A DNA stretch of 64,000 bases from Pandoraea apista. Its GTDB lineage: Bacteria > Pseudomonadota > Gammaproteobacteria > Burkholderiales > Burkholderiaceae. Below the pieces are notes generated by a model. It was given only the letters and a program-made list of their open reading frames with translations. It had not been told where the DNA came from and did no database searches. Shown one piece after another: positions 1-64,000 of the stretch (its first letter is position 1; the number at the start of each line of letters is the position of its first letter). The translations under genes and the position numbers were made by a program. Location: assembly GCF_001465595.2 (NCBI RefSeq), contig NZ_CP013481.2:4588001-4652000 (forward strand), read 5' to 3'.

Positions 1-185
1 GTCACGATCAGGCCATCGCCCCCTGCGCGAAGCCAGCCGACGCGCACTTGCGTATCGCCTTCGACGAAGTTCAGACTCCCCTCGCCCGTCAGCAAGTCGT
101 CCAACGGACCCGGTGCAGTTGTCGGGGGGGATGTCGAGACAGATTCCGGCGCGGCTATTGGCTCGCGTTCCAACTCATGGCGCAT
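1..185 (-). CDS. sctQ: SctQ (YscQ/SsaQ family) cytoplasmic ring protein, N-terminal fragment
   Basis: Only the first 61 or so residues lie in the window; the gene runs off the left edge. The reading frame opens with an ATG at 185 that overlaps the end of the sctP-like gene (stop at 175-177), the tight packing seen throughout this operon. The visible peptide is a Pro/Ser/Thr-rich lead followed by a segment with alternating hydrophobic residues (FVEGDTQVRVGWLR). The assignment rests mainly on position: sctV-sctN-sctO-sctP is followed by sctQ in SPI-2, Ysc and related systems. SctQ proteins build the cytoplasmic sorting platform with SctK and SctL. The diagnostic C-terminal SpoA domains are outside the window, so this is partly inferred. 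Confidence 0.6.
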   Translation of the reverse strand, partial: MRHELEREPIAAPESVSTSPPTTAPGPLDDLLTGEGSLNFVEGDTQVRVGWLRAGGDGLIV

Positions 186-621
186 AGCGCGCCTCGACTT
201 CGACGGTGACAGCGAGCTTGAGACGCGATGTCAATCCACGAGAGAGCAGACCCCGATGCGCCAGCAAGCGCCGGTACATCGTGAGACGCACGCACAGCAG
301 GGTCACCGTCACGCCCTGCCGCCCCCGACGCGCCTCGACGACCAACGAATCGAGCGCGCCCCCGTGCACGATGACCCGCAACGAACTGCCGCCATCCCAG
401 TTCGCGTCCTGGCGGGCATGCCAGACACGCAGCCAACGCAGCACATCGGCGGGCCCCGTCACACGGGCCGCAGTTTCGGGTACCAGCGAAAATGCCGGCT
501 CGCCGCCGTCTTCAAACCGCCTGCCCTGACGGGGCGACGTGTCACGCTGATGCGATGCCGACTTATCCGAAAGGCCGATGAAAGCGTCGGCCGACAGGGC
601 ACTTCGGTGAATGGTGGTCAT
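175..621 (-). CDS. sctP: SctP-like (SsaP-type) type III secretion protein
   Basis: A 148-residue protein between sctO and sctQ, the slot held by the needle-length/substrate-switch protein in SPI-2-type clusters. The ATG at 621 has a GAGGA element about seven bases upstream; an in-frame TAA a few codons earlier rules out a longer form. The N-terminal half (about 1-60) is polar and looks disordered. The C-terminal half contains a VHGGALDSLVVEARRG stretch and an amphipathic end that resemble, from memory, the second half of Salmonella SsaP (about 124 aa). It lacks the long Pro-rich ruler of YscP. A gap of about 110 bases separates it from sctO, larger than elsewhere in the operon. Family membership is inferred from position plus weak resemblance. 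Confidence 0.6.
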   Translation of the reverse strand: MTTIHRSALSADAFIGLSDKSASHQRDTSPRQGRRFEDGGEPAFSLVPETAARVTGPADVLRWLRVWHARQDANWDGGSSLRVIVHGGALDSLVVEARRGRQGVTVTLLCVRLTMYRRLLAHRGLLSRGLTSRLKLAVTVEVEARYAP

Positions 622-731
622 CGTGAAGTCCTCGTGATGCGAAGGTTATGACCGCATGTCGTTTGACGTACGGGTCCAGCTTCTCGACGTTGCGCCCCGA
701 AGGCACTTCACCCCCCGGTCTCGTCGCCGAT

Positions 732-1142
732 TCATCTGCGGTAAAGCGCCAGCAACGCCTTGAGCTTCTCCTGCTTGCGGGCATTGGCTTGCAGACGTTC
801 GCGCTGCTGTTGCAACGCGGCGTCGGCCTGTTTCACCTGTTCGAGCGCCGCGCCGTGGCGGGTTTTCGCTTCGCCCAGCGCCGCGCGCGCCGCTTCCACC
901 GAGCGCGTCGCACCGTCCACCTCGCGTTGCGCGTAGACGCCACCGCGCGACAGGGCAGTCCGCCACGCTTGGCGCCGCGTTTCGCATGCTTCCTCACTCT
1001 CGGCGACGGCCTGCGCGGCATCACGCGCCGCAGCGGTCATGCGAACCAGCGACGCGCGCAGACCGGCTTCGCGGCGTTTTGCGAGCGCGGCCAGTGCGGC
1101 AACGGCTTCGTGAGCCTTCAGGTCACCAGATGATCGAGCCAT
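732..1142 (-). CDS. sctO: SctO stalk protein (SsaO/YscO family)
   Basis: A 136-residue, almost entirely alpha-helical protein rich in Ala, Glu, Arg and Gln, with heptad-like spacing across two long segments (about 5-60 and 70-130), as expected of the SctO/FliJ antiparallel coiled coil. It lies directly after the ATPase gene and its ATG overlaps the end of sctN by 25 bases. SctO proteins sit in the central pore of the SctN hexamer, contact SctV and help couple ATP hydrolysis to export. Sequence conservation in this family is very low, so the call depends on position, size and coiled-coil composition, which all agree. Confidence 0.75.
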   Translation of the reverse strand: MARSSGDLKAHEAVAALAALAKRREAGLRASLVRMTAAARDAAQAVAESEEACETRRQAWRTALSRGGVYAQREVDGATRSVEAARAALGEAKTRHGAALEQVKQADAALQQQRERLQANARKQEKLKALLALYRR

Positions 1143-2482
1143 GCACGGGTATCGTCGAAGGGCGCCACGTCATGCTGCGATTGACAGAGGAATGCGCGAA
1201 TATCCGGGACGCGCGTGAGCGCGTCGTCCGTCTCCGGGTCGTTGCCCACCTGATACTCACCCACGCGAACCAGCAATTCGACTTCCGCCGCCAGCGCCAT
1301 GGCACGCCTCACGCGCGCGGCCGCCTCGACATGCCTCGGATCGGCCACCTGCGACATCACCCGCGAGAGGCTCTTCGCAATGTCGATGGCCGGATAGTGA
1401 TTCTCTTGCGCGAGGCGACGCGACAGCACAATGTGACCGTCGACAATCGAACGCACCTCGTCGGCGAGCGGCTCGTCGAGGTTGTCGCCCTCGACAAGCA
1501 CGGTGTAGAACGCCGTAATACTGCCGTGCGCCGCGGTACCGGCGCGCTCCAGCAAGCGTGGCAGACGCGCATAGAAACTCGGCGGCAACCCGCTCGTCGC
1601 GCCAAGCGGCTCGCCCGCGGCCATGCCGATATCGCGCACCGCTCGCCCGAATCGCGTCAGGGAATCCATCAGCAGCAGCACGTCCTTGCCCTCATCGCGA
1701 AACGCCTCGGCAATCGCCGTCGCGGTGTAGGCCGCCTTCATGCGCTCAAGGGCGGGGCGATCCGACGTGGCCACCACACACACCGTGCGTGCGCGCGCCT
1801 CCGGCGTGAGTGCCAACTCGAGAAACTCGCGCACTTCCCTGCCGCGCTCACCGATCAGCGCAAGCACAATGACATCGGCCCCGGCGCCCTGACACATCAT
1901 TGAGAGCAACGTACTCTTGCCGCCACCCGCCGCCGCAAAAATGCCGACCCGCTGGCCACGGCCGCAAGTGAGCATGCCGTCGATGGCACGAATGCCGATG
2001 GGCAGGCACCGGGACACAAGCGCTCGCGTCATGGCCGGCGGCGGCTCGGCATCCAGCGCCCGCCACGCCATGTCAGACGGCGGCGCGTCGTTGGGCGACA
2101 CCGGCGGCATCAGGCGCCTTCCCAGGCCGTCCAGCACCTCACCGATCAGGTCATCCCCCACAGCCACGCGCGACGCGGTTCCCAACGCCTGCACCAGCGC
2201 GCCGTTGGCCACGCCTTTCGGCTCCGCATAGGGTGCCAGCCAGACATGCCGCCCCTCGACCGCGATCACCTCGGCGTCCAGCGCCGGCGACACCACGCGG
2301 CACTGCTCTCCCAATGCGGCCCCCGGCAGGCGGGCACGCATCGCATTCGGGGTGATCTTGTCGATCTGCCCAAAGCGCGCCTCGGGGCCCGATGCCCAGC
2401 GGCAGTCGTCGCAGGCTTTGCGCTGTGCGTCGAGCGTACGGCGCAATCCTTGGGCAATGCGGGCGGCGTCGGGGCGGCGCAT
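1118..2482 (-). CDS. sctN: Type III secretion ATPase SctN
   Basis: A 454-residue F1-beta-like ATPase that unfolds substrates and strips chaperones at the cytoplasmic face of the injectisome. The Walker A loop (AAAGGGKST) lies at about residues 183-191. A Walker B-type segment (DVLLLMDSLTRFGRA) and the export-ATPase motif PSFYARLPRLLERAG follow in the usual order. The start is the ATG at 2482, one base after the sctV stop, beginning MRRPDAARI; this is slightly longer than SsaN (433 aa). The C-terminal part contains the helical region that meets SctL and the substrate chaperones. Position after sctV and before sctO matches SPI-2. Confidence 0.95.
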   Translation of the reverse strand: MRRPDAARIAQGLRRTLDAQRKACDDCRWASGPEARFGQIDKITPNAMRARLPGAALGEQCRVVSPALDAEVIAVEGRHVWLAPYAEPKGVANGALVQALGTASRVAVGDDLIGEVLDGLGRRLMPPVSPNDAPPSDMAWRALDAEPPPAMTRALVSRCLPIGIRAIDGMLTCGRGQRVGIFAAAGGGKSTLLSMMCQGAGADVIVLALIGERGREVREFLELALTPEARARTVCVVATSDRPALERMKAAYTATAIAEAFRDEGKDVLLLMDSLTRFGRAVRDIGMAAGEPLGATSGLPPSFYARLPRLLERAGTAAHGSITAFYTVLVEGDNLDEPLADEVRSIVDGHIVLSRRLAQENHYPAIDIAKSLSRVMSQVADPRHVEAAARVRRAMALAAEVELLVRVGEYQVGNDPETDDALTRVPDIRAFLCQSQHDVAPFDDTRAWLDHLVT

Positions 2483-2483
2483 C

Positions 2484-4562
2484 TCAGAACGCCCCCTGTA
2501 CGTCGATGGTGCCGAGCACACGAACGTGCGGCTCGTCAGCCACTTCCTGGAACGACAAAACAGGCAGATCCGCGCGATCGCGCTCGATCAGCTTGCGCAT
2601 GAAGCGACGCACATCCATCGCCGTGAAGAGGACCGCGGGCGTACCATCGTGCTCCTTCAGCACGTCGTCGATCGCGCCCATGATCGCGTCGGTCTGTGTG
2701 GGATTCAGATCGGCGTAGGACCCCGACGACGTCTGCCGCACGGCAGCGCGTACGGTGTCTTCGATGCCGCGTCCGACGTTCCATCCCGTGATGTGCTCGG
2801 TGCCACGGCGAAAGCGTCGCGTAATGTGACGCCGCAGGCTTAGCCGCACATGCTCGGTCAACATGATCTGATCGCGCTCGCGCGGCGCCCATTCGATCAA
2901 CGCTTCGAAGACCCTGCGCAGGTCCCGGATCGACACCCCCTCCGCCACCAGCCGCTGCAACACCTCCGCCGTCCGGCTGATCGGCAGTTGACGTTGCAGC
3001 TCCTTGACGAGTTCGCCGTAACGATCTTCCATGGCGTCCATCAGGAAACGCGCTTCCTGCACACCGAGGAAATCGGCCGCGTGGGCATCGATGACCAGCG
3101 ATACGCAGTGGGCCACGCGCTCCGCCCCCTCGATGACCGTACCGCCCTGCGCCTGCCACGCCTCGCGCTGTGTGGCGTCGAGCCAGAACAACACCTGACC
3201 GCCGAATGGCAGCGGCGTTTCGCGCGGCGCCCCGGCGTCGAGCCCTCGCAATTTACGTATCGGATGGGTGGCGTCGGGTTGAGCGAGCGCAACGTCGGGA
3301 GGCACGTCGACGGTCATTACACTCTCGTGATAGAGCTGAATGTCCAGCGTGCCGGCCGCCAACGTCTTGTCGACGTCGACCTTCACCTCCGGCATCGGCA
3401 CGCCGAACTGCTCGAACTTCTTCTCGCGCAGCGCATCGATGCACGCGGCAAGCGCCGTCGTGCTGCCGTCCGCATCGGTCAGCGCAGCGCTCACGCGCAC
3501 CAACAGCGGCTGAGCCCCCGGGCGGCCGCCCTTCGTTGTCTTGGCGTCGCCGGCGTCTGCGCCGTCGGCGTCTTTCGCTCCTTTGCCCTCGCGCGCGAGG
3601 CGCCCCGCCCACCACGAGGCCGCGCCCGCCAGCGCTGCAAGCAACAGGAAGTAATGCATCGGAAAGCCGGGAATCAGGCCGAACAACACAAGCACAACAG
3701 CCGCCAACGTGAGCGAGCGTGGTTGTGCGGCAAGCTGATCGGTGAGTTCGCGCGCCAGATTGCGACGCTGTTCGCCGGGCACCCGCGTCACAATGATCCC
3801 CGCCGTCACCGAGATGAGCAGTGCGGGAATCTGCGATACGAGCCCGTCGCCGATGGAGAGAATCGCGTAGATCGCGGCCGCATCGCCGGCACTCATGCCT
3901 CGCATGAAAACGCCAACGCCGATGCCCCCCAGCAGATTCACGACGATGATGACGAGCCCCGCGATGGCGTCGCCCTTCACGAACTTCATCGCCCCGTCCA
4001 TCGCACCGTAGAACTGGCTTTCTTTCTGCACCGTGCGTCGCAGGCGCTTGGCCTCGGCGGCATCGATGGTGCCCGCGCGCAGATCGCCGTCAATGCTCAT
4101 CTGCTTGCCCGGCATGCCGTCGAGCGAGAAACGCGCCCCGACCTCTGCGACACGCTCGGAACCCTTGGTGATCACAATGAAGTTCACGACGGTAATGATC
4201 AGGAAGACGATCATGCCGACGACGATGTTCCCTCCCGCGGCGAAATCGCCAAACGTGTAGACGATGTCGCCCGCGTCGGCGTGCAGCAGAATCAGACGGC
4301 TCGTGCTAATCGTCAGCCCCAGCCGGAACAGCGTGGTCATCAGCAACACGGAAGGAAACGCCGAGAAGTCGAGCGGCTCGTTGATATAGAGCGCCACCAT
4401 CAGCAGCAGCAGCGACAAGCCGAGATTGAGTGCGATGAGCAAGTCCATCACCCACGGCGGCATCGGGATGATGATCATCAGGACCGTGACCAGCAGCAGT
4501 CCGGCCAGCACAATATCCTGCCGGCCCGCCGCGAGCCGGAGCCACGTCATGAGCCGCGTCAT
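2484..4562 (-). CDS. sctV: Type III secretion export gate protein SctV (FlhA family)
   Basis: A 692-residue inner-membrane protein that forms the nonameric export gate. Residues 1-330 hold about eight hydrophobic segments and the family signature RFSLDGMPGKQMSIDGDLRAG region (near residues 143-163). A charged linker rich in Gly, Ala, Asp and Lys at about 325-350 leads into the cytoplasmic domain, whose nonameric ring binds the SctW gatekeeper and chaperone-substrate complexes. The ATG overlaps the stop of the SsaM-like gene (ATGA), implying translational coupling. Length is normal for the family (SsaV 681 aa). Adjacent genes sctN and ssaM are in SPI-2 order. Confidence 0.96.
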   Translation of the reverse strand: MTRLMTWLRLAAGRQDIVLAGLLLVTVLMIIIPMPPWVMDLLIALNLGLSLLLLMVALYINEPLDFSAFPSVLLMTTLFRLGLTISTSRLILLHADAGDIVYTFGDFAAGGNIVVGMIVFLIITVVNFIVITKGSERVAEVGARFSLDGMPGKQMSIDGDLRAGTIDAAEAKRLRRTVQKESQFYGAMDGAMKFVKGDAIAGLVIIVVNLLGGIGVGVFMRGMSAGDAAAIYAILSIGDGLVSQIPALLISVTAGIIVTRVPGEQRRNLARELTDQLAAQPRSLTLAAVVLVLFGLIPGFPMHYFLLLAALAGAASWWAGRLAREGKGAKDADGADAGDAKTTKGGRPGAQPLLVRVSAALTDADGSTTALAACIDALREKKFEQFGVPMPEVKVDVDKTLAAGTLDIQLYHESVMTVDVPPDVALAQPDATHPIRKLRGLDAGAPRETPLPFGGQVLFWLDATQREAWQAQGGTVIEGAERVAHCVSLVIDAHAADFLGVQEARFLMDAMEDRYGELVKELQRQLPISRTAEVLQRLVAEGVSIRDLRRVFEALIEWAPRERDQIMLTEHVRLSLRRHITRRFRRGTEHITGWNVGRGIEDTVRAAVRQTSSGSYADLNPTQTDAIMGAIDDVLKEHDGTPAVLFTAMDVRRFMRKLIERDRADLPVLSFQEVADEPHVRVLGTIDVQGAF

Positions 4563-5023
4563 GGACGGGTCTCCCGCTGCTGTTGAGCGTCGATACGCTC
4601 AAGCAGCCGGCGCATTCGGGTGACGCACGACAACCACTCGACGGCCTGAAAGTTGGCACTGGCCGGCGGACTGGCGATCAGCATTGGACGCCCCTGCGCG
4701 ACGCACGCCCGCACGGGAATGCCGAAGCTCCACTCCGGGGCGCAGGTTTGCATTAGCAGGGGGAGCCAGCGTTGTGCGCGCTCAACGCGGTGAATGAGCG
4801 CAAGCACCAACGTCACGCCGTGCGTGTCTGCCTCTGTCATCAGCACGCAAGGGGCCAGCGCAATCCGCATGCGCGGCGCCACGCGTTGCGGCGGCAGCGC
4901 CAGCAATTCGAAGAGCAACTCAAGCTTGCGTTGGGTCTGAGTATCCATCGGCGGTCTGGCGTTGGCATCGAGCTGGCAGAGACTGCCGGGCGGGGTGAAC
5001 GTTCGGAAAGCGGCAGCGGGCAT
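4559..5023 (-). CDS. SsaM-like type III secretion protein
   Basis: A 154-residue soluble protein immediately upstream of sctV, the position of ssaM in SPI-2. From about residue 26 the pattern (QRKLELLFELLALPPQ, then PLLMQTCAPEWSF) follows remembered Salmonella SsaM (122 aa). SsaM is known to act with SpiC and the SctW protein SsaL to delay effector export until translocators are out. Two starts are possible: the ATG at 5023, preceded four bases upstream by AGGAG, and the ATG at 4948, which aligns better with SsaM but has no good ribosome site. I chose 5023. The gene probably heads the sctVNOPQ operon. Family assignment is from position plus modest similarity. Confidence 0.65.
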   Translation of the reverse strand: MPAAAFRTFTPPGSLCQLDANARPPMDTQTQRKLELLFELLALPPQRVAPRMRIALAPCVLMTEADTHGVTLVLALIHRVERAQRWLPLLMQTCAPEWSFGIPVRACVAQGRPMLIASPPASANFQAVEWLSCVTRMRRLLERIDAQQQRETRP

Positions 5024-5121
5024 GGTCTCCTATTCACCGCCGCCGCGGCTATCCGGCGCAGACCTGAATTTCGCGGCAGGTATCGCGGCGATGGGTGTTG
5101 CGCCGGGAAAGATCTAGCGCG

Positions 5122-5781
5122 TCACAACATCATTCGCAAGCGATGCGCCCAGTTCACGATGTCTGCCACGTTGTGCGCGTCGAGCTTGCGCATCATGTTC
5201 AGACGGTGCGTCTCGACGGTCTTCACACTGATCGAAAGCAGTTGCGCGATGTCACGGTTGCGTTGGCCCTCCGCGACAAGTTTGAGCACCTGACGCTCAC
5301 GCAGCGTCAGCAACCGTTCCGGCATCTCGACGGCGCACGGTCGCGGCGTAGGCGACATGCGCGACGGGTCGTGCATACCACCGAACACTGCCGGGTCGAC
5401 GAAACGCTCGCCACGTATCGCCTGACAAGCCGCATGGATCAACGTCTCGCGGGCGCTGCTCTTGAGCACGAAGGCCGCTGCGCCGGCTTCCAGCGACTGA
5501 CGTGCCCGCTCGCTGTCGTCGCTCGCGGAGTTGACCACGATGCGCAGTTCCGGCCAGCGCTGGGCGCACTGCCTGATCACGTCCACGCCGTCCATGCCGG
5601 GCAGTCCCAGATCGAGCATCATCAGGGCGGGGCGATGCACTACGCAGGCCCGGTACACGTCAAGTCCGTTGTCCACTCTCGCCAGCACACACCACCCGAG
5701 ATCCTGTTCGATCAGATGACACAGACCGTCGGCCAGCAATTCGTGATCCTCCACAACGATGACACCGATACACCCCGCCAT
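5122..5781 (-). CDS. SsrB-like NarL/LuxR-family response regulator
   Basis: A 219-residue two-domain regulator. Residues 1-120 are a receiver with the acidic pair EDHE (11-14), the phosphoacceptor Asp57 in MLDLGLPG, and a conserved Lys in FVLKSS. Residues 155-215 are a LuxR-type helix-turn-helix (LTLRERQVLKLVAEG, then ISVKTVETHR). Both ends read closely like Salmonella SsrB (212 aa), including NGLDVYRAC and the MNMMRKL-like stretch after the recognition helix. The Cys203 that gives SsrB its redox sensitivity is replaced by Trp in IVNWAHRLR. The ATG at 5781 has GAGGAG just upstream. It is divergent from the spiC-like/sctC operon. No partner histidine kinase gene is in the window. Confidence 0.88.
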   Translation of the reverse strand: MAGCIGVIVVEDHELLADGLCHLIEQDLGWCVLARVDNGLDVYRACVVHRPALMMLDLGLPGMDGVDVIRQCAQRWPELRIVVNSASDDSERARQSLEAGAAAFVLKSSARETLIHAACQAIRGERFVDPAVFGGMHDPSRMSPTPRPCAVEMPERLLTLRERQVLKLVAEGQRNRDIAQLLSISVKTVETHRLNMMRKLDAHNVADIVNWAHRLRMML

Positions 5782-6093
5782 TCGCAGCTCCTCGATTGTT
5801 AGTCATTAGCGTTCATGCGGATTTTTGCCCACATCCTTTCGATTTCGTGCAAGTCGCTCGAAACTTGTGTCGTCGCCTGCCGCCCGCCATGGGAAAACAT
5901 CGCAAACCACGACCTTCGACGTCGACTTCAGGTCTGCGCCGGATGGCGGCATCAACACAACGCTTGATAATGACGATCCGTGAACGGCGCCATATCGATC
6001 GGCGACGCCAGGCAATGCCATGTGTTTTCCGATACCGCATCGATGCCGCACGCACCTCGTTCCCCGTCCCTTGCATGCCTCCTTCAGATACCT
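5782..6093. promoter_or_regulatory. Divergent intergenic region between ssrB-like gene and spiC-sctCDE operon
   Basis: This 312-base gap should hold the promoters of both the minus-strand regulator gene and the plus-strand ring operon. The only clear element is the ribosome site GAGGAG for the regulator, at about 5787-5792. I could not identify convincing -35/-10 boxes or an obvious palindromic SsrB-type site by eye. The reading frame of the downstream gene stays open through part of the region (a GTG at 5980 and an ATG at 6043), so some of it may be coding. Confidence 0.4.
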
Positions 6094-6579
6094 ATGCGTT
6101 TGCCATTTGCGCTTGCCGCTCTCGACTGGATTGCTCCGCGCGACGTACAAGGTGCGCGCATTGCGCTTGATCTCGACGGTCAACGCGGCTGGACCTGTCC
6201 CGCCAGCGGCGGCTACTGCGTGGCGACGGCGGTGACGCTGCCGGCCGATGCGCAAGCGCCGCACACACAGCCGCTCGCGACGGCGCTCGACGGCGACACC
6301 ACGCTCTCACGCTGGCTCATGCGTCTCTCGCTCGTGATCGCGGGTCAACCGGCACTGCGCGACGACAGTCTGTGCATCGCAAACGACGTGCTCTGGTGGG
6401 TTCACCGCTTCGACGCCAGCGAACCGGCGGCGCGCGTGGAAGCGCAACTTCGCCGCCAGCTTCTGGCTTGCACGATGGTGGCGTCGCAAGGAATGCGCAC
6501 GCATCCCCCTTCGCCGATGTCCAACGCCCTTGCTGCCGCAGACGCGAGCCGGCGTCTTCACGCGCTGCGCCGTTGCTGA
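6094..6579 (+). CDS. SsaB/SpiC-like type III secretion protein
   Basis: About 161 residues from the ATG at 6094. It sits directly upstream of the secretin gene, exactly where ssaB (spiC) sits in SPI-2. The stretch WLMRLSLVIAGQPALRDDSL, the following WWVHRFD and the LLACTMV segment parallel remembered SpiC sequence (LLLAAHPDVHDY, then GWLNGYY and LALTCIL). The start MRLPFALAALDW also lines up with SpiC. In Salmonella SpiC binds SsaM and is needed for the translocator-to-effector switch. Longer starts exist at 5980 (GTG) and 6043, none with a good ribosome site. The C-terminal tail of about 35 residues has no counterpart in SpiC. The next gene begins two bases after its stop. Confidence 0.65.
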   Translation: MRLPFALAALDWIAPRDVQGARIALDLDGQRGWTCPASGGYCVATAVTLPADAQAPHTQPLATALDGDTTLSRWLMRLSLVIAGQPALRDDSLCIANDVLWWVHRFDASEPAARVEAQLRRQLLACTMVASQGMRTHPPSPMSNALAAADASRRLHALRRC

Positions 6580-6581
6580 TC

Positions 6582-8189
6582 ATGCGGCCTCACCTCAAAC
6601 GCTTCGCGCTATGTGTCGTCGCCCCGCTAGGCGGGTGGCTTCCGATGGCCCCGGTCATCGCGTCATCGCCCGCGCCGGTCGCCGCGCCCCCCTCCAAGGT
6701 GTCGTCCGTCACCCCCGAGTGGCGCGGCGGCCCGTTCGTCTTTCAGAGCGCGGGCACGCCGCTCACAGAGTTGTTGCGCGACTTCGGCGCCCATCACGGC
6801 ATTCCGACGTCGGTAAGCGCGCAGGTCGATGATCGCTTCATCGGCACGCTGCCTGCGGGCACGGCACAAGCCACGCTCGACGCGCTATCGGAACGTTATC
6901 GGCTTTCGTGGTACTTCAACGGCCAGACGCTGAACATCTATAAGTCCAGCGAGGCGACAAGACGCGTCATGTCGCTGCGTCACGCGTCGCCCGGCGACTT
7001 GCTCGGGCATCTTCGCAACGCCGGGGTGTTACACCCGCGGCACTGCGTCGCACGGGCGATTCCGGCGACACACGCCCTTGAAATTGCCGGCGTTCCTGCC
7101 TGCATCGAAGCGGTATCGATGCTCGCCGAATACCTCGAACGCGACGCTCGCGATCAGCAGGAGAGCGAAGAGACCATCAAGATATTTCCCCTGAAATTCG
7201 CCACGGCGGATGACACGAGGTACTTTTATCGCGGGCAGGAAGTGGTGGTACCTGGCGTCGTCAGCGTACTGAAGGATCTGATTCTCGGCGCCGGTCCACT
7301 CGTCGTCACGGCCGCAGCGCCCACGACCGCCGATACGCCTGCCACCGCCGCGCCCGCTTCCCGAACCGGTACGCCTCGCTTCTCGGCCGATCCGCGTCGC
7401 AATGCGGTCATCGTGCGCGAGCGCCGACAGAACTTGCCCCTCTATGGCGACCTGATCGCTCAGCTCGACATCCAGCCCCGGCTGGTCGACATCTCCGTGG
7501 CGATCATCGACATCAACGCCAGCGACATTGCCGAGCTTGGCGTCGACCTCTCGGGCCGTGCGCGTATCGGCGGCTTCGGTGCCGTTTCGCTCAACGGACA
7601 GTTACACGACGGCGACAGCAGCACGTTCACAACGGTGGTCGGCGACACCAACAAGTTCATGATCAATCTGAACGCACTGGAACGAAACTCCAAGGCGCGC
7701 GTGCTCTCCCGGCCGTCCATCGTTACGCTCGACAATATGCAGGCCGTGCTCGATCGGAGCGTGACTTTCTACACCAAGGTCTCTGGCGAGAAGGTCGCCA
7801 AACTGGAAAGCGTGACATCGGGCTCGCTATTGCGCGTGACACCGCGACTCGTGCCCAGCGAAGGTCACGATCTCGGGCGCGAGCAGGTGATGCTCACCCT
7901 CAATATCGAAGACGGTGGCGAAGTGCGCAGCGAACGCAGTGCGCGCAACGAAGTCCCGACCATCCGTAACTCCTCGATATCGACGCATGCCACCCTACAG
8001 GCCGGACAAAGCCTGTTGCTTGGCGGCTTCGTGCAAGACACACAACAAGAGCACGAGCGCAAGATTCCGTTCTTGGGAGATCTGCCGCTCATCGGGCGTC
8101 TGTTCAGCTCGACAAGCAACCGGAACGACAGCGTCATGCGTCTGTTCCTGATCAAGGCCGAGCCGGCGGCAGACGTGCCGGGCGCATGA
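6582..8189 (+). CDS. sctC: Type III secretion outer-membrane secretin SctC
   Basis: A 535-residue secretin that forms the outer-membrane ring. It begins with a Sec-type signal sequence (MRPHLKRFALCVVAPLGG, small residues to about 35). N-terminal ring domains follow (N0/N1, about 45-200), then a Pro/Ala/Thr-rich linker near 245-265, and the secretin core (about 270-530) with VLSRPSIVTLDNMQA, the gate region, and the closing motif PFLGDLPLIGRLF. The ATG at 6582 lies two bases after the upstream stop; an in-frame extension upstream is rejected because it would place residues before the signal peptide. The stop overlaps the sctD start (ATGA). No lipoprotein pilotin gene is visible nearby. Confidence 0.95.
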   Translation: MRPHLKRFALCVVAPLGGWLPMAPVIASSPAPVAAPPSKVSSVTPEWRGGPFVFQSAGTPLTELLRDFGAHHGIPTSVSAQVDDRFIGTLPAGTAQATLDALSERYRLSWYFNGQTLNIYKSSEATRRVMSLRHASPGDLLGHLRNAGVLHPRHCVARAIPATHALEIAGVPACIEAVSMLAEYLERDARDQQESEETIKIFPLKFATADDTRYFYRGQEVVVPGVVSVLKDLILGAGPLVVTAAAPTTADTPATAAPASRTGTPRFSADPRRNAVIVRERRQNLPLYGDLIAQLDIQPRLVDISVAIIDINASDIAELGVDLSGRARIGGFGAVSLNGQLHDGDSSTFTTVVGDTNKFMINLNALERNSKARVLSRPSIVTLDNMQAVLDRSVTFYTKVSGEKVAKLESVTSGSLLRVTPRLVPSEGHDLGREQVMLTLNIEDGGEVRSERSARNEVPTIRNSSISTHATLQAGQSLLLGGFVQDTQQEHERKIPFLGDLPLIGRLFSSTSNRNDSVMRLFLIKAEPAADVPGA

Positions 8190-9490
8190 CGATGCTGACG
8201 CTGACGCTACTCGACGGTCCGCTCGCGGGACGTCCCATGCCGCTGCCGCCGGGGCCGCTCACCATCGGCCACGGCGATGCCGACATTGCCATGGCGCTCG
8301 AGCAGGACGCCCGGATCGAGCTTCACGTCGACAGCGACGGCGTACGGCTCGTGACTGCGGCCCCCCTCTGGGTAGAAGGCGTACCGCGCCTGCCCGCGGA
8401 CGAAGACACTGTCGATCTCCCGGTACTGCCGCTGCACACCGCGATCGACCTCGCGGGGCTGGGCATGTGGCTCGCCGACGGTACGCAAGACATGCCGTCC
8501 CCTACACCGAAGCGCCCGGCGCGTCGCGCCGCGGGCATCCCATCGCCGCGAGCGCCGGCAGTCGTCGCACGAAGCAGACGCGGTACGGCAGCGTGGATCG
8601 CCGTCACCGGCATGTCGTTGCTGATCGCGGCCGCCGGCGCAGCGATCTGGCGCACGGGAACGGCCAACGTCATTTCCCCGCCGCCTCACCCCGACGTGCT
8701 GAAAACACTCGCTGCACACATCGCGCCTCACGTCGCACTGAATACGACGGGCGACGCCGTGCGCCTGACCGGTGGCTGCATCGACGAGGGCACGCGAGCG
8801 CGCCTGCGCGCCGAGGCCCGCTGGCAGGGGAAGGTGATGAATGACGAGACCTGGTGTCCGGAAGACTCGGTGAAAACGGTGCACACCTTGCTGCGCCTGC
8901 ACGGTTTCGGCCATGCGCGGGTGAATGTGGCGCCGGATGGCGAAGTCGTCGTCAGCGGGCCCTTTGTCGCCGATGCGCGCTGGCGCACGGCGTCCGACGC
9001 CCTCGACGCGCTCGCGTTACCTCATGGCTGGCGTGTCGCGCAAGGCGCCGGCCAGAGCTTCGAGCAGTTGGTAAAGACGCTGCGAGAGGCCGGGCAGTTG
9101 CGCGGCATCGACGTGTCGCGCGACCGCGATGGATGGCGTCTCACGGGGGCGCTGACGGCAGGGCGTCTCGCGTCGTTGAAGGGCGTAGTCGACACCTGGA
9201 ATAGGACCGCTGACGCAAGGCCCGTGCGCATCGAACCATTACCTGCGCCGACACCGACGTTGGGCGACACGGGCTTCTCCGCTCCCCTAGTGAGCATTGG
9301 CGGGTCTCCCGACGCGCCTCAACTGACGCTCGCCGACGGCACGCGTCTTGCACAAGGCGTGCGCTTGCCGGGCGGCACACGCGTGCTCGCCATTCATCCC
9401 GACGGGGTGTCGATCAGCGCGCACGACCGGCTTTTTTACTTACCTCTGACTGCTGAGAATGTGCATGGCGATTCGTCTGACCCGGTTTGA
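8186..9490 (+). CDS. sctD: Type III secretion inner-membrane ring protein SctD
   Basis: A 434-residue bitopic protein. Residues 1-95 form an FHA-like cytoplasmic domain (opening MTMLTLTLLDGPLAGR), which in this family contacts the SctK/SctQ sorting platform. A basic stretch precedes a single membrane span at about 136-155 (AWIAVTGMSLLIAAAGAAIW). The periplasmic part (about 160-400) has repeated ring-building folds, with patterns such as HTLLRLHGFGHARVNVAPDGEVVVSG. Two Cys residues in this part could form a disulfide. Coupled to sctC by an ATGA overlap and overlapping sctE at its 3' end. Length and order match SsaD. Confidence 0.9.
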   Translation: MTMLTLTLLDGPLAGRPMPLPPGPLTIGHGDADIAMALEQDARIELHVDSDGVRLVTAAPLWVEGVPRLPADEDTVDLPVLPLHTAIDLAGLGMWLADGTQDMPSPTPKRPARRAAGIPSPRAPAVVARSRRGTAAWIAVTGMSLLIAAAGAAIWRTGTANVISPPPHPDVLKTLAAHIAPHVALNTTGDAVRLTGGCIDEGTRARLRAEARWQGKVMNDETWCPEDSVKTVHTLLRLHGFGHARVNVAPDGEVVVSGPFVADARWRTASDALDALALPHGWRVAQGAGQSFEQLVKTLREAGQLRGIDVSRDRDGWRLTGALTAGRLASLKGVVDTWNRTADARPVRIEPLPAPTPTLGDTGFSAPLVSIGGSPDAPQLTLADGTRLAQGVRLPGGTRVLAIHPDGVSISAHDRLFYLPLTAENVHGDSSDPV

Positions 9491-9704
9491 AGACCAACTC
9501 GCGGCGTCTCCCGAACCCGTCGCCCGTGAGGTCGGCGCGCAACTCGACGCCGCACGCCGGTCGTTGCAGCAAGCCCTGAACACGCCGCTCACGCCGACAG
9601 AGCACGCGCTGGCGCAAACACAAATGCAAGCCGTGCAGGCTGCCGGTGCGATTCTGGAGTGCATGGCGCGACGGTATCGCACGTCGTACGGACGATCGTC
9701 ATGA
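9459..9704 (+). CDS. sctE: SctE needle-subunit co-chaperone (SsaE/YscE family)
   Basis: An 81-residue helical protein overlapping the last codons of sctD, as ssaE does with ssaD. The opening RLTRFEDQLAASPEP, the central LDAARRSLQQAL and the end CMARRYRTS follow remembered SsaE (LTRLEDLL, LRAARKQLEE, YYRYHNS). In this family SctE and SctG hold the SctF needle protein as a soluble monomer before export. Two ATG codons (9459, 9465) are possible and differ by two residues; neither has a clear ribosome site, consistent with coupling to sctD translation. No terminator-like hairpin is obvious in the 203 bases that follow, which hold no credible gene. Confidence 0.8.
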   Translation: MCMAIRLTRFEDQLAASPEPVAREVGAQLDAARRSLQQALNTPLTPTEHALAQTQMQAVQAAGAILECMARRYRTSYGRSS

Positions 9705-9907
9705 GTACGAGGGCGGCCGGTGCGGGATACGCTCTTGGATCAAGTGTGCGCAGAAGCCATAACCGGGATCGCCCGACCAAAGTCTGCGCGATGGGCTCGT
9801 GAGAACCTTCGGCATCGCGCGCGCCCGCGCGAACGGGTCGCATTCCGGTCACGCTGAAAAACGCTCGTTCGGGCACCTGTCGATTTTTTCCACTCTCTAC
9901 GCAAATC

Positions 9908-10321
9908 ATGCCAAGTTACGACCTAGCGCAAACTCTCGTCGAAGCTCTGAAGTTGATCGGCTGCGACCCCGGCAAGATCAATGCCGTCGACAATCACTCG
10001 CCAATCGAACTGACTTTCAACGCGTCGCCAAACATCATTGTGGAAACGCTGGAAGACAAGGTGTGCAGTATTCACGCCGTGGTGGCCACAGACGAAGCCG
10101 CGCGGCTGCACCGCGCAAACAGCGAGCGCCTGTTGCAGTTCCTTATCGAACCGGCGGAATGGGCTGTTACCGGTCATGTGCAGTTGAGCGAGCGCGACAA
10201 CCGCCTCATTCTTCACGCGCAAGTCAAAGAGAAAACCGCCGCCGAGGCCGAGCCGTTTGCGCAGGCGCTCACCGATTTCTATGACCGTATCAAACTCTGC
10301 CGGGAACATTTGCGCGCCTGA
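9908..10321 (+). CDS. InvB/SpaK-family type III secretion chaperone (class IB)
   Basis: A 137-residue acidic protein with the alpha-beta pattern of small type III chaperones. The opening (DLAQTLVEALKLIGCDPGKI, then DNHSPIELTFN) and the close (FAQALTDFYDRIKLC) match remembered Shigella SpaK (LVQLVRDSLFTIGCPP, LDSHSAITISLD, FAEILHEFYQRM). Such chaperones dimerise and bind the N-termini of several effectors, targeting them to the ATPase. This subfamily is typical of SPI-1/Mxi-Spa systems, so finding it in an SPI-2-type island is unexpected. No client effector gene adjoins it. It is separated from sctE by 203 bases and converges on sctW. Its own promoter was not identified. Confidence 0.75.
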   Translation: MPSYDLAQTLVEALKLIGCDPGKINAVDNHSPIELTFNASPNIIVETLEDKVCSIHAVVATDEAARLHRANSERLLQFLIEPAEWAVTGHVQLSERDNRLILHAQVKEKTAAEAEPFAQALTDFYDRIKLCREHLRA

Positions 10322-10399
10322 TCGGCAGCCCCGGCAGATACTGGCGCATTCGATGTGCGCCATTCGCTACCGCCCCCCTTCTTCCTACTTCTCTTCCCG

Positions 10400-11536
10400 C
10401 TACCTTCCGGACGCGTCGCCCTCCTGCGCGATCTCCGTGCGCCAGACATCGAGCGCCTCGCCAAGTGTTTCGCGTTGCGTCTCGTCGCGGAAACAACCGT
10501 CGTGTGCCGACTTGATCAGCCGCGTCAGTTCGCGCGAGAGTGCGTAGCGTGAGTCGAGCGTCGCCACGCCCAGATGGGCGGCGCGTTGCGCCAGCCATTC
10601 GGCGCCTACCCAGGGTTGATCCAGCAGCGTCAGGACTTCGGCAATCATGGTGTCCGTGTCGAACACACGGCAACCCGTGGCTCGTATGGCCTGTGCCGAT
10701 TGCTCACACGCCGACTCCAGCGTGAGGAACAGCACGACCCGGCGAAGATCGTCGACGACGGCAGCAAGACGCTGCGTGTCTGCATCGGCCCGTTCCGCGC
10801 CCAATTCCAGACCCAATGCCTGCATGAGCGCACGCAATCGCGCACGGCGCTGCCCAAAGCGCCGGCACGCTTCAAACCATTGGGTCAGCGAGCGCTGCGG
10901 GCCCTGCGACTGACGGAACAGCGATTTGAGTTGTTCCAACAAGGCCATGCCCGCGTTATCCCCGGTGCCGCACTCCAGCGCCGCGAAGGCTTCGATGGCC
11001 CATGTCTCGGAAGACGTCAGCTCATCCAGCGCGCGGCGCAAGCGCATGCGGGTGCCGGCATCCAGGCCGCTATCGGCAAGCCAGGCCGCGACGACCAGCG
11101 CCGCGTGTCCCGCCGACATTTGCGCCTGACGGATCAACAGTTGCGGATCGGGGACGAAAGGAAGATCGCGCAATTGCCCGCGCAGCGTCTCGAACTGCGC
11201 GCCGCTCACGCGTGCCAAGCGGTGCATTTGCTGCTCGAACAGGGCCCGTGCACGCGGCTTGTCGTCGCTTACGTCGCGATCTCCCGTGCGACGGAATCGC
11301 ATACCCAGCGCGAAGCTAAGATTCTCCTGCGACTCGGCGAAGGCCGCCTCTTCGTTCTGCGCAATGGCCGCTTCAATCAGCGCGATGTGCCCCGGCGCGT
11401 CGGGCGTGCCTCCGCGCACGGGCCGTGCGTCACCTTCCAGCGCCTGCCACTCGTCTGCAAGCATTCGCTCGAGTGGTTTATTCTGCTGCGGCGTCTGAAT
11501 AAGCGTGTTGGCAGCGGACGGCAGACGTTCAACCAT
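10400..11536 (-). CDS. sctW: Type III secretion gatekeeper SctW (SsaL/InvE/HrpJ family)
   Basis: A 378-residue soluble helical protein with the HrpJ/YopN-type domain across about 60-230 and a TyeA-like C-terminal bundle (about 270-360). It starts at an ATG at 11536, overlapping the sctL stop by a few bases; an in-frame ATG nine codons earlier (11563) is less likely. Gatekeepers bind SctV and block early effector export; in Salmonella, SsaL does so with SpiC and SsaM, and genes resembling both occur here. It closes the AraC-sctFGIJKLW operon and converges with the chaperone gene. Position after sctL matches ssaL after ssaK in SPI-2. Confidence 0.85.
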   Translation of the reverse strand: MVERLPSAANTLIQTPQQNKPLERMLADEWQALEGDARPVRGGTPDAPGHIALIEAAIAQNEEAAFAESQENLSFALGMRFRRTGDRDVSDDKPRARALFEQQMHRLARVSGAQFETLRGQLRDLPFVPDPQLLIRQAQMSAGHAALVVAAWLADSGLDAGTRMRLRRALDELTSSETWAIEAFAALECGTGDNAGMALLEQLKSLFRQSQGPQRSLTQWFEACRRFGQRRARLRALMQALGLELGAERADADTQRLAAVVDDLRRVVLFLTLESACEQSAQAIRATGCRVFDTDTMIAEVLTLLDQPWVGAEWLAQRAAHLGVATLDSRYALSRELTRLIKSAHDGCFRDETQRETLGEALDVWRTEIAQEGDASGR

Positions 11537-12218
11537 AAGCGATCTCCAGACTGGGGCTGACATGCAAGCGCTCGATCACCGCCGCCAGATCTGCATCGAG
11601 ATCCAGACAGACAGTTACCCATTCGCTCTCAATGCGGCCCTGCCGATCGCCGAGCGAAGCGTCCGGCACGCATGCGAGCACGATGTCGGCATGGCGTAGC
11701 GCGACGGTCACGGCATCGAGATGTGCCGGTGCCACGCGCAACACCAGCGCTCCCTCGCGGACCAGGCCCGGCAATGCGCGCCCGACACGCTGCGCGAAAC
11801 GTTCGCCGACGTCGAGCGTGCCGACGAAATTCGTCAACGCACTGGTCAGGGCATCCGCCACACGGCGCTCAAGCGAATGAATGATCTGCCGCTCCATCAA
11901 GGCCTCGTCGACCAGCCACTCGACGGTGTTCGCTACGGCCTCGCGATGCGCCGCTTCCGCCAGCACGGCCGCCTCCTGTTGAGCGCGCTCCCGCGCGGCG
12001 TCCTGCCACGCGTCGCGCAAGCGCTGTGCGTCGACGCCCGCCTGCTCGCGCTCGGCCAGCGCTGCATCGCGTTCGGCGCGTGCCTGAGCCATCCATCGGG
12101 CCCGCAGACACGCCTGCTCGCGCAGTCGCGATACCGTCTCGCCGGATATCACGGGTCCCGCAGGCGCAGGGCCATCGATCGTTTCGATCGTCGTCAATGC
12201 AAAGTCGATGACATACAT
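11529..12218 (-). CDS. sctL: Type III secretion ATPase regulator/stator SctL
   Basis: A 229-residue protein related to FliH/YscL, starting at MYVIDFALTTIE (ATG at 12218). The middle (about 40-105) is a long charged helix rich in Ala, Arg, Glu and Gln that should form a coiled coil. The C-terminal half (about 110-229) carries the globular part seen in V/F-type ATPase stators (LPGLVREGALVLRVAPAHLDA, then ALRHADIVLACVPD). SctL links the SctN hexamer to SctQ pods. Its start overlaps the end of sctK by 25 bases and its stop overlaps sctW. It corresponds to ssaK of SPI-2. Confidence 0.88.
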   Translation of the reverse strand: MYVIDFALTTIETIDGPAPAGPVISGETVSRLREQACLRARWMAQARAERDAALAEREQAGVDAQRLRDAWQDAARERAQQEAAVLAEAAHREAVANTVEWLVDEALMERQIIHSLERRVADALTSALTNFVGTLDVGERFAQRVGRALPGLVREGALVLRVAPAHLDAVTVALRHADIVLACVPDASLGDRQGRIESEWVTVCLDLDADLAAVIERLHVSPSLEIAYG

Positions 12219-12838
12219 AGCATCTTCTCCAACGCGACGAGCCGCGCCCAGATGTCGTCCGTTGCCGGCATGCCGGTTGACGTCGGGCCGGCCTCGGCCG
12301 CTGGTGGCAACAAGATCCGTGCGGCTTTGCTCACGGTCGCCATGTCCACCGCCAGCGGCGTCACAGCACCGTCCAGATACGCGCCGGTCGTTGCCAGCGC
12401 CGCATCGACAATCTGGCCGGGCGGAATCGCAGAGCGCGTTGGCCACTCGCGCCGCGTGAGCAGCAAACGGTCGCACTGCCAGGTATCGAGCCATGACGAC
12501 AGGGCCCGACGGTAGGCGCCGAGCAACAGATAGTCCGGACACCCCAACATGCGTAAGCCGTAAGCTAACGAAACGCGTCGCAACCTCGGCACCAGCCGCA
12601 ACACGGCGTGCGCTGCCTCACTCTCGGGCGGCGCGCAATCGCGAGCGACCGTGTCGGGCCATCCCCGGCGAGCGATCAGCAGACGATCGATATGGGCCCG
12701 GCAAACGGCGTGCCGCCGATAGGTATCCCGCCATGACGACATGCCGAACGCTCGCCACCAGCCGTCGTCCATGTACAGGCCCGGCTGCCAGATCAGGCGG
12801 GCAAGCTGGTTGACATTAGCGTGATGCGGGCAGATCAC
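12194..12838 (-). CDS. sctK: SctK sorting-platform adaptor
   Basis: A 214-residue protein between sctJ and sctL. I place the start at a GTG (12838) that overlaps the sctJ stop as GTGA; the open frame continues upstream, but that stretch only mirrors sctJ. It is Trp-rich and Arg-rich with features seen in the YscK/MxiK/OrgA group (NQLARLIWQPGLYMDDGWW near the start, PRLRRVSLAYGLRMLG in the middle). SctK connects the SctD cytoplasmic ring to SctQ pods. In Salmonella SPI-2 an unnamed gene of this kind also lies between ssaJ and ssaK. Primary sequence conservation is weak, so position carries much of the weight. Confidence 0.75.
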   Translation of the reverse strand: MICPHHANVNQLARLIWQPGLYMDDGWWRAFGMSSWRDTYRRHAVCRAHIDRLLIARRGWPDTVARDCAPPESEAAHAVLRLVPRLRRVSLAYGLRMLGCPDYLLLGAYRRALSSWLDTWQCDRLLLTRREWPTRSAIPPGQIVDAALATTGAYLDGAVTPLAVDMATVSKAARILLPPAAEAGPTSTGMPATDDIWARLVALEKMLCMSSTLH

Positions 12839-13677
12839 GAAACCCCCACCCCCTGAGCCCGCAGGCGCTGAATCCACGTCGCCCGCCGTCGCCATGCCAC
12901 GGCACCGGCGGCGAACAGGCCGAGGCTCGCCACAGCGACCATGCCCCACCCCAATGCCGAGCGCCACCGCCCGTCCTTCGCCGCAGCTTCAGCTTGCGCC
13001 CCTGACGACGCATTGACGGCCGCTCGCGGCAACCGATAGTCCGAAGGCTGCAAAACTATGCTGATACGCTCGGGCGTCACACCCGGCACACTGTCGTGCA
13101 CCAGACTGCGAATGTCGGTCATGCGCTGCGCCATGTTGACTTCGGGGCTGTACTTCACAAAGACAGCCACTCCGGGGGGCAACGTCGAGCGCCCCGCCGA
13201 GTCCACCGGCACCTGCGCGATGGAGACCTCCGCGACCATCACGCCGTCGAGTGCCGCCAGCATGCGCTCCAGCCGCTGCTCCTTGAGATACGTGAGCTTC
13301 GCCTGCTCTTGCACGGGCGAGCTGACGAGTTGCCCCGGCGGGAATACGTCCTCGACCGACGCACGTTTCTGACGCGGCAAACCGTGCTGGCGCAGGACTT
13401 CGACACCGCGCACGAAGTCGCCGCGCTCGATACGAACCGTCATGCCGGCGGTGTCGGCACGCTTGTCGGCCTGCAATCCGGAAACAAGCAGCAACGCCAG
13501 CATCTGGTTGGCTTCCGTCTCGCTCAACGCGCGATGCAGTTCGACCTTGCACCCCGCGAGCATGAACACGAGCGCACAACCGATCCACCATCGGCCGAGG
13601 CAGCGTCTCCTGACGACAGACCTTGCGAGTTTCCCTAGCATCGTCGCAACGCCAGCGACGGGAATACCGTGTGTCAT
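12835..13677 (-). CDS. sctJ: Type III secretion inner-ring lipoprotein SctJ
   Basis: A 280-residue lipoprotein. A signal peptide ends in the lipobox LAGC (Cys at about residue 43). Two periplasmic ring-building domains follow (about 44-100 and 125-205) around the family motif FPPGQLVSSPVQEQAK. A C-terminal membrane segment lies at about 244-266 (LGWGMVAVASLGLFAAGAVAW), followed by a basic tail. The ATG at 13677 overlaps the sctI stop (ATGA), but the signal peptide would be more usual in length from the ATG at 13641. SctJ forms the 24-mer inner ring with SctD. It corresponds to ssaJ. Confidence 0.94.
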   Translation of the reverse strand: MTHGIPVAGVATMLGKLARSVVRRRCLGRWWIGCALVFMLAGCKVELHRALSETEANQMLALLLVSGLQADKRADTAGMTVRIERGDFVRGVEVLRQHGLPRQKRASVEDVFPPGQLVSSPVQEQAKLTYLKEQRLERMLAALDGVMVAEVSIAQVPVDSAGRSTLPPGVAVFVKYSPEVNMAQRMTDIRSLVHDSVPGVTPERISIVLQPSDYRLPRAAVNASSGAQAEAAAKDGRWRSALGWGMVAVASLGLFAAGAVAWRRRATWIQRLRAQGVGVS

Positions 13678-14027
13678 TGCATATGAACCAGCTTGTTCAC
13701 ACCCTGCGTCGTGACGCCCGCCGCCTTCGCGACAAACTCCAGCGCCAGCACGCGCTCGGTCAGCACACGCTGTACGTCGAGCATGCGGCTCGGATCCGCC
13801 AGCGCTCGCTCGTCCAGCGTCACGCGTTCGGCGAGTCGCTCCGTATTGCCCGCGAGTTTTCCTGCCGCACTGAGCAGATGATGTTCAGGCAGCGACGGCG
13901 CGCTGGCGAGTGCCTGACCGAAGCGCACAGCGGCGTCGCCGTCAGCGGAAACCGGGGGGACAGCCTTCGCGGGCTGCGTCGCCGTCGCGACATGCGCCGC
14001 GATTTCGGAGATCGGGAGAGTCGTCAT
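13674..14027 (-). CDS. sctI: Type III secretion inner rod protein SctI
   Basis: A 117-residue protein starting MTTLPISEIAAHVATA at 14027, with ATGA overlaps at both ends (sctG upstream, sctJ downstream). The C-terminal half has the alpha-helical pattern shared by rod subunits, especially DPSRMLDVQRVLTERVLALEFVAKAAG, equivalent to the DPxxML-type stretch of PrgJ/SsaI/YscI; the C-terminus ends in a short helix. The N-terminal extension (about 1-45) is Ala/Pro-rich and makes it longer than SsaI (82 aa) but similar to YscI-class proteins. SctI is exported early and links the export apparatus to the needle. Confidence 0.88.
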   Translation of the reverse strand: MTTLPISEIAAHVATATQPAKAVPPVSADGDAAVRFGQALASAPSLPEHHLLSAAGKLAGNTERLAERVTLDERALADPSRMLDVQRVLTERVLALEFVAKAAGVTTQGVNKLVHMQ

Positions 14028-14434
14028 GACAAGAGAGTCGGAGAAGGGGAAGGGGAAGGGGAAGACGAAGACGAGGGGGAGGACGAAGACGAGGGTGAGG
14101 ATGAAGCCAATGCTGAATCGCGTGCATCCACCGCATCGAGCCAGCGGGCGAGCACGCCGGTCGCCGCCTCGTTCTCGCGCCCGGCAGCAACCGTGTCGGT
14201 CAGATGCGCGCGCGCCGCGCCCTTGTCGCCAAGTGCGATGAGAAGCGCGACATGCAACCACTGCCTTGTTTCCCGATCCGTCACGAGCGACGGCAAGGCG
14301 CGCAGAATCGCGCGGGGCTCGGTGCGCATGCCGTGATGTGCCCCCGCGATTGCCAGCTCGACGATGCGTTGCCGCGCCGGGGCGTCCAGCCAACGCCCAA
14401 CGCCGTCGCCGAGCGCGGGGTTCACGGGCGTCAT
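14024..14434 (-). CDS. sctG: SctG-like needle chaperone (SsaH/YscG type) with Ser/Pro repeat tail
   Basis: A 136-residue protein between needle and rod genes, as ssaH in SPI-2. Residues 1-105 have a TPR-like helical pattern (LAIAGAHHGM, WLHVALLIALGDKGAARAHL, GVLARWLDAVDARDSA) typical of the YscG family, which wraps the needle subunit with SctE. The last 30 or so residues are an unusual low-complexity run of Ser and Pro encoded by a purine-rich DNA tract (14036-14107). Without this tail its size would be close to YscG (115 aa). ATGA overlaps join it to sctF and sctI. Function is inferred from position and helical pattern. Confidence 0.72.
   Translation of the reverse strand: MTPVNPALGDGVGRWLDAPARQRIVELAIAGAHHGMRTEPRAILRALPSLVTDRETRQWLHVALLIALGDKGAARAHLTDTVAAGRENEAATGVLARWLDAVDARDSALASSSPSSSSSPSSSSSPSPSPSPTLLS
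14036..14107. repeat. Purine-rich low-complexity tract inside sctG
   Basis: On the plus strand this segment is made of imperfect short units such as ggggaa, gacgaa and gacgag, almost without pyrimidines except C. On the coding strand it encodes the Ser/Pro tail of the SctG-like protein. Such tracts are prone to slippage; a unit of six bases keeps frame, but single-base G changes would shift it into the overlapping start of sctI. Confidence 0.8.
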
Positions 14435-14649
14435 GCGATCTTGGCGATGATGCCCATCATCGTGTCCTTGATCAGCTTGAGCGTTGCGCTATGCAGCGCG
14501 GTCATCGTGGAATACTGCTGCATCTTGAACTGCACGTCGAGCATGTGTCCGGGGTCGTCGATTTTCCGGTTATTCAAGGCTTGCGTCGCGGCGTTTGATG
14601 CACCTCGCACGCCCTCCGACATGCCGCGATGGACCTCTTCGATGTTCAT
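14431..14649 (-). CDS. sctF: Type III secretion needle subunit SctF
   Basis: A 72-residue protein (MNIEEVHRGM start) with the two-helix hairpin plan of needle subunits: helix one contains MSEGVRGASNAATQALNNR, the turn has DDPGHMLDVQF (the P-x-x-ML class motif), and helix two has MTALHSATLKLIKDTMMGI, ending IIAKIA. Length agrees with SsaG (71 aa). The gene starts inside an ATGA overlap with the AraC-type gene and ends in another with sctG, so all three are probably translated from one message. Needle proteins polymerise into the extracellular conduit. Confidence 0.94.
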   Translation of the reverse strand: MNIEEVHRGMSEGVRGASNAATQALNNRKIDDPGHMLDVQFKMQQYSTMTALHSATLKLIKDTMMGIIAKIA

Positions 14650-15452
14650 TGCACGCCTCCCCCACCGTCCGTCAATGCACCGTGGCCGGCTACCAGATCG
14701 GCACGCATGGCGGCATAGGCATCGGCGCGCGGCATGGCCACGCGGCGTCCGCCGCGCTGCGGCGGGTTGCCAAGACGAATCTCCGTCGGGGCGCAGTCGA
14801 AACGTTTGCGGAAGGTGTCGGTGAAATGTGCGTGGTTGGTGAAGCCGCACTCGAGCGCAATGTCGAGCACCTTGTGGCGCGTGGAAAGCAATAGATCGCG
14901 AGCGAGTCGCAGGCGGCGTTCGAGCAGCCACTGTTTCGCAGGCATGCCGTACGTCTGCTGGAACAGATAGCGGAACTTGCGCAGTGGCATGCCGAACTCT
15001 TCGGCGAGCCGTCCGACCGGCCAGGGCCGATGAAAATTCGCCTCGACGAAATCGAACAGCGAGTGGCTGCCGGCAATCGTCTGACGCAACATCGCAGAGA
15101 AATATCGCTGATCGCGACAGAGACAGTACACGTAGAAGAAGCGCAGCATTGCCATGCGATCGACGTTTTGCAGCGTCATCGCCACGTCCATCATGGTGGG
15201 CTCGAGGACCAGCGTGCGTGCCGCTTGCCGATGAAAGACGCCGAGCGGGCGGCGATCGAGCAGATCGACGACGTCCGGATATAACGCCTGCAGATCGCAG
15301 GCATGAAAGTCGTGAGACACCACGGGTCCGGGGGCATCAATCGTCGCATCTGAACTGGTAGCGGTCATGCTGCCTGCCGGCAGCGTGTGCACGAGGCCGC
15401 TCACGTTCAGTTTGACGTCGTGGCGGCTGATCAGAAATCGTACCGTACTCAT
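14646..15452 (-). CDS. AraC/XylS-family transcriptional activator at the head of the sctF operon
   Basis: A 268-residue regulator. The DNA-binding part (about 145-245) shows two helix-turn-helix units: PVGRLAEEFGMPLRKFRYLF and LDIALECGFTNHAHFTDTF followed by RKRFDCAPTEIR. The N-terminal 130 residues are unrelated to common sugar-binding cupin sensors at sight, which fits type III AraC regulators (ExsA, LcrF, InvF, BsaN) that respond to partner proteins. It is the first gene of the operon and its stop overlaps the needle gene, so it probably controls the island and is co-expressed with it. Its specific signal cannot be read from sequence. The start codon ATG at 15452 has GAGGAG nearby on the coding strand. 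Confidence 0.88.
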   Translation of the reverse strand: MSTVRFLISRHDVKLNVSGLVHTLPAGSMTATSSDATIDAPGPVVSHDFHACDLQALYPDVVDLLDRRPLGVFHRQAARTLVLEPTMMDVAMTLQNVDRMAMLRFFYVYCLCRDQRYFSAMLRQTIAGSHSLFDFVEANFHRPWPVGRLAEEFGMPLRKFRYLFQQTYGMPAKQWLLERRLRLARDLLLSTRHKVLDIALECGFTNHAHFTDTFRKRFDCAPTEIRLGNPPQRGGRRVAMPRADAYAAMRADLVAGHGALTDGGGGVQ

Positions 15453-15608
15453 ACGCTCCTCCTCTGACGATAATTCGTCGGCGGGATGACAAAGTCGAAG
15501 GTCACACCATAGGCGAGTACGCGCGCGAGCATCATCCGGTGGACACCTTAATGTGAGCCATCGGACACCGGACTTATCGTTTTTGGGAAGACGGCTGTCG
15601 AGAAGCGT

Positions 15609-15641
15609 AAAAAAACCCGGCGCAACATCGCGTCGGGCTTT
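15609..15641 (-). terminator. Rho-independent terminator after the glutamate synthase family gene
   Basis: On the minus strand a GC-rich hairpin (CCCGACGCGA, TGTT loop, GCGCCGGG) is followed by seven T residues. It lies about 35 bases after the stop of the minus-strand gene ending at 15678 and separates it from the type III island. Confidence 0.8.
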
Positions 15642-15677
15642 CGTTGACGAAGCGCGGCAGGAGCTGCCGTGGTTTGT

Positions 15678-17279
15678 TCAAGCAGCAAGTGCCGCAGCAA
15701 AACTGTCCGCGCGCGCGATCGGCCAGTATTTCTCGTAGAGCTGGTAGCGGAACTGCCCGCGCAGCAGATCGCCCGGCTCGAGATACTTCAGCGACTCCGA
15801 CATGAGACGGATTTCGTTGGACGACACACGCTTGACGATGTGATGGGCGCGCAACTCCGACGGATGCGACAGGCCCGCCGCCTGAATCAGTTCTTGCAGC
15901 GCGTGCAACGTATGCGAGTGGAACTGCTGCACGCGTTGCGCCTTGTCCGGTACCACGAGTGCACGCTGACGCAACGTATCCTGCGTCGCCACGCCCGTCG
16001 GGCAGCGGTCGGTGTGGCACTTCTGCGACTGAATACAGCCGATGGCGAACATGAAGCCGCGTGCCGAGTTACACCAATCGGCACCGATGGCGAGCGTGCG
16101 TGCGATATCGAACGCGGTGACGATCTTGCCCGACGCGCCAATGCGGATCTTGTCGCGCAAACCGGCACCCACGAGCGTGTTATGTACGAGCAGCAGTCCT
16201 TCCTGCAACGGTGCGCCGACATGATCGGTGAACTCCAGCGGTGCGGCGCCAGTGCCGCCTTCCGACCCATCGACGACGATGAAGTCGGGCAGGATACCGC
16301 TTTCGAGCATCGCTTTCACAATGCCGAAGAATTCCCATGGATGGCCGATGCACAGCTTGAACCCGGTGGGCTTGCCGCCCGAGAGCGTACGCAGACGATC
16401 GACGAACTGCAACAGGCCGAGTGGTGTCGAGAACTCGCTATGGCGCGACGGCGAGATGCAATCCTGGCCCATCGGCACGCCGCGCGTGGCAGAAATCTCC
16501 GGTGTGATCTTCGCAGCCGGCAGCACACCGCCGTGCCCCGGCTTCGCGCCTTGCGAGAGCTTCACCTCGATCATCTTTACCTGAGGTGTCGTCGCCTGCG
16601 CGGCGAACTTCTCGGCGTTGAACGTACCGTCGTCGTTGCGGCAGCCGAAGTAGCCCGAGGCCACCTCCCAGATCAGATCGCCCCCCTGCTCGCGGTGATG
16701 CGGTGAGATCGAACCTTCGCCGGTGTCGTGAATGAAGTTGCCGAGCTTCGCCCCGCGATTGAGCGCGCGAATCGCGTTGGCCGAAAGTGCGCCGAAGCTC
16801 ATCGCGGAAATGTTGAAGATCGACGCCGAATAGGGCTGTGCACGATCTGCACCGATAGTGATGCGGAAGTCGTGATCCTTCAGGACGGTCGGGGCGAGCG
16901 AATGGGCGATCCATTCGTAGCCCGTCGCCTTGACGTCGACCTCGGTACCGAACGGCCGACTGTCGACATCGCCCTTGGCTCGCTGGTAGACGATGCTGCG
17001 TTGGGCACGCGAGAACGGCGTCTCGGCCGTGTCGTCTTCCACGAAGTACTGGCGAATCTCCGGCCGGATGAATTCGAACAGAAACCGGAAATGCCCCCAC
17101 AACGGGTAATTGCGCAGCACGGCGTGGCGCTGCTGGAGGACGTCCCACACCCCGAGAACGAACAACGCTGCGAACGGCAGCGGCCAGAGCGGATGCCAGC
17201 CGGCGAAGAGCACCAGCGCGAGCGTTGCCACGAGCAACGCAATCACGAGCCAGAGAGCCAGGAATCGGCGCGAAAACAT
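15678..17279 (-). CDS. FMN-binding glutamate synthase family protein, membrane-anchored
   Basis: A 533-residue protein. Residues 5-45 form two hydrophobic segments; the rest resembles the FMN/Fe-S domain of the GltB large subunit. Visible family features include ISAMSFGALSANAI, the HDTGEGSISPHH stretch, GAKPGHGGVLP, the FMN-binding GSEGGTGAAP, and a Cys-rich C-IQSQKCHTDRCPTG cluster. It lacks the amidotransferase and C-terminal domains of true glutamate synthase, so it is a family relative of unknown substrate, possibly an amino-acid oxidoreductase. The ATG at 17279 has a near-perfect AAGGAGG site. It is followed by a terminator and lies downstream of mnmA in the same direction. Confidence 0.88.
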   Translation of the reverse strand: MFSRRFLALWLVIALLVATLALVLFAGWHPLWPLPFAALFVLGVWDVLQQRHAVLRNYPLWGHFRFLFEFIRPEIRQYFVEDDTAETPFSRAQRSIVYQRAKGDVDSRPFGTEVDVKATGYEWIAHSLAPTVLKDHDFRITIGADRAQPYSASIFNISAMSFGALSANAIRALNRGAKLGNFIHDTGEGSISPHHREQGGDLIWEVASGYFGCRNDDGTFNAEKFAAQATTPQVKMIEVKLSQGAKPGHGGVLPAAKITPEISATRGVPMGQDCISPSRHSEFSTPLGLLQFVDRLRTLSGGKPTGFKLCIGHPWEFFGIVKAMLESGILPDFIVVDGSEGGTGAAPLEFTDHVGAPLQEGLLLVHNTLVGAGLRDKIRIGASGKIVTAFDIARTLAIGADWCNSARGFMFAIGCIQSQKCHTDRCPTGVATQDTLRQRALVVPDKAQRVQQFHSHTLHALQELIQAAGLSHPSELRAHHIVKRVSSNEIRLMSESLKYLEPGDLLRGQFRYQLYEKYWPIARADSFAAALAA

Positions 17280-17351
17280 GAAACCTCCTTGCTTTGGGGG
17301 GACACTCGCCGGTCACGCTGCCGGGTGTTTCCCCGGCAAGCGCCGGCGGCT

Positions 17352-18515
17352 TCAGTGCGTATTGAGGATGGTGTGTTTGGCAGCCGACGCGGCCGGCGTA
17401 TCGAGTCGGTCCGGCTCGGCAGGCTCGACCGGCGTTGCCGACGCGATGATGCCGCCGCCCAGACAGATCTCGCCGTCGTACAGCACGGCCGACTGACCCG
17501 GCGTGACAGCCCACTGCGACTCGGCGAACGAAAGCGTGAGCGTCCCCGCGTCGGCCCGCACGACTTCGCATGCGGCGTCGGCCTGGCGATAGCGGGTCTT
17601 GGCACCACAACGCGTGCCTTCGGCCGGCGGCTCGCCCGCGACCCAGGAGAGGTCTTCGGCGTTGAGCGTGCCCGAGAGCAGCCACGGATGGTCATGCCCT
17701 TGAACGACATATAACGTATTGCTTGCCACGTCCTTGCGCGCTACGAACCATGGCTCGCCGGAGCCCTCGCGGCTGCCGCCCAGGCCAATGCCCTTGCGTT
17801 GTCCGAGCGTGTAGAACGCCAGACCGACGTGCTCGCCCACCACGGTGCCGTCCGGTGTCTTCATCGGGCCCGGTTGGGTCGGCAGGTAACGGTTGAGGAA
17901 GTCGCGGAACGGACGCTCGCCGATGAAGCAGATCCCCGTCGAATCTTTCTTCTTCGCATTGGGCAGGCCGATCTGCGCGGCGATCTCGCGGACCTTCGTC
18001 TTCGGCATTTCGCCGAGCGGGAACATCGTGCGCGAGAGTTGTTTCTGGTTCAGCCGATGCAGGAAGTAGCTCTGATCCTTCGTATGGTCGAACGCCTTGA
18101 GCAGCTCGAAACGCCCGTCGCGTTCACGCACACGAGCGTAATGGCCGGTCGCAATGGTGTCGCCGCCCAGCGCCACCGCGTGGTCCAAAAAGGCCTTGAA
18201 CTTGATCTCGGCGTTGCATAGCACGTCCGGATTCGGGGTACGGCCAGCCGAATACTCGCGCAGGAATTCCGCGAACACGCGGTCCTTGTACTCGGCGGCG
18301 AAGTTCACGGCTTCCACGTCGATGCCGATCAGATCGGCGACCGACACCACGTCGATCCAGTCCTGCCGGGTCGAACAGTATTCGCTGTCGTCATCGTCTT
18401 CCCAGTTCTTCATGAACAGACCGACGACGTCGTAGCCCTGTTGTTTGAGCAGCCACGCCGTGACCGACGAATCCACGCCGCCCGACATGCCTACCACTAC
18501 GCGTTTTTGACTCAT
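17352..18515 (-). CDS. mnmA: tRNA-specific 2-thiouridylase MnmA
   Basis: A 387-residue enzyme that thiolates U34 in the anticodons of tRNA for Lys, Glu and Gln. It has the PP-loop GMSGGVDSS (about residues 9-17) and the two catalytic Cys regions: [13 protein letters not shown] and [12 protein letters not shown]. The start is [13 protein letters not shown] (ATG at 18515), overlapping the Nudix gene stop by four bases; longer in-frame forms upstream are rejected. Compared with E. coli MnmA (368 aa) it carries a short C-terminal extension of low complexity ending LNTH. Confidence 0.96.
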
Positions 18516-18988
18516 GTATTGCCTTGCCCGCCGGTCACGGCCGGATGGGTCTGAAGTATCGCGAGGTCGTAACGTACCCCCCGCAGGTAATCGTCCATGC
18601 ATCGCTCGAGAATCGGAGAGCGGTGCCGCGCGCGCTGCGCGCGCACTTCGTCCGGCGTGAGCCAGAGCGTGCCGACAATGCCGTCGTCGAGCGTGCGCGA
18701 CGCATCGAACGCACCCAGCGTGCCGGTGAAGGCGAAGCGCAAATAGGCGATGTCATCCGGGCCGGGGGCCAGATAGATGCCCAGCAGATGCTGCGGCTCG
18801 AACGGATGCGCCGTTTCTTCGAGGACCTCGCGACGCACCGCGTCGAGGATCGACTCGCCCGGTTCCAGATGGCCAGCCGGTTGATTGATCAACAGACCCG
18901 CACGCTTTTGCTCCTCGACAAACAGAAAACGACCGTCGCGTTCGACGACCGCCGCAACCGTCACGTTGGGCTTCCAGCGTGCATTCAT
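18512..18988 (-). CDS. nudJ: Nudix hydrolase, NudJ-like (thiamine pyrophosphate/nucleotide phosphatase)
   Basis: A 158-residue Nudix protein. The Nudix box starts at Gly39 ([13 protein letters not shown], then RREVLEE), matching GX5EX7REUXEE. In E. coli the nudJ gene (ymfB) also lies next to mnmA, and the protein hydrolyses HMP-PP, thiamine pyrophosphate and nucleoside triphosphates. Here the stop overlaps mnmA, implying the same operon. Substrate is inferred from context, not from any visible residue. Confidence 0.85.
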
Positions 18989-19412
18989 GACACATCCTTG
19001 CGGGACGCGGGACCCGGCGCACAGTGATACGCCGGCACGTTACCCCGATAAAACCGACATTTTACCGTCTGGCGGTGTTTGGCGCTGAGAACGGACCGCA
19101 GACACAACCGACCGGTCGGTTGGCTCAGGCGCCCGTCAAGCGCGCACATTTGCATATCCATATGACGTTTCGCGCAATAGGCGGGTTTGTAATCTTCGGG
19201 TAAGCTTCGAGCACCAGCAATGTGCAGCACGCAGTAGCAGTACCGCATCACCGGTTTGTGCAGTAGTTCGTATGCAGTGGTTTGTGCAGGACTAATGTCA
19301 TCAGCGGCGAAACAGGTAACGCGCCTGCCCCGGCAGCGCATATGTTGCGGCTCCTTGGCCCACGGTTCATGGCCGCTGATGAGATCAGTTCACAAACCCA
19401 AGGAGAGACGCA
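18989..19412. promoter_or_regulatory. Divergent intergenic region nudJ-mnmA / pntAA with a direct repeat
   Basis: A 424-base gap with no credible gene. It contains two exact copies of ggtttgtgcag at 19253-19263 and 19279-19289, 26 bases apart, about 125-160 bases upstream of pntAA. This spacing, about two and a half helical turns, might suit a dimeric regulator. The pntAA ribosome site is AAGGAGAG at about 19400-19407. No confident -35/-10 pair was identified. Confidence 0.45.
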
Positions 19413-20543
19413 ATGAGAATCGGCATCCCCGCCGAGACGCTTGCTGGCGAATCCCGTGTCGCGGCTACGCCCGAGACGGTGAAAAAGCTGGTCGCGTCGG
19501 GACATCAGGTCGTTATCGGACGCGGTGCAGGAGACGCCGCCAGTGTTCCCGACACTGCCTTTGAAGCTGCCGGCGCCACGCTGGGCAGCGCCGCCGACGC
19601 GCTAGGCGCGGAACTCGTGCTCAAGGTACGGGCGCCCTCGCCGGATGAATTGGCGCAAATTCCACGCGGCAGCGTGGTCGTCGGCATGCTCAACCCGTTC
19701 GATGCCGAGAACAACGCCCGCATGGCGGCCGCCGGCGTCACGGCCTTCGCTTTGGAAGCCGCCCCGCGTACCACGCGGGCGCAAAGCATGGACGTGCTGT
19801 CCTCGCAGGCCAACATCGCCGGCTACAAGGCCGTGATGCTCGCCGCCAACCTTTACCAACGCTTCATGCCCATGCTCATGACCGCGGCCGGCACGGTCAA
19901 GGCTGCGCGTCTGGTCGTGCTGGGCGCTGGCGTGGCAGGCTTGCAGGCCATTGCCACGGCCAAGCGTCTGGGCGCGGTGATCGAGGCGTCGGACGTGCGC
20001 CCGGCCGTGCGCGAGCAGATCGAATCGCTTGGCGCCAAGTTCATCGACGTGCCCTTCGAGACCGACGAAGAACGCGAGATCGCCAAGGGCGTGGGCGGTT
20101 ATGCGCGCCCGATGCCCGCTGCGTGGCTCGCGCGCCAGGCGCAACTGGTGCACACCCGTCTCACACAGGCGGACATCGTGATTTCCACCGCGCTGATCCC
20201 GGGCCGTGCCGCGCCCACGCTGATCGCCGAGGACACCGTCAAGGCGATGAAGCCCGGCTCGGTCATCATCGATCTGGCGGCCGGACGCGGCGCGAACGGC
20301 GGCGGCAACTGCCCGCTGTCGGTGGCCGACGAGGTCGTTAAAGTCCACGGCGTGACGATTGCGGGGTACACCAACCTCGCCGGCATGGTCGCGGCAGACG
20401 CCTCGGCGCTGTATGCACGCAACGTGCTCGACTTCCTGAAGCTGGTGATCGACAAGGAAGGCAAGCTCGTGATCGATACCAACGACGACATCGTTGCCGC
20501 GTGCCTGATGTGCCGCGACGGTGAAGTGCTGCGTGCGGCATAA
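19413..20543 (+). CDS. pntAA: NAD(P) transhydrogenase subunit alpha, NAD-binding part (PntAA)
   Basis: A 376-residue soluble domain I protein of proton-translocating transhydrogenase. It begins like alanine dehydrogenase relatives (RIGIPAETLAGESRVA) and has the Rossmann region VLGAGVAGLQAIATAKRLGA near 168-190 and the mobile-loop region around EREIAKGVGGYARPM. In this split form the alpha chain is encoded by two genes, as in Rhodospirillum. The enzyme uses the proton gradient to reduce NADP+ with NADH. It has a good ribosome site and is followed 15 bases later by pntAB. Confidence 0.95.
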   Translation: MRIGIPAETLAGESRVAATPETVKKLVASGHQVVIGRGAGDAASVPDTAFEAAGATLGSAADALGAELVLKVRAPSPDELAQIPRGSVVVGMLNPFDAENNARMAAAGVTAFALEAAPRTTRAQSMDVLSSQANIAGYKAVMLAANLYQRFMPMLMTAAGTVKAARLVVLGAGVAGLQAIATAKRLGAVIEASDVRPAVREQIESLGAKFIDVPFETDEEREIAKGVGGYARPMPAAWLARQAQLVHTRLTQADIVISTALIPGRAAPTLIAEDTVKAMKPGSVIIDLAAGRGANGGGNCPLSVADEVVKVHGVTIAGYTNLAGMVAADASALYARNVLDFLKLVIDKEGKLVIDTNDDIVAACLMCRDGEVLRAA

Positions 20544-20558
20544 GGGAGGGGGACGCAA

Positions 20559-20879
20559 ATGGAAATGATCAATCACACGGTGATCAATCTGATCATCTTC
20601 GTGCTGGCGGTGTACGTCGGTTATCACGTGGTGTGGAACGTTACACCGGCATTGCATACGCCGCTCATGGCGGTGACGAATGCGATTTCGGCCATTGTGA
20701 TCGTGGGCGCGATGCTTGCTGCCGGTCTGACCGAGGGCAGCCTCGGCAAGACAATGGGTGTGATCGCGGTGGCGCTCGCCGCCGTGAACGTGTTCGGGGG
20801 CTTCCTCGTCACCCAGCGCATGCTCGAGATGTTCAAGAAAAAAGACAAGCCGGCAAAGGCTGAAGGGGACAAGCAATGA
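20559..20879 (+). CDS. pntAB: NAD(P) transhydrogenase subunit alpha, membrane part (PntAB)
   Basis: A 106-residue protein with three hydrophobic segments (about 5-25, 35-58, 60-82) and a Lys-rich tail. It corresponds to the first part of the membrane domain [18 protein letters not shown] is a well-conserved stretch of this subunit. The stop overlaps the pntB start by four bases, so the two membrane subunits are made together. Confidence 0.94.
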
Positions 20880-22318
20880 GCATGAATCTCGTCACGCTGC
20901 TGTATCTGGTCGCGTCGATCTGTTTCATTCAGGCGCTCAAGGGGCTGTCGAATCCGAAAATGGCGCGGCGCGGCAACGCGTTCGGCATGATCGGGATGGC
21001 CATTGCAGCCCTCACCACGCTTGCGCTGATCTACGAACTGCGCCGTCTGATGGGGGGCGGCTACGCCGGGCTCGGTCTGATTCTGGCGGGCCTCGTGGTC
21101 GGTGGCGGCGTGGGTGCGTTCGTGGCCCGCAAGGTCGAGATGACGAAGATGCCGGAACTGGTGGCCGCCATGCACTCGCTGATCGGTCTGGCCGCCGTGT
21201 GTATCGCGGTCGCCGCCGTGGCGGAACCTGCTGCGTTCGGTATCGTGCCTGCCGGGGAAACGGTCCTGCCGCCGGGCAACCGCATCGAGTTGTTCATCGG
21301 TACGTTCGTTGGCGCGATCACGTTCTCGGGGTCTGTCATTGCGTTCGGCAAGCTCTCGGGCAAATACAAATTCCGCCTGTTCCAGGGCGCGCCGGTCCAG
21401 TTCACGGGGCAGCACACGATCAACCTGCTGCTCGCCATCGCGATGCTCGGCTTCGGCGTCATCTTCTTCCTGTCGCAAAGCTGGCTGCCGTTCATTCTGA
21501 TGACGGCCATTGCCTTCGTACTCGGTGTGCTCATCATCATTCCGATCGGCGGCGCAGACATGCCGGTCGTCGTGTCGATGCTGAACTCGTACTCCGGCTG
21601 GGCCGCCGCAGGTATCGGCTTCTCGCTGAACAACCCGATGCTCATCATTGCGGGCTCGCTGGTCGGCTCGTCGGGCGCGATTCTGTCGTACATCATGTGT
21701 AAAGCCATGAATCGCTCGTTCTTCAACGTGATTCTCGGCGGTTTCGGCGCAACTCCCGGGGCCAGTGCGGCAGGCGGCGAACAGCAGCAACGTCCGGTCA
21801 AGTCCGGCTCGCCGGACGACGCAGCGTTCCTCATGAGCAACGCCGAGTCGCTCGTGATCGTGCCGGGTTACGGTCTGGCCGTGGCCCGTGCGCAGCATGC
21901 GCTCAAGGAACTGACCGACAAACTCTCGGAGAAGGGCGTGAATGTCCGTTACGCGATTCACCCGGTGGCGGGTCGTATGCCGGGTCACATGAACGTGTTG
22001 CTCGCCGAGGCGGAAGTGCCGTACGACCAGGTGCTGGAGATGGACGAGATCAACGGCGAATTCGGTCAGACGGACGTGGTGCTGGTACTCGGCGCGAACG
22101 ACGTGGTGAACCCGGCTGCGAAGAACGATCCGCAATCGCCGATTGCCGGCATGCCGATTCTCGAGGCTTACAAGGCCAAGACGATCATCGTCAACAAGCG
22201 TTCGATGGCCGCAGGCTACGCCGGGCTGGATAACGAATTGTTCTATCTGGACAAGACGATGATGGTGTTCGGCGACGCGAAGAAGGTCGTCGAAGAGATG
22301 GTCAAGGCTGTCGACTAA
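20876..22318 (+). CDS. pntB: NAD(P) transhydrogenase subunit beta (PntB)
   Basis: A 480-residue protein. The N-terminal part (about 1-265) has eight or nine membrane segments and carries [13 protein letters not shown], a hallmark of PntB. The C-terminal domain III (about 300-480) binds NADP(H), with [29 protein letters not shown] and [10 protein letters not shown]. Together with PntAA and PntAB it forms the complete enzyme. Length is normal (E. coli 462 aa). Confidence 0.96.
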
Positions 22319-22351
22319 GTCGTAAGCCGGCGCGCGGGCGCCACAGGCAAA

Positions 22352-22388
22352 CGCGGGGCTGTTGAGCACGTCAGGGTGCAGCCCCGCG
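22352..22388. terminator. Hairpin after pntB
   Basis: An inverted repeat with a perfect 9-bp stem (cgcggggct / agccccgcg) and an inner gcac/gtgc pair. It has no T-run on either strand, so it is at best a weak or Rho-assisted terminator. A TACAAT that could be the mtnN -10 box follows at 22390-22395. Confidence 0.45.
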
Positions 22389-22427
22389 CTACAATGCGCG
22401 CTTCTCGTTGCCCGCTGGAATTGCGTC

Positions 22428-23189
22428 ATGACGCTCGGTATCGTCGCTGCCCTGCATGAAGAAATCGCCGATCTGCTCGCCGAAATGGCCCCCGGGGCCC
22501 GGGTCGAGTCCATTGGCATGCGCGACTACCATGTGGGAAAACTGCACGGACACGATTGCGTCATCGTGCTGGCCCGCATCGGCAAAGTCGCAGCGGCGGC
22601 CACGACCACCGCATTGATTCACCGGTTCGACGTCGATGAAATCGTCTTCACCGGTCTGGCAGGCGGTCTTGCGCATGGACTGTCGGTCGGCGACGTGGTG
22701 ATCGCAGACACGCTCGTGCAACACGACATGGACGCCAGCCCCCTCTTCCCCCGCTACGAAATCCCGCTGCTCGGCTGCGCCACCTTCGGCACCGCACCCG
22801 CCCTGCGCGACGCACTCGTACAAGCGGCGCGCGACTGGCTCACCGACGAGATGGCGGCACAGGTGTCGTCCACATGGCGCGACGAATGGCAAACGGGTAC
22901 GCCGCGTGTGCACGTCGGCCAAATTGCGAGTGGCGACCGTTTCGTCTCCAGCGCGCAGGAAGTCGACCGTCTTCGCAATGCGCTGCCCGAGGCACTCGCC
23001 GTGGAGATGGAAGGCGCGGCCGTGGCACAGGTGTGTCATGAGTACGGCATCCCGTTCGCGGTCATGCGCACACTCTCCGATGCCGCCGACGATGCCGCCC
23101 ACGTCGACTTCGCGCGCTTCCTGCGTGAAGTGGCCAGCCGCTACTCGCACGGCATTCTCCACCGCTTCCTGACGGCAAAAGCGGCGTAA
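22428..23189 (+). CDS. mtnN: 5'-methylthioadenosine/S-adenosylhomocysteine nucleosidase
   Basis: A 253-residue nucleosidase that cleaves adenine from MTA and SAH in the methyl cycle and polyamine salvage. It begins MTLGIVAALHEEIADLL, with the conserved acidic residues of the Pfs start. The ribose-binding stretch AVEMEGAAVAQV and the C-terminal MRTLSDAADD containing the catalytic Asp are present. I chose the ATG at 22428 over an in-frame ATG at 22362 because the family starts there. It probably has its own promoter just downstream of the pntB hairpin. Confidence 0.92.
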   Translation: MTLGIVAALHEEIADLLAEMAPGARVESIGMRDYHVGKLHGHDCVIVLARIGKVAAAATTTALIHRFDVDEIVFTGLAGGLAHGLSVGDVVIADTLVQHDMDASPLFPRYEIPLLGCATFGTAPALRDALVQAARDWLTDEMAAQVSSTWRDEWQTGTPRVHVGQIASGDRFVSSAQEVDRLRNALPEALAVEMEGAAVAQVCHEYGIPFAVMRTLSDAADDAAHVDFARFLREVASRYSHGILHRFLTAKAA

Positions 23190-23355
23190 GCAGGCGAGCG
23201 CACCCTCCGCGGTGCATCAAGGCATCCACGCCGGACCACGGTGTGTGCGCATCACTCGCCCCGTTTCGACAATTCCGCCGTGCGATCTCGACATCGCGCA
23301 ACGGCTTCCTTCCCGACAATGGCCCCTCTGCCCTTGTCTGAAGGAAAAATTGTCG

Positions 23356-24441
23356 ATGAACGTTGGAACCTGTCACGTCGGGCCAAGCGCGGCGTCTCCG
23401 CTGAATACGGCGGCACTCGAGCCGACCTATCGATCGCTCAATTGGAGCGACGTGGTTCAGATCCGCGCGCTCAATCCCAAATGCAATCCGACGAAAGCTG
23501 CGGTCGCCCTCGCCGCCACGCATCCTGACAGCGTGTTCGGACGCGAAATCGAGCGCTACATCGGCAAAACACCGATCGGCGATCCGGCGCGCGGCGCACA
23601 ACAGCGGCAGGCACTGCGTCAGCTTGCGGTGTTGGAGAACCATGAGGTAACGGTGGACTTGCTACGTAACACCGGCCTGCCAGACGGCATTGCGCTCGAC
23701 CTCCTGCAACGACTGCTCGCGCGCCCAATGGAATGGACGATCTTCGAGCGGCTCGTGTTGACGCCGAATCTCAACGCATGGGCACGCTCCGTGCTGGAGC
23801 GAAACGAGGCCGTGCATGTGGCCGACGACGTTCTCACGTTACGCATCTTGCAGGCCTTCGGACACGACGTCGCCGTGCCGTGGTCGTTCGATGTCACCAA
23901 CAAATGGGTGTACTTCTACAGCGCGTCGACGAGCGACATGGGCAGCCTCAAAGGGCTGCTCGATATGGCGATCACGGATCGGCCTGACGATGACTGCGTG
24001 CGCGACGCCTGCCGCAGCGCCTATCAGGCATTGGCTCACACGCACTACCGCACGCACGAGCAAATCTGGCCCCACTGGGAAGTGAGAAACGGCCTCTGGG
24101 AGATCTATCCGGACCCGCGAGGCGCGAGGTTCCTCGACGATATCGTGTCCCACCACCCTGTGACTTGCGAGACCGAGCGTTGGCTCAGGAACGTCACGCC
24201 GGTCGGTTGCCTCGACCTTCCCGGTCGACCCGCGCGCACCGGCCCCGACTACGACAGCGATCTCTCTGACCCCGACAACCTGACAGGCAATCCGGCACAA
24301 GCGGCCATGACACCGAGCGAGTTGCGCGAGCGCCGTGCGGCATCGGCTTCGCGGCAACAGGCGGCACGGGGCGCACCGGCGCCGCCATCGGACGCGCCAT
24401 CGCAGGGAACCGGCACGACATCTCCCGACGAAGGTCGATAG
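23356..24441 (+). CDS. Hypothetical protein, possible secreted effector
   Basis: A 361-residue protein I do not recognise. The ATG at 23356 follows AAGGA with a ten-base gap; the in-frame ORF extends upstream to 23212, but that part reads like non-coding sequence. There is no signal peptide or membrane segment. The first 25 residues are polar and rich in Ser, Thr, Asn and Ala, a composition common at type III effector N-termini. Residues 30-290 look globular and helical, with many Trp, His and Arg residues. From about 295 the chain is Pro/Ala/Ser/Asp-rich and probably disordered. The gene stands alone: housekeeping mtnN upstream and a strong terminator downstream. The effector idea is inference only; an unrelated lineage-specific protein is equally possible. 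Confidence 0.6.
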   Translation: MNVGTCHVGPSAASPLNTAALEPTYRSLNWSDVVQIRALNPKCNPTKAAVALAATHPDSVFGREIERYIGKTPIGDPARGAQQRQALRQLAVLENHEVTVDLLRNTGLPDGIALDLLQRLLARPMEWTIFERLVLTPNLNAWARSVLERNEAVHVADDVLTLRILQAFGHDVAVPWSFDVTNKWVYFYSASTSDMGSLKGLLDMAITDRPDDDCVRDACRSAYQALAHTHYRTHEQIWPHWEVRNGLWEIYPDPRGARFLDDIVSHHPVTCETERWLRNVTPVGCLDLPGRPARTGPDYDSDLSDPDNLTGNPAQAAMTPSELRERRAASASRQQAARGAPAPPSDAPSQGTGTTSPDEGR

Positions 24442-24469
24442 CCGCTCCCGAAAGGGCAGCGTGCAGAAA

Positions 24470-24499
24470 GCAAAAGACCGGCAATCGCCGGTCTTTTGC
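24470..24499. terminator. Bidirectional intrinsic terminator
   Basis: A perfect 13-bp inverted repeat with loop aatc (arm gcaaaagaccggc) that ends in A/T-rich flanks on both strands. It lies between the convergent hypothetical gene (stop 24441) and the rlmL-like gene (stop 24521) and should stop transcription from both sides. Confidence 0.9.
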
Positions 24500-24520
24500 A
24501 TCCCATCGGGTATGACTCGC

Positions 24521-25861
24521 TTACGCTTGCGGTGCGCTGCCTTCGCCCTTGCCTTCGCTCTCGCCGCGCTTGCGCACCGAACCGGCAATGAGGTCGAATC
24601 GGAACAAGCGGCATTCGAGCGCGCCGTTGTATAGCGGCGTGCGGCGCGATTCGCGCAGGCGCATCTGCCCCGGCAAGCTCATGTCGGCCGTCAGCAGGTA
24701 CGCGCTCCAGCCAGTGAAGCGTTGCTTGAGCGCGTCGCCAAAGGCACGGAAGAACTCGGCGTCCACCCCGTCCGGCTGATTACGCTGGAACCCGCCGCGG
24801 TTGCCTTGCACGTCGGGCGAATAACGCTCGTCGTCATCGCGCCCGTCACGGCCATCGCGGCCATCACGCGGAGCACGGCGGCCTCGCACCTCGATACGCT
24901 CCCCGTACGGCGGGTTCGCGATGATGATCCCCGGCCGGTCCACCGGCGGCGACATGTCCCGTGCATCGACCTGCTTGAGGCCGATGTCGCCCACGCCCGC
25001 GCGCTCCAGATTGGCGCGCGCCTTGACCAGCATGTCGCCCGAAATATCGCTGCCGAAGATGGTCGACGGTACACCGCGCACACGCGCGTCGCGTTGCGCT
25101 TCTGCCGCCGGCACCTTCAGCGCTTGCCATGCCGTAATGTCGTAGCCCTTGAGCTTTTCGAAACCGAAACGGCGTCCGGCCCCCGCAGGCACACCCAGTG
25201 CGATCTGGGCAGCTTCCGCGAGGAAGGTGCCACTGCCGCACATCGGGTCGTACAGCACCATGTCGGCCGCCGTATCGGTGCGCCAGCCTGCCAGACGCAG
25301 AATGCCTGCGGCCAGATTCTCGCGTAGCGGCGCCGCCCCTTTGTCCAGACGCCACCCGCGCTTGAACAGCGCTTCGCCGGAAGTGTCGAGATACAGCGTG
25401 GCGTCGGTCGCCGTCAGGAAGGCGAACACGCGAACGTCGGGTTCCGTCGTATCGATGTTCGGCCGTGCGCCGGTCTTCTCGCGCAAGCGATCGCACACGG
25501 CGTCCTTGATACGCAGCGTGACGAACTCGAGGCTGCGCACCGGCGCCTTGATACCGGTGACATCCACACGCAAGGTCTGTTGGTAGCCGAACCACTCCTC
25601 CCAGCGTTGACGCAAGGCGAAGTCGTAGATGTCCTGCTCGGTGCGGTACGCCTGCTGGGCCACGCGCAGCAGCACACGGCTCGCGATGCGCGAATACAGG
25701 TTGGCGGCCATGCCGGCCGCCCACGGACCGGCGAAATGCACGCCACCCGGCACCTGTTTGCCGACCGATACCGGCGCCAGACGCCCCAGCTCTGCCAGTT
25801 CGGCGGCAAGCGCCTCTTCCAGTCCGCGAGGACAGGGCGCGAAGAATTCGAAGGAAGCCAT
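24521..25861 (-). CDS. THUMP-domain class I rRNA methyltransferase (RlmL N-terminal-like)
   Basis: A 446-residue protein matching the RlmL (YcbY) m2G methyltransferase half. It begins MASFEFFAPCPRGLEEAL (ATG 25861; a form starting seven residues earlier is possible). A THUMP RNA-binding domain lies at about 45-160. The SAM motif DPMCGSGTFLAEAA follows near residue 220, and the catalytic IIANPPYGERIEV near 310. An insertion of Arg/Asp-rich repeats (GRDGRDGRDD) sits after the NPPY motif. The C-terminal RlmK half of the E. coli fusion is absent, as is usual in betaproteobacteria. It is the last gene after gntK in the same direction. Confidence 0.88.
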   Translation of the reverse strand: MASFEFFAPCPRGLEEALAAELAELGRLAPVSVGKQVPGGVHFAGPWAAGMAANLYSRIASRVLLRVAQQAYRTEQDIYDFALRQRWEEWFGYQQTLRVDVTGIKAPVRSLEFVTLRIKDAVCDRLREKTGARPNIDTTEPDVRVFAFLTATDATLYLDTSGEALFKRGWRLDKGAAPLRENLAAGILRLAGWRTDTAADMVLYDPMCGSGTFLAEAAQIALGVPAGAGRRFGFEKLKGYDITAWQALKVPAAEAQRDARVRGVPSTIFGSDISGDMLVKARANLERAGVGDIGLKQVDARDMSPPVDRPGIIIANPPYGERIEVRGRRAPRDGRDGRDGRDDDERYSPDVQGNRGGFQRNQPDGVDAEFFRAFGDALKQRFTGWSAYLLTADMSLPGQMRLRESRRTPLYNGALECRLFRFDLIAGSVRKRGESEGKGEGSAPQA

Positions 25862-25910
25862 TTCGATGCGTACGACCGGCACGCGAAGTGCCGGCGGAGG
25901 GAATAAACCG

Positions 25911-26444
25911 CTATTGTACGCGCGCCGGCCCGGCCGACGTCAGCGGTGCGCCGCCAGGGCAGGCGGCGAGCTTGTGCAGCAGCGTCTCGACGATAGCATC
26001 GGGCGACTCGCGAATGTCGATCACCAGCGCGTCGTGCGGTTCTTCTAGCGTATCGAACTGGCTTTGCAGCAGCGCCGGGTCGAAGAAATGCCCCGAGCGC
26101 GACGCCAGGCGCTCGCCGATCACCTCGGGGGCGCCTTTCAGGTAGACAAACACCACGTCGCCGTCGTGCTCGCCCAGCACGTCGCGATAACGCGAGCGCA
26201 ACGCCGAACAGGCGAACACGTGATGACGCCCCGCCAACCGGCGCGCAACGATCGCTTCACGAATCGCGGCAAGCCACGGTGCGCGGTCGTTATCGTTGAG
26301 CGCCTCGCCGCGACGCATCTTTTCGATGTTCGCGGCACTGTGAAACGAATCCGCGTCGGAAAACCCGCAGCCCAGACGGTCGGCAAGTTGCTGCCCGACC
26401 GTGCTCTTGCCGCTGCCCGATACGCCCATTACCACGACGATCAT
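25911..26444 (-). CDS. gntK: Gluconokinase
   Basis: A 177-residue kinase converting gluconate to 6-phosphogluconate. The P-loop GVSGSGKST lies at about residues 7-15, followed by DADSFHSAANIEKM and the RxxR-type FACSALRSRYRD, all typical of GntK/IdnK. The start is taken as MIVVVMGVSG (26444), with an upstream ATG at 26462 possible. It lies directly after the gluconate permease gene and feeds the Edd/Eda pathway encoded upstream. Confidence 0.94.
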   Translation of the reverse strand: MIVVVMGVSGSGKSTVGQQLADRLGCGFSDADSFHSAANIEKMRRGEALNDNDRAPWLAAIREAIVARRLAGRHHVFACSALRSRYRDVLGEHDGDVVFVYLKGAPEVIGERLASRSGHFFDPALLQSQFDTLEEPHDALVIDIRESPDAIVETLLHKLAACPGGAPLTSAGPARVQ

Positions 26445-26522
26445 GGCTCGCCTCCTTATCACTTACCAACCTGCCGGCTTGCGCCGGCGTATTGCCGGCG
26501 TTGCACTTCGCACATCGCGACC

Positions 26523-27878
26523 TCAGACCACTGCCGCAAGGCCGAGCGTGAGCAGCAACGCCACTACCGAAATAATCGTCTCGCAAACCGTCCAGGTCTT
26601 GAAGGTCTGCGGCACGGTCATGTTGAAGTACTCCTTGACCAGCCAGAAGCCGCCGTCGTTCACATGCGACAGGATCAGCGACCCCGCGCCGGTGGCCAGC
26701 ACCATCAGCTCGGGTTTGACCGTGGCGCCCGCCGCCGCCGCAATCGGGGCGACGATACCGCAGGCCGTGGTCATCGCCACCGTGGCCGAGCCCGTCGCGA
26801 TACGGATCAGCACCGCCACCAGCCAACCCAGCAACAGCGGCGAGAGGTTGGCGTGCGTGGCCACGTCGACGATCGCCTTCGACACGCCGCTGTCCATCAG
26901 AATACGCCCGAACCCGCCGCCCGCGCCCACCACCAGAGTGATCGTGGCGATCGGCGCCAGGCACTCGTTGGTGAACTTCAGAATCTGCTCGCGGTTGAAG
27001 CCGCGCTGCTTGCCAAAGGTGAAAAAGCTCACAAGCGTGGCAATGAGCAGCGCCATCACCGAGTTGCCGATGAGGCGCAGGAAATCGTTGGCGAACGTCT
27101 TGGGCGCGAAGAACAGGTCGGCCCAGCTACCGATAAGCATCAGAATCACCGGCAGCAGAATCGTGAACAGCGTGATGCCGAAGCCCGGCAGCTCGTTCAG
27201 GGCGCGGTCTTTTTCGACAAACTGCGCGAGCAAGGGATTGTCCGGGTTCGGCACCACGTAACGCGACATCAGCTTCGCGAAGAGCGGGCCGGCAATCGCG
27301 GCTGTCGGAATGCCCACGATCAGCGCGTACATGATGGTGTGGCCGATATCTGCGTTGTAGGCCGTTACGGCCAGCAGAGCGGCCGGGTGCGGTGGAATCA
27401 GGCCGTGCACGACCGACAGCCCCGCGACCATCGGAATACCCACGAGCACCATCGACGTACCGGTACGCTTGGCAACGTTAAAGGCAATCGGAATCAGCAG
27501 CACGAAGCCGACTTCGAAGAACACCGGCAGACCGACGATGAACGCGATCACGACCATCGCCCAGTGCACGTTCTTCTCGCCGAAGAAGCCGATGAGCGTG
27601 CGCGCAATACGCTCCGCGCCTCCGGACTCGGCCATCATCTTGCCGAGCATCGTGCCAAGCCCCACCACCAGCGCAATATGCCCCAGCGTGTTGCCCACGC
27701 CCGTCTCGAAAGCCTTGACGATACCGCCCATGGGCATGCCCACCGCCAGCCCGAGCACGAGCGAGACGACGATCAGCGTGATGAACGGATTCAGTTTGAA
27801 ACGCGCGATCAGCACGATCAACGCGATTACCGCGACAAGCGCGTACACCAGCAGCAAGTTGCCTTGCACCGCGACCAT
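26523..27878 (-). CDS. gntT: Gluconate:H+ symporter, GntP family
   Basis: A 451-residue permease with about twelve hydrophobic segments. Family features include GFVLLIPIAFNVAKRTG, IPPHPAALLAV and GATVKPELMVLATGAGSL near the C-terminal third. It imports gluconate for GntK. The gene lies 112 bases after eda in the same direction, so it may be read from the edd promoter, its own, or both. GntP members also carry other aldonates; the surrounding genes favour gluconate. Confidence 0.9.
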   Translation of the reverse strand: MVAVQGNLLLVYALVAVIALIVLIARFKLNPFITLIVVSLVLGLAVGMPMGGIVKAFETGVGNTLGHIALVVGLGTMLGKMMAESGGAERIARTLIGFFGEKNVHWAMVVIAFIVGLPVFFEVGFVLLIPIAFNVAKRTGTSMVLVGIPMVAGLSVVHGLIPPHPAALLAVTAYNADIGHTIMYALIVGIPTAAIAGPLFAKLMSRYVVPNPDNPLLAQFVEKDRALNELPGFGITLFTILLPVILMLIGSWADLFFAPKTFANDFLRLIGNSVMALLIATLVSFFTFGKQRGFNREQILKFTNECLAPIATITLVVGAGGGFGRILMDSGVSKAIVDVATHANLSPLLLGWLVAVLIRIATGSATVAMTTACGIVAPIAAAAGATVKPELMVLATGAGSLILSHVNDGGFWLVKEYFNMTVPQTFKTWTVCETIISVVALLLTLGLAAVV

Positions 27879-27990
27879 GGGGGTCTCCTCGTTTGGCTAG
27901 ATGGGCGGATGCCCGATAGGCTTGCGCCCGATTATTGAAATCCTGTTATGGGTAATGCCGGCGTTACCTTGCCGTCCTGCCACCTCGCAC

Positions 27991-28617
27991 TCAACCGCGC
28001 GGCAATGCCGTTGCGGCGCGTGCCAGTCGCGTGATGCCCTCCCAGTCGGCGGCGTCGACGAGTGCCTTGGGGGTCAACCACGAGCCGCCCACGCACACCA
28101 CGTTCGGTTGTGCGAGGTACAACGGTGCCGACTCCGCGCTGATGCCGCCCGTCGGACAGAAACGCACCTGACGGAACGGGCCATACAGGGCCTTGAGCAT
28201 GGGTACGCCCCCCGAGGGCTCGGCCGGGAAGAACTTCACGGTCTCGTAGCCATCGGCGAGCGCGGCCAGAATGTCGGACGGCGTGACAACGCCCGGCAGC
28301 AGCGGCAGACCGGCCGCCTTCGCCGCCGCGCCCAGCGCGGGCGTGTAACCCGGCGAGACACCGAAACGCGCGCCGGCAGCCACGGCCTGCGCCATTTCCT
28401 CCGGACGCGTGAGCGTGCCCACGCCAACGATCAGTTCGTCGGACAGTCCTGCCACATGGCGAATGACGTCCATTGCCGCCGGCGTGCGAAGCGTGATTTC
28501 GAGTACCCGCACGCCGCCCGCGAGCAGTGCGCGCGAGACTTGCTCGCCCTGCTCGACGCTGTCGAACTGGAGCACCGGAACCACGGGGCCGGCACGAACG
28601 ATGTCATTGATGTCCAT
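27991..28617 (-). CDS. eda: KDPG aldolase (2-dehydro-3-deoxy-6-phosphogluconate aldolase)
   Basis: A 208-residue class I aldolase splitting KDPG into pyruvate and glyceraldehyde-3-phosphate. Seen are the catalytic Glu in RVLEITLRTP, the substrate loop GVGTLTRPEEM, and the Schiff-base Lys in VKFFPAE followed by FCPTGGIS. It is 36 bases after edd, the standard Entner-Doudoroff pair. Confidence 0.96.
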   Translation of the reverse strand: MDINDIVRAGPVVPVLQFDSVEQGEQVSRALLAGGVRVLEITLRTPAAMDVIRHVAGLSDELIVGVGTLTRPEEMAQAVAAGARFGVSPGYTPALGAAAKAAGLPLLPGVVTPSDILAALADGYETVKFFPAEPSGGVPMLKALYGPFRQVRFCPTGGISAESAPLYLAQPNVVCVGGSWLTPKALVDAADWEGITRLARAATALPRG

Positions 28618-28653
28618 TACTTTTTCCTTGAATGCCGTGACGCGAACTGCACG

Positions 28654-30489
28654 TCACTCAGTACCGAAGAACACGGAAGCGCCGGTTTCCGCCGCGCCGA
28701 CTGCCGCACGCATGTGACCGAAGAGCACACGCCCGGTGTCGTCGCCCGAGACCGGCACCTGCGCGATCTCGCGCGCTGCCCATGCCTGCGGCGCCACCTC
28801 GGCGTGCAACATGCCGGCGTTTGCGTCGAGCACGATCAGGTCGCCGTCGCGCACTCGGGCGATCGGGCCGCCACCGGCCGCTTCGGGCGACACATGAATC
28901 ACGGCGGGCACCTTGCCCGATGCGCCAGACATGCGGCCGTCGGTTACCAGTGCCACGGCAAACCCTTCGTCCTGCAAGACACCGAGCAGCGGTGTGAGGC
29001 GATGCAGCTCGGGCATACCATTCGCGCGCGGCCCCTGACCACGCAGCACCACGACCACGTCGCGATGCAGCTCGCCGGCATCGAACGCGGCCTGAACCGC
29101 TTCCTGCGAAGTAAATACGCGTGCCGTTGCAGCCACGCGCCGATGTTCCGGCTTGACCGCCGACACCTTGATGACGCCACGCCCCAGATTGCCGTGCATG
29201 AGCCGCAACCCGCCATCGGGGGCAAACGGCTCGGCATGGCCGCGCAAGACGTCACGATCACCACTGTAGGCGCTGCCGGTGCGCCACGCCAGCCCTTCGG
29301 GCGAGAGCCACGGCTCCTCGCGGTAACGCGCGAGACCCGGGCCGGCCACCGTCTTCACATCGCCGTGCAACAGACCCGCGTCGAGCAATTCCCCAATCAG
29401 GAAGCCCATGCCGCCCGCCGCGTGAAAGTGATTCACGTCGGCCTTGCCGTTCGGGTACACACGCGCCATGAGCGGCACGATGGCGGACAACGCGTCGAAG
29501 TCGTCCCAGTCGATGACGATGCCGGCCGCACGGGCCATTGCCACGAGGTGCAGCGTGTGATTGGTGGAGCCGCCCGTGGCCAGCAGGCCGACGATGCCGT
29601 TCACAACAGCGCGCTCGTCGACCACATGGCCGATCGGGGTGTAGTCGGGGGTGTCCGCGCCAATCGCCAGCACGCGTGCGAGGGCGGCGTCGGTCAATGC
29701 GTCGCGCAACGGCAGTTGCGGGTGCACGAACGCCGCGCCCGGCAGGTGCAGCCCCATGATTTCCATCAGGAGCTGGTTGCTGTTGGCCGTGCCGTAGAAG
29801 GTGCAGGTGCCGGCGCTGTGATAGGCCTGCGATTCCGATTCGAGCAGCGCGTCTCGGCCGACCTTGCCGGTTGCGTACAACTGCCGGATCTTGGCCTTTT
29901 CGTCGTTCGACAGACCGCTCGCCATCGGGCCGGCCGGCACGAAAATCGTCGGCAGATGGCCGAACTGCAACGCGCCGATCACGAGGCCCGGCACGATCTT
30001 GTCGCACACGCCGAGCATCAGCGCGGCGTCGAACATGTTGTGCGAGAGCGCCACTGCCGTACTCATCGCGATGATCTCGCGCGAGAACAACGACAGTTCC
30101 ATGCCCGCATTGCCTTGGGTCACGCCGTCGCACATGGCCGGCACACCGCCGGCGACCTGCGCCGTCGCACCCAGCCGCCGCGCCGCTTCGCGCAGACGCG
30201 CCGGGTACTGCTCATAGGGCTGGTGCGCCGAGAGCATGTCGTTGTAGGCCGTGACAATGCCTACGTTCGGACGACGCTGCTCGCGCAGAATGAGCTTGTC
30301 GTTGACCGGCATGGCGGCGAAGCCATGTGCCAGATTGGCGCAAGACAACGCGCCACGTTGCGGGAAGCGGCCGGCGCTCGCGTCGATGCGGGCCAAATAG
30401 GCCGATCGCGTGTCGCGGCTGCGCGCGGCAATGCGCGCTGTGACTGCCATTACGGTCGGGTGCAGGGGCTTCGTTTGCTCTGACGTCAT
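28654..30489 (-). CDS. edd: Phosphogluconate dehydratase
   Basis: A 611-residue IlvD/Edd dehydratase making KDPG from 6-phosphogluconate. It shows [25 protein letters not shown] and [15 protein letters not shown] with the expected Cys ligands, and the C-terminal [13 protein letters not shown]. Length matches E. coli Edd (603 aa). First gene of the gluconate operon, its ATG at 30489 lying 57 bases from a HexR-like palindrome. A long opposite-strand ORF here is its mirror frame only. Confidence 0.97.
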
Positions 30490-30545
30490 GCCGGGGAACT
30501 GGATTGCGACGCACCCAGGGCAGGTGCGATTGGGAGCGGAGTTTA

Positions 30546-30558
30546 GTAGAAATTCTAC
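30546..30558. promoter_or_regulatory. Candidate HexR operator 1, upstream of edd
   Basis: gtagaaattctac is a perfect palindrome around a central base, in an A/T-rich promoter region 57 bases before the edd start. HexR is known to bind TGTA...TACA-like palindromes near edd and zwf genes and to release them when KDPG accumulates. Here one flank continues as ...ctaca, close to that pattern. Confidence 0.55.
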
Positions 30559-30674
30559 ATCCCATCAATCAAAAGCCATCGGCATCCGGGGTTTTACTTA
30601 TTCTTTTCCATGAGTTACGCGAGATATTGTCGTATTGAGAAATGAATATCCATAATGTGAAATCTGGATTTTTT

Positions 30675-30689
30675 GTAGTTTTTGTACAT
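30675..30689. promoter_or_regulatory. Candidate HexR operator 2, between edd and hexR
   Basis: tgtagtttttgtaca has TGTA and TACA ends with an A/T-rich core, close to the HexR consensus reported for gammaproteobacteria. It lies about 235 bases upstream of the hexR ATG and 186 bases upstream of edd, in the AT-rich part (30550-30690) of a 435-base divergent region that holds no gene. Confidence 0.55.
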
Positions 30690-30924
30690 TCCCACCATTG
30701 GCAACGTCCTCGGCACCCCCCGTTTAAGCGCGCCCACAGCCCAGCCGCTACGCTGCGGCGCTTCGGCTTGCGGGTGCTATAGTGGGCGCCTGACCCACCC
30801 CGACCCCGCGCAAGCTCGTTTCACCGGGCATGCGAGATCACGGCGAGTGGGAGATAAAGGAATAGGGGAACGGCGCGTGGCGATGTTCGCTACGCGCCTC
30901 TGCTTTTGTGGGTGTCTGCCTGCC

Positions 30925-31770
30925 ATGCTCAACCGAATCGAAGCCACACTGACCCAATTGCGCCCGTCCGAGCGCAAGCTCGCGGCCTATGTGCTGGAGG
31001 CGCCGCGCGAAGTCGTCGATCTGTCGATGAACGAACTCGCCGAGCGCGCCAACGTCAGTCAACCCACCATCGCGCGGTTCTGTCAGGCAGTCGGATGCAG
31101 CGGCTACCGCGAATTCAAGATCCGCCTTGCGCAAGGCATTGCGCAAGGGGTTCCTTTCGTGCACCGCGATGTGCGGCCCGACGAGCCGGTCCCCGGCATC
31201 GCCAGCAAGGTACTCGACCGCACCATCGGCAGCCTGATGCAGGTTCGCAACAACCTGTCGCCGGACAGCATCGGGCATGCCATCGACCTGCTCGCAGGCG
31301 CTCGGCGCATTGAGTTCTACGGTGCGGGGGCGTCGGGGATTGCAGCACTCGACATGCAGCACAAGTTCTTCCGGCTCGGTGTGCCAGCCGTGGCGTACAA
31401 CGATCCCCACGTCTACGGCATGTCGGCCGCATTGCTGCAGGAGGGCGATGTGGTGGTGGCCCTCTCCAACACCGGGCGCACACAGGATCTGCTCGAAGCC
31501 GCGCAACTGGCGCGCTCGGCAGGCGCAAGCGTGATTGCGATCACGCACAGCAACTCGCCGCTGTCGCGCCTCGCCAGCGTGGCGCTCTTTGCCGACGTCG
31601 ACGAAGACACCGACGTCTACTCGCCGCTGACCTCGCGCATTGCACATCTGGCCATTGGCGACGTGCTCGCCGTGGGCATGGCGCTACGCCTGGGCGATCG
31701 CCTGCCCGCCCAACTCGCACGCGCGAAGGAAGTCATCAATCGTCGCAGAACAACTGACGAAGGACGATAG
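30925..31770 (+). CDS. hexR: HexR-type RpiR/MurR-family transcriptional regulator
   Basis: A 281-residue regulator. Residues 1-75 form the RpiR helix-turn-helix (MNELAERANVSQPTIARFC, then GCSGYREFKIRLAQG). Residues 120-265 form a SIS sugar-phosphate binding domain (RIEFYGAGASGIAALDMQHKFFRLG, then VVALSNTGRTQDLLEAA). The start MLNRIEATLTQL at 30925 is typical of HexR; in-frame extensions to 30682 are rejected. It is divergent from edd-eda-gntT-gntK, and the known ligand is KDPG, so it probably represses that operon and itself. Confidence 0.92.
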   Translation: MLNRIEATLTQLRPSERKLAAYVLEAPREVVDLSMNELAERANVSQPTIARFCQAVGCSGYREFKIRLAQGIAQGVPFVHRDVRPDEPVPGIASKVLDRTIGSLMQVRNNLSPDSIGHAIDLLAGARRIEFYGAGASGIAALDMQHKFFRLGVPAVAYNDPHVYGMSAALLQEGDVVVALSNTGRTQDLLEAAQLARSAGASVIAITHSNSPLSRLASVALFADVDEDTDVYSPLTSRIAHLAIGDVLAVGMALRLGDRLPAQLARAKEVINRRRTTDEGR

Positions 31771-31788
31771 AGATAGCGGCGGGAATCA

Positions 31789-31821
31789 GCATTGCTGCGG
31801 CATACTTCGCCGCCGCAATGC
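31789..31821. terminator. Hairpin between convergent hexR and ghrB-like genes
   Basis: An imperfect inverted repeat (gcattgctgcggc / gccgccgcaatgc) with a seven-base loop. No T-run on either strand, so termination is likely but not certain; its position between two convergent stops supports the role. Confidence 0.55.
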
Positions 31822-31825
31822 GCCG

Positions 31826-32806
31826 TCAGCCCTGCTGCGCCTGCGGATTCACCGCGTTTTGCAACGGCTTGCCGGTCAGCGCGGCGATCAGGTTGTCCGC
31901 CGCACACGAGGCCATCGCGTGACGCGTCTCGTGCGTGGCCGAACCAATGTGCGGCAAGGCCACCACATTCTTCATCTTCAGTAACGGCGAATCGACCGGC
32001 ACCGGTTCGCGCTCGAACACGTCGAGACCGGCCCCACGAAGATGACCCGACGCCAACGCCTCGATCAGCGCCGCTTCGTCGATCACCATGCCGCGCGCCG
32101 CGTTGATGAAGATCGCGCCGCGTTTCATCTGCGCAAATTCGTTCGCCCCGATCAACCGTTCGGTGGCGGGCGACAGCGGCACGAGTGTCACCACGAAATC
32201 GGCTTGCGCCAGAAGTTCGGGCAACGAACGGTATTCGGCACCGTATGCCTGCTCTGCCGCCTCATTACGCGAGCGGTTGCTGTACAGCACTTTCATGCCG
32301 AAACCCAACGCCGCACGGCGCGCGACGGCCCCGCCGATACGGCCCATGCCGACGATCCCCAGCGTTTTGCCTTGCACGTCGGTACCGAAGTATTCCTCAC
32401 CGAGGCTCGACTTCCAGCCGCCCGCCTTCACCAGTTCGGCGAGTTCGACCACGCGCCGGGCGCTCGCCAGAATCAACGAAAAAACGGTATCCGCCGTGGT
32501 CTCCGTCAGCACGTCCGGCGTATTCATCAGCACCACGCCGCGACGCGTGAGATCGGGCACATCGAATTGATCGTAGCCCACCGAGATCGTGGCCCATGCC
32601 TTGAGCTTCGGCGCTGCGTCGAGCAACGCGGGCGTCACGTTCACACCGACCCCGATGGCGCCATCGGCACGACTGAGCGCCGCCGCAAAATCCGCCCGGT
32701 TGCCGTCGTTCACGCCATTGAATTCCGTGAGCGTGAAATGCTCGGCCAACCGTGCCCGCACGTCTGGCGGCACGCCCTTGTACAACACCACTTCCGGACG
32801 ACTCAT
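31826..32806 (-). CDS. ghrB: D-2-hydroxyacid dehydrogenase (glyoxylate/2-ketogluconate reductase type)
   Basis: A 326-residue NAD(P)-dependent reductase. The Rossmann motif GKTLGIVGMGRIGGAVARRA lies near 145-165; catalytic Arg, Glu and His are in NAARGMVIDEAAL, GAGLDVFEREP and LPHIGSATHETR. It reads most like GhrB/TkrA, which reduces 2-ketogluconate and glyoxylate. Closeness to the gluconate genes supports a role in keto-gluconate use, but it is transcribed separately from them. The start at 32806 (MSRPEVVLYK) is preferred to one three codons upstream. Confidence 0.88.
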   Translation of the reverse strand: MSRPEVVLYKGVPPDVRARLAEHFTLTEFNGVNDGNRADFAAALSRADGAIGVGVNVTPALLDAAPKLKAWATISVGYDQFDVPDLTRRGVVLMNTPDVLTETTADTVFSLILASARRVVELAELVKAGGWKSSLGEEYFGTDVQGKTLGIVGMGRIGGAVARRAALGFGMKVLYSNRSRNEAAEQAYGAEYRSLPELLAQADFVVTLVPLSPATERLIGANEFAQMKRGAIFINAARGMVIDEAALIEALASGHLRGAGLDVFEREPVPVDSPLLKMKNVVALPHIGSATHETRHAMASCAADNLIAALTGKPLQNAVNPQAQQG

Positions 32807-32902
32807 CCTGCGCACTCCTGGGGGTTGCCGCTGCCAGCCCCCGCGGGCAGCGGTCTAAGTGATCGAAATAATCGGGGCAATCGGAACGACAGGTTTGCCG
32901 GC

Positions 32903-33523
32903 TCAGCGCTTTGCGCCGTGCGCTTCGGCAAAAGCCCGTTCGAGAAAGTCGAGACGATCCTGGCCCCAGTAGGGCTGGCCCTCGAAGACGTACCAGGGCG
33001 CGCCGAACGCGCCCGCATTCGCGGCGTCGTCAGTATTGGCGTCGTAGGCCGCCTGCACGCTCGCGCCGTTCGAGGCCGCGAGCAGCGACTTGCCGTCGAG
33101 CGAAAGACCGTCGGCAATCGCCTGCAACGTAGCGTCGTCGGCGATGTTGCGCTCCTCGACCCAGAGCGCTTTAGAGATCGCCGCCAACAAATCGAGCGCC
33201 TTGTCCGTGCCGTGTGCGAGTTGCGTGGCAACGATCAATCGCGCTGCCGGATCGCCCGCCACCGGAAAGAACTTCGGTTGCAGGTTGAGCGGTATGCCGA
33301 GGTACTTCGACCACCGCGCCAGTTCGACCAGACGATACGCCTGACGCTGCGGTGTGCGCTTGGCCAGCGGCAGTCCGCCCGAGCCCGCAAAGATTCGCCC
33401 CAGATCCATGGGCTTCAACTGAATCTGCACGTCGTAGCGACGCGCCAACTCGACAAAGCGCGCGTGCCCCATGTACACAAAGGGCGACGGCGGCGCCACA
33501 TAATAATCGCAGGTCAGACTCAC
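32903..33523 (-). CDS. 2-hydroxychromene-2-carboxylate isomerase family (DsbA-like) protein
   Basis: A 206-residue thioredoxin-fold protein of the kappa-class GST/HCCA isomerase family. The N-terminal motif DYYVAPPSPFVYMGH contains the Ser that takes the place of the DsbA active-site Cys. The middle helical domain and the ending GAFGAPWYVFEGQPYWGQDRLDFLE with the cis-Pro are typical. In naphthalene pathways this family isomerises a chromene carboxylate using glutathione, but no aromatic degradation genes are nearby, so its true substrate is unknown. Confidence 0.88.
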   Translation of the reverse strand: MSLTCDYYVAPPSPFVYMGHARFVELARRYDVQIQLKPMDLGRIFAGSGGLPLAKRTPQRQAYRLVELARWSKYLGIPLNLQPKFFPVAGDPAARLIVATQLAHGTDKALDLLAAISKALWVEERNIADDATLQAIADGLSLDGKSLLAASNGASVQAAYDANTDDAANAGAFGAPWYVFEGQPYWGQDRLDFLERAFAEAHGAKR

Positions 33524-33642
33524 GGCAGACTCCTCTCGGCTATCGACGGTTAGCGCTTATGCATGGCGCTTGTATTGCGTAACAAGGGTGGCGACGGTAA
33601 CACGGGTGACCACGTGCGGAACGACGCGACGCACGGCGCGCG

Positions 33643-34059
33643 TCAGAACGGCTTGACGACCACGAGAATCACTGCACCCAGCAGTCCGAGCACCGGGAAT
33701 TCGTTGAAATAACGATACCAGCGATGCGAATGCGTGTTGCGCCCCGTCTCGAACTTGCGCAGCAGGCGGCCGCACGCATGGTGATAGCCCAGCAGCAACA
33801 CCACGATCAGCAGCTTGGCGTGCAACCAGCCACTGTGACGTCCGAACCCGTAATACAGCCAGAGGATCAATCCGAAAGCGAGCGCGGGCACGGCGAGAAT
33901 CGTCATGAAGCGATACAGCTTGCGCGCCATGAGCAGCAAACGTTGCGTGGCGGCGGCGTCGCTCTCCATCGCGAGGTTCACGAAGATGCGCGGCAGATAG
34001 AACAGACCGGCGAACCACGAGGCGACGAAAACGATGTGAAGCGCTTTGATCCAGAGCAT
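33643..34059 (-). CDS. hemJ: Protoporphyrinogen IX oxidase HemJ (CopD/UPF0093 family)
   Basis: A 138-residue integral membrane protein with four hydrophobic segments, starting [24 protein letters not shown] (ATG 34059). The conserved His in ALHIVF and the second region with [18 protein letters not shown] match HemJ, which oxidises protoporphyrinogen IX in haem synthesis. An in-frame extension to 34176 is rejected because the family starts at MLWIK. Confidence 0.9.
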
Positions 34060-34361
34060 CGGAGACTGCGGCCCGCACGCGAGCCGTCGGTTATTTTGAC
34101 CAGCAAGCAATGTACAACAATCCGCCCTGTCGCGATGCACAACACCGCGGCCCTTCGGGCACGGAGCCTGCGGCATATCGACGCGACCGGGCTGGCGCGC
34201 TCACGGCGCATTGCGACGCGGCGCCCGACCGCCCAACACCCGCACGTCTCGGCCCACGAAACGCGACTTCGGCGACGCGCCTGCCCGGCTGTGCCAGAAT
34301 ACGGGCCATATTGGCTTCCTTGCCCGCATCGGTCCGTTCGCCGATCATTATTGGCCCCCGC
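34060..34361. other. Intergenic region hemJ / ruvC
   Basis: A 302-base divergent gap. I see no credible gene, repeat or hairpin; it should hold the promoters for hemJ (minus) and ruvC (plus), but no box could be picked with confidence. Confidence 0.5.
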
Positions 34362-34904
34362 ATGAGAATTCTTGGCATCGACCCCGGGCTGCGCGTCACC
34401 GGCTTTGGCGTGCTCGAAAAGCACGGCAGCCGTTTGCAGTATGTGACCAGCGGCGTTATCCGCACCGGCGAAGGCACGCTGCCCGCGCGGCTGCGCATCA
34501 TCTTCGAGAGCGTGGCGGAACTGGTCGACACCTATCGCCCCGATCAGGCCGCCATCGAAAAGGTATTCGTCAACGTCAACCCGCAATCCACGCTGCTGCT
34601 GGGACAAGCGCGCGGCGCGGCAATTACCGCGCTGTCGGTCGGCGGGCTCGAAGTCTTCGAATACACCCCGATGCAGCTCAAGCAAGCGGTCGTGGGCTAC
34701 GGACGCGCCCGCAAGGAACAGGTGCAGGAGATGGTCACGCGCCTGCTCACACTCACGGGGACACCGGGCAAAGATGCGTCCGATGCGTTGGGCGTGGCCA
34801 TCTGCCACGCGCACAGCGGCGAAACCTACGCGGCGCTGGCCGACGTCTCTCCCACCCTTGCGGCCAAGGGTCTGCGCGTGCGGCGCGGACGCCTGATCGG
34901 CTGA
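34362..34904 (+). CDS. ruvC: Holliday junction resolvase RuvC
   Basis: A 180-residue endonuclease. It begins [18 protein letters not shown] with catalytic Asp7; the second acidic residue is in [23 protein letters not shown] and the last pair in [15 protein letters not shown]. It cuts Holliday junctions moved by RuvAB. ruvB follows 79 bases later with no ruvA gene between, unlike the usual ruvCAB order of related bacteria. Confidence 0.96.
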
Positions 34905-34983
34905 ACGCCGCGGTCGCCGGGCATCGCGTGAAATCCCGTCGCCCAGCCCCGGCAAGCGACGTCCGAAGCGCTACAATGCAGCC

Positions 34984-36054
34984 ATGATCGAAACCGACAA
35001 ACTCGCCGCCGAGCGCATCATCGCGCCCACCCCGGTCTCGCCCAACGAAGAAGCCTTCGAGCGCGCGCTGCGCCCCAAGCTGCTCGACGAATACGTCGGA
35101 CAGCGCAAGGTACGCGAGCAGTTGGAGATTTTCATCGAGGCGGCCCGCAAGCGCTCGGAACCGCTCGACCATGTGCTGCTGTTCGGCCCGCCAGGTCTGG
35201 GCAAGACGACGCTCGCCCACATCATCGCCCGTGAAATGGGCGTGCATCTGCGCCAGACGTCGGGCCCCGTGCTCGAACGTCCGGGCGACCTGGCCGCGCT
35301 GCTGACCAATCTCGAAGCCAACGACGTGCTGTTCATCGACGAAATCCATCGGCTCTCGCCGGTCGTCGAGGAAATTCTGTATCCCGCGCTCGAGGACTAT
35401 CAGATCGACATCATGATCGGCGAAGGTCCGGCAGCGCGCAGCGTCAAGCTCGATCTGCAACCGTTCACGCTGGTCGGCGCCACCACGCGCGCCGGCATGC
35501 TGACGAATCCGTTGCGAGACCGCTTCGGGATCGTGGCGCGTCTGGAGTTCTATTCGGCTGAGGAACTGGCGGGTATCGTGCGCCGTTCGGCCGGCCTGCT
35601 CGGCGCAGTCATTGCCGACGACGGCGCCTTCGAGATCGCACGCCGCGCGCGCGGCACGCCGCGTATCGCCAACCGCTTGCTGCGGCGCGTGCGCGATTTC
35701 GCCGAAGTAAAGGCCGACGGGCGCATTACTGCCGCCGTGGCCGACGCCGCGTTGCTGATGCTCGACGTCGACCCCGTTGGCTTCGACGTGATGGACCGCA
35801 AACTCCTCGAAGCGGTGCTGCACAAGTTCGACGGCGGCCCTGTGGGGGTAGACAATCTCGCCGCCGCCATCGGCGAAGAGCGCGACACCATCGAAGACGT
35901 GATCGAGCCATTCCTGATCCAGCAAGGCTTCCTGCAACGCACGCCGCGCGGGCGCGTTGCAACGCTCGCCGCATTCCGTCACTTCGGCCTGACCGCCCCT
36001 GGCCACGCGCCCGAGAGCGGCTCGCTCTGGTCGCCGGACGTTACCGGCAAGTGA
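34984..36054 (+). CDS. ruvB: Holliday junction branch-migration helicase RuvB
   Basis: A 356-residue AAA+ ATPase. Walker A is [12 protein letters not shown] (about 65-76), Walker [10 protein letters not shown], sensor 1 GATTRAGML with the Arg finger in LRDRFGI; a C-terminal winged helix ends in TPRGR. It powers branch migration together with RuvA. Complete by length. Confidence 0.97.
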
Positions 36055-36086
36055 TGGCCGCTGTTACGTCACACTGACCGACGCGT

Positions 36087-37073
36087 ATGTCCTCGCACGA
36101 CGATCTTCCGACGCCACCTCCGGCAACGCCTCTGCGGCCCGCCGGACCGGTGACAGGTGTGTCGGGACATGTGAGGCATGCCATCGCCATGCGGCTGGTG
36201 AGCCTGACCTCAGGCCCCGGCGCGCCGCGTCTGAACTACGATACCCCGGCCGGCGATCCCGGCCTGTTCGGCCCCGATGCCGCTTGCTGGCATGTCCACG
36301 GCGACTTCACTTCGATGATGATCGGCGGCATCAGCGCGTTATTACTGCAATCGCTGCATCCGCTCGCGATGGCCGGTGTCTGGGATCATTCGACCTTCCG
36401 GCAGGACGTGATCGGCCGCTTGCGCCGCACGGCAACGTTCATTGGCGGCACAACGTTCGGCAACACCGCCGATGCCGAAGCGCTGCTCGAACGTGTGCGA
36501 CGAATCCATTTGCAGGTCAAGGGCACTGCGCCCGATGGCCGTCCCTATGCGGCTTACGACCCCGACCTGCTGACGTGGGTTCATGTGGCCGAGACGTCGA
36601 GCTTTCTGCGCAGCTATCTCGTCTACAAGAATCCGGCGTTCGCGCGCACTGAGCAGGACCGCTACTACGCGGAAGTCTCCCGTATCGCCGTGGCCCTGGG
36701 CGCACGCGATGTGCCGATGAGTGTGTCGCAGATCGACGAGTATCTTGCTGCAATGCGCCCCGCGTTATGTGCGAGCGAGCGCACCGAGGAAGTCGTGCGC
36801 GTGTTGCGCAATCTGCCTGCCCCGTTTGCGGGTGCGCGCATGTTCAGTGGATTGTTGTTCCGGGCGGGAATCGATCTGTTGCCGGACTGGTCGCAGGCGA
36901 TGCTCGGTTTCGACGCGCAGTCGATGATGCGCCGCCTCACGTTACGTCCTGCCGTGCGTCACATGGCGCAGGTCGCGCGCTGGTCCATGCGCAACAGTGT
37001 GGCCCACCGGGCGCGGCGTCGCGCGCTGGCAAGCCCCGATGTCACTGTCGTGCAACCATCGCTGGAGCGCTGA
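36087..37073 (+). CDS. MpaB-like (DUF2236) oxygenase family protein
   Basis: A 328-residue protein of the family that includes latex-clearing protein and MpaB. Family features include LLLQSLHPLAMAGVWDHS (His residues that bind a haem or metal in relatives), the TATFIGGTTFG stretch and DLLTWVHVAETSSFL. It begins with a disordered Pro-rich segment of about 25 residues. No signal peptide is clear. The gene follows ruvB by 32 bases in the same direction, without functional relation I can name. Confidence 0.85.
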   Translation: MSSHDDLPTPPPATPLRPAGPVTGVSGHVRHAIAMRLVSLTSGPGAPRLNYDTPAGDPGLFGPDAACWHVHGDFTSMMIGGISALLLQSLHPLAMAGVWDHSTFRQDVIGRLRRTATFIGGTTFGNTADAEALLERVRRIHLQVKGTAPDGRPYAAYDPDLLTWVHVAETSSFLRSYLVYKNPAFARTEQDRYYAEVSRIAVALGARDVPMSVSQIDEYLAAMRPALCASERTEEVVRVLRNLPAPFAGARMFSGLLFRAGIDLLPDWSQAMLGFDAQSMMRRLTLRPAVRHMAQVARWSMRNSVAHRARRRALASPDVTVVQPSLER

Positions 37074-37157
37074 AGAAAAGACGCCAGCGGATTGGCGCAC
37101 CGTTGTCACGTCGTCACTACGCCGCCACGCGCAGCAGCGCGGCGCACAAGCCAACGC

Positions 37158-37874
37158 CTATACCACGCGGGGATCGACGCGATCCGTGGCCGAGGCGGAA
37201 ACACCCCCGAGCTTATCGTTGCTTTCATCACGCACCGCGTCGTCCAGATGCGTGACATCTCCCCAGCTCAGCACATGCCAACGCGCACCGTCATAAGCCA
37301 GACGGTTCACGCTCGCATTGAGCAGCGGATAGGCGCGCGGTTCGGAGAGTGCCAGTCCCGTCGCCAACCGATAGCAGCAGTCGAGCACCCCACCGTGCGC
37401 CACGAGCGCCAGATGCTGGCCCGCGTGGTCGCGCAGCAGTTGTGCCACGAAATCCGTAATGCGGGTATAGAAGCCCCGCATCGACTCGCCACCGGGAATC
37501 ACGAAATCCGGATCGCGGCTCTGCCACCGCGAATAGTCCTGCGCAAATGCCACCTGAATCTCGTCGGGCACAAGGGTCTCGAAAATCCCGTAGTGCCGCT
37601 CCCGCAGGCTCGCCGTGCGCACGAGCGGCAAGCCGCAGGCGTGCGCAACAGGCGCGGCCGTCTGCACCGCACGCTGCAAATCGCTCGTGAGCACTTGATC
37701 GAATACCCGGCCATGCGCCGCGACCTCGCGCGCGATGCGCTCCCCCAGCAAGACCGCCTGACGCTCGCCCTCGGTCGAGAGTGCAATGTCCGTGTGTCCC
37801 TGAATCCGTTTGACGCGGTTCCAGTCGGTCTCGCCGTGGCGAATCAAAGTGAGGGTGGTGGTCGTACCGGTCAT
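37158..37874 (-). CDS. Histidine phosphatase family protein (GpmB-like)
   Basis: A 238-residue phosphoglycerate-mutase-like phosphatase. The catalytic RHG motif is LIRHGETDWN (about 10-19), the acid residue lies in LRERHYGIFE, and the second His is in VAHGGVLDC. Such proteins dephosphorylate small phosphoesters; the substrate is not evident. The last 15 residues are extra. It is convergent with the MpaB-like gene. Confidence 0.9.
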   Translation of the reverse strand: MTGTTTTLTLIRHGETDWNRVKRIQGHTDIALSTEGERQAVLLGERIAREVAAHGRVFDQVLTSDLQRAVQTAAPVAHACGLPLVRTASLRERHYGIFETLVPDEIQVAFAQDYSRWQSRDPDFVIPGGESMRGFYTRITDFVAQLLRDHAGQHLALVAHGGVLDCCYRLATGLALSEPRAYPLLNASVNRLAYDGARWHVLSWGDVTHLDDAVRDESNDKLGGVSASATDRVDPRVV

Positions 37875-37929
37875 CGATGCGAGTGCGTCTTGCGCGAGTC
37901 CAGAGGAAATGAGTAGCCGGCGGGCGCCG

Positions 37930-38559
37930 TCAGGCAGCCTTCGGATTGAGCGTATAAGTGCCGGTCACGCTGGCACTGCCCAGCACATGCGGCTTGATCG
38001 CAGCGAGCACGTCGTCGCCACCGAAGCGGCCCTCGAGCGGTACGCGGGCGATGTCGAGCGCGTACACGGTGAAGTGGTAGTGATGCACGATCGTGTCGTT
38101 CCACGGCGGGCACGGGCCATCGTAGCCGTAGTAATCGCCCTTCATGGCGTCGTCGCCCGCAAACCATGCGGTGTAGTCGTTCACACCGTGGCGCATGCCG
38201 TCGAGCGCGTCGGGGCCGAACTTGCCGCGCGGCGTGACGTGATTGCTGTGGCTTGCTGCCGGGATCTCCGACACCGATGCCGGCACATCGACGAGCACCC
38301 AGTGGTAGAAGTCGACACGCGGCAGGTCTGCCGGCACTTCACGGCCTTCCTTGTTGACATCGTCACCCTGGCTCGGCACGTCGCTGTCGGTACAGATCAC
38401 GACAAACGAACGCGTACCGGCAGGCACGTCCGACCAGGCCAGATGGGGATTCTTGTTCTGCGACAGCGCGACATGCGACTGCGCATCCGGTTTGCCAAAG
38501 GCGAACTGTGCATCCATCGCCGAATTTGCGGCAAACGAGTCACTCCAGACTTTCATCAC
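37930..38559 (-). CDS. YbhB/YbcL family PEBP-like protein
   Basis: A 209-residue phosphatidylethanolamine-binding-fold protein. HWVLVDVPASVSEIP and the anion-pocket stretch YDGPCPPWNDTIVHHYHFTVYALD match the bacterial Raf-kinase-inhibitor-like group. The function in bacteria is not established. The start may be M1 or M2. It lies 55 bases upstream of the phosphatase gene in the same direction. Confidence 0.9.
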   Translation of the reverse strand: MMKVWSDSFAANSAMDAQFAFGKPDAQSHVALSQNKNPHLAWSDVPAGTRSFVVICTDSDVPSQGDDVNKEGREVPADLPRVDFYHWVLVDVPASVSEIPAASHSNHVTPRGKFGPDALDGMRHGVNDYTAWFAGDDAMKGDYYGYDGPCPPWNDTIVHHYHFTVYALDIARVPLEGRFGGDDVLAAIKPHVLGSASVTGTYTLNPKAA

Positions 38560-38721
38560 ATTCTCCCAAGCATTGTTTCGGAACCCGACGACGGTATCAC
38601 ACCGATGCGAATCGCGTGCACTAGGCCACGCACATCAGGACGATTCCGAGCGATTTTCGGGATAAGACGGAAAGACATGCGGCGCGAACAGCGCCGCCCG
38701 GCGCCATGCCGCCAAAGCGTG

Positions 38722-39189
38722 TCAGAGCGCGTCGGGACGCGTCTGAAGCCAGAACGTGACCGGCCCGTCGTTCACGAGCGAGACACGCATGTGCGCGCCG
38801 AACTCGCCCGTTTCCACGATGGGATGGCGCGCGCGCGCCTGCGTCACGAAATGATCGAAGAGCCGCTTGCCGTCGGCCGGACTCGCTGCCGGCGTGAAAC
38901 TCGGACGCGTGCCGCTGTTGGTGTCGGCCGCCAGCGTGAACTGCGAGACGAGCAGCAGGCCGCCCGCCGCCCCGTTACCGTCGAGGCTCGACACGCTGCG
39001 GTTCATCTTGCCCGCCTCGTCCGAGAACACGCGATAGCCGAGTAGCTTGGCGAGCAACCTGTCGGCGCTCGCCTCGGTGTCGCCACGCTCCGCGCACACC
39101 AGTGCGAGCAGGCCGGGACCAATGGCGCCGACGGTACGGCCATCGACCGTCACCGCGGCTTCGAGCACACGTTGGATGAGCGCGATCAT
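38722..39189 (-). CDS. dtd: D-aminoacyl-tRNA deacylase
   Basis: A 155-residue chirality-proofreading enzyme removing D-amino acids from tRNA. It begins [17 protein letters not shown] and has both family motifs: the [17 protein letters not shown] region and the Gly-cisPro-containing [11 protein letters not shown] at the C-terminus. It lies 40 bases after tyrS; D-Tyr-tRNA is a known substrate, so the pairing makes sense. Confidence 0.96.
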
Positions 39190-39229
39190 CGCGAGAAACG
39201 CGTCAGCGAGGGCACTGGGCCAACGACGC

Positions 39230-40474
39230 TCAGGCGAGCGTCACGCGGGCAAAGCGGCGCTTGCCCACTTGCACGACGTAGGTACCGGCATCAATCTTCG
39301 CGCCCTTGTCGGACACAGCCTCGCCGTCGATGCGCACACCGCCCTGTTCGATGTTGCGGTTGGCCTCCGATGTCGACGGCACCAGCCCCGCCTGTTTGAG
39401 CAGTTGCGCAATGCCCAGCGGCGCGCCGTCGAGGGAGACTTCCGGAATATCGTCCGGCACGCCGCCCCTGGCACGCGCGTTGAAGTCCTCGAGCGCACGC
39501 TCGGCATCGGCCTGCGAGTGGAAACGCGCCACGATCTCCTGCGCGAGCAGCACCTTCACGTCGCGCGGATTGCGCCCCCCTTCCACGTCCTTGCGCAGTT
39601 GGGCGATCGCTTCGAGCGAGCGGAACGAGAGCAACTCGTAATAGCGCCACATCAGATCGTCGGAGATGCTCATGAGCTTGCCGAACATTTCGCTCGGCTT
39701 CTCGCTGATGCCCACATAGTTGCCCTTGGACTTCGACATCTTCTCGACACCGTCCAGCCCTTCGAGCAACGGCATCGTCAGAATGCACTGCGGCTCCTGA
39801 CCGTACTGCTTTTGCAACTCGCGGCCCACCAGCAGGTTGAACTTCTGGTCCGTACCGCCCAGTTCCAGATCCGACTCCAGCGCCACCGAGTCGTACCCCT
39901 GCATGAGCGGGTAGAGGAATTCGTGGATGGCGATGGGCACGCCGCCCTGGAAACGCTTCGTGAAGTCCTCACGCTCGAGCATGCGCGCCATGGTGTAGCG
40001 CGACGCGAGCTTGATCATGCCGTCGGCGCCCAGCTTCATCGACCATTCGCTGTTGTAGCGAATTTCCGTCTTGCTGCGGTCGAGCACGAGAGCGGCCTGC
40101 TCGAAATAGGTCCTGGCGTTCGACTCGATCTGCTCGCGCGTGAGCGGCGGGCGCGTACTGTTGCGGCCCGACGGGTCTCCGATCAGCGACGTGAAATCGC
40201 CGATCAGGAAAATGACCGTATGCCCCAGATCCTGCAACTGGCGCATTTTGTTGAGCACCACGGTATGACCGATATGGATGTCCGGGGCCGTCGGGTCGAG
40301 ACCCAGCTTGATGCGCAGCGGCTTGCCGGTCGCTTCGCTGCGCGCCAGCTTTTGCAGGAACTCCTCTTCCACGAGAAGCTCGTCGCAACCGCGCTTGGCG
40401 ATCGCCAGAGCGGCCCGCGCAGCATCGGTCACGGGGTACTTCTTTTCCGAGGTGAGTGCGTGTTCACTTGTCAT
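39230..40474 (-). CDS. tyrS: Tyrosine-tRNA ligase
   Basis: A 414-residue class I synthetase of the TyrZ-like group. The HIGH motif is [11 protein letters not shown] (about 63-73) and the KMSKS loop is [13 protein letters not shown] (near 240). A C-terminal S4 RNA-binding domain (about 345-410) ends the protein. Divergent from the M23 peptidase gene, with about 200 bases between. Confidence 0.97.
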
Positions 40475-40546
40475 AACATCGTTGTCCAGACTCGCTCAGG
40501 GTTTCCCTTAAACAGTCAGTAAAGGCGGAGGCAGCGGCGCGTCTGC

Positions 40547-40672
40547 TATAATCGCCGCTCAATTCTCGGCTCGGGCCGAAGCGACGCCGGGTTGCCCCGG
40601 AATTCCGGCAGGCATCTCGAAGCATGTCGCTCCGCCCGGGCTTTTTTCGTAAGTTGCGCAGAATTTTACGTG
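40547..40672 (+). promoter_or_regulatory. Promoter and structured leader of the M23 peptidase gene
   Basis: A perfect -10 box TATAAT lies at 40547-40552, with only a weak -35. The leader of roughly 110 bases contains the palindrome ccggaattccgg (about 40597-40608). Further on comes cccgggc followed by six T (about 40635-40647), which can pair with an upstream gccccgg. This could be a terminator-like attenuator or just a GC-rich leader. Confidence 0.45.
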
Positions 40673-42043
40673 ATGTGGCCCAAACTCCGTGATTTTTTTG
40701 CGCGTGAACTGCTGACCCTGATCGATCCCACGCAGCCGAAGCACCGCCGCAGAAAGGTGCAAATCGTGGCAACGGTCGGTTCGGCCCTGACGTTGGGAAT
40801 GGTGACCGCTTTCGGCGTGGCACCTATGGTGCCCGAAGCGGCGCGCAACGGTGCGAGCGTGACCTTGCCGCTCACCTTCCCGGATCTGGCCAAACAAATT
40901 CAGCAGCTCGACGCGCAGTCCCAGACCTTCATCCACCAGGTGGCGATGCGACGTGGCGAAACCCTTGGCGACATGCTCTCGCGGCTGTCGATCCAGGACC
41001 CCGCCGCCGAGCGCTTCATTCGCGAGAACGCCATCGCCCGGCGTCTGATCGGTGTGCCCGCAGGGCAAGTCGTGCAGGCGGAAACGGACGACGACGGCAA
41101 GCTGGTCTCACTCTCCACGGTTCTCTCCACCGGCAACGCCGCAGCCCAGCAACTGGTGATCGAGCGCAATGACGCCGGCCGCCTGAGCGCGCGCATGGAT
41201 CAGCTCGCCAACGACACCGAATGGGCCATGCGCTCCGGTGCCATTGCAGGCAACTTCTTCACCGCGATGGACGATGCCGGCGTGCCCGACGCGGTCGTCG
41301 CGCAAATGGTGAACATTTTCTCCGGCGTCATCAACTTCCAGCGCGACGTGCGCCGCGGCGACCGATTTCGCATGGTCTATGAAGTGGTCAAGCAGCAGGA
41401 TCGTACGGTTCGCACCGGACGCGTGCTGGCCATCGAGTTCATCAATCAGGGCAAGACACATCAGGCGATCTGGTACGCCGATCCGCAGGGCGCTCCGGAA
41501 GGCGCGTACTACGGTTTCGACGGTCGCAACCTGAAACAGGCATTCCTGCGCACGCCGGTCGAGTTTTCGCGAATTTCGTCGGCATTTGGCGGCCGCGAGC
41601 ATCCGTTCCAGCACAAGTGGAAGAAGCACGAAGGCGTGGATCTGGCAGCCCCGGTCGGCACGCGGGTGTTCGCAGCGGGCGACGGTGTCGTCAAGTTCGT
41701 CGGCAAGCAGAACGGTTACGGCAATCTCGTCGAGATCGATCACGCCGGTAACTATCAGACACGTTACGCCCACCTGTCGGGCTTCGGTCAGGGCATGAAG
41801 CCGGGCACGCGTGTCACGCAGGGTCAGGTCATCGGCTTCGTCGGTCAGACGGGCTGGGCGACAGGCCCGCACCTGCACTACGAACTGCGCTACAAGGGCG
41901 TTCCGCGCGACCCGTTCTCAACCGATGTGGCGGCCGTCGCCCCCCTCACAGGCGCCCGCCTGAAGGTGTTCGACATGTACGCCGAGAACCTGCTCAAGCG
42001 CATCGACCTGATGCGCACCGTGCAAGTCGCCGAGCGCGATTAA
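40673..42043 (+). CDS. M23 family peptidoglycan endopeptidase (MepM-like)
   Basis: A 456-residue protein. An N-terminal membrane anchor or uncleaved signal lies at about 28-50 (IVATVGSALTLGMVTAFGV). A LysM/OapA-like region (about 85-180: RRGETLGDMLSRLSI) precedes the LytM domain (about 300-410). The zinc ligands are in FGGREHPF, KHEGVDLAAP and TGPHLHYEL, with none missing. Such proteins cut peptide cross-links to permit wall growth. ATG 40673 is chosen because the earlier in-frame ATG lies in the leader. anmK follows about 100 bases later. Confidence 0.93.
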   Translation: MWPKLRDFFARELLTLIDPTQPKHRRRKVQIVATVGSALTLGMVTAFGVAPMVPEAARNGASVTLPLTFPDLAKQIQQLDAQSQTFIHQVAMRRGETLGDMLSRLSIQDPAAERFIRENAIARRLIGVPAGQVVQAETDDDGKLVSLSTVLSTGNAAAQQLVIERNDAGRLSARMDQLANDTEWAMRSGAIAGNFFTAMDDAGVPDAVVAQMVNIFSGVINFQRDVRRGDRFRMVYEVVKQQDRTVRTGRVLAIEFINQGKTHQAIWYADPQGAPEGAYYGFDGRNLKQAFLRTPVEFSRISSAFGGREHPFQHKWKKHEGVDLAAPVGTRVFAAGDGVVKFVGKQNGYGNLVEIDHAGNYQTRYAHLSGFGQGMKPGTRVTQGQVIGFVGQTGWATGPHLHYELRYKGVPRDPFSTDVAAVAPLTGARLKVFDMYAENLLKRIDLMRTVQVAERD

Positions 42044-42147
42044 GGTATGCTGGAAACCGCGCTGCGCGGCGCGATATGTGATGCACATGTCTGCCCTGCC
42101 AGCGCGGATTTGATTTCTTCGGCTCTCCGCGCGCTCGCGCTCCGCTC

Positions 42148-43296
42148 ATGACCGACATCGCTCGTCAACCCGCTGCTTCGGATTCCGCTCCCCATTTCAT
42201 CGGCCTGATGTCCGGCACCAGTCTTGACGGTGTCGACGGTGTGCTCGTTGCGTCGGCAACCGGCCGGGTACTCGCGGAAGCCTACCTCCCGTTCCCGAAC
42301 GATCTGCGCGAAACGCTGATGCTGCTGCAAGCCCCTTCGGAGAACGAGTTGCATCGCGAGGCGCTGGCGGCAAACGCACTGGTACGTGTCTATGCCGCGT
42401 GCGTGCGCGAGTTGCTGGCCACCGCCGGATTGCCCGCATCGGCCATTGCCGCCATCGGAGCGCACGGACAGACGATCCGCCATCGTCCGGGCGAATTCGA
42501 CGGCATTGGTTATACGCGCCAGCTCAATGCGCCTGCGCTGCTCGCCGAACTGACCGGTATCGATGTCGTGGCGGACATTCGCAGCCGGGACGTCGCGGCA
42601 GGCGGTCAGGGCGCACCGCTCGTGCCCGCCTACCATCAGGCGATGTTCGCCGAGGCGGGAGAAACGCGCGTCGTCTGCAATCTCGGCGGCATCAGCAACG
42701 TGACGGTCCTGCCTTGCGCGGCGTCCGGTCAGCTGGTCTCCGGCTTCGATTGCGGCCCCGGCAACGCACTGCTCGACGGCTGGGCCACGCGCCATCTCGG
42801 GAAGCCCTACGACGACGGCGGCGCCTGGGGGGCCAGCGGACACATCGACGACGCCCTGCTCGCCGCTCTGCTCAGCGAACCCTACTTCCGCCAGACACCC
42901 CCGAAGAGCACCGGGCGCGACCTGTTCCACGCCAAATGGCTGGACGCGCATCTGGCAGCATTCCCCGGTGTATCGCCGGTGGATGTACAGGCCACGCTCG
43001 TCGCACTGACGGCGCAATGCGTTGCCGACGACGTGTTGCGCTACGCGCCAGACTGCCGGGGCTTTTACGCCTGCGGCGGCGGAACCCGCAACCACGCGCT
43101 CATGCAGGCGATCGCCGCACGTCTGCCCGGCATCAGCGTTGCCACGACCGAAGCCCTCGGCGTGCCGCCGCATCAAGTCGAAGCCCGCGCCTTCGCGTGG
43201 CTCGCGCAGCGCTGCCTGGCCCGGCAGCCCGGCAATCTACCCTCTGTCACCGGCGCGAAAGGTCCGCGCATTCTTGGCGCACTCTACCCGCACTGA
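42148..43296 (+). CDS. anmK: Anhydro-N-acetylmuramic acid kinase
   Basis: A 382-residue kinase for recycling anhMurNAc from peptidoglycan turnover. It has the opening [15 protein letters not shown], the [13 protein letters not shown] stretch, [13 protein letters not shown] and the C-terminal [13 protein letters not shown]. Its position after an M23 endopeptidase gene is a sensible pairing of wall cutting and wall recycling. Confidence 0.95.
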
Positions 43297-43369
43297 ATGA
43301 AGCGACGTGGCGAGCCGGCGGCGACACCCCACGCCACGTCATATCGCTTCACACCGCATCGCGTTAACG

Positions 43370-43398
43370 AGAAAAGGGCCCTTCCGGGCCCTTTCTCT
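43370..43398. terminator. Bidirectional intrinsic terminator
   Basis: An inverted repeat (agaaaagggcc / ggccctttctct) with loop cttccg, between convergent anmK and erpA, with A/T-rich flanks on both sides. Confidence 0.85.
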
Positions 43399-43430
43399 TG
43401 CTACGGTCGGCTAGCGACTGTTCTTGCCGC

Positions 43431-43796
43431 TCAGACCGAGAACGAAGAACCGCAGCCACAGGTCGTGGTTGCGTTCGGGTTCTTGATCACGAACTGCGCG
43501 CCGTTGATGTCTTCCTTGTAGTCAATCTCGGCGCCGACGAGGTATTGATAGCTCATCGAGTCGATCAGCAGCGACACGCCGTTCTTGTCGAGCACGGTAT
43601 CGTCTTCGTTGACGTCCTCATCGAAGGTGAAACCATACTGAAAGCCAGAGCAACCGCCACCCTGCACGAAAACGCGCAGTTTCAGCTCGGCGTTGCCTTC
43701 TTCGTCGATCAGTTGCTTAACTTTGTCCGCGGCGCTGTCGGTAAAGACCAGGAATGCGGGCATTTCCGTGACGGCAGCCTCAAGCGGTGCGTTCAT
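43431..43796 (-). CDS. erpA: Iron-sulfur cluster insertion protein ErpA
   Basis: A 121-residue A-type carrier. The three conserved Cys residues are present: one in [11 protein letters not shown] and two in TTCGCGSSF at the C-terminus. ErpA delivers [4Fe-4S] clusters to target enzymes. Complete by length (E. coli 114 aa) with a seven-residue N-terminal addition. Confidence 0.95.
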
Positions 43797-43893
43797 CGCA
43801 AATCTCCAAAAATCGTTTCGGTACCATTCTAGCCCCTATTCCAAAATTGTGCCGATGGCCGGAAAATCAAGGGCTTAGGAACGGCAAATACCG

Positions 43894-44937
43894 TTACGGC
43901 AGTACGGGAATATGGGTCAACCCCATGTTCTCCGGCAAGCCGAACATCAGGTTCATACACTGCACGCCCTGACCGGACGCGCCCTTGACCAGATTGTCCT
44001 CGACCACGAGGATCACCAGCGTGTCTTCATTGCCCGGGCGATGCACTGCCATGCGGACATAGTTCGATGCGCGCACCCAGCGCGTTTCCGGCATCGAGCC
44101 GGCCGGCAGCACGTCAACGAACGGCTCGCCCGCGTAATACGTCTCGAACAGCGCCTGGAAGTCGGTATCGCGAGCCTCGGGCAGAATCGTCGCGTACAGC
44201 GTCGAGTGAATGCCGCGAATCGTCGGCAGCAGGTGCGGCACGAATGTCAGTCCCACGTCGTAGCCGGCAATCGCCTCGAGCCCCTGCTTGATTTCCGGGT
44301 GATGGCGATGGCCCTTCACGCCGTAAGCCTTGAAGTTGTCGGCCGTCTCTGCGAGGATCAGCGACGTCTCGCCCTTGCGCCCCGCGCCGCTTGCGCCCGA
44401 CTTGGCGTCGGCAATCAGATGCTTCGGATCGACCAGCTTCCGGCCACCCGCGAACAGCGGGGCGTACCCCAGTTGCACGGACGTCGGGTAGCAACCCGGC
44501 AGCCCGATCACACGAGCGCTCTTGATCTGTTCGCGATTGATCTCGGGCAGGCCATACACGGCTTCCTCGAGAATGTCCGGGCAGGCGTGGGGCATGCCGT
44601 ACCACTTTTCGAACGTTGCGATGTCCTTCAGGCGGAAGTCCGCCGCCAGATCGATCACGCGCACACCGGCGGCCAGCAATTCGCGCGCCTGCGCCATGGC
44701 AACGCCATGCGGCGTGGCGAAGAACACCACGTCGCAATCGGTCAGACGGGCATCGTCGGGGGTGCAAAACGCCAGGTCGACACGGCCGCGCAGGTTCGGA
44801 TACATATCAGCGACGAGCGTACCCGCTTCCTTGCGCGAGGTGATCGCCGTCAACTTCACTTCCGGGTGCTGCGCCAGCAAACGGAGCAGCTCCACACCGG
44901 TATAGCCGGTGCCGCCTACGATACCTACCTTGACCAT
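43894..44937 (-). CDS. argC: N-acetyl-gamma-glutamyl-phosphate reductase
   Basis: A 347-residue arginine-synthesis enzyme. It begins [21 protein letters not shown] (ATG 44937; a TTG two codons upstream is rejected). The catalytic Cys is in [13 protein letters not shown], and the His in [12 protein letters not shown]. Gene order argC next to rpsI-rplM and erpA is common in Burkholderiales. Confidence 0.96.
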
Positions 44938-45053
44938 GTCCAACCCCTTTCAATCGGAACCGCGATTCTATCAAGCTTCCACGACGCGCGTGAGACGGCG
45001 ACGCACCGGGCGCGACACCGTTTCATGCAGGCAAAACGCGGCGAGAAAAGAAA

Positions 45054-45076
45054 AAAGGCCGCGCGAGGCGGCCTTT
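45054..45076 (-). terminator. Terminator of the rplM-rpsI operon
   Basis: A hairpin with stem ggccgc/gcggcc extended by A-T pairs, with T residues after it on the minus strand, about 45 bases after the rpsI stop. Confidence 0.85.
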
Positions 45077-45119
45077 CTCTGCACCTGCCAGAGACAGATG
45101 CCAACAAGCACTCGTGCGA

Positions 45120-45515
45120 TTAACGCTTCGAGAATTGCTTGCGACGGCGGGCCTTGTGCAGACCAACCTTCTTACGTTCGACTTCACGGGCGTCGCGGGT
45201 AACGAAGCCTGCGGTCGACAGCGTCGGCTTGAGCGTCGCGTCGTAGTCGATCAGTGCGCGGGTGATACCGTGACGAACCGCACCGGCCTGACCCGTTTCA
45301 CCACCGCCCGAAACGTTGACCTTGATGTCGAACGTTTCAGCGTGGTTGGTCAGTTCGAGCGGCTGACGAACGATCATCAGCGACGTTTCACGAGCGAAGT
45401 ACTCTTTGATCGGCTTGCCATTGACGACGATGTCGCCCTTGCCAGCCTTGATGAACACACGAGCAACTGCACTCTTGCGACGGCCGGTGCCGTAATTCCA
45501 ATCGTTTTTGAACAT
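45120..45515 (-). CDS. rpsI: 30S ribosomal protein S9 (uS9)
   Basis: A 131-residue protein with [15 protein letters not shown] at the start, the central [12 protein letters not shown], and the classic C-terminal [17 protein letters not shown] whose tail reaches the P-site tRNA. Nine bases after rplM, the standard pair. Confidence 0.98.
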
Positions 45516-45524
45516 GGCTGGCCC

Positions 45525-45953
45525 TTAGATCTCGAGCGACTTCGGTTGCTGCGCTTCGTGCGGATGATTGCCGTCGGCGTAAACCTTCAGCTTCTTGATC
45601 ATCGCATAGCCCAACGGACCCTTCGGCAGCATGCCCTTCACAGCTTTCTCGAGCGCACGGCCCGGGAAACGCTCTTGCATCTTGCCAAACGTGGTTTCGT
45701 AGATACCGCCCGGGTAACCCGTGTGACGGTAGTACTTCTTGTCGGTTTGCTTCGTGCCGGTAACTTTCAACTTGGCAGCATTGACGATGATGATGTAATC
45801 ACCCGTGTCAACGTGCGGCGTGAATTCCGGTTTGTGTTTGCCGCGCAGACGGCGTGCCACTTCGCTGGCGACACGGCCGAGGACTTTGTCCGTCGCGTCA
45901 ATCACAAACCATTCGCGCGTCACCTCTGCCGGCTTAGCGGAAAACGTCTTCAT
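45525..45953 (-). CDS. rplM: 50S ribosomal protein L13 (uL13)
   Basis: A 142-residue protein with [20 protein letters not shown] near the start and the [19 protein letters not shown] stretch near the end. First gene of the rplM-rpsI operon. Confidence 0.98.
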
Positions 45954-46106
45954 GATCGATCCAAATAAAATGCGTTTGCCCCATTAACACCAACTTCCTG
46001 CTTGTCTGCCGGCCGCGTCCTTACGATTTTGTGTCGCATGGCGCAGTCCTGTGCTTGCAGGCTCTCCCTGATGCTTTTTCCGTGGGCATTCCCGGAAAAG
46101 CCGTTG

Positions 46107-46136
46107 ATTATACAGAAAAAAGCACCCCCCGGTAAA
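46107..46136 (-). promoter_or_regulatory. Promoter of rplM-rpsI
   Basis: On the minus strand a TTTACC -35 (46136-46131) and a perfect TATAAT -10 (46112-46107) are separated by 18 bases. The leader to the rplM ATG would be about 145 bases, long enough for regulation, but no L13-type structure was recognised. Confidence 0.7.
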
Positions 46137-46168
46137 CCGTCGCAGGTAAACCGCGATTCCGGCGGGAC

Positions 46169-46201
46169 AAAAAAAAAACCCGAACCTCATGGGTCCGGGT
46201 T
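46169..46201 (-). terminator. Intrinsic terminator of the candidate small RNA
   Basis: On the minus strand aacccggaccc pairs with gaggttcgggtt (one mismatch in a ten-pair stem) and is followed by about ten T. It faces away from rplM and cannot serve OsmC, which is on the other strand, so it must belong to a minus-strand transcript between them. Confidence 0.85.
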
Positions 46202-46266
46202 AAATCCACCAAAGGAGGAGGGTGGAGGAGACACTTGCAGGATTGCTGTGAAGCACAACAACCAAT
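46170..46266 (-). ncRNA. Candidate small regulatory RNA with anti-Shine-Dalgarno loop
   Basis: An unannotated transcript of about 97 nt inferred from signals. A promoter lies at 46301-46273. RNA from about 46266 folds into three hairpins: a 5' one (UUGUUGUG / CACAGCAA); a middle one with stem UCCACC/GGUGGA (46226-46221 with 46210-46205) and loop CUCCUCCUUU; and a terminator stem followed by ten U. The loop is the exact complement of an extended ribosome-binding site, and a second CUCC run flanks it. Such loops occur in Hfq-dependent small RNAs that block translation of many messages; related C-rich designs are known in Burkholderia and Neisseria. It could also be the leader or tail of something unseen, but no credible protein is encoded. 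Confidence 0.65.
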
Positions 46267-46272
46267 GACTGA

Positions 46273-46301
46273 AGTCTAGCAAATCAGATTGTGCGACGCA
46301 A
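46273..46301 (-). promoter_or_regulatory. Promoter of the candidate small RNA
   Basis: TTGCGT (46301-46296) and TAGACT (46278-46273) on the minus strand with the ideal 17-base spacer. The surrounding 200 bases are markedly AT-rich compared with the rest of the window. Confidence 0.65.
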
Positions 46302-46606
46302 GAAAATTTATAGTGCGAAATACAACACCACAATATGAAATGCCAAAACAATAAGCAAAAAGCCAATATCGTTAATAAAATCAATTGCTTACACAACAAA
46401 CCCAGCCAACTTCTACGGCTCAAATAGAGGCGACCAACTAAATTTAGGGTTTATCCCCCTGAAAACCCGATCAAAAAAGCGCCAATATTGCGACGCAGCA
46501 ACCGAAGCCATTCGGGATGGCTTCCAAGGTTCGCGGGCGGCATCGTACGCAGGTTTGCGGAAGCCGCTACAATTTTTGCTTGAATGGGATATCGGGGTTT
46601 CGAAAT

Positions 46607-47029
46607 ATGGAATGCAAGGTGAGTTGGATGGGCCAGGATGGCATGGCCTTCGTCGCGCAAACGGGTAGCGGCCACATCGTCGCGATGGACGGCGCGCCGG
46701 AAGGCGGCGGCCACAATCAGGCACCGCGTCCGATGGAAATGCTGCTGGTCGGCACCGGCGGTTGCACCGCGTACGACGTGGTGCTGATTCTCAAGAAGAG
46801 CCGCGCCGAAGTGAAAGATTGCAGCGTCACGCTCAAGGCCGAGCGCGCGAGCGAAGACCCGAAGGTGTTCACCAAGATCCACTTCCACTTCACGGTCACA
46901 GGCCGCAATCTGAACCCGGCCACGGTGGAGCGCGCTGTCACACTCTCCCACGACAAGTACTGCTCCGCGTCGATCATGCTCGCCAAGACGGCAGAGCTTA
47001 CGCACAGCGTCGAGATCGTCGAAGGCTGA
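46607..47029 (+). CDS. OsmC/YhfA-family protein
   Basis: A 140-residue OsmC-fold protein. It starts MECKVSWMGQDGMAFVAQTG at 46607 and has the two redox Cys positions of the family: one in LVGTGGCTAYDVVLIL and one in SHDKYCSASIMLAKTA. Members reduce organic peroxides or, in the YhfA group, have undefined roles; the sequence reads closer to YhfA. It is monocistronic, ending in a terminator shared with rnpB. Confidence 0.9.
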   Translation: MECKVSWMGQDGMAFVAQTGSGHIVAMDGAPEGGGHNQAPRPMEMLLVGTGGCTAYDVVLILKKSRAEVKDCSVTLKAERASEDPKVFTKIHFHFTVTGRNLNPATVERAVTLSHDKYCSASIMLAKTAELTHSVEIVEG

Positions 47030-47062
47030 GATCGGCGCATCGACCGATGACGCCAGAAGCAC

Positions 47063-47087
47063 AAAAGGCTCCCACCGGGAGCCTTTT
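47063..47087. terminator. Bidirectional terminator between osmC-like gene and rnpB
   Basis: A perfect 11-bp stem (aaaaggctccc / gggagcctttt) with a three-base loop and T-rich flanks on both strands. It stops both the plus-strand OsmC-family gene and the minus-strand RNase P RNA. Confidence 0.9.
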
Positions 47088-47102
47088 GCGTTTTATCGGG
47101 AT

Positions 47103-47512
<410 letters not shown>

Positions 47513-47602
47513 GGGCCGAAGTGTATCACGCGGATCGGCGTCGTTGCCCGTCGTCCCGGAATGCCGGAATCGTGATCTGCCAGCACCCCAGCCCTTCTTT
47601 TC

Positions 47603-48433
47603 TCAACCCTTCTGCCGCCGCCCGGGCCGGAAGACCGACCGGTCGAGATAGTAAGACGGGTTGTCGTTGGCCGGCCACCAGCCCGGAACGCCGAGCACCG
47701 GCAAGGGTGCAAAGTCGCGCGTGGTCCACGCGGCACCGGCAAGCGTCGGTGCAATCCGGGCGTCGAGCCAGGCACGCCGCTCGGGTGACGCCCAGCGGAA
47801 ATAGGCGGGGGGAACGTCCACGATCCAGGCGTGGGCCGTCACCGATGCGTAGGGTGCGACAAGCTTTTCCAGCAAGGCATGCCCGAAAGGCTGAACCTCA
47901 CAGGCGAGGCCCCAGTCGGCCCGACGCGCCACGAACAGCGTGTGCCAGTCAAACGCGCGCAATGCCTCCCCGAGGGCCGCATCGCTGCACGCGAACAGAA
48001 CGGCATTCTCGTCGAACACGGTTGCGGCGTCGCGGGCGGCGCCACGCGTCGCCCGCACGCCCTCGGTCGCAATCGCCACGGCCTGGCGCGCGTTGAGCGC
48101 CGCCTTGCCGAGCGGATACGTCAACCAGATCAGCGCGTTGAAGAAGTCATGCAGGTTCCGGCGCGTAGGCACGCCGCCCGTAGCCGCGATGAACGCCTCA
48201 TAGGCCGTGGCGGCGGGCAACGCCTCCTGAGCTACGAAACGAAGCGCCCGGCCCTGCCCGCTCACCAGCCCGGCAGCCGCAGCCTGTGCCGACAGCGCCT
48301 CGCGCCAGTCGCCGCTCGCCAATGCAGCCTGCCCGCGCGCCGAGACAGCGTCGAACCACGGCGCCCGCCAATCGATCTCCGACAGGCCGGAAGGCGCGGG
48401 CACCGACGGTGCCTGAGCGCCCTCCACCCTCAC
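47603..48433 (-). CDS. DUF3025 domain-containing protein
   Basis: A 276-residue soluble protein typical of betaproteobacterial DUF3025: [15 protein letters not shown] at the start, [23 protein letters not shown] in the middle, and [30 protein letters not shown] at the end. Function unknown. It starts with GTG overlapping the pyrC stop (GTGA), so it is co-translated with pyrC. Confidence 0.88.
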
Positions 48434-49467
48434 CCCTTGAGCTTCCAGCCGATGACTTCGCCAGCGCGCAGGGGCACAACTGTCTCGTCGCCCATCGGCA
48501 ATTCGGCAGGCAGTTCCCAGTCTTCCCGCACAAGCGTGATCTTGTCGGCGTTGCGCGGCAGTTCGTAGAAATCCGGGCCGTGGAAGCTGGCGAACCCTTC
48601 GAACTTGTCGAGTGCGCCAGCCTTATCAAACGCCTCGGCGTACAACTCCACCGCGTGCAGTGCCGTGTAGCAGCCCGCGCAGCCGCAGGCGGCTTCCTTC
48701 ACACCACGCGCATGGGGTGCGCTGTCGGTACCCAGGAAGAAGCGGGGGCTGCCCGAGGTTGCGGCTTTCACGAGCGCCTCGCGATGGGTCTCGCGCTTAA
48801 GTACCGGCAGGCAGTAGTAGTGCGGACGAATACCGCCCGTGAAGATGGCGTTGCGGTTGTATAGCAGGTGGTGCGCGGTAATCGTCGCGGCGATGGGGCC
48901 TTCGGCCTGCGCGACGTATTCGGCGGCGTCCTTCGTCGTGATGTGCTCGAACACGACTTTCAGGCCCGGGAAATCGCGGCGCAGCGGCGACATCACACGG
49001 TCGATGAAGATCTTCTCGCGGTCGAAGATGTCGATGTCGGAACTCGTCACTTCGCCATGCACGAGCAGCGGCATGCCAACTTCCTGCATCGCCTCGAGCG
49101 CGCCTCGGCACTTGGCCAGATCGGTCACGCCGGCATCGGAATTCGTCGTTGCGCCCGCCGGATACAGCTTCACGCCATGCACAAAGCCCGACGCCCTGGC
49201 GCGACGGATCTCGTCGGCCGGCGTGTTGTCGGTCAGATACAGGGTCATCAGCGGCTCGAACGTGTTGCCAACCGGACGCGCCGCGAGAATGCGCTCGCGA
49301 TAGGCCGCGGCGTGCTCGGTCGTCGTCACGGGCGGTTTGAGGTTCGGCATGATGATCGCGCGGCCGAACTGGCGGGCGGAATCGGGCAGCACGCTCTTGA
49401 GCACGGCGCCATCGCGCACGTGCAAGTGCCAGTCGTCGGGACGGGTGATTGTCAGTTCTGTGGTCAT
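48430..49467 (-). CDS. pyrC: Dihydroorotase
   Basis: A 345-residue class II dihydroorotase of pyrimidine synthesis. It begins [20 protein letters not shown], whose two His bind zinc; the carbamylated Lys is in [10 protein letters not shown]; and further metal ligands are in [15 protein letters not shown] and [16 protein letters not shown] 49467 is preferred over in-frame starts farther upstream. Confidence 0.96.
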
Positions 49468-49657
49468 GGGCGTTTTCCGGGGCTGGGGGGGCTGCTGGCC
49501 CATGAAACCGCGGCTGCGTGGTGACGCGTGGGCGCGACGGACTTCTTGGGCGGGAATGTACGTGCACAAGGGCCGGTGCTATGCTTGTGCAACCCCATAT
49601 TGTAACGGCAGCGGCGCTCAGACACGACGTACGCAGCCAACTTCGATTTGCCCGTCC

Positions 49658-50488
49658 ATGTGCCAACTGCTCGCAATGAATTGCGCGGAACCGACCGATA
49701 TCACGTTCTCATTTACCGGTTTCGCGGCGCGTGGGGGCGGCACCGATCACCATGCCGACGGTTGGGGTATCGCTTTTTTCGAGGACAAGGCCTGCCGCCT
49801 TTTCATCGATCACCAGGCGGCGGCCAACTCGCCCATCGCCGAACTGGTTAAGAAATACCCCATTAAGTCAAAAAACGTCATCGCGCATATCCGCAAAGCG
49901 ACGCAAGGCATTGTTGAACTGGAGAACTGCCACCCGTTTCAGCGCGAGCTGTGGGGGCGCCATTGGATCTTCGCGCACAACGGCGATCTGCACGACTATG
50001 ACCCGTTCCTCTCGGGGGTCTACCAGCCGGTGGGGACGACCGACAGCGAACGCGCCTTCTGCGACATCATGCAAGGTCTGCGCAAGCGGTTCCCCGGCTC
50101 ACAACCGCCGCTCGACGAGCTGTTCCACGCCGTTGAGGACATTACGCGCACGATCACGCGCCACGGCGTGTTCAACTTCGTACTCTCAAACGGCCAGGCG
50201 CTCATCGCCCATTGCTCCACACGGCTGCACTTCATCGCCCGGCAATGGCCATTCGCCAAGGCCCATCTGATCGATGCCGACTGGGAAATCGATTTCGCCA
50301 AGTTCACTACGCCGGCCGATCGCGTCGCGGTGATTGCCACCGCGCCGCTCACGGATAACGAAGTCTGGACGACCTTCGAACCGGGCGAATTGATCCTGTT
50401 CGAGAAGGGGGCGCCGTCGCTGCGCACCGTGGTGCCGATTCCGGAGGCTGTCCGCCTGCGCAACGCGCAGAACACCGCCTGTCAGTGA
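49658..50488 (+). CDS. Class II glutamine amidotransferase (YafJ-like)
   Basis: A 276-residue protein starting MCQLLAMNCAEPTD, with the N-terminal nucleophile Cys2 exposed after Met removal. FAARGGGTDHHADGWGIAFFED, VIAHIRKATQG and RHWIFAHNGDL are the standard Ntn-glutaminase motifs. It lacks a second synthase domain, like YafJ/EgtC-type stand-alone enzymes, so its acceptor is unknown. Longer in-frame starts are rejected because they would hide Cys2. Confidence 0.9.
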   Translation: MCQLLAMNCAEPTDITFSFTGFAARGGGTDHHADGWGIAFFEDKACRLFIDHQAAANSPIAELVKKYPIKSKNVIAHIRKATQGIVELENCHPFQRELWGRHWIFAHNGDLHDYDPFLSGVYQPVGTTDSERAFCDIMQGLRKRFPGSQPPLDELFHAVEDITRTITRHGVFNFVLSNGQALIAHCSTRLHFIARQWPFAKAHLIDADWEIDFAKFTTPADRVAVIATAPLTDNEVWTTFEPGELILFEKGAPSLRTVVPIPEAVRLRNAQNTACQ

Positions 50489-50524
50489 GCCGCCCGTAAG
50501 CTCGCGACGCCGCAATGGCCATAA

Positions 50525-50552
50525 AAAAAGCGTGCCCGAAGGCACGCTTTTT
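50525..50552. terminator. Bidirectional terminator between amidotransferase gene and gltL
   Basis: A perfect inverted repeat (aaaaagcgtgcc / ggcacgcttttt) with loop cgaa, between convergent genes and with A/T tails on both strands. Confidence 0.9.
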
Positions 50553-50573
50553 CGTCTCGGCAACTGACCGGAA

Positions 50574-51299
50574 TCAGTGCAGGATCTTGGCCAGGAAGTC
50601 CTTGGCACGATCCGACTTCGGATTCGCGAAGAACTCGTCCTTCTTATCGTCTTCGACGATGATGCCCTGATCCATGAAGATCACACGGTTCGCGACCTTC
50701 TTGGCGAAGCCCATTTCGTGCGTGACCACCATCATGGTCATCCCTTCCTGAGCCAGTTCGACCATCACGTCGAGCACTTCGTTGATCATTTCCGGGTCGA
50801 GCGCCGAGGTCGGCTCGTCGAACAACATGGCGATCGGGTCCATGCACAAGGCACGGGCGATAGCCACACGTTGCTGCTGACCGCCGGAGAGCTGGCCCGG
50901 GAACTTGTGGGCATGCGCCTTCAGACCGACGCGCTCCAGCAGCTTCAGCCCCTTGTCGCGAGCCGCTTCCTTGCTGCGGCCAAGCACCTTGATCTGCGCA
51001 AGCGTCAGGTTCTCGGTGATCGAGAGGTGCGGGAACAGCTCGAAGTGCTGGAACACCATGCCAACGCGCGAACGCAGCTTGGCGAGGTTCGTCTTCGGGT
51101 CGGCGACCGAGGTGCCATCGACGATGATCTCGCCTTGCTGGATCGGCTCCAGACCATTGACGGTCTTGATGAGCGTGGACTTGCCCGAACCCGACGGGCC
51201 GCACACCACCACGACTTCACCCTTCTTGACTTCAGTGGAGCAGTCCGTGAGCACCTGGAACTGGCCGTACCACTTGGAGACGTTTTTAAGGGTAATCAT
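50574..51299 (-). CDS. gltL: Glutamate/aspartate ABC importer ATP-binding protein
   Basis: A 241-residue ABC ATPase. Walker [15 protein letters not shown] (about 33-46), signature [15 protein letters not shown], Walker [16 protein letters not shown]. It powers uptake with GltJ and GltK. Its ATG overlaps the gltK stop by four bases. Confidence 0.95.
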
Positions 51300-51976
51300 T
51301 TCGCCAACCTCTTTTGAAGACGTTTAACCAACATCGAAACCGAGAAGCAGATCACGAAGTAGACCGTTCCGGCAAACACAATCATCGCAGGCAGCGTACC
51401 GTCACGCTGACCCACCTGATACGCCATGCCGAAGAAATCGGACAAGGCGATCGCGTACACGAGCGAAGTATCCTGGAACAGAATGATGCCCTGCGTAAGC
51501 AGCAGCGGCACCATGTTGCGGAATGCCTGCGGCAGCACCACAAGACCCATCGCCTGCCAGTACGACATGCCCAGCGCGGAGGCGGCGGACAATTGCCCGC
51601 GCGACACGCTCTGGATACCCGCACGAATAATTTCCGAATAATACGCCGCTTCAAACAACGAGAAGGCCACGAGCGCGGAGACCATCCGGATGTCCCACGT
51701 CGGCGGCACGTCGAGCAACGAACGCAGCACCTGCGGCACGATCAGGAAGAACCACAGCAGCACCATCAACAGCGGAATCGAGCGGAACACGTTCACATAC
51801 AGGTCCGCGAACCACTTGAGCACCGTTACGCCGGACAGGCGCATCATCGCGAGCAATGTGCCCCAGACGATGCCCACGATCACGGCAAGCGCCGTGACCT
51901 GGAGCGTGGTGATCATGCCCTTGATAAGCAGCGGCATCGCGTCGACGGCACCGCCCCAAGCAAAGATTTCACCCAT
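51296..51976 (-). CDS. gltK: Glutamate/aspartate ABC importer permease GltK
   Basis: A 226-residue membrane permease starting [17 protein letters not shown] (51976), with about five membrane segments and the permease-ATPase contact loop [23 protein letters not shown]. An upstream ATG at 52024 is within gltJ and is rejected. Overlaps gltJ by one base. Confidence 0.94.
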
Positions 51977-52716
51977 TATTTGCCCCCGATGTAGCCCGGC
52001 AGGCGGGTCTTCGATTCGAGCCAACGCATGAACGTGAGCACGACGATGTTGATGATCATGTACGCGATCGTCACTGCGATGAACGACTCGTAGCTATGCG
52101 CCGTGTAATCGATGAGCTGCTTGCCCTGACCGGTCAGTTCGAGCAGGTTCACGGTCGAGATCACGGCCGAGTTCTTGAAGATGTTGACGAATTCCGAGGT
52201 GATTGGCGGAATCACCACGCGGAAGGCCACCGGCAGCAGCACGAAGCGGTACGTCTGCGGCAGCGTAAGCCCCATGGCCAGTCCGGCATTCTTCTGGCCC
52301 TTGGGCAGCGAATTGATACCGGAACGCACCTGTTCACACACCCGGGCTGCCGTAAAGAGCCCCAGGCCGACCACACCGGTGAGCAGAGAGACGTTTGCCG
52401 GATTGAGCGAGAACAACCATTGGCGCACGCCTTCTGGCAGGAAGTCGGGCGCTACGTAGTACCAGAAGAACAACTGCACGAGCAGTGGGATGTTCCGGAA
52501 TAGCTCCACGTAACCTGCCGCGAAGCCGGAAATCCATTTGTTGGGAACGGTACGCATCACGCCGAGCACGGAGCCCACGATTAGCGCAATGATCCAGCCG
52601 CCGAGGCCAACCGCAAGCGTGAGCTTGAAGCCTGAGAGCAACCACCCGAAGTAGGTCGTACCCTCACCGGTGGCAACCGGCTGGAAGAAAAAACTGAAAT
52701 CGAGACCGAGAGCCAT
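51976..52716 (-). CDS. gltJ: Glutamate/aspartate ABC importer permease GltJ
   Basis: A 246-residue permease with about five membrane segments; the EAA-type loop is [22 protein letters not shown]. First of the membrane genes, separated from gltI by about 110 bases containing a hairpin that probably lowers expression relative to the binding protein. Confidence 0.94.
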
Positions 52717-52744
52717 GATCTCCCCTTTTCTACTTGTCTTGCTT

Positions 52745-52778
52745 AAAAAGAAGCGGAAGGATTGACTCCTTCCGCTTC
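52745..52778 (-). terminator. Partial terminator between gltI and gltJ
   Basis: A perfect 12-bp stem (gaagcggaagga / tccttccgcttc) with loop ttgac, followed on the minus strand by a T-rich run. It sits after the gltI stop and before gltJ in the same operon, the typical way to make more binding protein than permease. Confidence 0.8.
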
Positions 52779-52825
52779 GGCATTACGTACTGACTGTGCT
52801 CAGTGTTCCATCAAGCCAGCAAGGC

Positions 52826-53734
52826 TTACTTGGAACCTTGAACGTCAGCGTTGTCGTTCGGCGACTTCCACAGCGCGGCCATTTCAGCCGACGGCGGGAA
52901 GTCCATGTTCACGCCACCCAGTGCCGGAATCGGTTGCTGGAACCACTTGGCGTAGTCCTTTTGCGCCTGACCCGACTTCTGATAGTCCGCAACGGCCTTG
53001 TCGACCAGCTTCTTGAACGCCGGATCGTCCTTGCGCATCATGCAGCCGTAGGCTTCGTACGATTGCGGCTTGCCGACAATGCTGTAGTCCTTGGCGTCCT
53101 TGAACTTGGCGCGCTCACCGGCGAGCAGGGCGTCATCCATCATGAACGCAACGGCACGGCCCGAATGCAGCGTGATTGCTGCTTCGCCGTGGTCCTTGGC
53201 GCTGATGATGTTCATGCCCATGTTTTCTTTCTGATTCATCTCGCGCAGCAGACGCTCGGAGGTCGTACCCGCCGTGGTCACGACGTTCTTGCCCTTCAGA
53301 TCGGCGAAATCCTTGATGCCCGAGCTGTTTTTCGCCAGCAGACGCGTGCCGATGATGAAGAACGTGTTCGAGAACGCAGCTTGCTTCTGACGATCGGCGT
53401 TGTTCGTGGTCGAACCGCACTCGATGTCGATCGTGCCGTTTTGAACCAGCGGAATGCGGTTCTGCGACGTGATCGGCGTCTGCTTGACATCCAGCTTCGG
53501 CAGCTTCAGATCCTTTTTGACTTCAGCGACGATCGCCATGGCCACGTCGTTGGCATAGCCGACGACATTGTGGTTGTTGTCATAGAAAGAGAACGGGATC
53601 GACGACTCGCGGTTTCCCAGCGAGATAATGCCTGTGTCCTTGATTTTTTTGAGGGTACCGCTTTCCTGCGCCTGAGCAGCACCTGCCATCAGGCCCACAC
53701 AGCACATCGCCAACGCAATTTTCGAGAGGGTCAT
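52826..53734 (-). CDS. gltI: Glutamate/aspartate periplasmic binding protein
   Basis: A 302-residue solute-binding protein. A signal peptide (MTLSKIALAMCCVGLMAGAAQA, cut before QESG) is followed by the family-3 fold. GNRESSIPFSFYDNNHNVVGYAND and VAFMMDDALLAGERAKF match GltI. ATG 53734 has AAGGA just upstream. Two Cys in the mature chain (IECGSTT and YGCMMRKDD) are typical of periplasmic DEBP proteins. Confidence 0.95.
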   Translation of the reverse strand: MTLSKIALAMCCVGLMAGAAQAQESGTLKKIKDTGIISLGNRESSIPFSFYDNNHNVVGYANDVAMAIVAEVKKDLKLPKLDVKQTPITSQNRIPLVQNGTIDIECGSTTNNADRQKQAAFSNTFFIIGTRLLAKNSSGIKDFADLKGKNVVTTAGTTSERLLREMNQKENMGMNIISAKDHGEAAITLHSGRAVAFMMDDALLAGERAKFKDAKDYSIVGKPQSYEAYGCMMRKDDPAFKKLVDKAVADYQKSGQAQKDYAKWFQQPIPALGGVNMDFPPSAEMAALWKSPNDNADVQGSK

Positions 53735-53798
53735 TCCTTGGTCTCCTTGGCACAAAACGAATGCATTTTAGCACTGCAATTGCCTATTTTTTTATTCC

Positions 53799-53849
53799 AG
53801 AATGTTCGGAACGTACGTCTTTTTTGACGTAAATCGCCCCGAACATTCT
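53799..53849. repeat. Inverted repeat upstream of gltI
   Basis: Two perfect 11-bp arms (agaatgttcgg at 53799-53809, ccgaacattct at 53839-53849) flank 29 bases that hold a smaller pair (tacgtc / gacgta). It lies between the gdhA stop and the gltI start, in the promoter zone of gltI. It could be a gdhA terminator or paired binding sites for a regulator. Confidence 0.75.
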
Positions 53850-53854
53850 GTTTT

Positions 53855-53870
53855 TACGCATTAATGCGTA
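53855..53870. promoter_or_regulatory. Perfect 16-bp palindrome between gdhA and gltI
   Basis: tacgcattaatgcgta is fully symmetric with no loop, so a DNA-binding dimer site is more likely than an RNA hairpin. About 120-135 bases upstream of the gltI ATG and 30 bases after gdhA. Confidence 0.5.
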
Positions 53871-53899
53871 TTACTACTTAGCCCTACAGCACCGCCCTA

Positions 53900-55186
53900 T
53901 CAGGGGTACAGGCCGCGCATCTCACGGGCTTGCAGGATACGGGTACACGCCACGATGAATGCGGCGGTACGCAGCGAAACCTTGTGTTCCTGCGCCACAT
54001 TCCACACCCCGTCGAACGCCTCTCGCATAATGCGCTCCAGGCGGTGATTGATCTCTTCCTCGGTCCAGAAGAAGCTCGAGAAGTCCTGCACCCACTCGAA
54101 ATACGAGACCGTCACACCGCCGGCGTTGGCGACCACGTCCGGCACGACAAGAATATTCTTGCTGCGCAGAATGTCGTCGGCTGCCGTCGTCGTCGGGCCG
54201 TTGGCGCCTTCGACCACGACCTTTGCGCGGATTTTGTCGGCATTCTTCTCGGTAATCTGGTTTTCCAGGGCTGCCGGGATCAGGAATTCGCAGTCGAGCG
54301 ACCAGAATTCGTCGTCCTTGATGGTCTCGGCTGCCGGGAAACCGCCCACGCCGCCAGTTTCGGCAACGTGCTTGAGCAGATTCACCACATCGAGGCCGTC
54401 CGACTTGTAGATCGTACCGGTGTGATCTTGCACGCCGATGACATGGGCGCCGGCCTCATGGAACAGGCGGGCGGCGATACCGCCCACGTTGCCGAAGCCC
54501 TGCACGATCACGCGCGCACCGCGCACGTCCATGCCCAGACGGCGGGCCGCTTCGCAGCTCACCACGAACACGCCGCGGCCAGTCGCTTCGCGGCGGCCCA
54601 GCGAGCCGCCCAGCGAGATCGGCTTGCCGGTCACGACACCCGTGGCCGTGGAACCCTCGTTCATCGAGTAGGTGTCCATCATCCACGCCATGATCTGCTC
54701 ATTGGTGTTGACGTCGGGCGCCGGAATATCCTTCGTCGGCCCGATGATGATGTTGATTTCACTGGTGTAACGGCGCGTGAGGCGCTCGAGCTCGCCGCGC
54801 GAGAGCTTGCGCGGGTCGACACGGATGCCCCCCTTGGCGCCGCCGTACGGCACGTTCACGGCTGCGTTCTTGACCGACATCCAGGCCGACAGGGCCATGA
54901 CTTCGGAAAGCGTGACGTCCTGGTGAAAGCGCACGCCGCCCTTGCCGGGGCCGCGCGAGGTGTTGTGCTGGACACGATAGCCCTCGAAATGGGCGATGGT
55001 GCCGTTATCGAGTTCGATCGGGCAATCGACGATCAGAATGCGTTTCGGACGCTTGAGCGTTTCGACCCAGCGCGAGAGCGTGCCCAGATAGGGGGTGACA
55101 CGATCAACCTGCTGGAGGTAGTTACCCCACGGGCCGAGATGCTCGGCGTCGAGGTAAGAGGGCAAGGCATGTGACGTTTGCGACAT
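53900..55186 (-). CDS. gdhA: Glutamate dehydrogenase (Glu/Leu/Phe/Val family)
   Basis: A 428-residue enzyme interconverting glutamate and 2-oxoglutarate plus ammonia. [14 protein letters not shown], the catalytic region [19 protein letters not shown], and the cofactor fold [17 protein letters not shown] are present, and [10 protein letters not shown] follows. It starts at [16 protein letters not shown] (55186); an in-frame ATG upstream is less likely. Being upstream of gltI in the same direction suggests glutamate taken up by Glt is deaminated here. Confidence 0.96.
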
Positions 55187-55503
55187 CGTTGGATTCTCCG
55201 GCTTCAATCGGCGCCGCAGGCACATACCGTGCTTGCGACACGAATGGCTGGCACTTTACAAAGAACCGCAAAGAACAATCCAATGCCGAATAAACATGCA
55301 TCTATGCATTTCCTGCATAGTTTTGACTTGACGGCTATTTCGCCGCTACATCATGCGAATGCGCACGAACACCTGTGAAGGTCCGGGGCCCGGCAAGCCC
55401 CGCGCAAGCATGTGAGACCCTACTTTGGGACAGGTCTTTGCCCGGTAAGGATGGGAAATTCGCCACGCCAGTCCTCTACGGATGAGCCAGCGCCGGCCCC
55501 CGG
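55187..55503. promoter_or_regulatory. gdhA promoter region with LysR-type operator candidate
   Basis: This 317-base gap between the LysR gene and gdhA holds no gene. At 55302-55320 it carries ctatgcatttcctgcatag, a perfect 7-bp inverted repeat with a five-base spacer that contains the T-N11-A pattern of LysR sites, about 115-135 bases upstream of the gdhA ATG, with a further atgcat copy at 55295-55300. The stretch 55250-55345 is AT-rich relative to its surroundings. Confidence 0.55.
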
Positions 55504-56460
55504 TCAGCCCTTGACCTGATCGCGCACGGCCTGCCAGAACGCTTCGACGACATCGCGCTTGGCGCGCTCGCGCCGGTTGCTGGGGTCGGTATAAGCGAGG
55601 CGGTCGCGGTACAGACGAATTTCCATGTCCAGATGCCACGGCGCCGCGGCCTTGCCCGGCGGGGCAAGATCGATCAGTTCGTCGCGCGCGACCGAGTCCA
55701 CCACGGCGCTTTCCGGCAAAAAAGCCACGCCATGCCCGGCGAGCACCATGGCCTTGAGCGCCTCGGCCATATCCGTCTCGTACACCTTGTCGAGATAAGG
55801 CGGACTGGAGGCATCCCCGGCCAGCAGATCGGCCATCCGCCCCAGATAGGCGTTCGAGGTATAGGCCAGATAAGGCACGGGTGCCTCGGGCGTGCCGGGC
55901 AGCTTGAAGCGAGCCCGTTTTTGCGCTGTCGGCGCGCTGTAGGGGCTGAAGCGCTCACTGCCGAGCACGACCATCTCGTAGCGTGCTGCGTCCAGTTGCA
56001 GCGGCTGGCTCGGGTGGTAGTAGCACATCAGCAGGTCACAGCCGCCATCGGTCAGCGACATGGCGGCATCGTGCACATTGAGCGCGCGTAAGCGGCTGCG
56101 CAACAGTCCCATGCGCTTTTCCAATGTCTTGAGCCAGCGCGGGAAAAACGTCATCGACAGCGTGTGTGGCACGGCGAAATCGAGCACGGAATGATCTGCC
56201 GAGCGCTGCTCGCGCAACAGCGCGCGAGCTTCCTGCGCCTGAGAGAGCAGTGCGAGCGCCTGCTCGTAGAACACTTCCCCAGCCGGGGTCAGGCGTGTCG
56301 GGTAGCTGGAACGGTCGATGAGTTCGCTGCCGAGCCACGCTTCAAGCGACTGGATACGGCGCGAGAACGCCGGTTGCGTGACATGCCGCAACTCGGCCGA
56401 ACGGCTGAAACTGTTCGTCTTGGCGAGCGACACGAAGTCCTCGAGCCATTTGATTTCCAT
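55504..56460 (-). CDS. LysR-family transcriptional regulator
   Basis: A 318-residue regulator. The N-terminal winged helix (DFVSLAKTNSFSRSAELRHVTQPAFSRRIQSLE) is followed by a substrate-binding domain from about 90. The start MEIKWLEDFVSLAKTNSFSRSA is typical of the YjiE/HypT-like and amino-acid-linked LysR groups. It is upstream of and collinear with gdhA, so gdhA is the most probable target. Its effector is unknown. Confidence 0.9.
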   Translation of the reverse strand: MEIKWLEDFVSLAKTNSFSRSAELRHVTQPAFSRRIQSLEAWLGSELIDRSSYPTRLTPAGEVFYEQALALLSQAQEARALLREQRSADHSVLDFAVPHTLSMTFFPRWLKTLEKRMGLLRSRLRALNVHDAAMSLTDGGCDLLMCYYHPSQPLQLDAARYEMVVLGSERFSPYSAPTAQKRARFKLPGTPEAPVPYLAYTSNAYLGRMADLLAGDASSPPYLDKVYETDMAEALKAMVLAGHGVAFLPESAVVDSVARDELIDLAPPGKAAAPWHLDMEIRLYRDRLAYTDPSNRRERAKRDVVEAFWQAVRDQVKG

Positions 56461-56577
56461 GCGGCACTCCCGCGTCGGCGATATCAGCGCGCTAGTCTAC
56501 TCAATCGCCCGCCCGGATGACAGGCCCGTGCCTATCATCCGCCGCCAGGCCGCCCCGGCCCGGCATCTCGCCGCGGC

Positions 56578-58482
56578 TCAGGACACGACCGTGGCAAAGT
56601 GCGACGCCTCGGTATCGCCCTCCCCGCCGCGACGTTGCTGCTGCAATGCCCACATCTGCGCATAAAGTCCTTCGGCGCGCAGCAACTCGTCGTGCGTGCC
56701 GCGCTCCACGATGCGCCCCTTGTCGAGTACGATGATCTGCGCCGCGTGCACGACCGTGGAGAGGCGGTGTGCGATCACCAGCGTGGTGCGTTCACGGGCG
56801 ATGTTGCGCAACTCCGACTGAATCGCCTGCTCCGAGCGCGAGTCCAGCGCCGAGGTCGCTTCGTCGAAAATCAGAATGTGCGGATTCTTGAGAATGGTGC
56901 GGGCAATCGCCACGCGCTGCTTCTCGCCGCCGGAGAGCTTGAGGCCGCGCTCTCCGACCATCGAGTCGTAACCTGCCGGCAGACTCTCAATGAAATCGTG
57001 GATATGCGCTGCACGGGCCGCAGCGATGACCTGCTCGCGCGACGCCGACGGGTTGCCGTACGCAATGTTGTAGTAGATGGTGTCGTTGAACAGCACCGTG
57101 TCCTGCGGCACGATGCCAATGGCCGCGCGCAGCGAATCCTGCGTTACGTCGCGAATGTCCTGACCGTCGATAGTGATACGCCCCGCAGGTACACCGGGGA
57201 AGCCTACGTCATAGAAGCGGAACAACAACCGCGAAAGCGTCGATTTGCCCGAGCCGCTATGTCCGACGACCGCCGTGGTGGTCCCTGCCGCCACGGTGAA
57301 ATCGACATCGTGCAGAATCTGGCGCGACGCCTCGTAACCAAAGTTCACGTGATCGAAGCGCACCGTGCTGCCGCGACAGACAAGAGGCTGCGCGCCCGGC
57401 GGATCGGCCACTTCGCGGTTGACGTCGAGCAGCGTGAACATGCGGTCCATGTCAGTCATTGCCTGCTTGAGTTCGCGGTAGATGACACCGAGGAAGTTCA
57501 GCGGAATGTAGAGCTGCAACATGAACGTATTGACAAGCACCAGATCGCCCAGCGTCATGCGTCCGCTCATGACGCCCTGCGTAGCGTGCCAGAGAATCAG
57601 AATCAGGCCGCTCGCGATGATGACCTGCTGGCCGAAATTCAGCACCGAAAGCGAATTCTGCGAACGAATCGCCGCCGCGCGATAGCGCTTGAGATTCTCG
57701 TCGTAACGCTGCGTCTCAAACGCTTCGTTACCGAAATACTTCACCGTCTCGTAGTTGATGAGCGAATCGATGGCGCGGGCGTTGGCCTTCGAGTCGAGTT
57801 CGTTCATCGTGCGCCGAAAGTGCGTGCGCCACTCCGTGACCTTCACCGTGAACACGATGTAGAACGCAAGCGCGATAAGCGTGACAATGGCGTAAAAGGC
57901 GTCGTAGCGCACGACGAAGAAGCCCAGCACGAGCGCCACCTCGATCAGCGTCGGCAAAATGCTGTAAAGCGAGTACGAGATCATCGACTGGATGCCTCGC
58001 GTGCCTCGCTCGATATCGCGGCTCATGCCGCCCGTCTGGCGCTCCAGGTGGAATCGCAGCGACAGCGCGTGCAGGTGGCGAAACACCTTGAGCGCGATTT
58101 GCCGCACCGCACTCTCCGTTACCTTGGAAAACAGGATTTCCCGCAGTTCCGTGAAGAGCGAGGTGGACAGGCGCACCACCCCGTAGGCAATGACCAGCAG
58201 GCCGAGGCTGCCGACGACGATCAGGCTCGGATCGCCCGTCGCGCGCGCCGTGGCCGAGAGCGCCGTCACCGGGCCGAGTGCGTCGACGATATGCTTCATG
58301 ATGATCGGCACGCCGAGGTTGGCGACCTTGGCGAGCACGAGACACGACAGCGCCAGCGCGACACGTCCGCGGAATTCAAGCAGGTAGGGGAACAGCGACT
58401 TGATGACTTGCCAGTCGCCGCGAGCCGGCCTGGCAGCACCGGAGGCCGCCGGCGCAGGCTCCGCCGGAGTGAAACGTCTCAT
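56578..58482 (-). CDS. Atm1-type ABC exporter (fused membrane and ATPase domains)
   Basis: A 634-residue half-transporter. Six membrane segments span about 35-330, and a nucleotide-binding domain about 375-610 with Walker [21 protein letters not shown], signature LSGGEKQRVAIARTIL and Walker B ILIFDEATSALD. The LNFGQQVIIASGLI and SRDIERGTRGIQ regions match the Atm1/ABCB7/HMT1 group, which exports glutathione conjugates and is linked to metal tolerance and Fe-S biogenesis. Substrate is inferred. It is divergent from the thioesterase gene. Confidence 0.92.
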   Translation of the reverse strand: MRRFTPAEPAPAASGAARPARGDWQVIKSLFPYLLEFRGRVALALSCLVLAKVANLGVPIIMKHIVDALGPVTALSATARATGDPSLIVVGSLGLLVIAYGVVRLSTSLFTELREILFSKVTESAVRQIALKVFRHLHALSLRFHLERQTGGMSRDIERGTRGIQSMISYSLYSILPTLIEVALVLGFFVVRYDAFYAIVTLIALAFYIVFTVKVTEWRTHFRRTMNELDSKANARAIDSLINYETVKYFGNEAFETQRYDENLKRYRAAAIRSQNSLSVLNFGQQVIIASGLILILWHATQGVMSGRMTLGDLVLVNTFMLQLYIPLNFLGVIYRELKQAMTDMDRMFTLLDVNREVADPPGAQPLVCRGSTVRFDHVNFGYEASRQILHDVDFTVAAGTTTAVVGHSGSGKSTLSRLLFRFYDVGFPGVPAGRITIDGQDIRDVTQDSLRAAIGIVPQDTVLFNDTIYYNIAYGNPSASREQVIAAARAAHIHDFIESLPAGYDSMVGERGLKLSGGEKQRVAIARTILKNPHILIFDEATSALDSRSEQAIQSELRNIARERTTLVIAHRLSTVVHAAQIIVLDKGRIVERGTHDELLRAEGLYAQMWALQQQRRGGEGDTEASHFATVVS

Positions 58483-58686
58483 GATGGGGTTGGGGCGGCG
58501 TCCGGCTCGCGAGAGGGCTTTCCGCTAAAATCGTCGATGGCGTATTTTCGCAGAACCCGGCGTCTCATGCTGAGCCGACGCCGGGCGGCCCTCCCCCCGT
58601 GGCGGGCCTCGGAACGACCGGTGCCGCCTTGTGGCGCGCCGTCTTCCCCGCTGTTTCCGGCATTTCCGGCTCACGCAAGGAATCTC

Positions 58687-59106
58687 ATGAGTACCCCGAC
58701 CCCCGCCCTCACGGCACTGCCCGACGAAAAAGAACTGGCGTTGCGTGTGCTACCGATGCCCGCTGACGCCAACGCCCATGGCGACGTATTCGGCGGCTGG
58801 ATCATGTCGCAGGTCGACATTGCCGGCTCGATTCCCGCCGCGCAACGCGCCAACGGCCGCGTGGCGACCATCGCCGTGAATTCGTTCCTGTTCAAGGAGC
58901 CGGTGTTCGTCGGCGATTTGCTGAGCTTCTACGCCACGATCGTGAAGACAGGCAACACGTCCATCACCGTCTATGTGGAGGCCTATGCGCAGCGCATGCG
59001 CCTGTCGCACGAGATCGTCAAAGTCACCGAGGCGATGGTGACCTATGTGGCCACCGACGAAGACCGTCGTCCGCGTCCACTGCCCAAGCTCGAAACGCTG
59101 GGCTGA
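58687..59106 (+). CDS. Acyl-CoA thioesterase, YciA-like hotdog family
   Basis: A 139-residue enzyme hydrolysing acyl-CoA. The hotdog motif is PADANAHGDVFGGWIMSQVDIAG with the catalytic Asp/Gly region, followed by VNSFLFKEPVFVGDLL. Length matches YciA (132 aa). Longer in-frame ORF upstream is opposite-strand shadow of the exporter gene. Confidence 0.92.
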   Translation: MSTPTPALTALPDEKELALRVLPMPADANAHGDVFGGWIMSQVDIAGSIPAAQRANGRVATIAVNSFLFKEPVFVGDLLSFYATIVKTGNTSITVYVEAYAQRMRLSHEIVKVTEAMVTYVATDEDRRPRPLPKLETLG

Positions 59107-59154
59107 TTCGGGTCGATTCGGGTCGATTCGGGTCGATTCGCGCCGATTCGATCT
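59105..59154. repeat. 10-bp tandem repeat after the thioesterase gene
   Basis: Three exact copies of gattcgggtc (59105-59134) then two degenerate copies (gattcgcgcc, gattcgatct). The first begins in the stop codon of the thioesterase gene. Five units in all. Probably slippage-prone but outside coding sequence. Confidence 0.9.
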
Positions 59155-59173
59155 GCGCCGCTCGCCAACGACA

Positions 59174-59209
59174 AACGCCGCCGTCTCGCGAAACGAGACG
59201 TGCGGCGTT
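59174..59209. terminator. Terminator between convergent thioesterase and enoyl-CoA hydratase genes
   Basis: A 15-bp stem (aacgccgc + cgtctcg pairing with cgagacg + gcggcgtt, one bulge) with loop cgaaa. It can act on both strands. Confidence 0.8.
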
Positions 59210-59255
59210 AGTGTTTCTACGCGCCCGCCGATTCGTCCGGCGACGGCAATCGGCC

Positions 59256-60023
59256 TTACGAGAACTGATTGAAATCCGGCTTACGTTTCTCGAAAAACGC
59301 GGTGAAAGCCTCGCGCGCTTCGGGCGACACCAGCCGTTTGCCGAACTCCAGCGCTTCGTCGCGAATGCGCTCCTGCACGTCCCGTGCGCTATCGCCCTTC
59401 ATCAACTGCTTGGTCACACGCAACGATCCCGCCGGCATGGCGGCCAGTTGTGCAGCGCGCTTCGCGGCGTACTCCGCCAGTTCGGCCGCCGGCACGATAC
59501 GATTGACGAAACCCATGGCCACGGCTTCGTTCACGTCGAACGGCTCACCGAAGAGCAACTTCTCGGCGGCACGCTGGTAGCCCGCCACGCGCGGCAGCAG
59601 CCAGCTCGACGCGGCCTCGGGACACAGCGCCAGTTGCGAGAACGGCAGCGAGAAGCGCGCCGTGTCGGCGGCGTACACCACGTCGCAATGCAGCAGCAGC
59701 GTAGTGCCAACACCGACCGCGTTGCCCGCCACCGCCGCAACGATCGGCTTGGTCGCCTGACTGATCGCTCGCAGGAACTGGAACACGGGGGCGTTGTCGT
59801 CCTTCGGCGGGTGCTTCAGGAAATCCTCGAGATCGTTGCCTGCCGAGAAGGCCTCCGGCTGCCCCTGAATCAGAATCACGCGCACCGACGGATCGGCCTC
59901 GGCTTCGGCAATGCCGTCGGCAACGGCCTGATACATGGCTGCGGTAATCGCGTTTTTCTTGTGTGCACGGTTGAACGTCAGCACCTGCACGGCGCCCTGA
60001 CGCTGCACCAATACGTCTTCCAT
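59256..60023 (-). CDS. Enoyl-CoA hydratase/isomerase (crotonase family)
   Basis: A 255-residue crotonase. The oxyanion-hole segments are FSAGNDLEDF and AVAGNAVGVGTTLLLHCD. The sequence GNDLEDF and the SWLLPRVAGYQRAAEKLLFGEPF stretch are typical of the isomerase/hydratase group associated with this fad cluster. ATG 60023 follows GAGGAGA. It is the last gene of the beta-oxidation cluster, 179 bases after the thiolase stop. Confidence 0.92.
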   Translation of the reverse strand: MEDVLVQRQGAVQVLTFNRAHKKNAITAAMYQAVADGIAEAEADPSVRVILIQGQPEAFSAGNDLEDFLKHPPKDDNAPVFQFLRAISQATKPIVAAVAGNAVGVGTTLLLHCDVVYAADTARFSLPFSQLALCPEAASSWLLPRVAGYQRAAEKLLFGEPFDVNEAVAMGFVNRIVPAAELAEYAAKRAAQLAAMPAGSLRVTKQLMKGDSARDVQERIRDEALEFGKRLVSPEAREAFTAFFEKRKPDFNQFS

Positions 60024-60202
60024 TGTTTGTGTCTCCTCGGCTTTGTCGCGAATCCGGGAACGCCGGATCGTCGCCTGCGACAGATGAGAACGCCGGGGGC
60101 GGCCACGCATTCGCGAACCCGCACCCCGGCGCCCTGAGCCGTCGTCTGCCAATCTGTCGGCTGTCAGCCGATGTGTCCATCCACGGCCGACGACGTCTGC
60201 AC

Positions 60203-61402
60203 TTACATACGCTCCAGAATCCCCGCAGCGCCCATACCGGTGCCCACGCACATCGTCACCATGCCGTACTTCAGGTTGTGACGACGCAGCGCATGCACCA
60301 CCGTCGCTGCCCGGACTGCGCCGGTCGCGCCCAGTGGGTGGCCCAGAGCAATTGCGCCGCCCATCGGGTTGACCTTGCTGGTATCGAGATCCAGATCTTT
60401 GATGACGGCCAGCGCCTGCGCTGCAAACGCCTCGTTCAGTTCGATCCAGTCCATCTGGTCCTGCGTGAGGCCCGCGGCGCGCAGCGCGGCCGGAATGGCT
60501 TCCTTCGGACCGATACCCATGATCTCCGGCGGCACGCCGCGCACGGCGAACGACACAAACCGCGCGAGCGGCGTGAGGTTGAATTGCTTGAGAATCTTCT
60601 CGCTTACAACGAGCAGCGCGCCCGCGCCGTCCGACGTCTGCGAACTGTTGCCGGCCGTGACCGAGCCCTTGTTCGCGAACACCGGGCGCAGTTTGGCGAG
60701 CCCCTCGATCGACGTATCCGGACGTGGGCCTTCGTCGAGCGAGAGGGTGCGCGTCTTGATCGACACTTCGCCCGTCGCCAGATTCGGGAATCGCTCGACG
60801 ATCTCGATCGGCGTGATCTCGTTCGTGAACTCGCCGGCTTGCTGGGCCTTGATCGCCTTCTGATGCGAGGCCAGTGCGAAGGCGTCCTGCGCCTCGCGCG
60901 TCACGCCCCACTGCTGAGCCACCTTCTCGGCGGTCAGCCCCATGCCGTAGGCAATGCCCACGTTCTCGTCGCGCTCGAAGATCGACGGCGAGAGCGACGG
61001 CGTGTTGCCCATCATCGGCACCATGCTCATGCTTTCCACGCCGCCGGCAAACATCGCGTCGGCTTCGCCCACCCGGATGCGGTCTGCGGCCATGGCGAGC
61101 GCCGTCAGACCCGAGGCGCAGAAGCGGTTGACGGTCACGCCGCCCACCGTATTCGGCAACCCCGAGAGCAGCGCGCCGATACGCGCCACGTTCAGACCTT
61201 GCTGGGCTTCGGGAATAGCGCAGCCGATGATCGCGTCTTCGATCACCTTCGGATCGAGATCCGGCACCTGGGCAAGCGTGCTCTTGAGGATGGTCGCGAG
61301 CAGATCGTCGGGACGGGTGTTCTTGTAGCTGCCCTTGGGTGCCTTGCCGATCGGCGCACGCGTGGCGGCGACGATGTAGGCGTCTTGCAGTTGTTTGCTC
61401 AT
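60203..61402 (-). CDS. fadA: Acetyl-CoA C-acyltransferase (3-ketoacyl-CoA thiolase)
   Basis: A 399-residue thiolase. The nucleophile Cys is in VNRFCASGLTALAMAADRI (about residue 90), the His in NEAFAAQAL and GHPLGATGA, and the second Cys in TMCVGTGMGAAGI. Completes beta-oxidation with the FadB-like protein encoded 17 bases upstream. Start is ATG 61402 (MSKQLQDAYIVAATR). Confidence 0.95.
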   Translation of the reverse strand: MSKQLQDAYIVAATRAPIGKAPKGSYKNTRPDDLLATILKSTLAQVPDLDPKVIEDAIIGCAIPEAQQGLNVARIGALLSGLPNTVGGVTVNRFCASGLTALAMAADRIRVGEADAMFAGGVESMSMVPMMGNTPSLSPSIFERDENVGIAYGMGLTAEKVAQQWGVTREAQDAFALASHQKAIKAQQAGEFTNEITPIEIVERFPNLATGEVSIKTRTLSLDEGPRPDTSIEGLAKLRPVFANKGSVTAGNSSQTSDGAGALLVVSEKILKQFNLTPLARFVSFAVRGVPPEIMGIGPKEAIPAALRAAGLTQDQMDWIELNEAFAAQALAVIKDLDLDTSKVNPMGGAIALGHPLGATGAVRAATVVHALRRHNLKYGMVTMCVGTGMGAAGILERM

Positions 61403-61419
61403 GTCAGTCTCCGATCGGC

Positions 61420-63864
61420 TTAGTTGCGCACCGGCTTGCCGGTTTGCAGCATGCCCATGATGCGTTCCTGGGTCTTCGAGGTGCCCAGCAATTCGATGAA
61501 GGCACGACGCTCGAGCGCCAACAGCCACTCTTCGTTCACGAGGCTGCCGGCTTCCACGTCGCCGCCGCACACGGCTTCGGCAATGCGCGAGGCGATCAGG
61601 AAGTCGTGCGCCGAAATGAAGTTGCCGTCACGCATGTTCACGAGCGACGCCTTGATCGTCGACACTCCCGAACGACCGGCAACGGGAATGCCGGCAGGCT
61701 TGAGCGGCGGACGATACCCGGAGATGGCCAGCGCCCGGGCCTCGTTGCGTGCGACCGACAGCAGTTCGTGCACGTTGTAGACGATGGTGTCCGTCGGCTT
61801 CAGATAGCCCATGTCGCGGGCATCGAGCGCCGAAGTCGAAACCTTCGCCATAGCGGCGTTGGTGAACGACTTCGTCACGAACTGGAGATATTGCACACTG
61901 CCCGCCGCGCTCGCCGCTTCGGCGGCACGAATCGCCGCTTCCTTCAGGCCGCCGCCGCCCGGCACAAGGCCGACGCCGACTTCCACCAGACCGATGTAGC
62001 TCTCGAGCGCCGCCACGCGCTTGGCGCTATGCAGCAGCAGTTCGCAGCCGCCGCCCAGCGCAATGCCGGAGACCGCCGAGACAACCGGCACCTGCGCATA
62101 CTTCACACGCATCATGCCGTCCTGGAATTTCTTGATGAACGGCTCGATCCCCTTCGCGCCCCCCATCATGAAGGCGGGCATGGCCGCTTCCAGATCGGCA
62201 CCGGCGGAGAACGGGCCGCCCGGTGCGCCGAGTTTGAGCGACGTCGGCTGCCACACGACCACGCCGCGATATTGCTGCTCGGCCAGATCGATGGCGCGGG
62301 TCAGACCGTCGATGACGGCCGGCCCGATGGTATTCATCTTCGACTTGAACGAGACGATGAGCACGTCGTCCTGGCCCGGGGTCTCGTCGACCCACAGGCG
62401 CACGGCGTCGTTCTCTTCGATGGTCTTGCCGAACTTGCGCGGATCGGCGCTGGCATCGCCCACGAGCGATGCAGGGAACACCTGACGCTGATACACCGGC
62501 AGCGTGCTGCGCGGCACGAAAGCGTCCCTGGCCGGCGCGTACGAGCCTTCTGCCGTGTGCACACCCCCAGCCTCGGCGACCTTACCGCTCGTCACCCACT
62601 TGGGCAGCGGGGCGTTCGAGAGGGCATGGCCGGCGTCGATGTCTTCCTGCACCCACTGGGCGATCTCCTTCCAGCCCGCCGCCTGCCAGTCCTCGAAAGG
62701 ACCAGTGCTCCAGCCGAAGCCCCAACGAATCGCGAAGTCCACTTCGCGCGCGTTGTCGGCGATCTGCTCGAGATATACGCCGATGTAGTGGAACACGTCA
62801 CGGAACACGGCCCACAGGAACTGGGCTTGCGGGTGAGTCGACTCACGCAGCAGACGCAGGCGCTCGGCCGGCGCCTTCTTCAGAATGCGCACGACCATCT
62901 CGTCGGCCTTCTTGCCCGACTCCACATATTCGCCCGATTGCGGGTCGAGTACCTTGATGACCTTGCCTTCCTTCTTGTAGAAGCCCGCGCCGGTCTTCTG
63001 ACCCAGCGCGCCCTTCTCCACGAGTGCCTTGAGCACGGGCGGCGTGGCGTACGTCGGGGCGAACGGGTCGTCCTTGAGGCCGTCCTGCATCGTCTTGATA
63101 ACGTGCGCCATCGTGTCCAGACCGACCACGTCGGCCGTGCGGAACGTGGCCGACTTGGCGCGACCGAGCTTGCTGCCGGTCAGGTCGTCGACGACATCGA
63201 ACGGAATGCCGTATTTCTGCGCCTCGGCGAACACCGCCAGAATCGAGAACACACCCACGCGGTTGGCGATGAAATTCGGCGTGTCCTTGGCACGCACCAC
63301 GCCCTTGCCGAGCGTGGAGGTGAGGAACGTTTCGAGTTGATCCAGAATCGCCGGCTCGGTCGTCGCGGTCGGAATCAGCTCGACCAGATGCATGTAGCGC
63401 GGCGGGTTGAAGAAGTGCACGCCGCAGAAGCGCGACTTCAGATCGGCGTCGAAACCTTCCGAGAGTTCGGTAATCGACAGGCCCGACGTGTTCGAGGCGA
63501 AGATCGCATGCTTGGCCAGATGCGGCGAGACCTTCTTGTAGAGGTCATGCTTCCAGTCCATGCGCTCGGCGATCGCCTCGATCACCACGTCGCAACCGGC
63601 GAGTTTCTCGAGGTCGTCTTCGTAGTTCGCCGTTTCGATATATTGGGCGTCGGCCTTGTCGGCGAATGGTGCAGGGCTCAGCTTCTTCAGGCCGTCGATG
63701 GCACGCGTGACGATGCCGTTCTTCGGGCCTTCCTTGGCCGGCAGATCGAACAGCACAACGGGCACTTTCGCATTGACGAGGTGGGCGGCGATCTGCGCAC
63801 CCATCACGCCGGCGCCCAGCACGGCGACCTTGCGTACGACCAGGGGTTTGTTGGTTTGGCTCAC
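61420..63864 (-). CDS. fadB: Bifunctional 3-hydroxyacyl-CoA dehydrogenase/enoyl-CoA hydratase (FadB-like, HAD domain first)
   Basis: An 814-residue enzyme. The NAD fold (VRKVAVLGAGVMGAQIAAHLVN) leads residues 1-300, a linker and second HAD part follow, and a crotonase domain (about 480-700: FSAGADLEAAMPAF, ALGGGCELLLHS) lies C-terminal. This order is the reverse of E. coli FadB and typical of betaproteobacterial and actinobacterial FadB2-type proteins. It starts with GTG preceded by GGAGGAG. Part of a cluster with acyl-CoA dehydrogenase upstream and thiolase downstream. Confidence 0.94.
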   Translation of the reverse strand: MSQTNKPLVVRKVAVLGAGVMGAQIAAHLVNAKVPVVLFDLPAKEGPKNGIVTRAIDGLKKLSPAPFADKADAQYIETANYEDDLEKLAGCDVVIEAIAERMDWKHDLYKKVSPHLAKHAIFASNTSGLSITELSEGFDADLKSRFCGVHFFNPPRYMHLVELIPTATTEPAILDQLETFLTSTLGKGVVRAKDTPNFIANRVGVFSILAVFAEAQKYGIPFDVVDDLTGSKLGRAKSATFRTADVVGLDTMAHVIKTMQDGLKDDPFAPTYATPPVLKALVEKGALGQKTGAGFYKKEGKVIKVLDPQSGEYVESGKKADEMVVRILKKAPAERLRLLRESTHPQAQFLWAVFRDVFHYIGVYLEQIADNAREVDFAIRWGFGWSTGPFEDWQAAGWKEIAQWVQEDIDAGHALSNAPLPKWVTSGKVAEAGGVHTAEGSYAPARDAFVPRSTLPVYQRQVFPASLVGDASADPRKFGKTIEENDAVRLWVDETPGQDDVLIVSFKSKMNTIGPAVIDGLTRAIDLAEQQYRGVVVWQPTSLKLGAPGGPFSAGADLEAAMPAFMMGGAKGIEPFIKKFQDGMMRVKYAQVPVVSAVSGIALGGGCELLLHSAKRVAALESYIGLVEVGVGLVPGGGGLKEAAIRAAEAASAAGSVQYLQFVTKSFTNAAMAKVSTSALDARDMGYLKPTDTIVYNVHELLSVARNEARALAISGYRPPLKPAGIPVAGRSGVSTIKASLVNMRDGNFISAHDFLIASRIAEAVCGGDVEAGSLVNEEWLLALERRAFIELLGTSKTQERIMGMLQTGKPVRN

Positions 63865-63881
63865 GGTAATCTCCTCCGCTC

Positions 63882-64000
63882 TCAGAACAGGTCGACGTCG
63901 ACTTCCATCAACGTCTTCGCACCGGCACGGGCCATGCGGATTTGCGACGCGGTCTCCGGCAGCAACTTGGCGAAGTAGAAACGCGCCGTAGCGAGCTTCG
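63882..64000 (-). CDS. Acyl-CoA dehydrogenase, C-terminal fragment
   Basis: The last 38 or so residues of a gene that enters from beyond the right edge, ending at the TGA at 63882. The visible end (LATARFYFAKLLPETASQIR, then MARAGAKTLMEVDVDLF) matches the C-terminal tail of long-chain acyl-CoA dehydrogenases of about 596 residues that precede this FadB-like gene in Burkholderiaceae. It should catalyse the first step of beta-oxidation. Confidence 0.8.
   Translation of the reverse strand, partial: KLATARFYFAKLLPETASQIRMARAGAKTLMEVDVDLF

Follow-up and report, generated by a model that had tools for sequence, protein, structure and literature searches.

In Burkholderia cenocepacia, the double-hairpin RNAs ncS03, ncS05, ncS27 and ncS62 belong to the Rfam family RF02278, for which growth inhibition on overexpression is reported, and overexpression of ncS27 slows growth (PMC5688073). 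Glucose medium, biofilm growth and starvation all raise the levels of ncS27, ncS03 and ncS05, and what controls the accumulation of these sRNAs in B. cenocepacia is stated to be unknown (PMC5688073). A second described system, S17 of Bordetella pertussis, is processed by RNase E at a GU/GU site and binds Hfq; its 5' Site 1 carries the repression of BP2158, as demonstrated by compensatory mutation, its candidate targets include 32 transporter-related genes or operons, and its authors postulate a repressor that is not yet known (PMC11722255). On the protein side, PhaR leaves phasin promoters for nascent PHB granules (PMC9049629, PMC11332829), and PhbF of Herbaspirillum, a protein with high similarity to R. 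eutropha PhaR, has the DNase-footprinted motif TG[N]TGC[N]3GCAA (PMC3206438). Here we analyze a 64,000-nucleotide stretch of the Pandoraea apista genome, referred to as the window, and describe an sRNA gene in it that may bring these systems together.

The sRNA gene lies on the minus strand at 46169-46266, between rplM (45525-45953, minus strand) and an OsmC gene (46607-47029, plus strand; Pfam OsmC match of 70.2 bits), and its features are listed in Table 1. A first-pass annotation, made from the sequence alone, had described an RNA of about 97 nt with three hairpins and a ten-U terminator in an AT-rich gap, and each of these statements is borne out. The GC content is 0.478 across the gap (45954-46606) and 0.379 at 46267-46480, as compared with 0.636 for the window; the three hairpins appear in the predicted fold; and the U-run is ten bases long, reaching one base past the end first assigned. 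The predicted fold of the 97-mer has a free energy of -34.4 kcal/mol and a z score of -4.17, with 0 of 200 shuffles as good, whereas the 64-nt core by itself gives a z score of -2.80, with 5 of 200 shuffles as good. The start site at 46266 is predicted from the sequence. Elsewhere in the window, an RNase P RNA of class A is found at 47101-47510 on the minus strand (RF00010, 291.6 bits).

Table 1. Features of the sRNA locus, in positions of the window.
Feature	Position	Strand	Basis
Predicted primary transcript of the RF02278 sRNA, ~97-98 nt	46169..46266	-	Promoter spacing, fold, terminator
Conserved core, Betaproteobacteria toxic sRNA	46170..46233	-	RF02278, 70.3 bits, E 3.8e-12
5' seed UGUCUCCUC, largely unpaired	46225..46233	-	Fold and conservation of GTCTCCTC
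First core hairpin, loop CUCCUCCUUU at 46211-46220	46205..46226	-	Fold, compensatory changes
Terminator hairpin, then U10 at 46169-46178	46177..46201	-	Fold, sequence
5' leader hairpin, predicted removal by processing	46241..46263	-	Fold
Promoter: -35 TTGCGT 46296-46301, spacer 17, -10 TAGACT 46273-46278	46273..46301	-	Alignment, spacing
Phasin/PhaR-type operator box TTCTTGCGTCGCACAAT overlapping -35	46288..46304	-	Phasin-trained matrix, 19.4 bits
Second box of phasin type, osmC side	46485..46501	.	Matrix, 16.6 bits
Candidate rplM promoter TTTACC-18-TATAAT, downstream of the sRNA terminator	46107..46136	-	Consensus scan, 10 of 12

The promoter had been called consensus-like with a 17-base spacer. 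The spacer holds, but the two hexamers agree with the sigma-70 consensus by eye at only three of six and four of six positions, and since this sum of 7 of 12 leaves TTGCGT-17-TAGACT absent from the list of a consensus scan with a threshold of 9 of 12, the wording was too strong. The promoter is weak by consensus yet conserved: CTTGC and the -10 region are kept in 26 aligned Pandoraea-type loci. The sequence of the leader hairpin is nearly invariant in 25 of these 26, with L024 differing.

Lying on the same strand as rplM, directly 5' of it and with a terminator at its end, the element might be read as an attenuator, a terminated leader acting in cis on the rplM-rpsI operon, and not as a separate sRNA. 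We rejected this reading, which we regard as highly improbable, because a separate rplM promoter candidate follows the terminator (the scan found one such candidate, against 0.9 expected in shuffles of the region) and because paralogues with the same core occur at loci unrelated to rplM in the same genome; moreover, the relatives of the element are free trans-acting sRNAs (PMC5688073, PMC11722255).

Judged by its sequence, the sRNA is a genuine member of RF02278. The core matches the family model over its full length of 64 positions at 70.3 bits, above the cut-off of 50 bits, and the family's CU-rich 5' end followed by two hairpins, the second of which is the terminator, is seen in both the fold and the alignment. 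As the match lies above the cut-off, homology to the C-rich-loop RNAs of Burkholderia, previously called unproven, is now established, RF02278 being common to this sRNA and ncS27. A covariance search returned a match at E<=0.001 in 48 of 61 genomes (this one and 60 relatives) and in none of 14 control genomes, and 41 of the 61 have RF02278 over its cut-off. This P. apista genome itself carries four copies over the cut-off. Copy number is expanded in some relatives, with 14 matches at E<=0.001 in Herbaspirillum sp. CF444 and 10 in Janthinobacterium sp. LM6, six of the latter within ~30 kb, and in the reduced 1.2 Mb genome of a member of the same genus (G003) neither the sRNA nor PhaR is found.

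The position beside rplM was surveyed in the best 80 of at least 589 named RplM records, three of which (L052, L072 and L092) have little upstream DNA; the named RplM closest to that of the window, at 99%, is from Pandoraea aquatica. An sRNA match at E<=2.5e-7 is present in 34 of the 80 loci, and weaker matches lie upstream of rplM in L071 (E 0.0036) and L042 (E 0.023); all 36 rplM-locus matches are upstream of rplM and on the rplM strand. Three matches of our covariance model R1 at E 0.21-0.38, downstream of the rplM start, were taken as noise.

The annotation had proposed that the sRNA acts on ribosome sites and that its central loop, as a mimic of the anti-Shine-Dalgarno (anti-SD) sequence, does so. 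The first proposal is likely right, as far as the sequence tells. With regard to the second, the loop and the 16S 3' end of this genome have CCUCCUUU in common, so the anti-SD likeness is real; the acting part, by sequence conservation and by analogy with S17, is nonetheless likely to be the unpaired 5' end rather than the loop. Among the 36 rplM-locus matches of model R1, the 5' seed string is present in 33 and the seed GUCUCCUC is missing in three, whereas the CU anti-SD run of the loop is present in 28 and missing in eight, although R1, built from an alignment (A1) of 53 seed-string sequences, favours seed-bearing matches. The loop run is gone, with the 5' end retained, in four Polynucleobacter loci (L087, L088, L094 and L097) and in L093, a locus of unclassified Burkholderiaceae. 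The 53 sequences of A1, like the 68 promoters considered below, were found via a string containing the seed, and the 30 loci found by Rfam's model provide the fairer count; here the seed is present in 28 and the CU loop in 26, arguing that both are widely kept and differ only modestly in this. Compensatory changes are seen in the stem that follows the seed: over the 53 sequences, one pair has 10 double-change cells and another has 6, these being counts of cells and not of events; A1 recovers the first hairpin only and not the terminator.

What favours the 5' end is above all that Site 1 carries the repression by S17. A general damping of translation, in which the central loop would pair with nearly any strong ribosome site, is in our judgment improbable. 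The stretch shared with 16S rRNA, the retention of the CU loop in most copies of both counts and the naming of the family as toxic, after growth inhibition of E. coli (PMC5688073), are in its favour, whereas the loop run is lost more often than the seed among the rplM-locus matches, S17 represses through its 5' site and leaves exponential growth of E. coli BL21 unimpaired, and the published S17 targets form a defined set (PMC11722255). The likeness of the loop to the 16S 3' end thus stands, while conservation and the S17 mutants speak against the loop as the acting part: its emphasis was probably secondary, and the loop is disfavoured as the main seed.

Pairing with "almost any strong ribosome site" also appears too wide if the whole seed pairs. 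The full seed complement ahead of a start codon, GGAGGAGACA-N2-10-ATG, occurs at seven places in this genome and its reversed pattern at none, a zero that shows only how SD-like the motif is. Five of the seven sites head long ORFs, all of which encode transporters (three MFS proteins, one NMT1-type binding protein and one ABC permease), though the sample is small; the other two (L229 and L232) precede short ORFs only and were left out as targets. Duplex energies were set aside because a start outside the candidate set reached -29.4, a value as good as those of the candidates (-27.9 to -37.4).

Upstream of the cores in many genera, the sequence (C)TTGC-N3-GCA[CG][CA]A is seen at the -35 position. 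This box resembles the footprinted PhbF motif, and the copy in the window has one mismatch to the PhbF consensus by eye. In the phasin promoter of this genome, TGC-N3-GCA occurs twice, at positions -183 and -128 relative to the start codon, and of 31 phasin loci 27 have at least one such box within 300 nt and 20 have at least two. The PhbF-like pattern TTGCNNNGCASMA alone is unspecific across the genome, where it has 148 sites and its reversed control 94, so we used a trained matrix, which is 17 nt long, symmetric and trained only on 54 boxes of 27 phasin loci. When this phasin matrix was applied to 68 sRNA promoters, dereplicated from 110 copies and each compared with 200 dinucleotide shuffles, 54 reached p<=0.05 and 42 reached p<=0.01. 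These 54 include eight in which the best box is away from -35 (L003, L063, L065, L093, L120, L123, L129 and L190), and the 68 are seed-bearing by construction, copies without the seed string (e.g., L183, L184 and L192-L194) being excluded. Among the controls, p<=0.05 was reached by 0 of 33 stretches between the sRNA and rplM, 2 of 36 upstream of rplM genes where the sRNA string was not found and 5 of 68 placed arbitrarily in the loci; at p<=0.01, all 137 control stretches were negative.

The spacing of the box fits a promoter element. Among 51 boxes of at least 11.5 bits, 35 lie exactly 17 nt from a -10-like hexamer, and in 39 of the 51 boxed promoters a -10-like hexamer is found 16-18 nt from the TTGC hexamer, as compared with 8% at random offsets; six of the 12 boxes outside this spacing sit ~3 nt nearer the -10 (L002, L005, L006, L007, L131 and L191). 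By matrix and by spacing, the sRNA promoter has an operator box like that of phasin promoters. The box in the window ranks first in the 64 kb (p 0.005 against 200 shuffles). Lesser matrix matches are common, with four sites of at least 11.5 bits in the window and 0 to 5 in five shuffled windows, so that it is the rank, score and place of this box that stand out. The second-best box of the window lies in the same intergenic gap as the first, ~197 bp from it, and has no -10 by eye at 17 nt; all 26 of 26 Pandoraea-type loci have such a distal second box, and its position hardly varies. Sass 2017 mentions "a common upstream motif" of three copies (Fig. S3), which may be the phasin-type box.

The box suggests that the sRNA is controlled by PhaR, the PHB-responsive repressor. 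This genome encodes a phasin and a PhaR with both Pfam domains (PF05233 and PF07879). An alternative would keep the same RF02278 sRNA and the same seed mechanism, with the box either serving a different regulator that recognizes a similar palindrome or being just a favoured -35 sequence of these promoters. Several observations lend it weight. The box is present in G029, where PhaR is undetected, and it is missing from some copies in genomes that do have PhaR: of the four copies here, the box keeps the standard -35 spacing only in that of the window, whereas in L002 it is ~3 nt nearer the -10, and L003 and L004 have none at that place. The rplM-linked copies of Burkholderia likewise have a degenerate box (L038, p 0.13; L041, by eye) although PhaR is encoded in both genomes, so ncS27 itself may lie outside the PhaR regulon. 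The level of S17, moreover, follows the Bvg state (PMC11722255). Against the alternative, the matrix that finds these boxes comes from phasin promoters alone, the control stretches are without the box, and the palindrome extends past the -35 hexamer into the spacer (GCACAA). The copies in three PhaR-less genomes show no significant box (L114, p 0.11; L125, p 0.50; L127, p 0.06; the PhaR-less genomes G073 and G078 were unscored), which favours the PhaR reading, and the phasin 3'UTR siblings described below form a separate link to the same genes. We consider the alternative rather unlikely, and control by PhaR remains our preferred reading.

The co-occurrence of PhaR and the sRNA, counted by hand, is weak: among 31 genomes selected without regard to the sRNA locus, the sRNA is found in 14 of 19 with PhaR and in 4 of 12 without it (Fisher p 0.06), the latter figure becoming 3 of 10 when G003 and G029, which were added from the genus, are left aside. 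Over 49 genomes, 18 of them picked by the RplM locus, the figures are 29 of 34 and 6 of 15 (p 0.0043). No TGC-N3-GCA occurs within 400 nt upstream of the phaR gene of this genome. The rise of ncS27 on starvation does not obviously correspond to PHB accumulation. A literature search of partial coverage found no link of RF02278 to PhaR or to phasin 3'UTRs. At a further locus, L143, the box TTGCGTCGCACAA (G000:C1:284723-284735) stands just past a TATAAT; the gene there reads by eye like a GNAT acetyltransferase and is, from this box, a further candidate for control by the regulator of the phasin-type box.

The phasin genes are linked to the sRNA in a second way. The seed string occurs within 330 nt past the phasin stop codon, before a hairpin and terminator, in 10 of 31 phasin loci (L166, L198-L200, L204, L207, L209, L210, L213 and L214), four of which are from this genus (L166 and L198-L200) and include that of the present genome. 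The remaining 21 loci are without the string in this place; the phasin ORF of L215 is probably miscalled, so its 3'UTR is poorly covered. When eight of these sibling 3'UTRs were folded, most of the seed was unpaired before two hairpins (three in one case) in all eight; the z scores lie between -7.04 and -1.82, the latter being that of the sibling of this genome (8 of 200 shuffles as good). Rfam's model detects 7 of the 31 phasin loci at E<=1, with a best score of 42.1, so that none of them reaches the RF02278 cut-off. It misses the sibling of this genome, which R1 scores at E 0.13 and which we regard as weak. Model R1 gives nine matches in 32 loci of the phasin search, with E 0.0002 to 0.13 and all downstream on the phasin strand, and 0 matches in 39 other loci.

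Six phasin 3'UTR elements were used to build a second model, R2, which at E<=0.01 has matches in 76 of the 200 Burkholderiales genomes searched. Thirty R2 loci were returned, of which eight lie just downstream of a phasin gene (one being the training locus from this genome), two by rplM and 20 by neither. The seven new phasin-linked loci, two of which (L242 and L243) are from one genus, contain the exact seed in four cases, a near form in two and none in one. Since the seed is present in 18 of the 27 R2 loci with full flanks, some R2 matches are mere terminators. In L260/L267 (G058), L249 (G190), L268 (G059) and L269 (G037), phaR and the phasin gene are divergent and an R2 element follows the phasin; a clear seed among these is seen only in L260/L267.

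The reading that we favour, and hold to be probable with some reserve, is that of a trans-acting RF02278 sRNA with a 5' seed for SD regions, a PhaR box at its -35 and siblings in phasin 3'UTRs. Family, conservation, seed, box match and spacing, the PhaR and phasin genes and the 3'UTR siblings come from sequence, and from there we infer processing, Hfq, pairing, repression and PhaR binding. The sRNA would have a promoter of its own for transcription; RNase E would then cut the transcript at the conserved GU/GU site, removing the 5' hairpin and leaving ~64 nt with the free 5' end UGUCUCCUCC; the conserved core is thus the predicted processed short form, by analogy with the GU/GU site of S17. The 5' end may then pair with SD regions of the type complementary to the seed and block initiation, chiefly of uptake genes, and opening of the stem and the CU loop, where present, could help this pairing. 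PhaR on the -35 box would silence the sRNA as long as no carbon goes into storage; as PhaR departs to nascent PHB granules, the sRNA would come on and carbon uptake would be lowered. The seed-sharing siblings from phasin 3'UTRs would feed the same output.

A wider reading, to which we give an even balance of belief and doubt, is that the "toxic" sRNA family of Burkholderiales would be the RNA arm of a carbon-storage regulon, comprising PhaR on phasins and sRNAs, sRNAs from phasin 3'UTRs and repression of uptake, and that PhaR would be the repressor postulated for S17. The kind of sRNA is already known; what is new is the box in common with phasin promoters and the siblings in phasin 3'UTRs. 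Together, the shared operator and the siblings offer a specific and cheaply testable answer to how RF02278 sRNAs are controlled and, if true, would connect PHB storage with a family of growth-slowing sRNAs that is widespread, which would matter for PHB production strains.

Compared with the described systems, the likeness to Neisseria RNAs put forward in the first-pass annotation holds in design and is otherwise weak: NmsR (RF02877) has a CU-rich unpaired 5' end and loop and a terminator in common with the sRNA, and membership of RF02877 was rejected at 32.7 bits against a cut-off of 52. The PhaR/PhbF regulon shares the TGC-N3-GCA operator core with the sRNA promoter, and its described passages name no sRNA as a target (PMC3206438). 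S17 of B. pertussis has the same family core as the sRNA (PMC11722255), and three loci of Achromobacter and Bordetella sp. (L171, L175 and L176) have the same initial 33 nt of the core as the window copy; the Achromobacter loci L171 and L175 have TTGCAT-17-TACTAT, identical to the published promoter elements of S17 (PMC11722255). S17 differs in lying beside coq7, in having a 190-nt precursor and in being higher in the Bvg+ mode (PMC11722255). The ncS RNAs share with the sRNA a CU-rich 5' end, two hairpins, a U-run and several copies per genome, and for ncS27, too, a longer primary form is described that undergoes processing (PMC5688073). The earlier comparison with ncS27 was apt, as the two belong to the same Rfam family and the rplM locus is also occupied in Burkholderia (L038 and L041). 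Unlike these rplM-linked copies with their degenerate boxes, the window copy has a phasin-type box at its -35. An orthologue of ncS27 would be expected upstream of rplM, with a 5' leader hairpin and a length of ~92 nt; on the grounds of locus, family and size, the sRNA described here is probably the local counterpart of ncS27.
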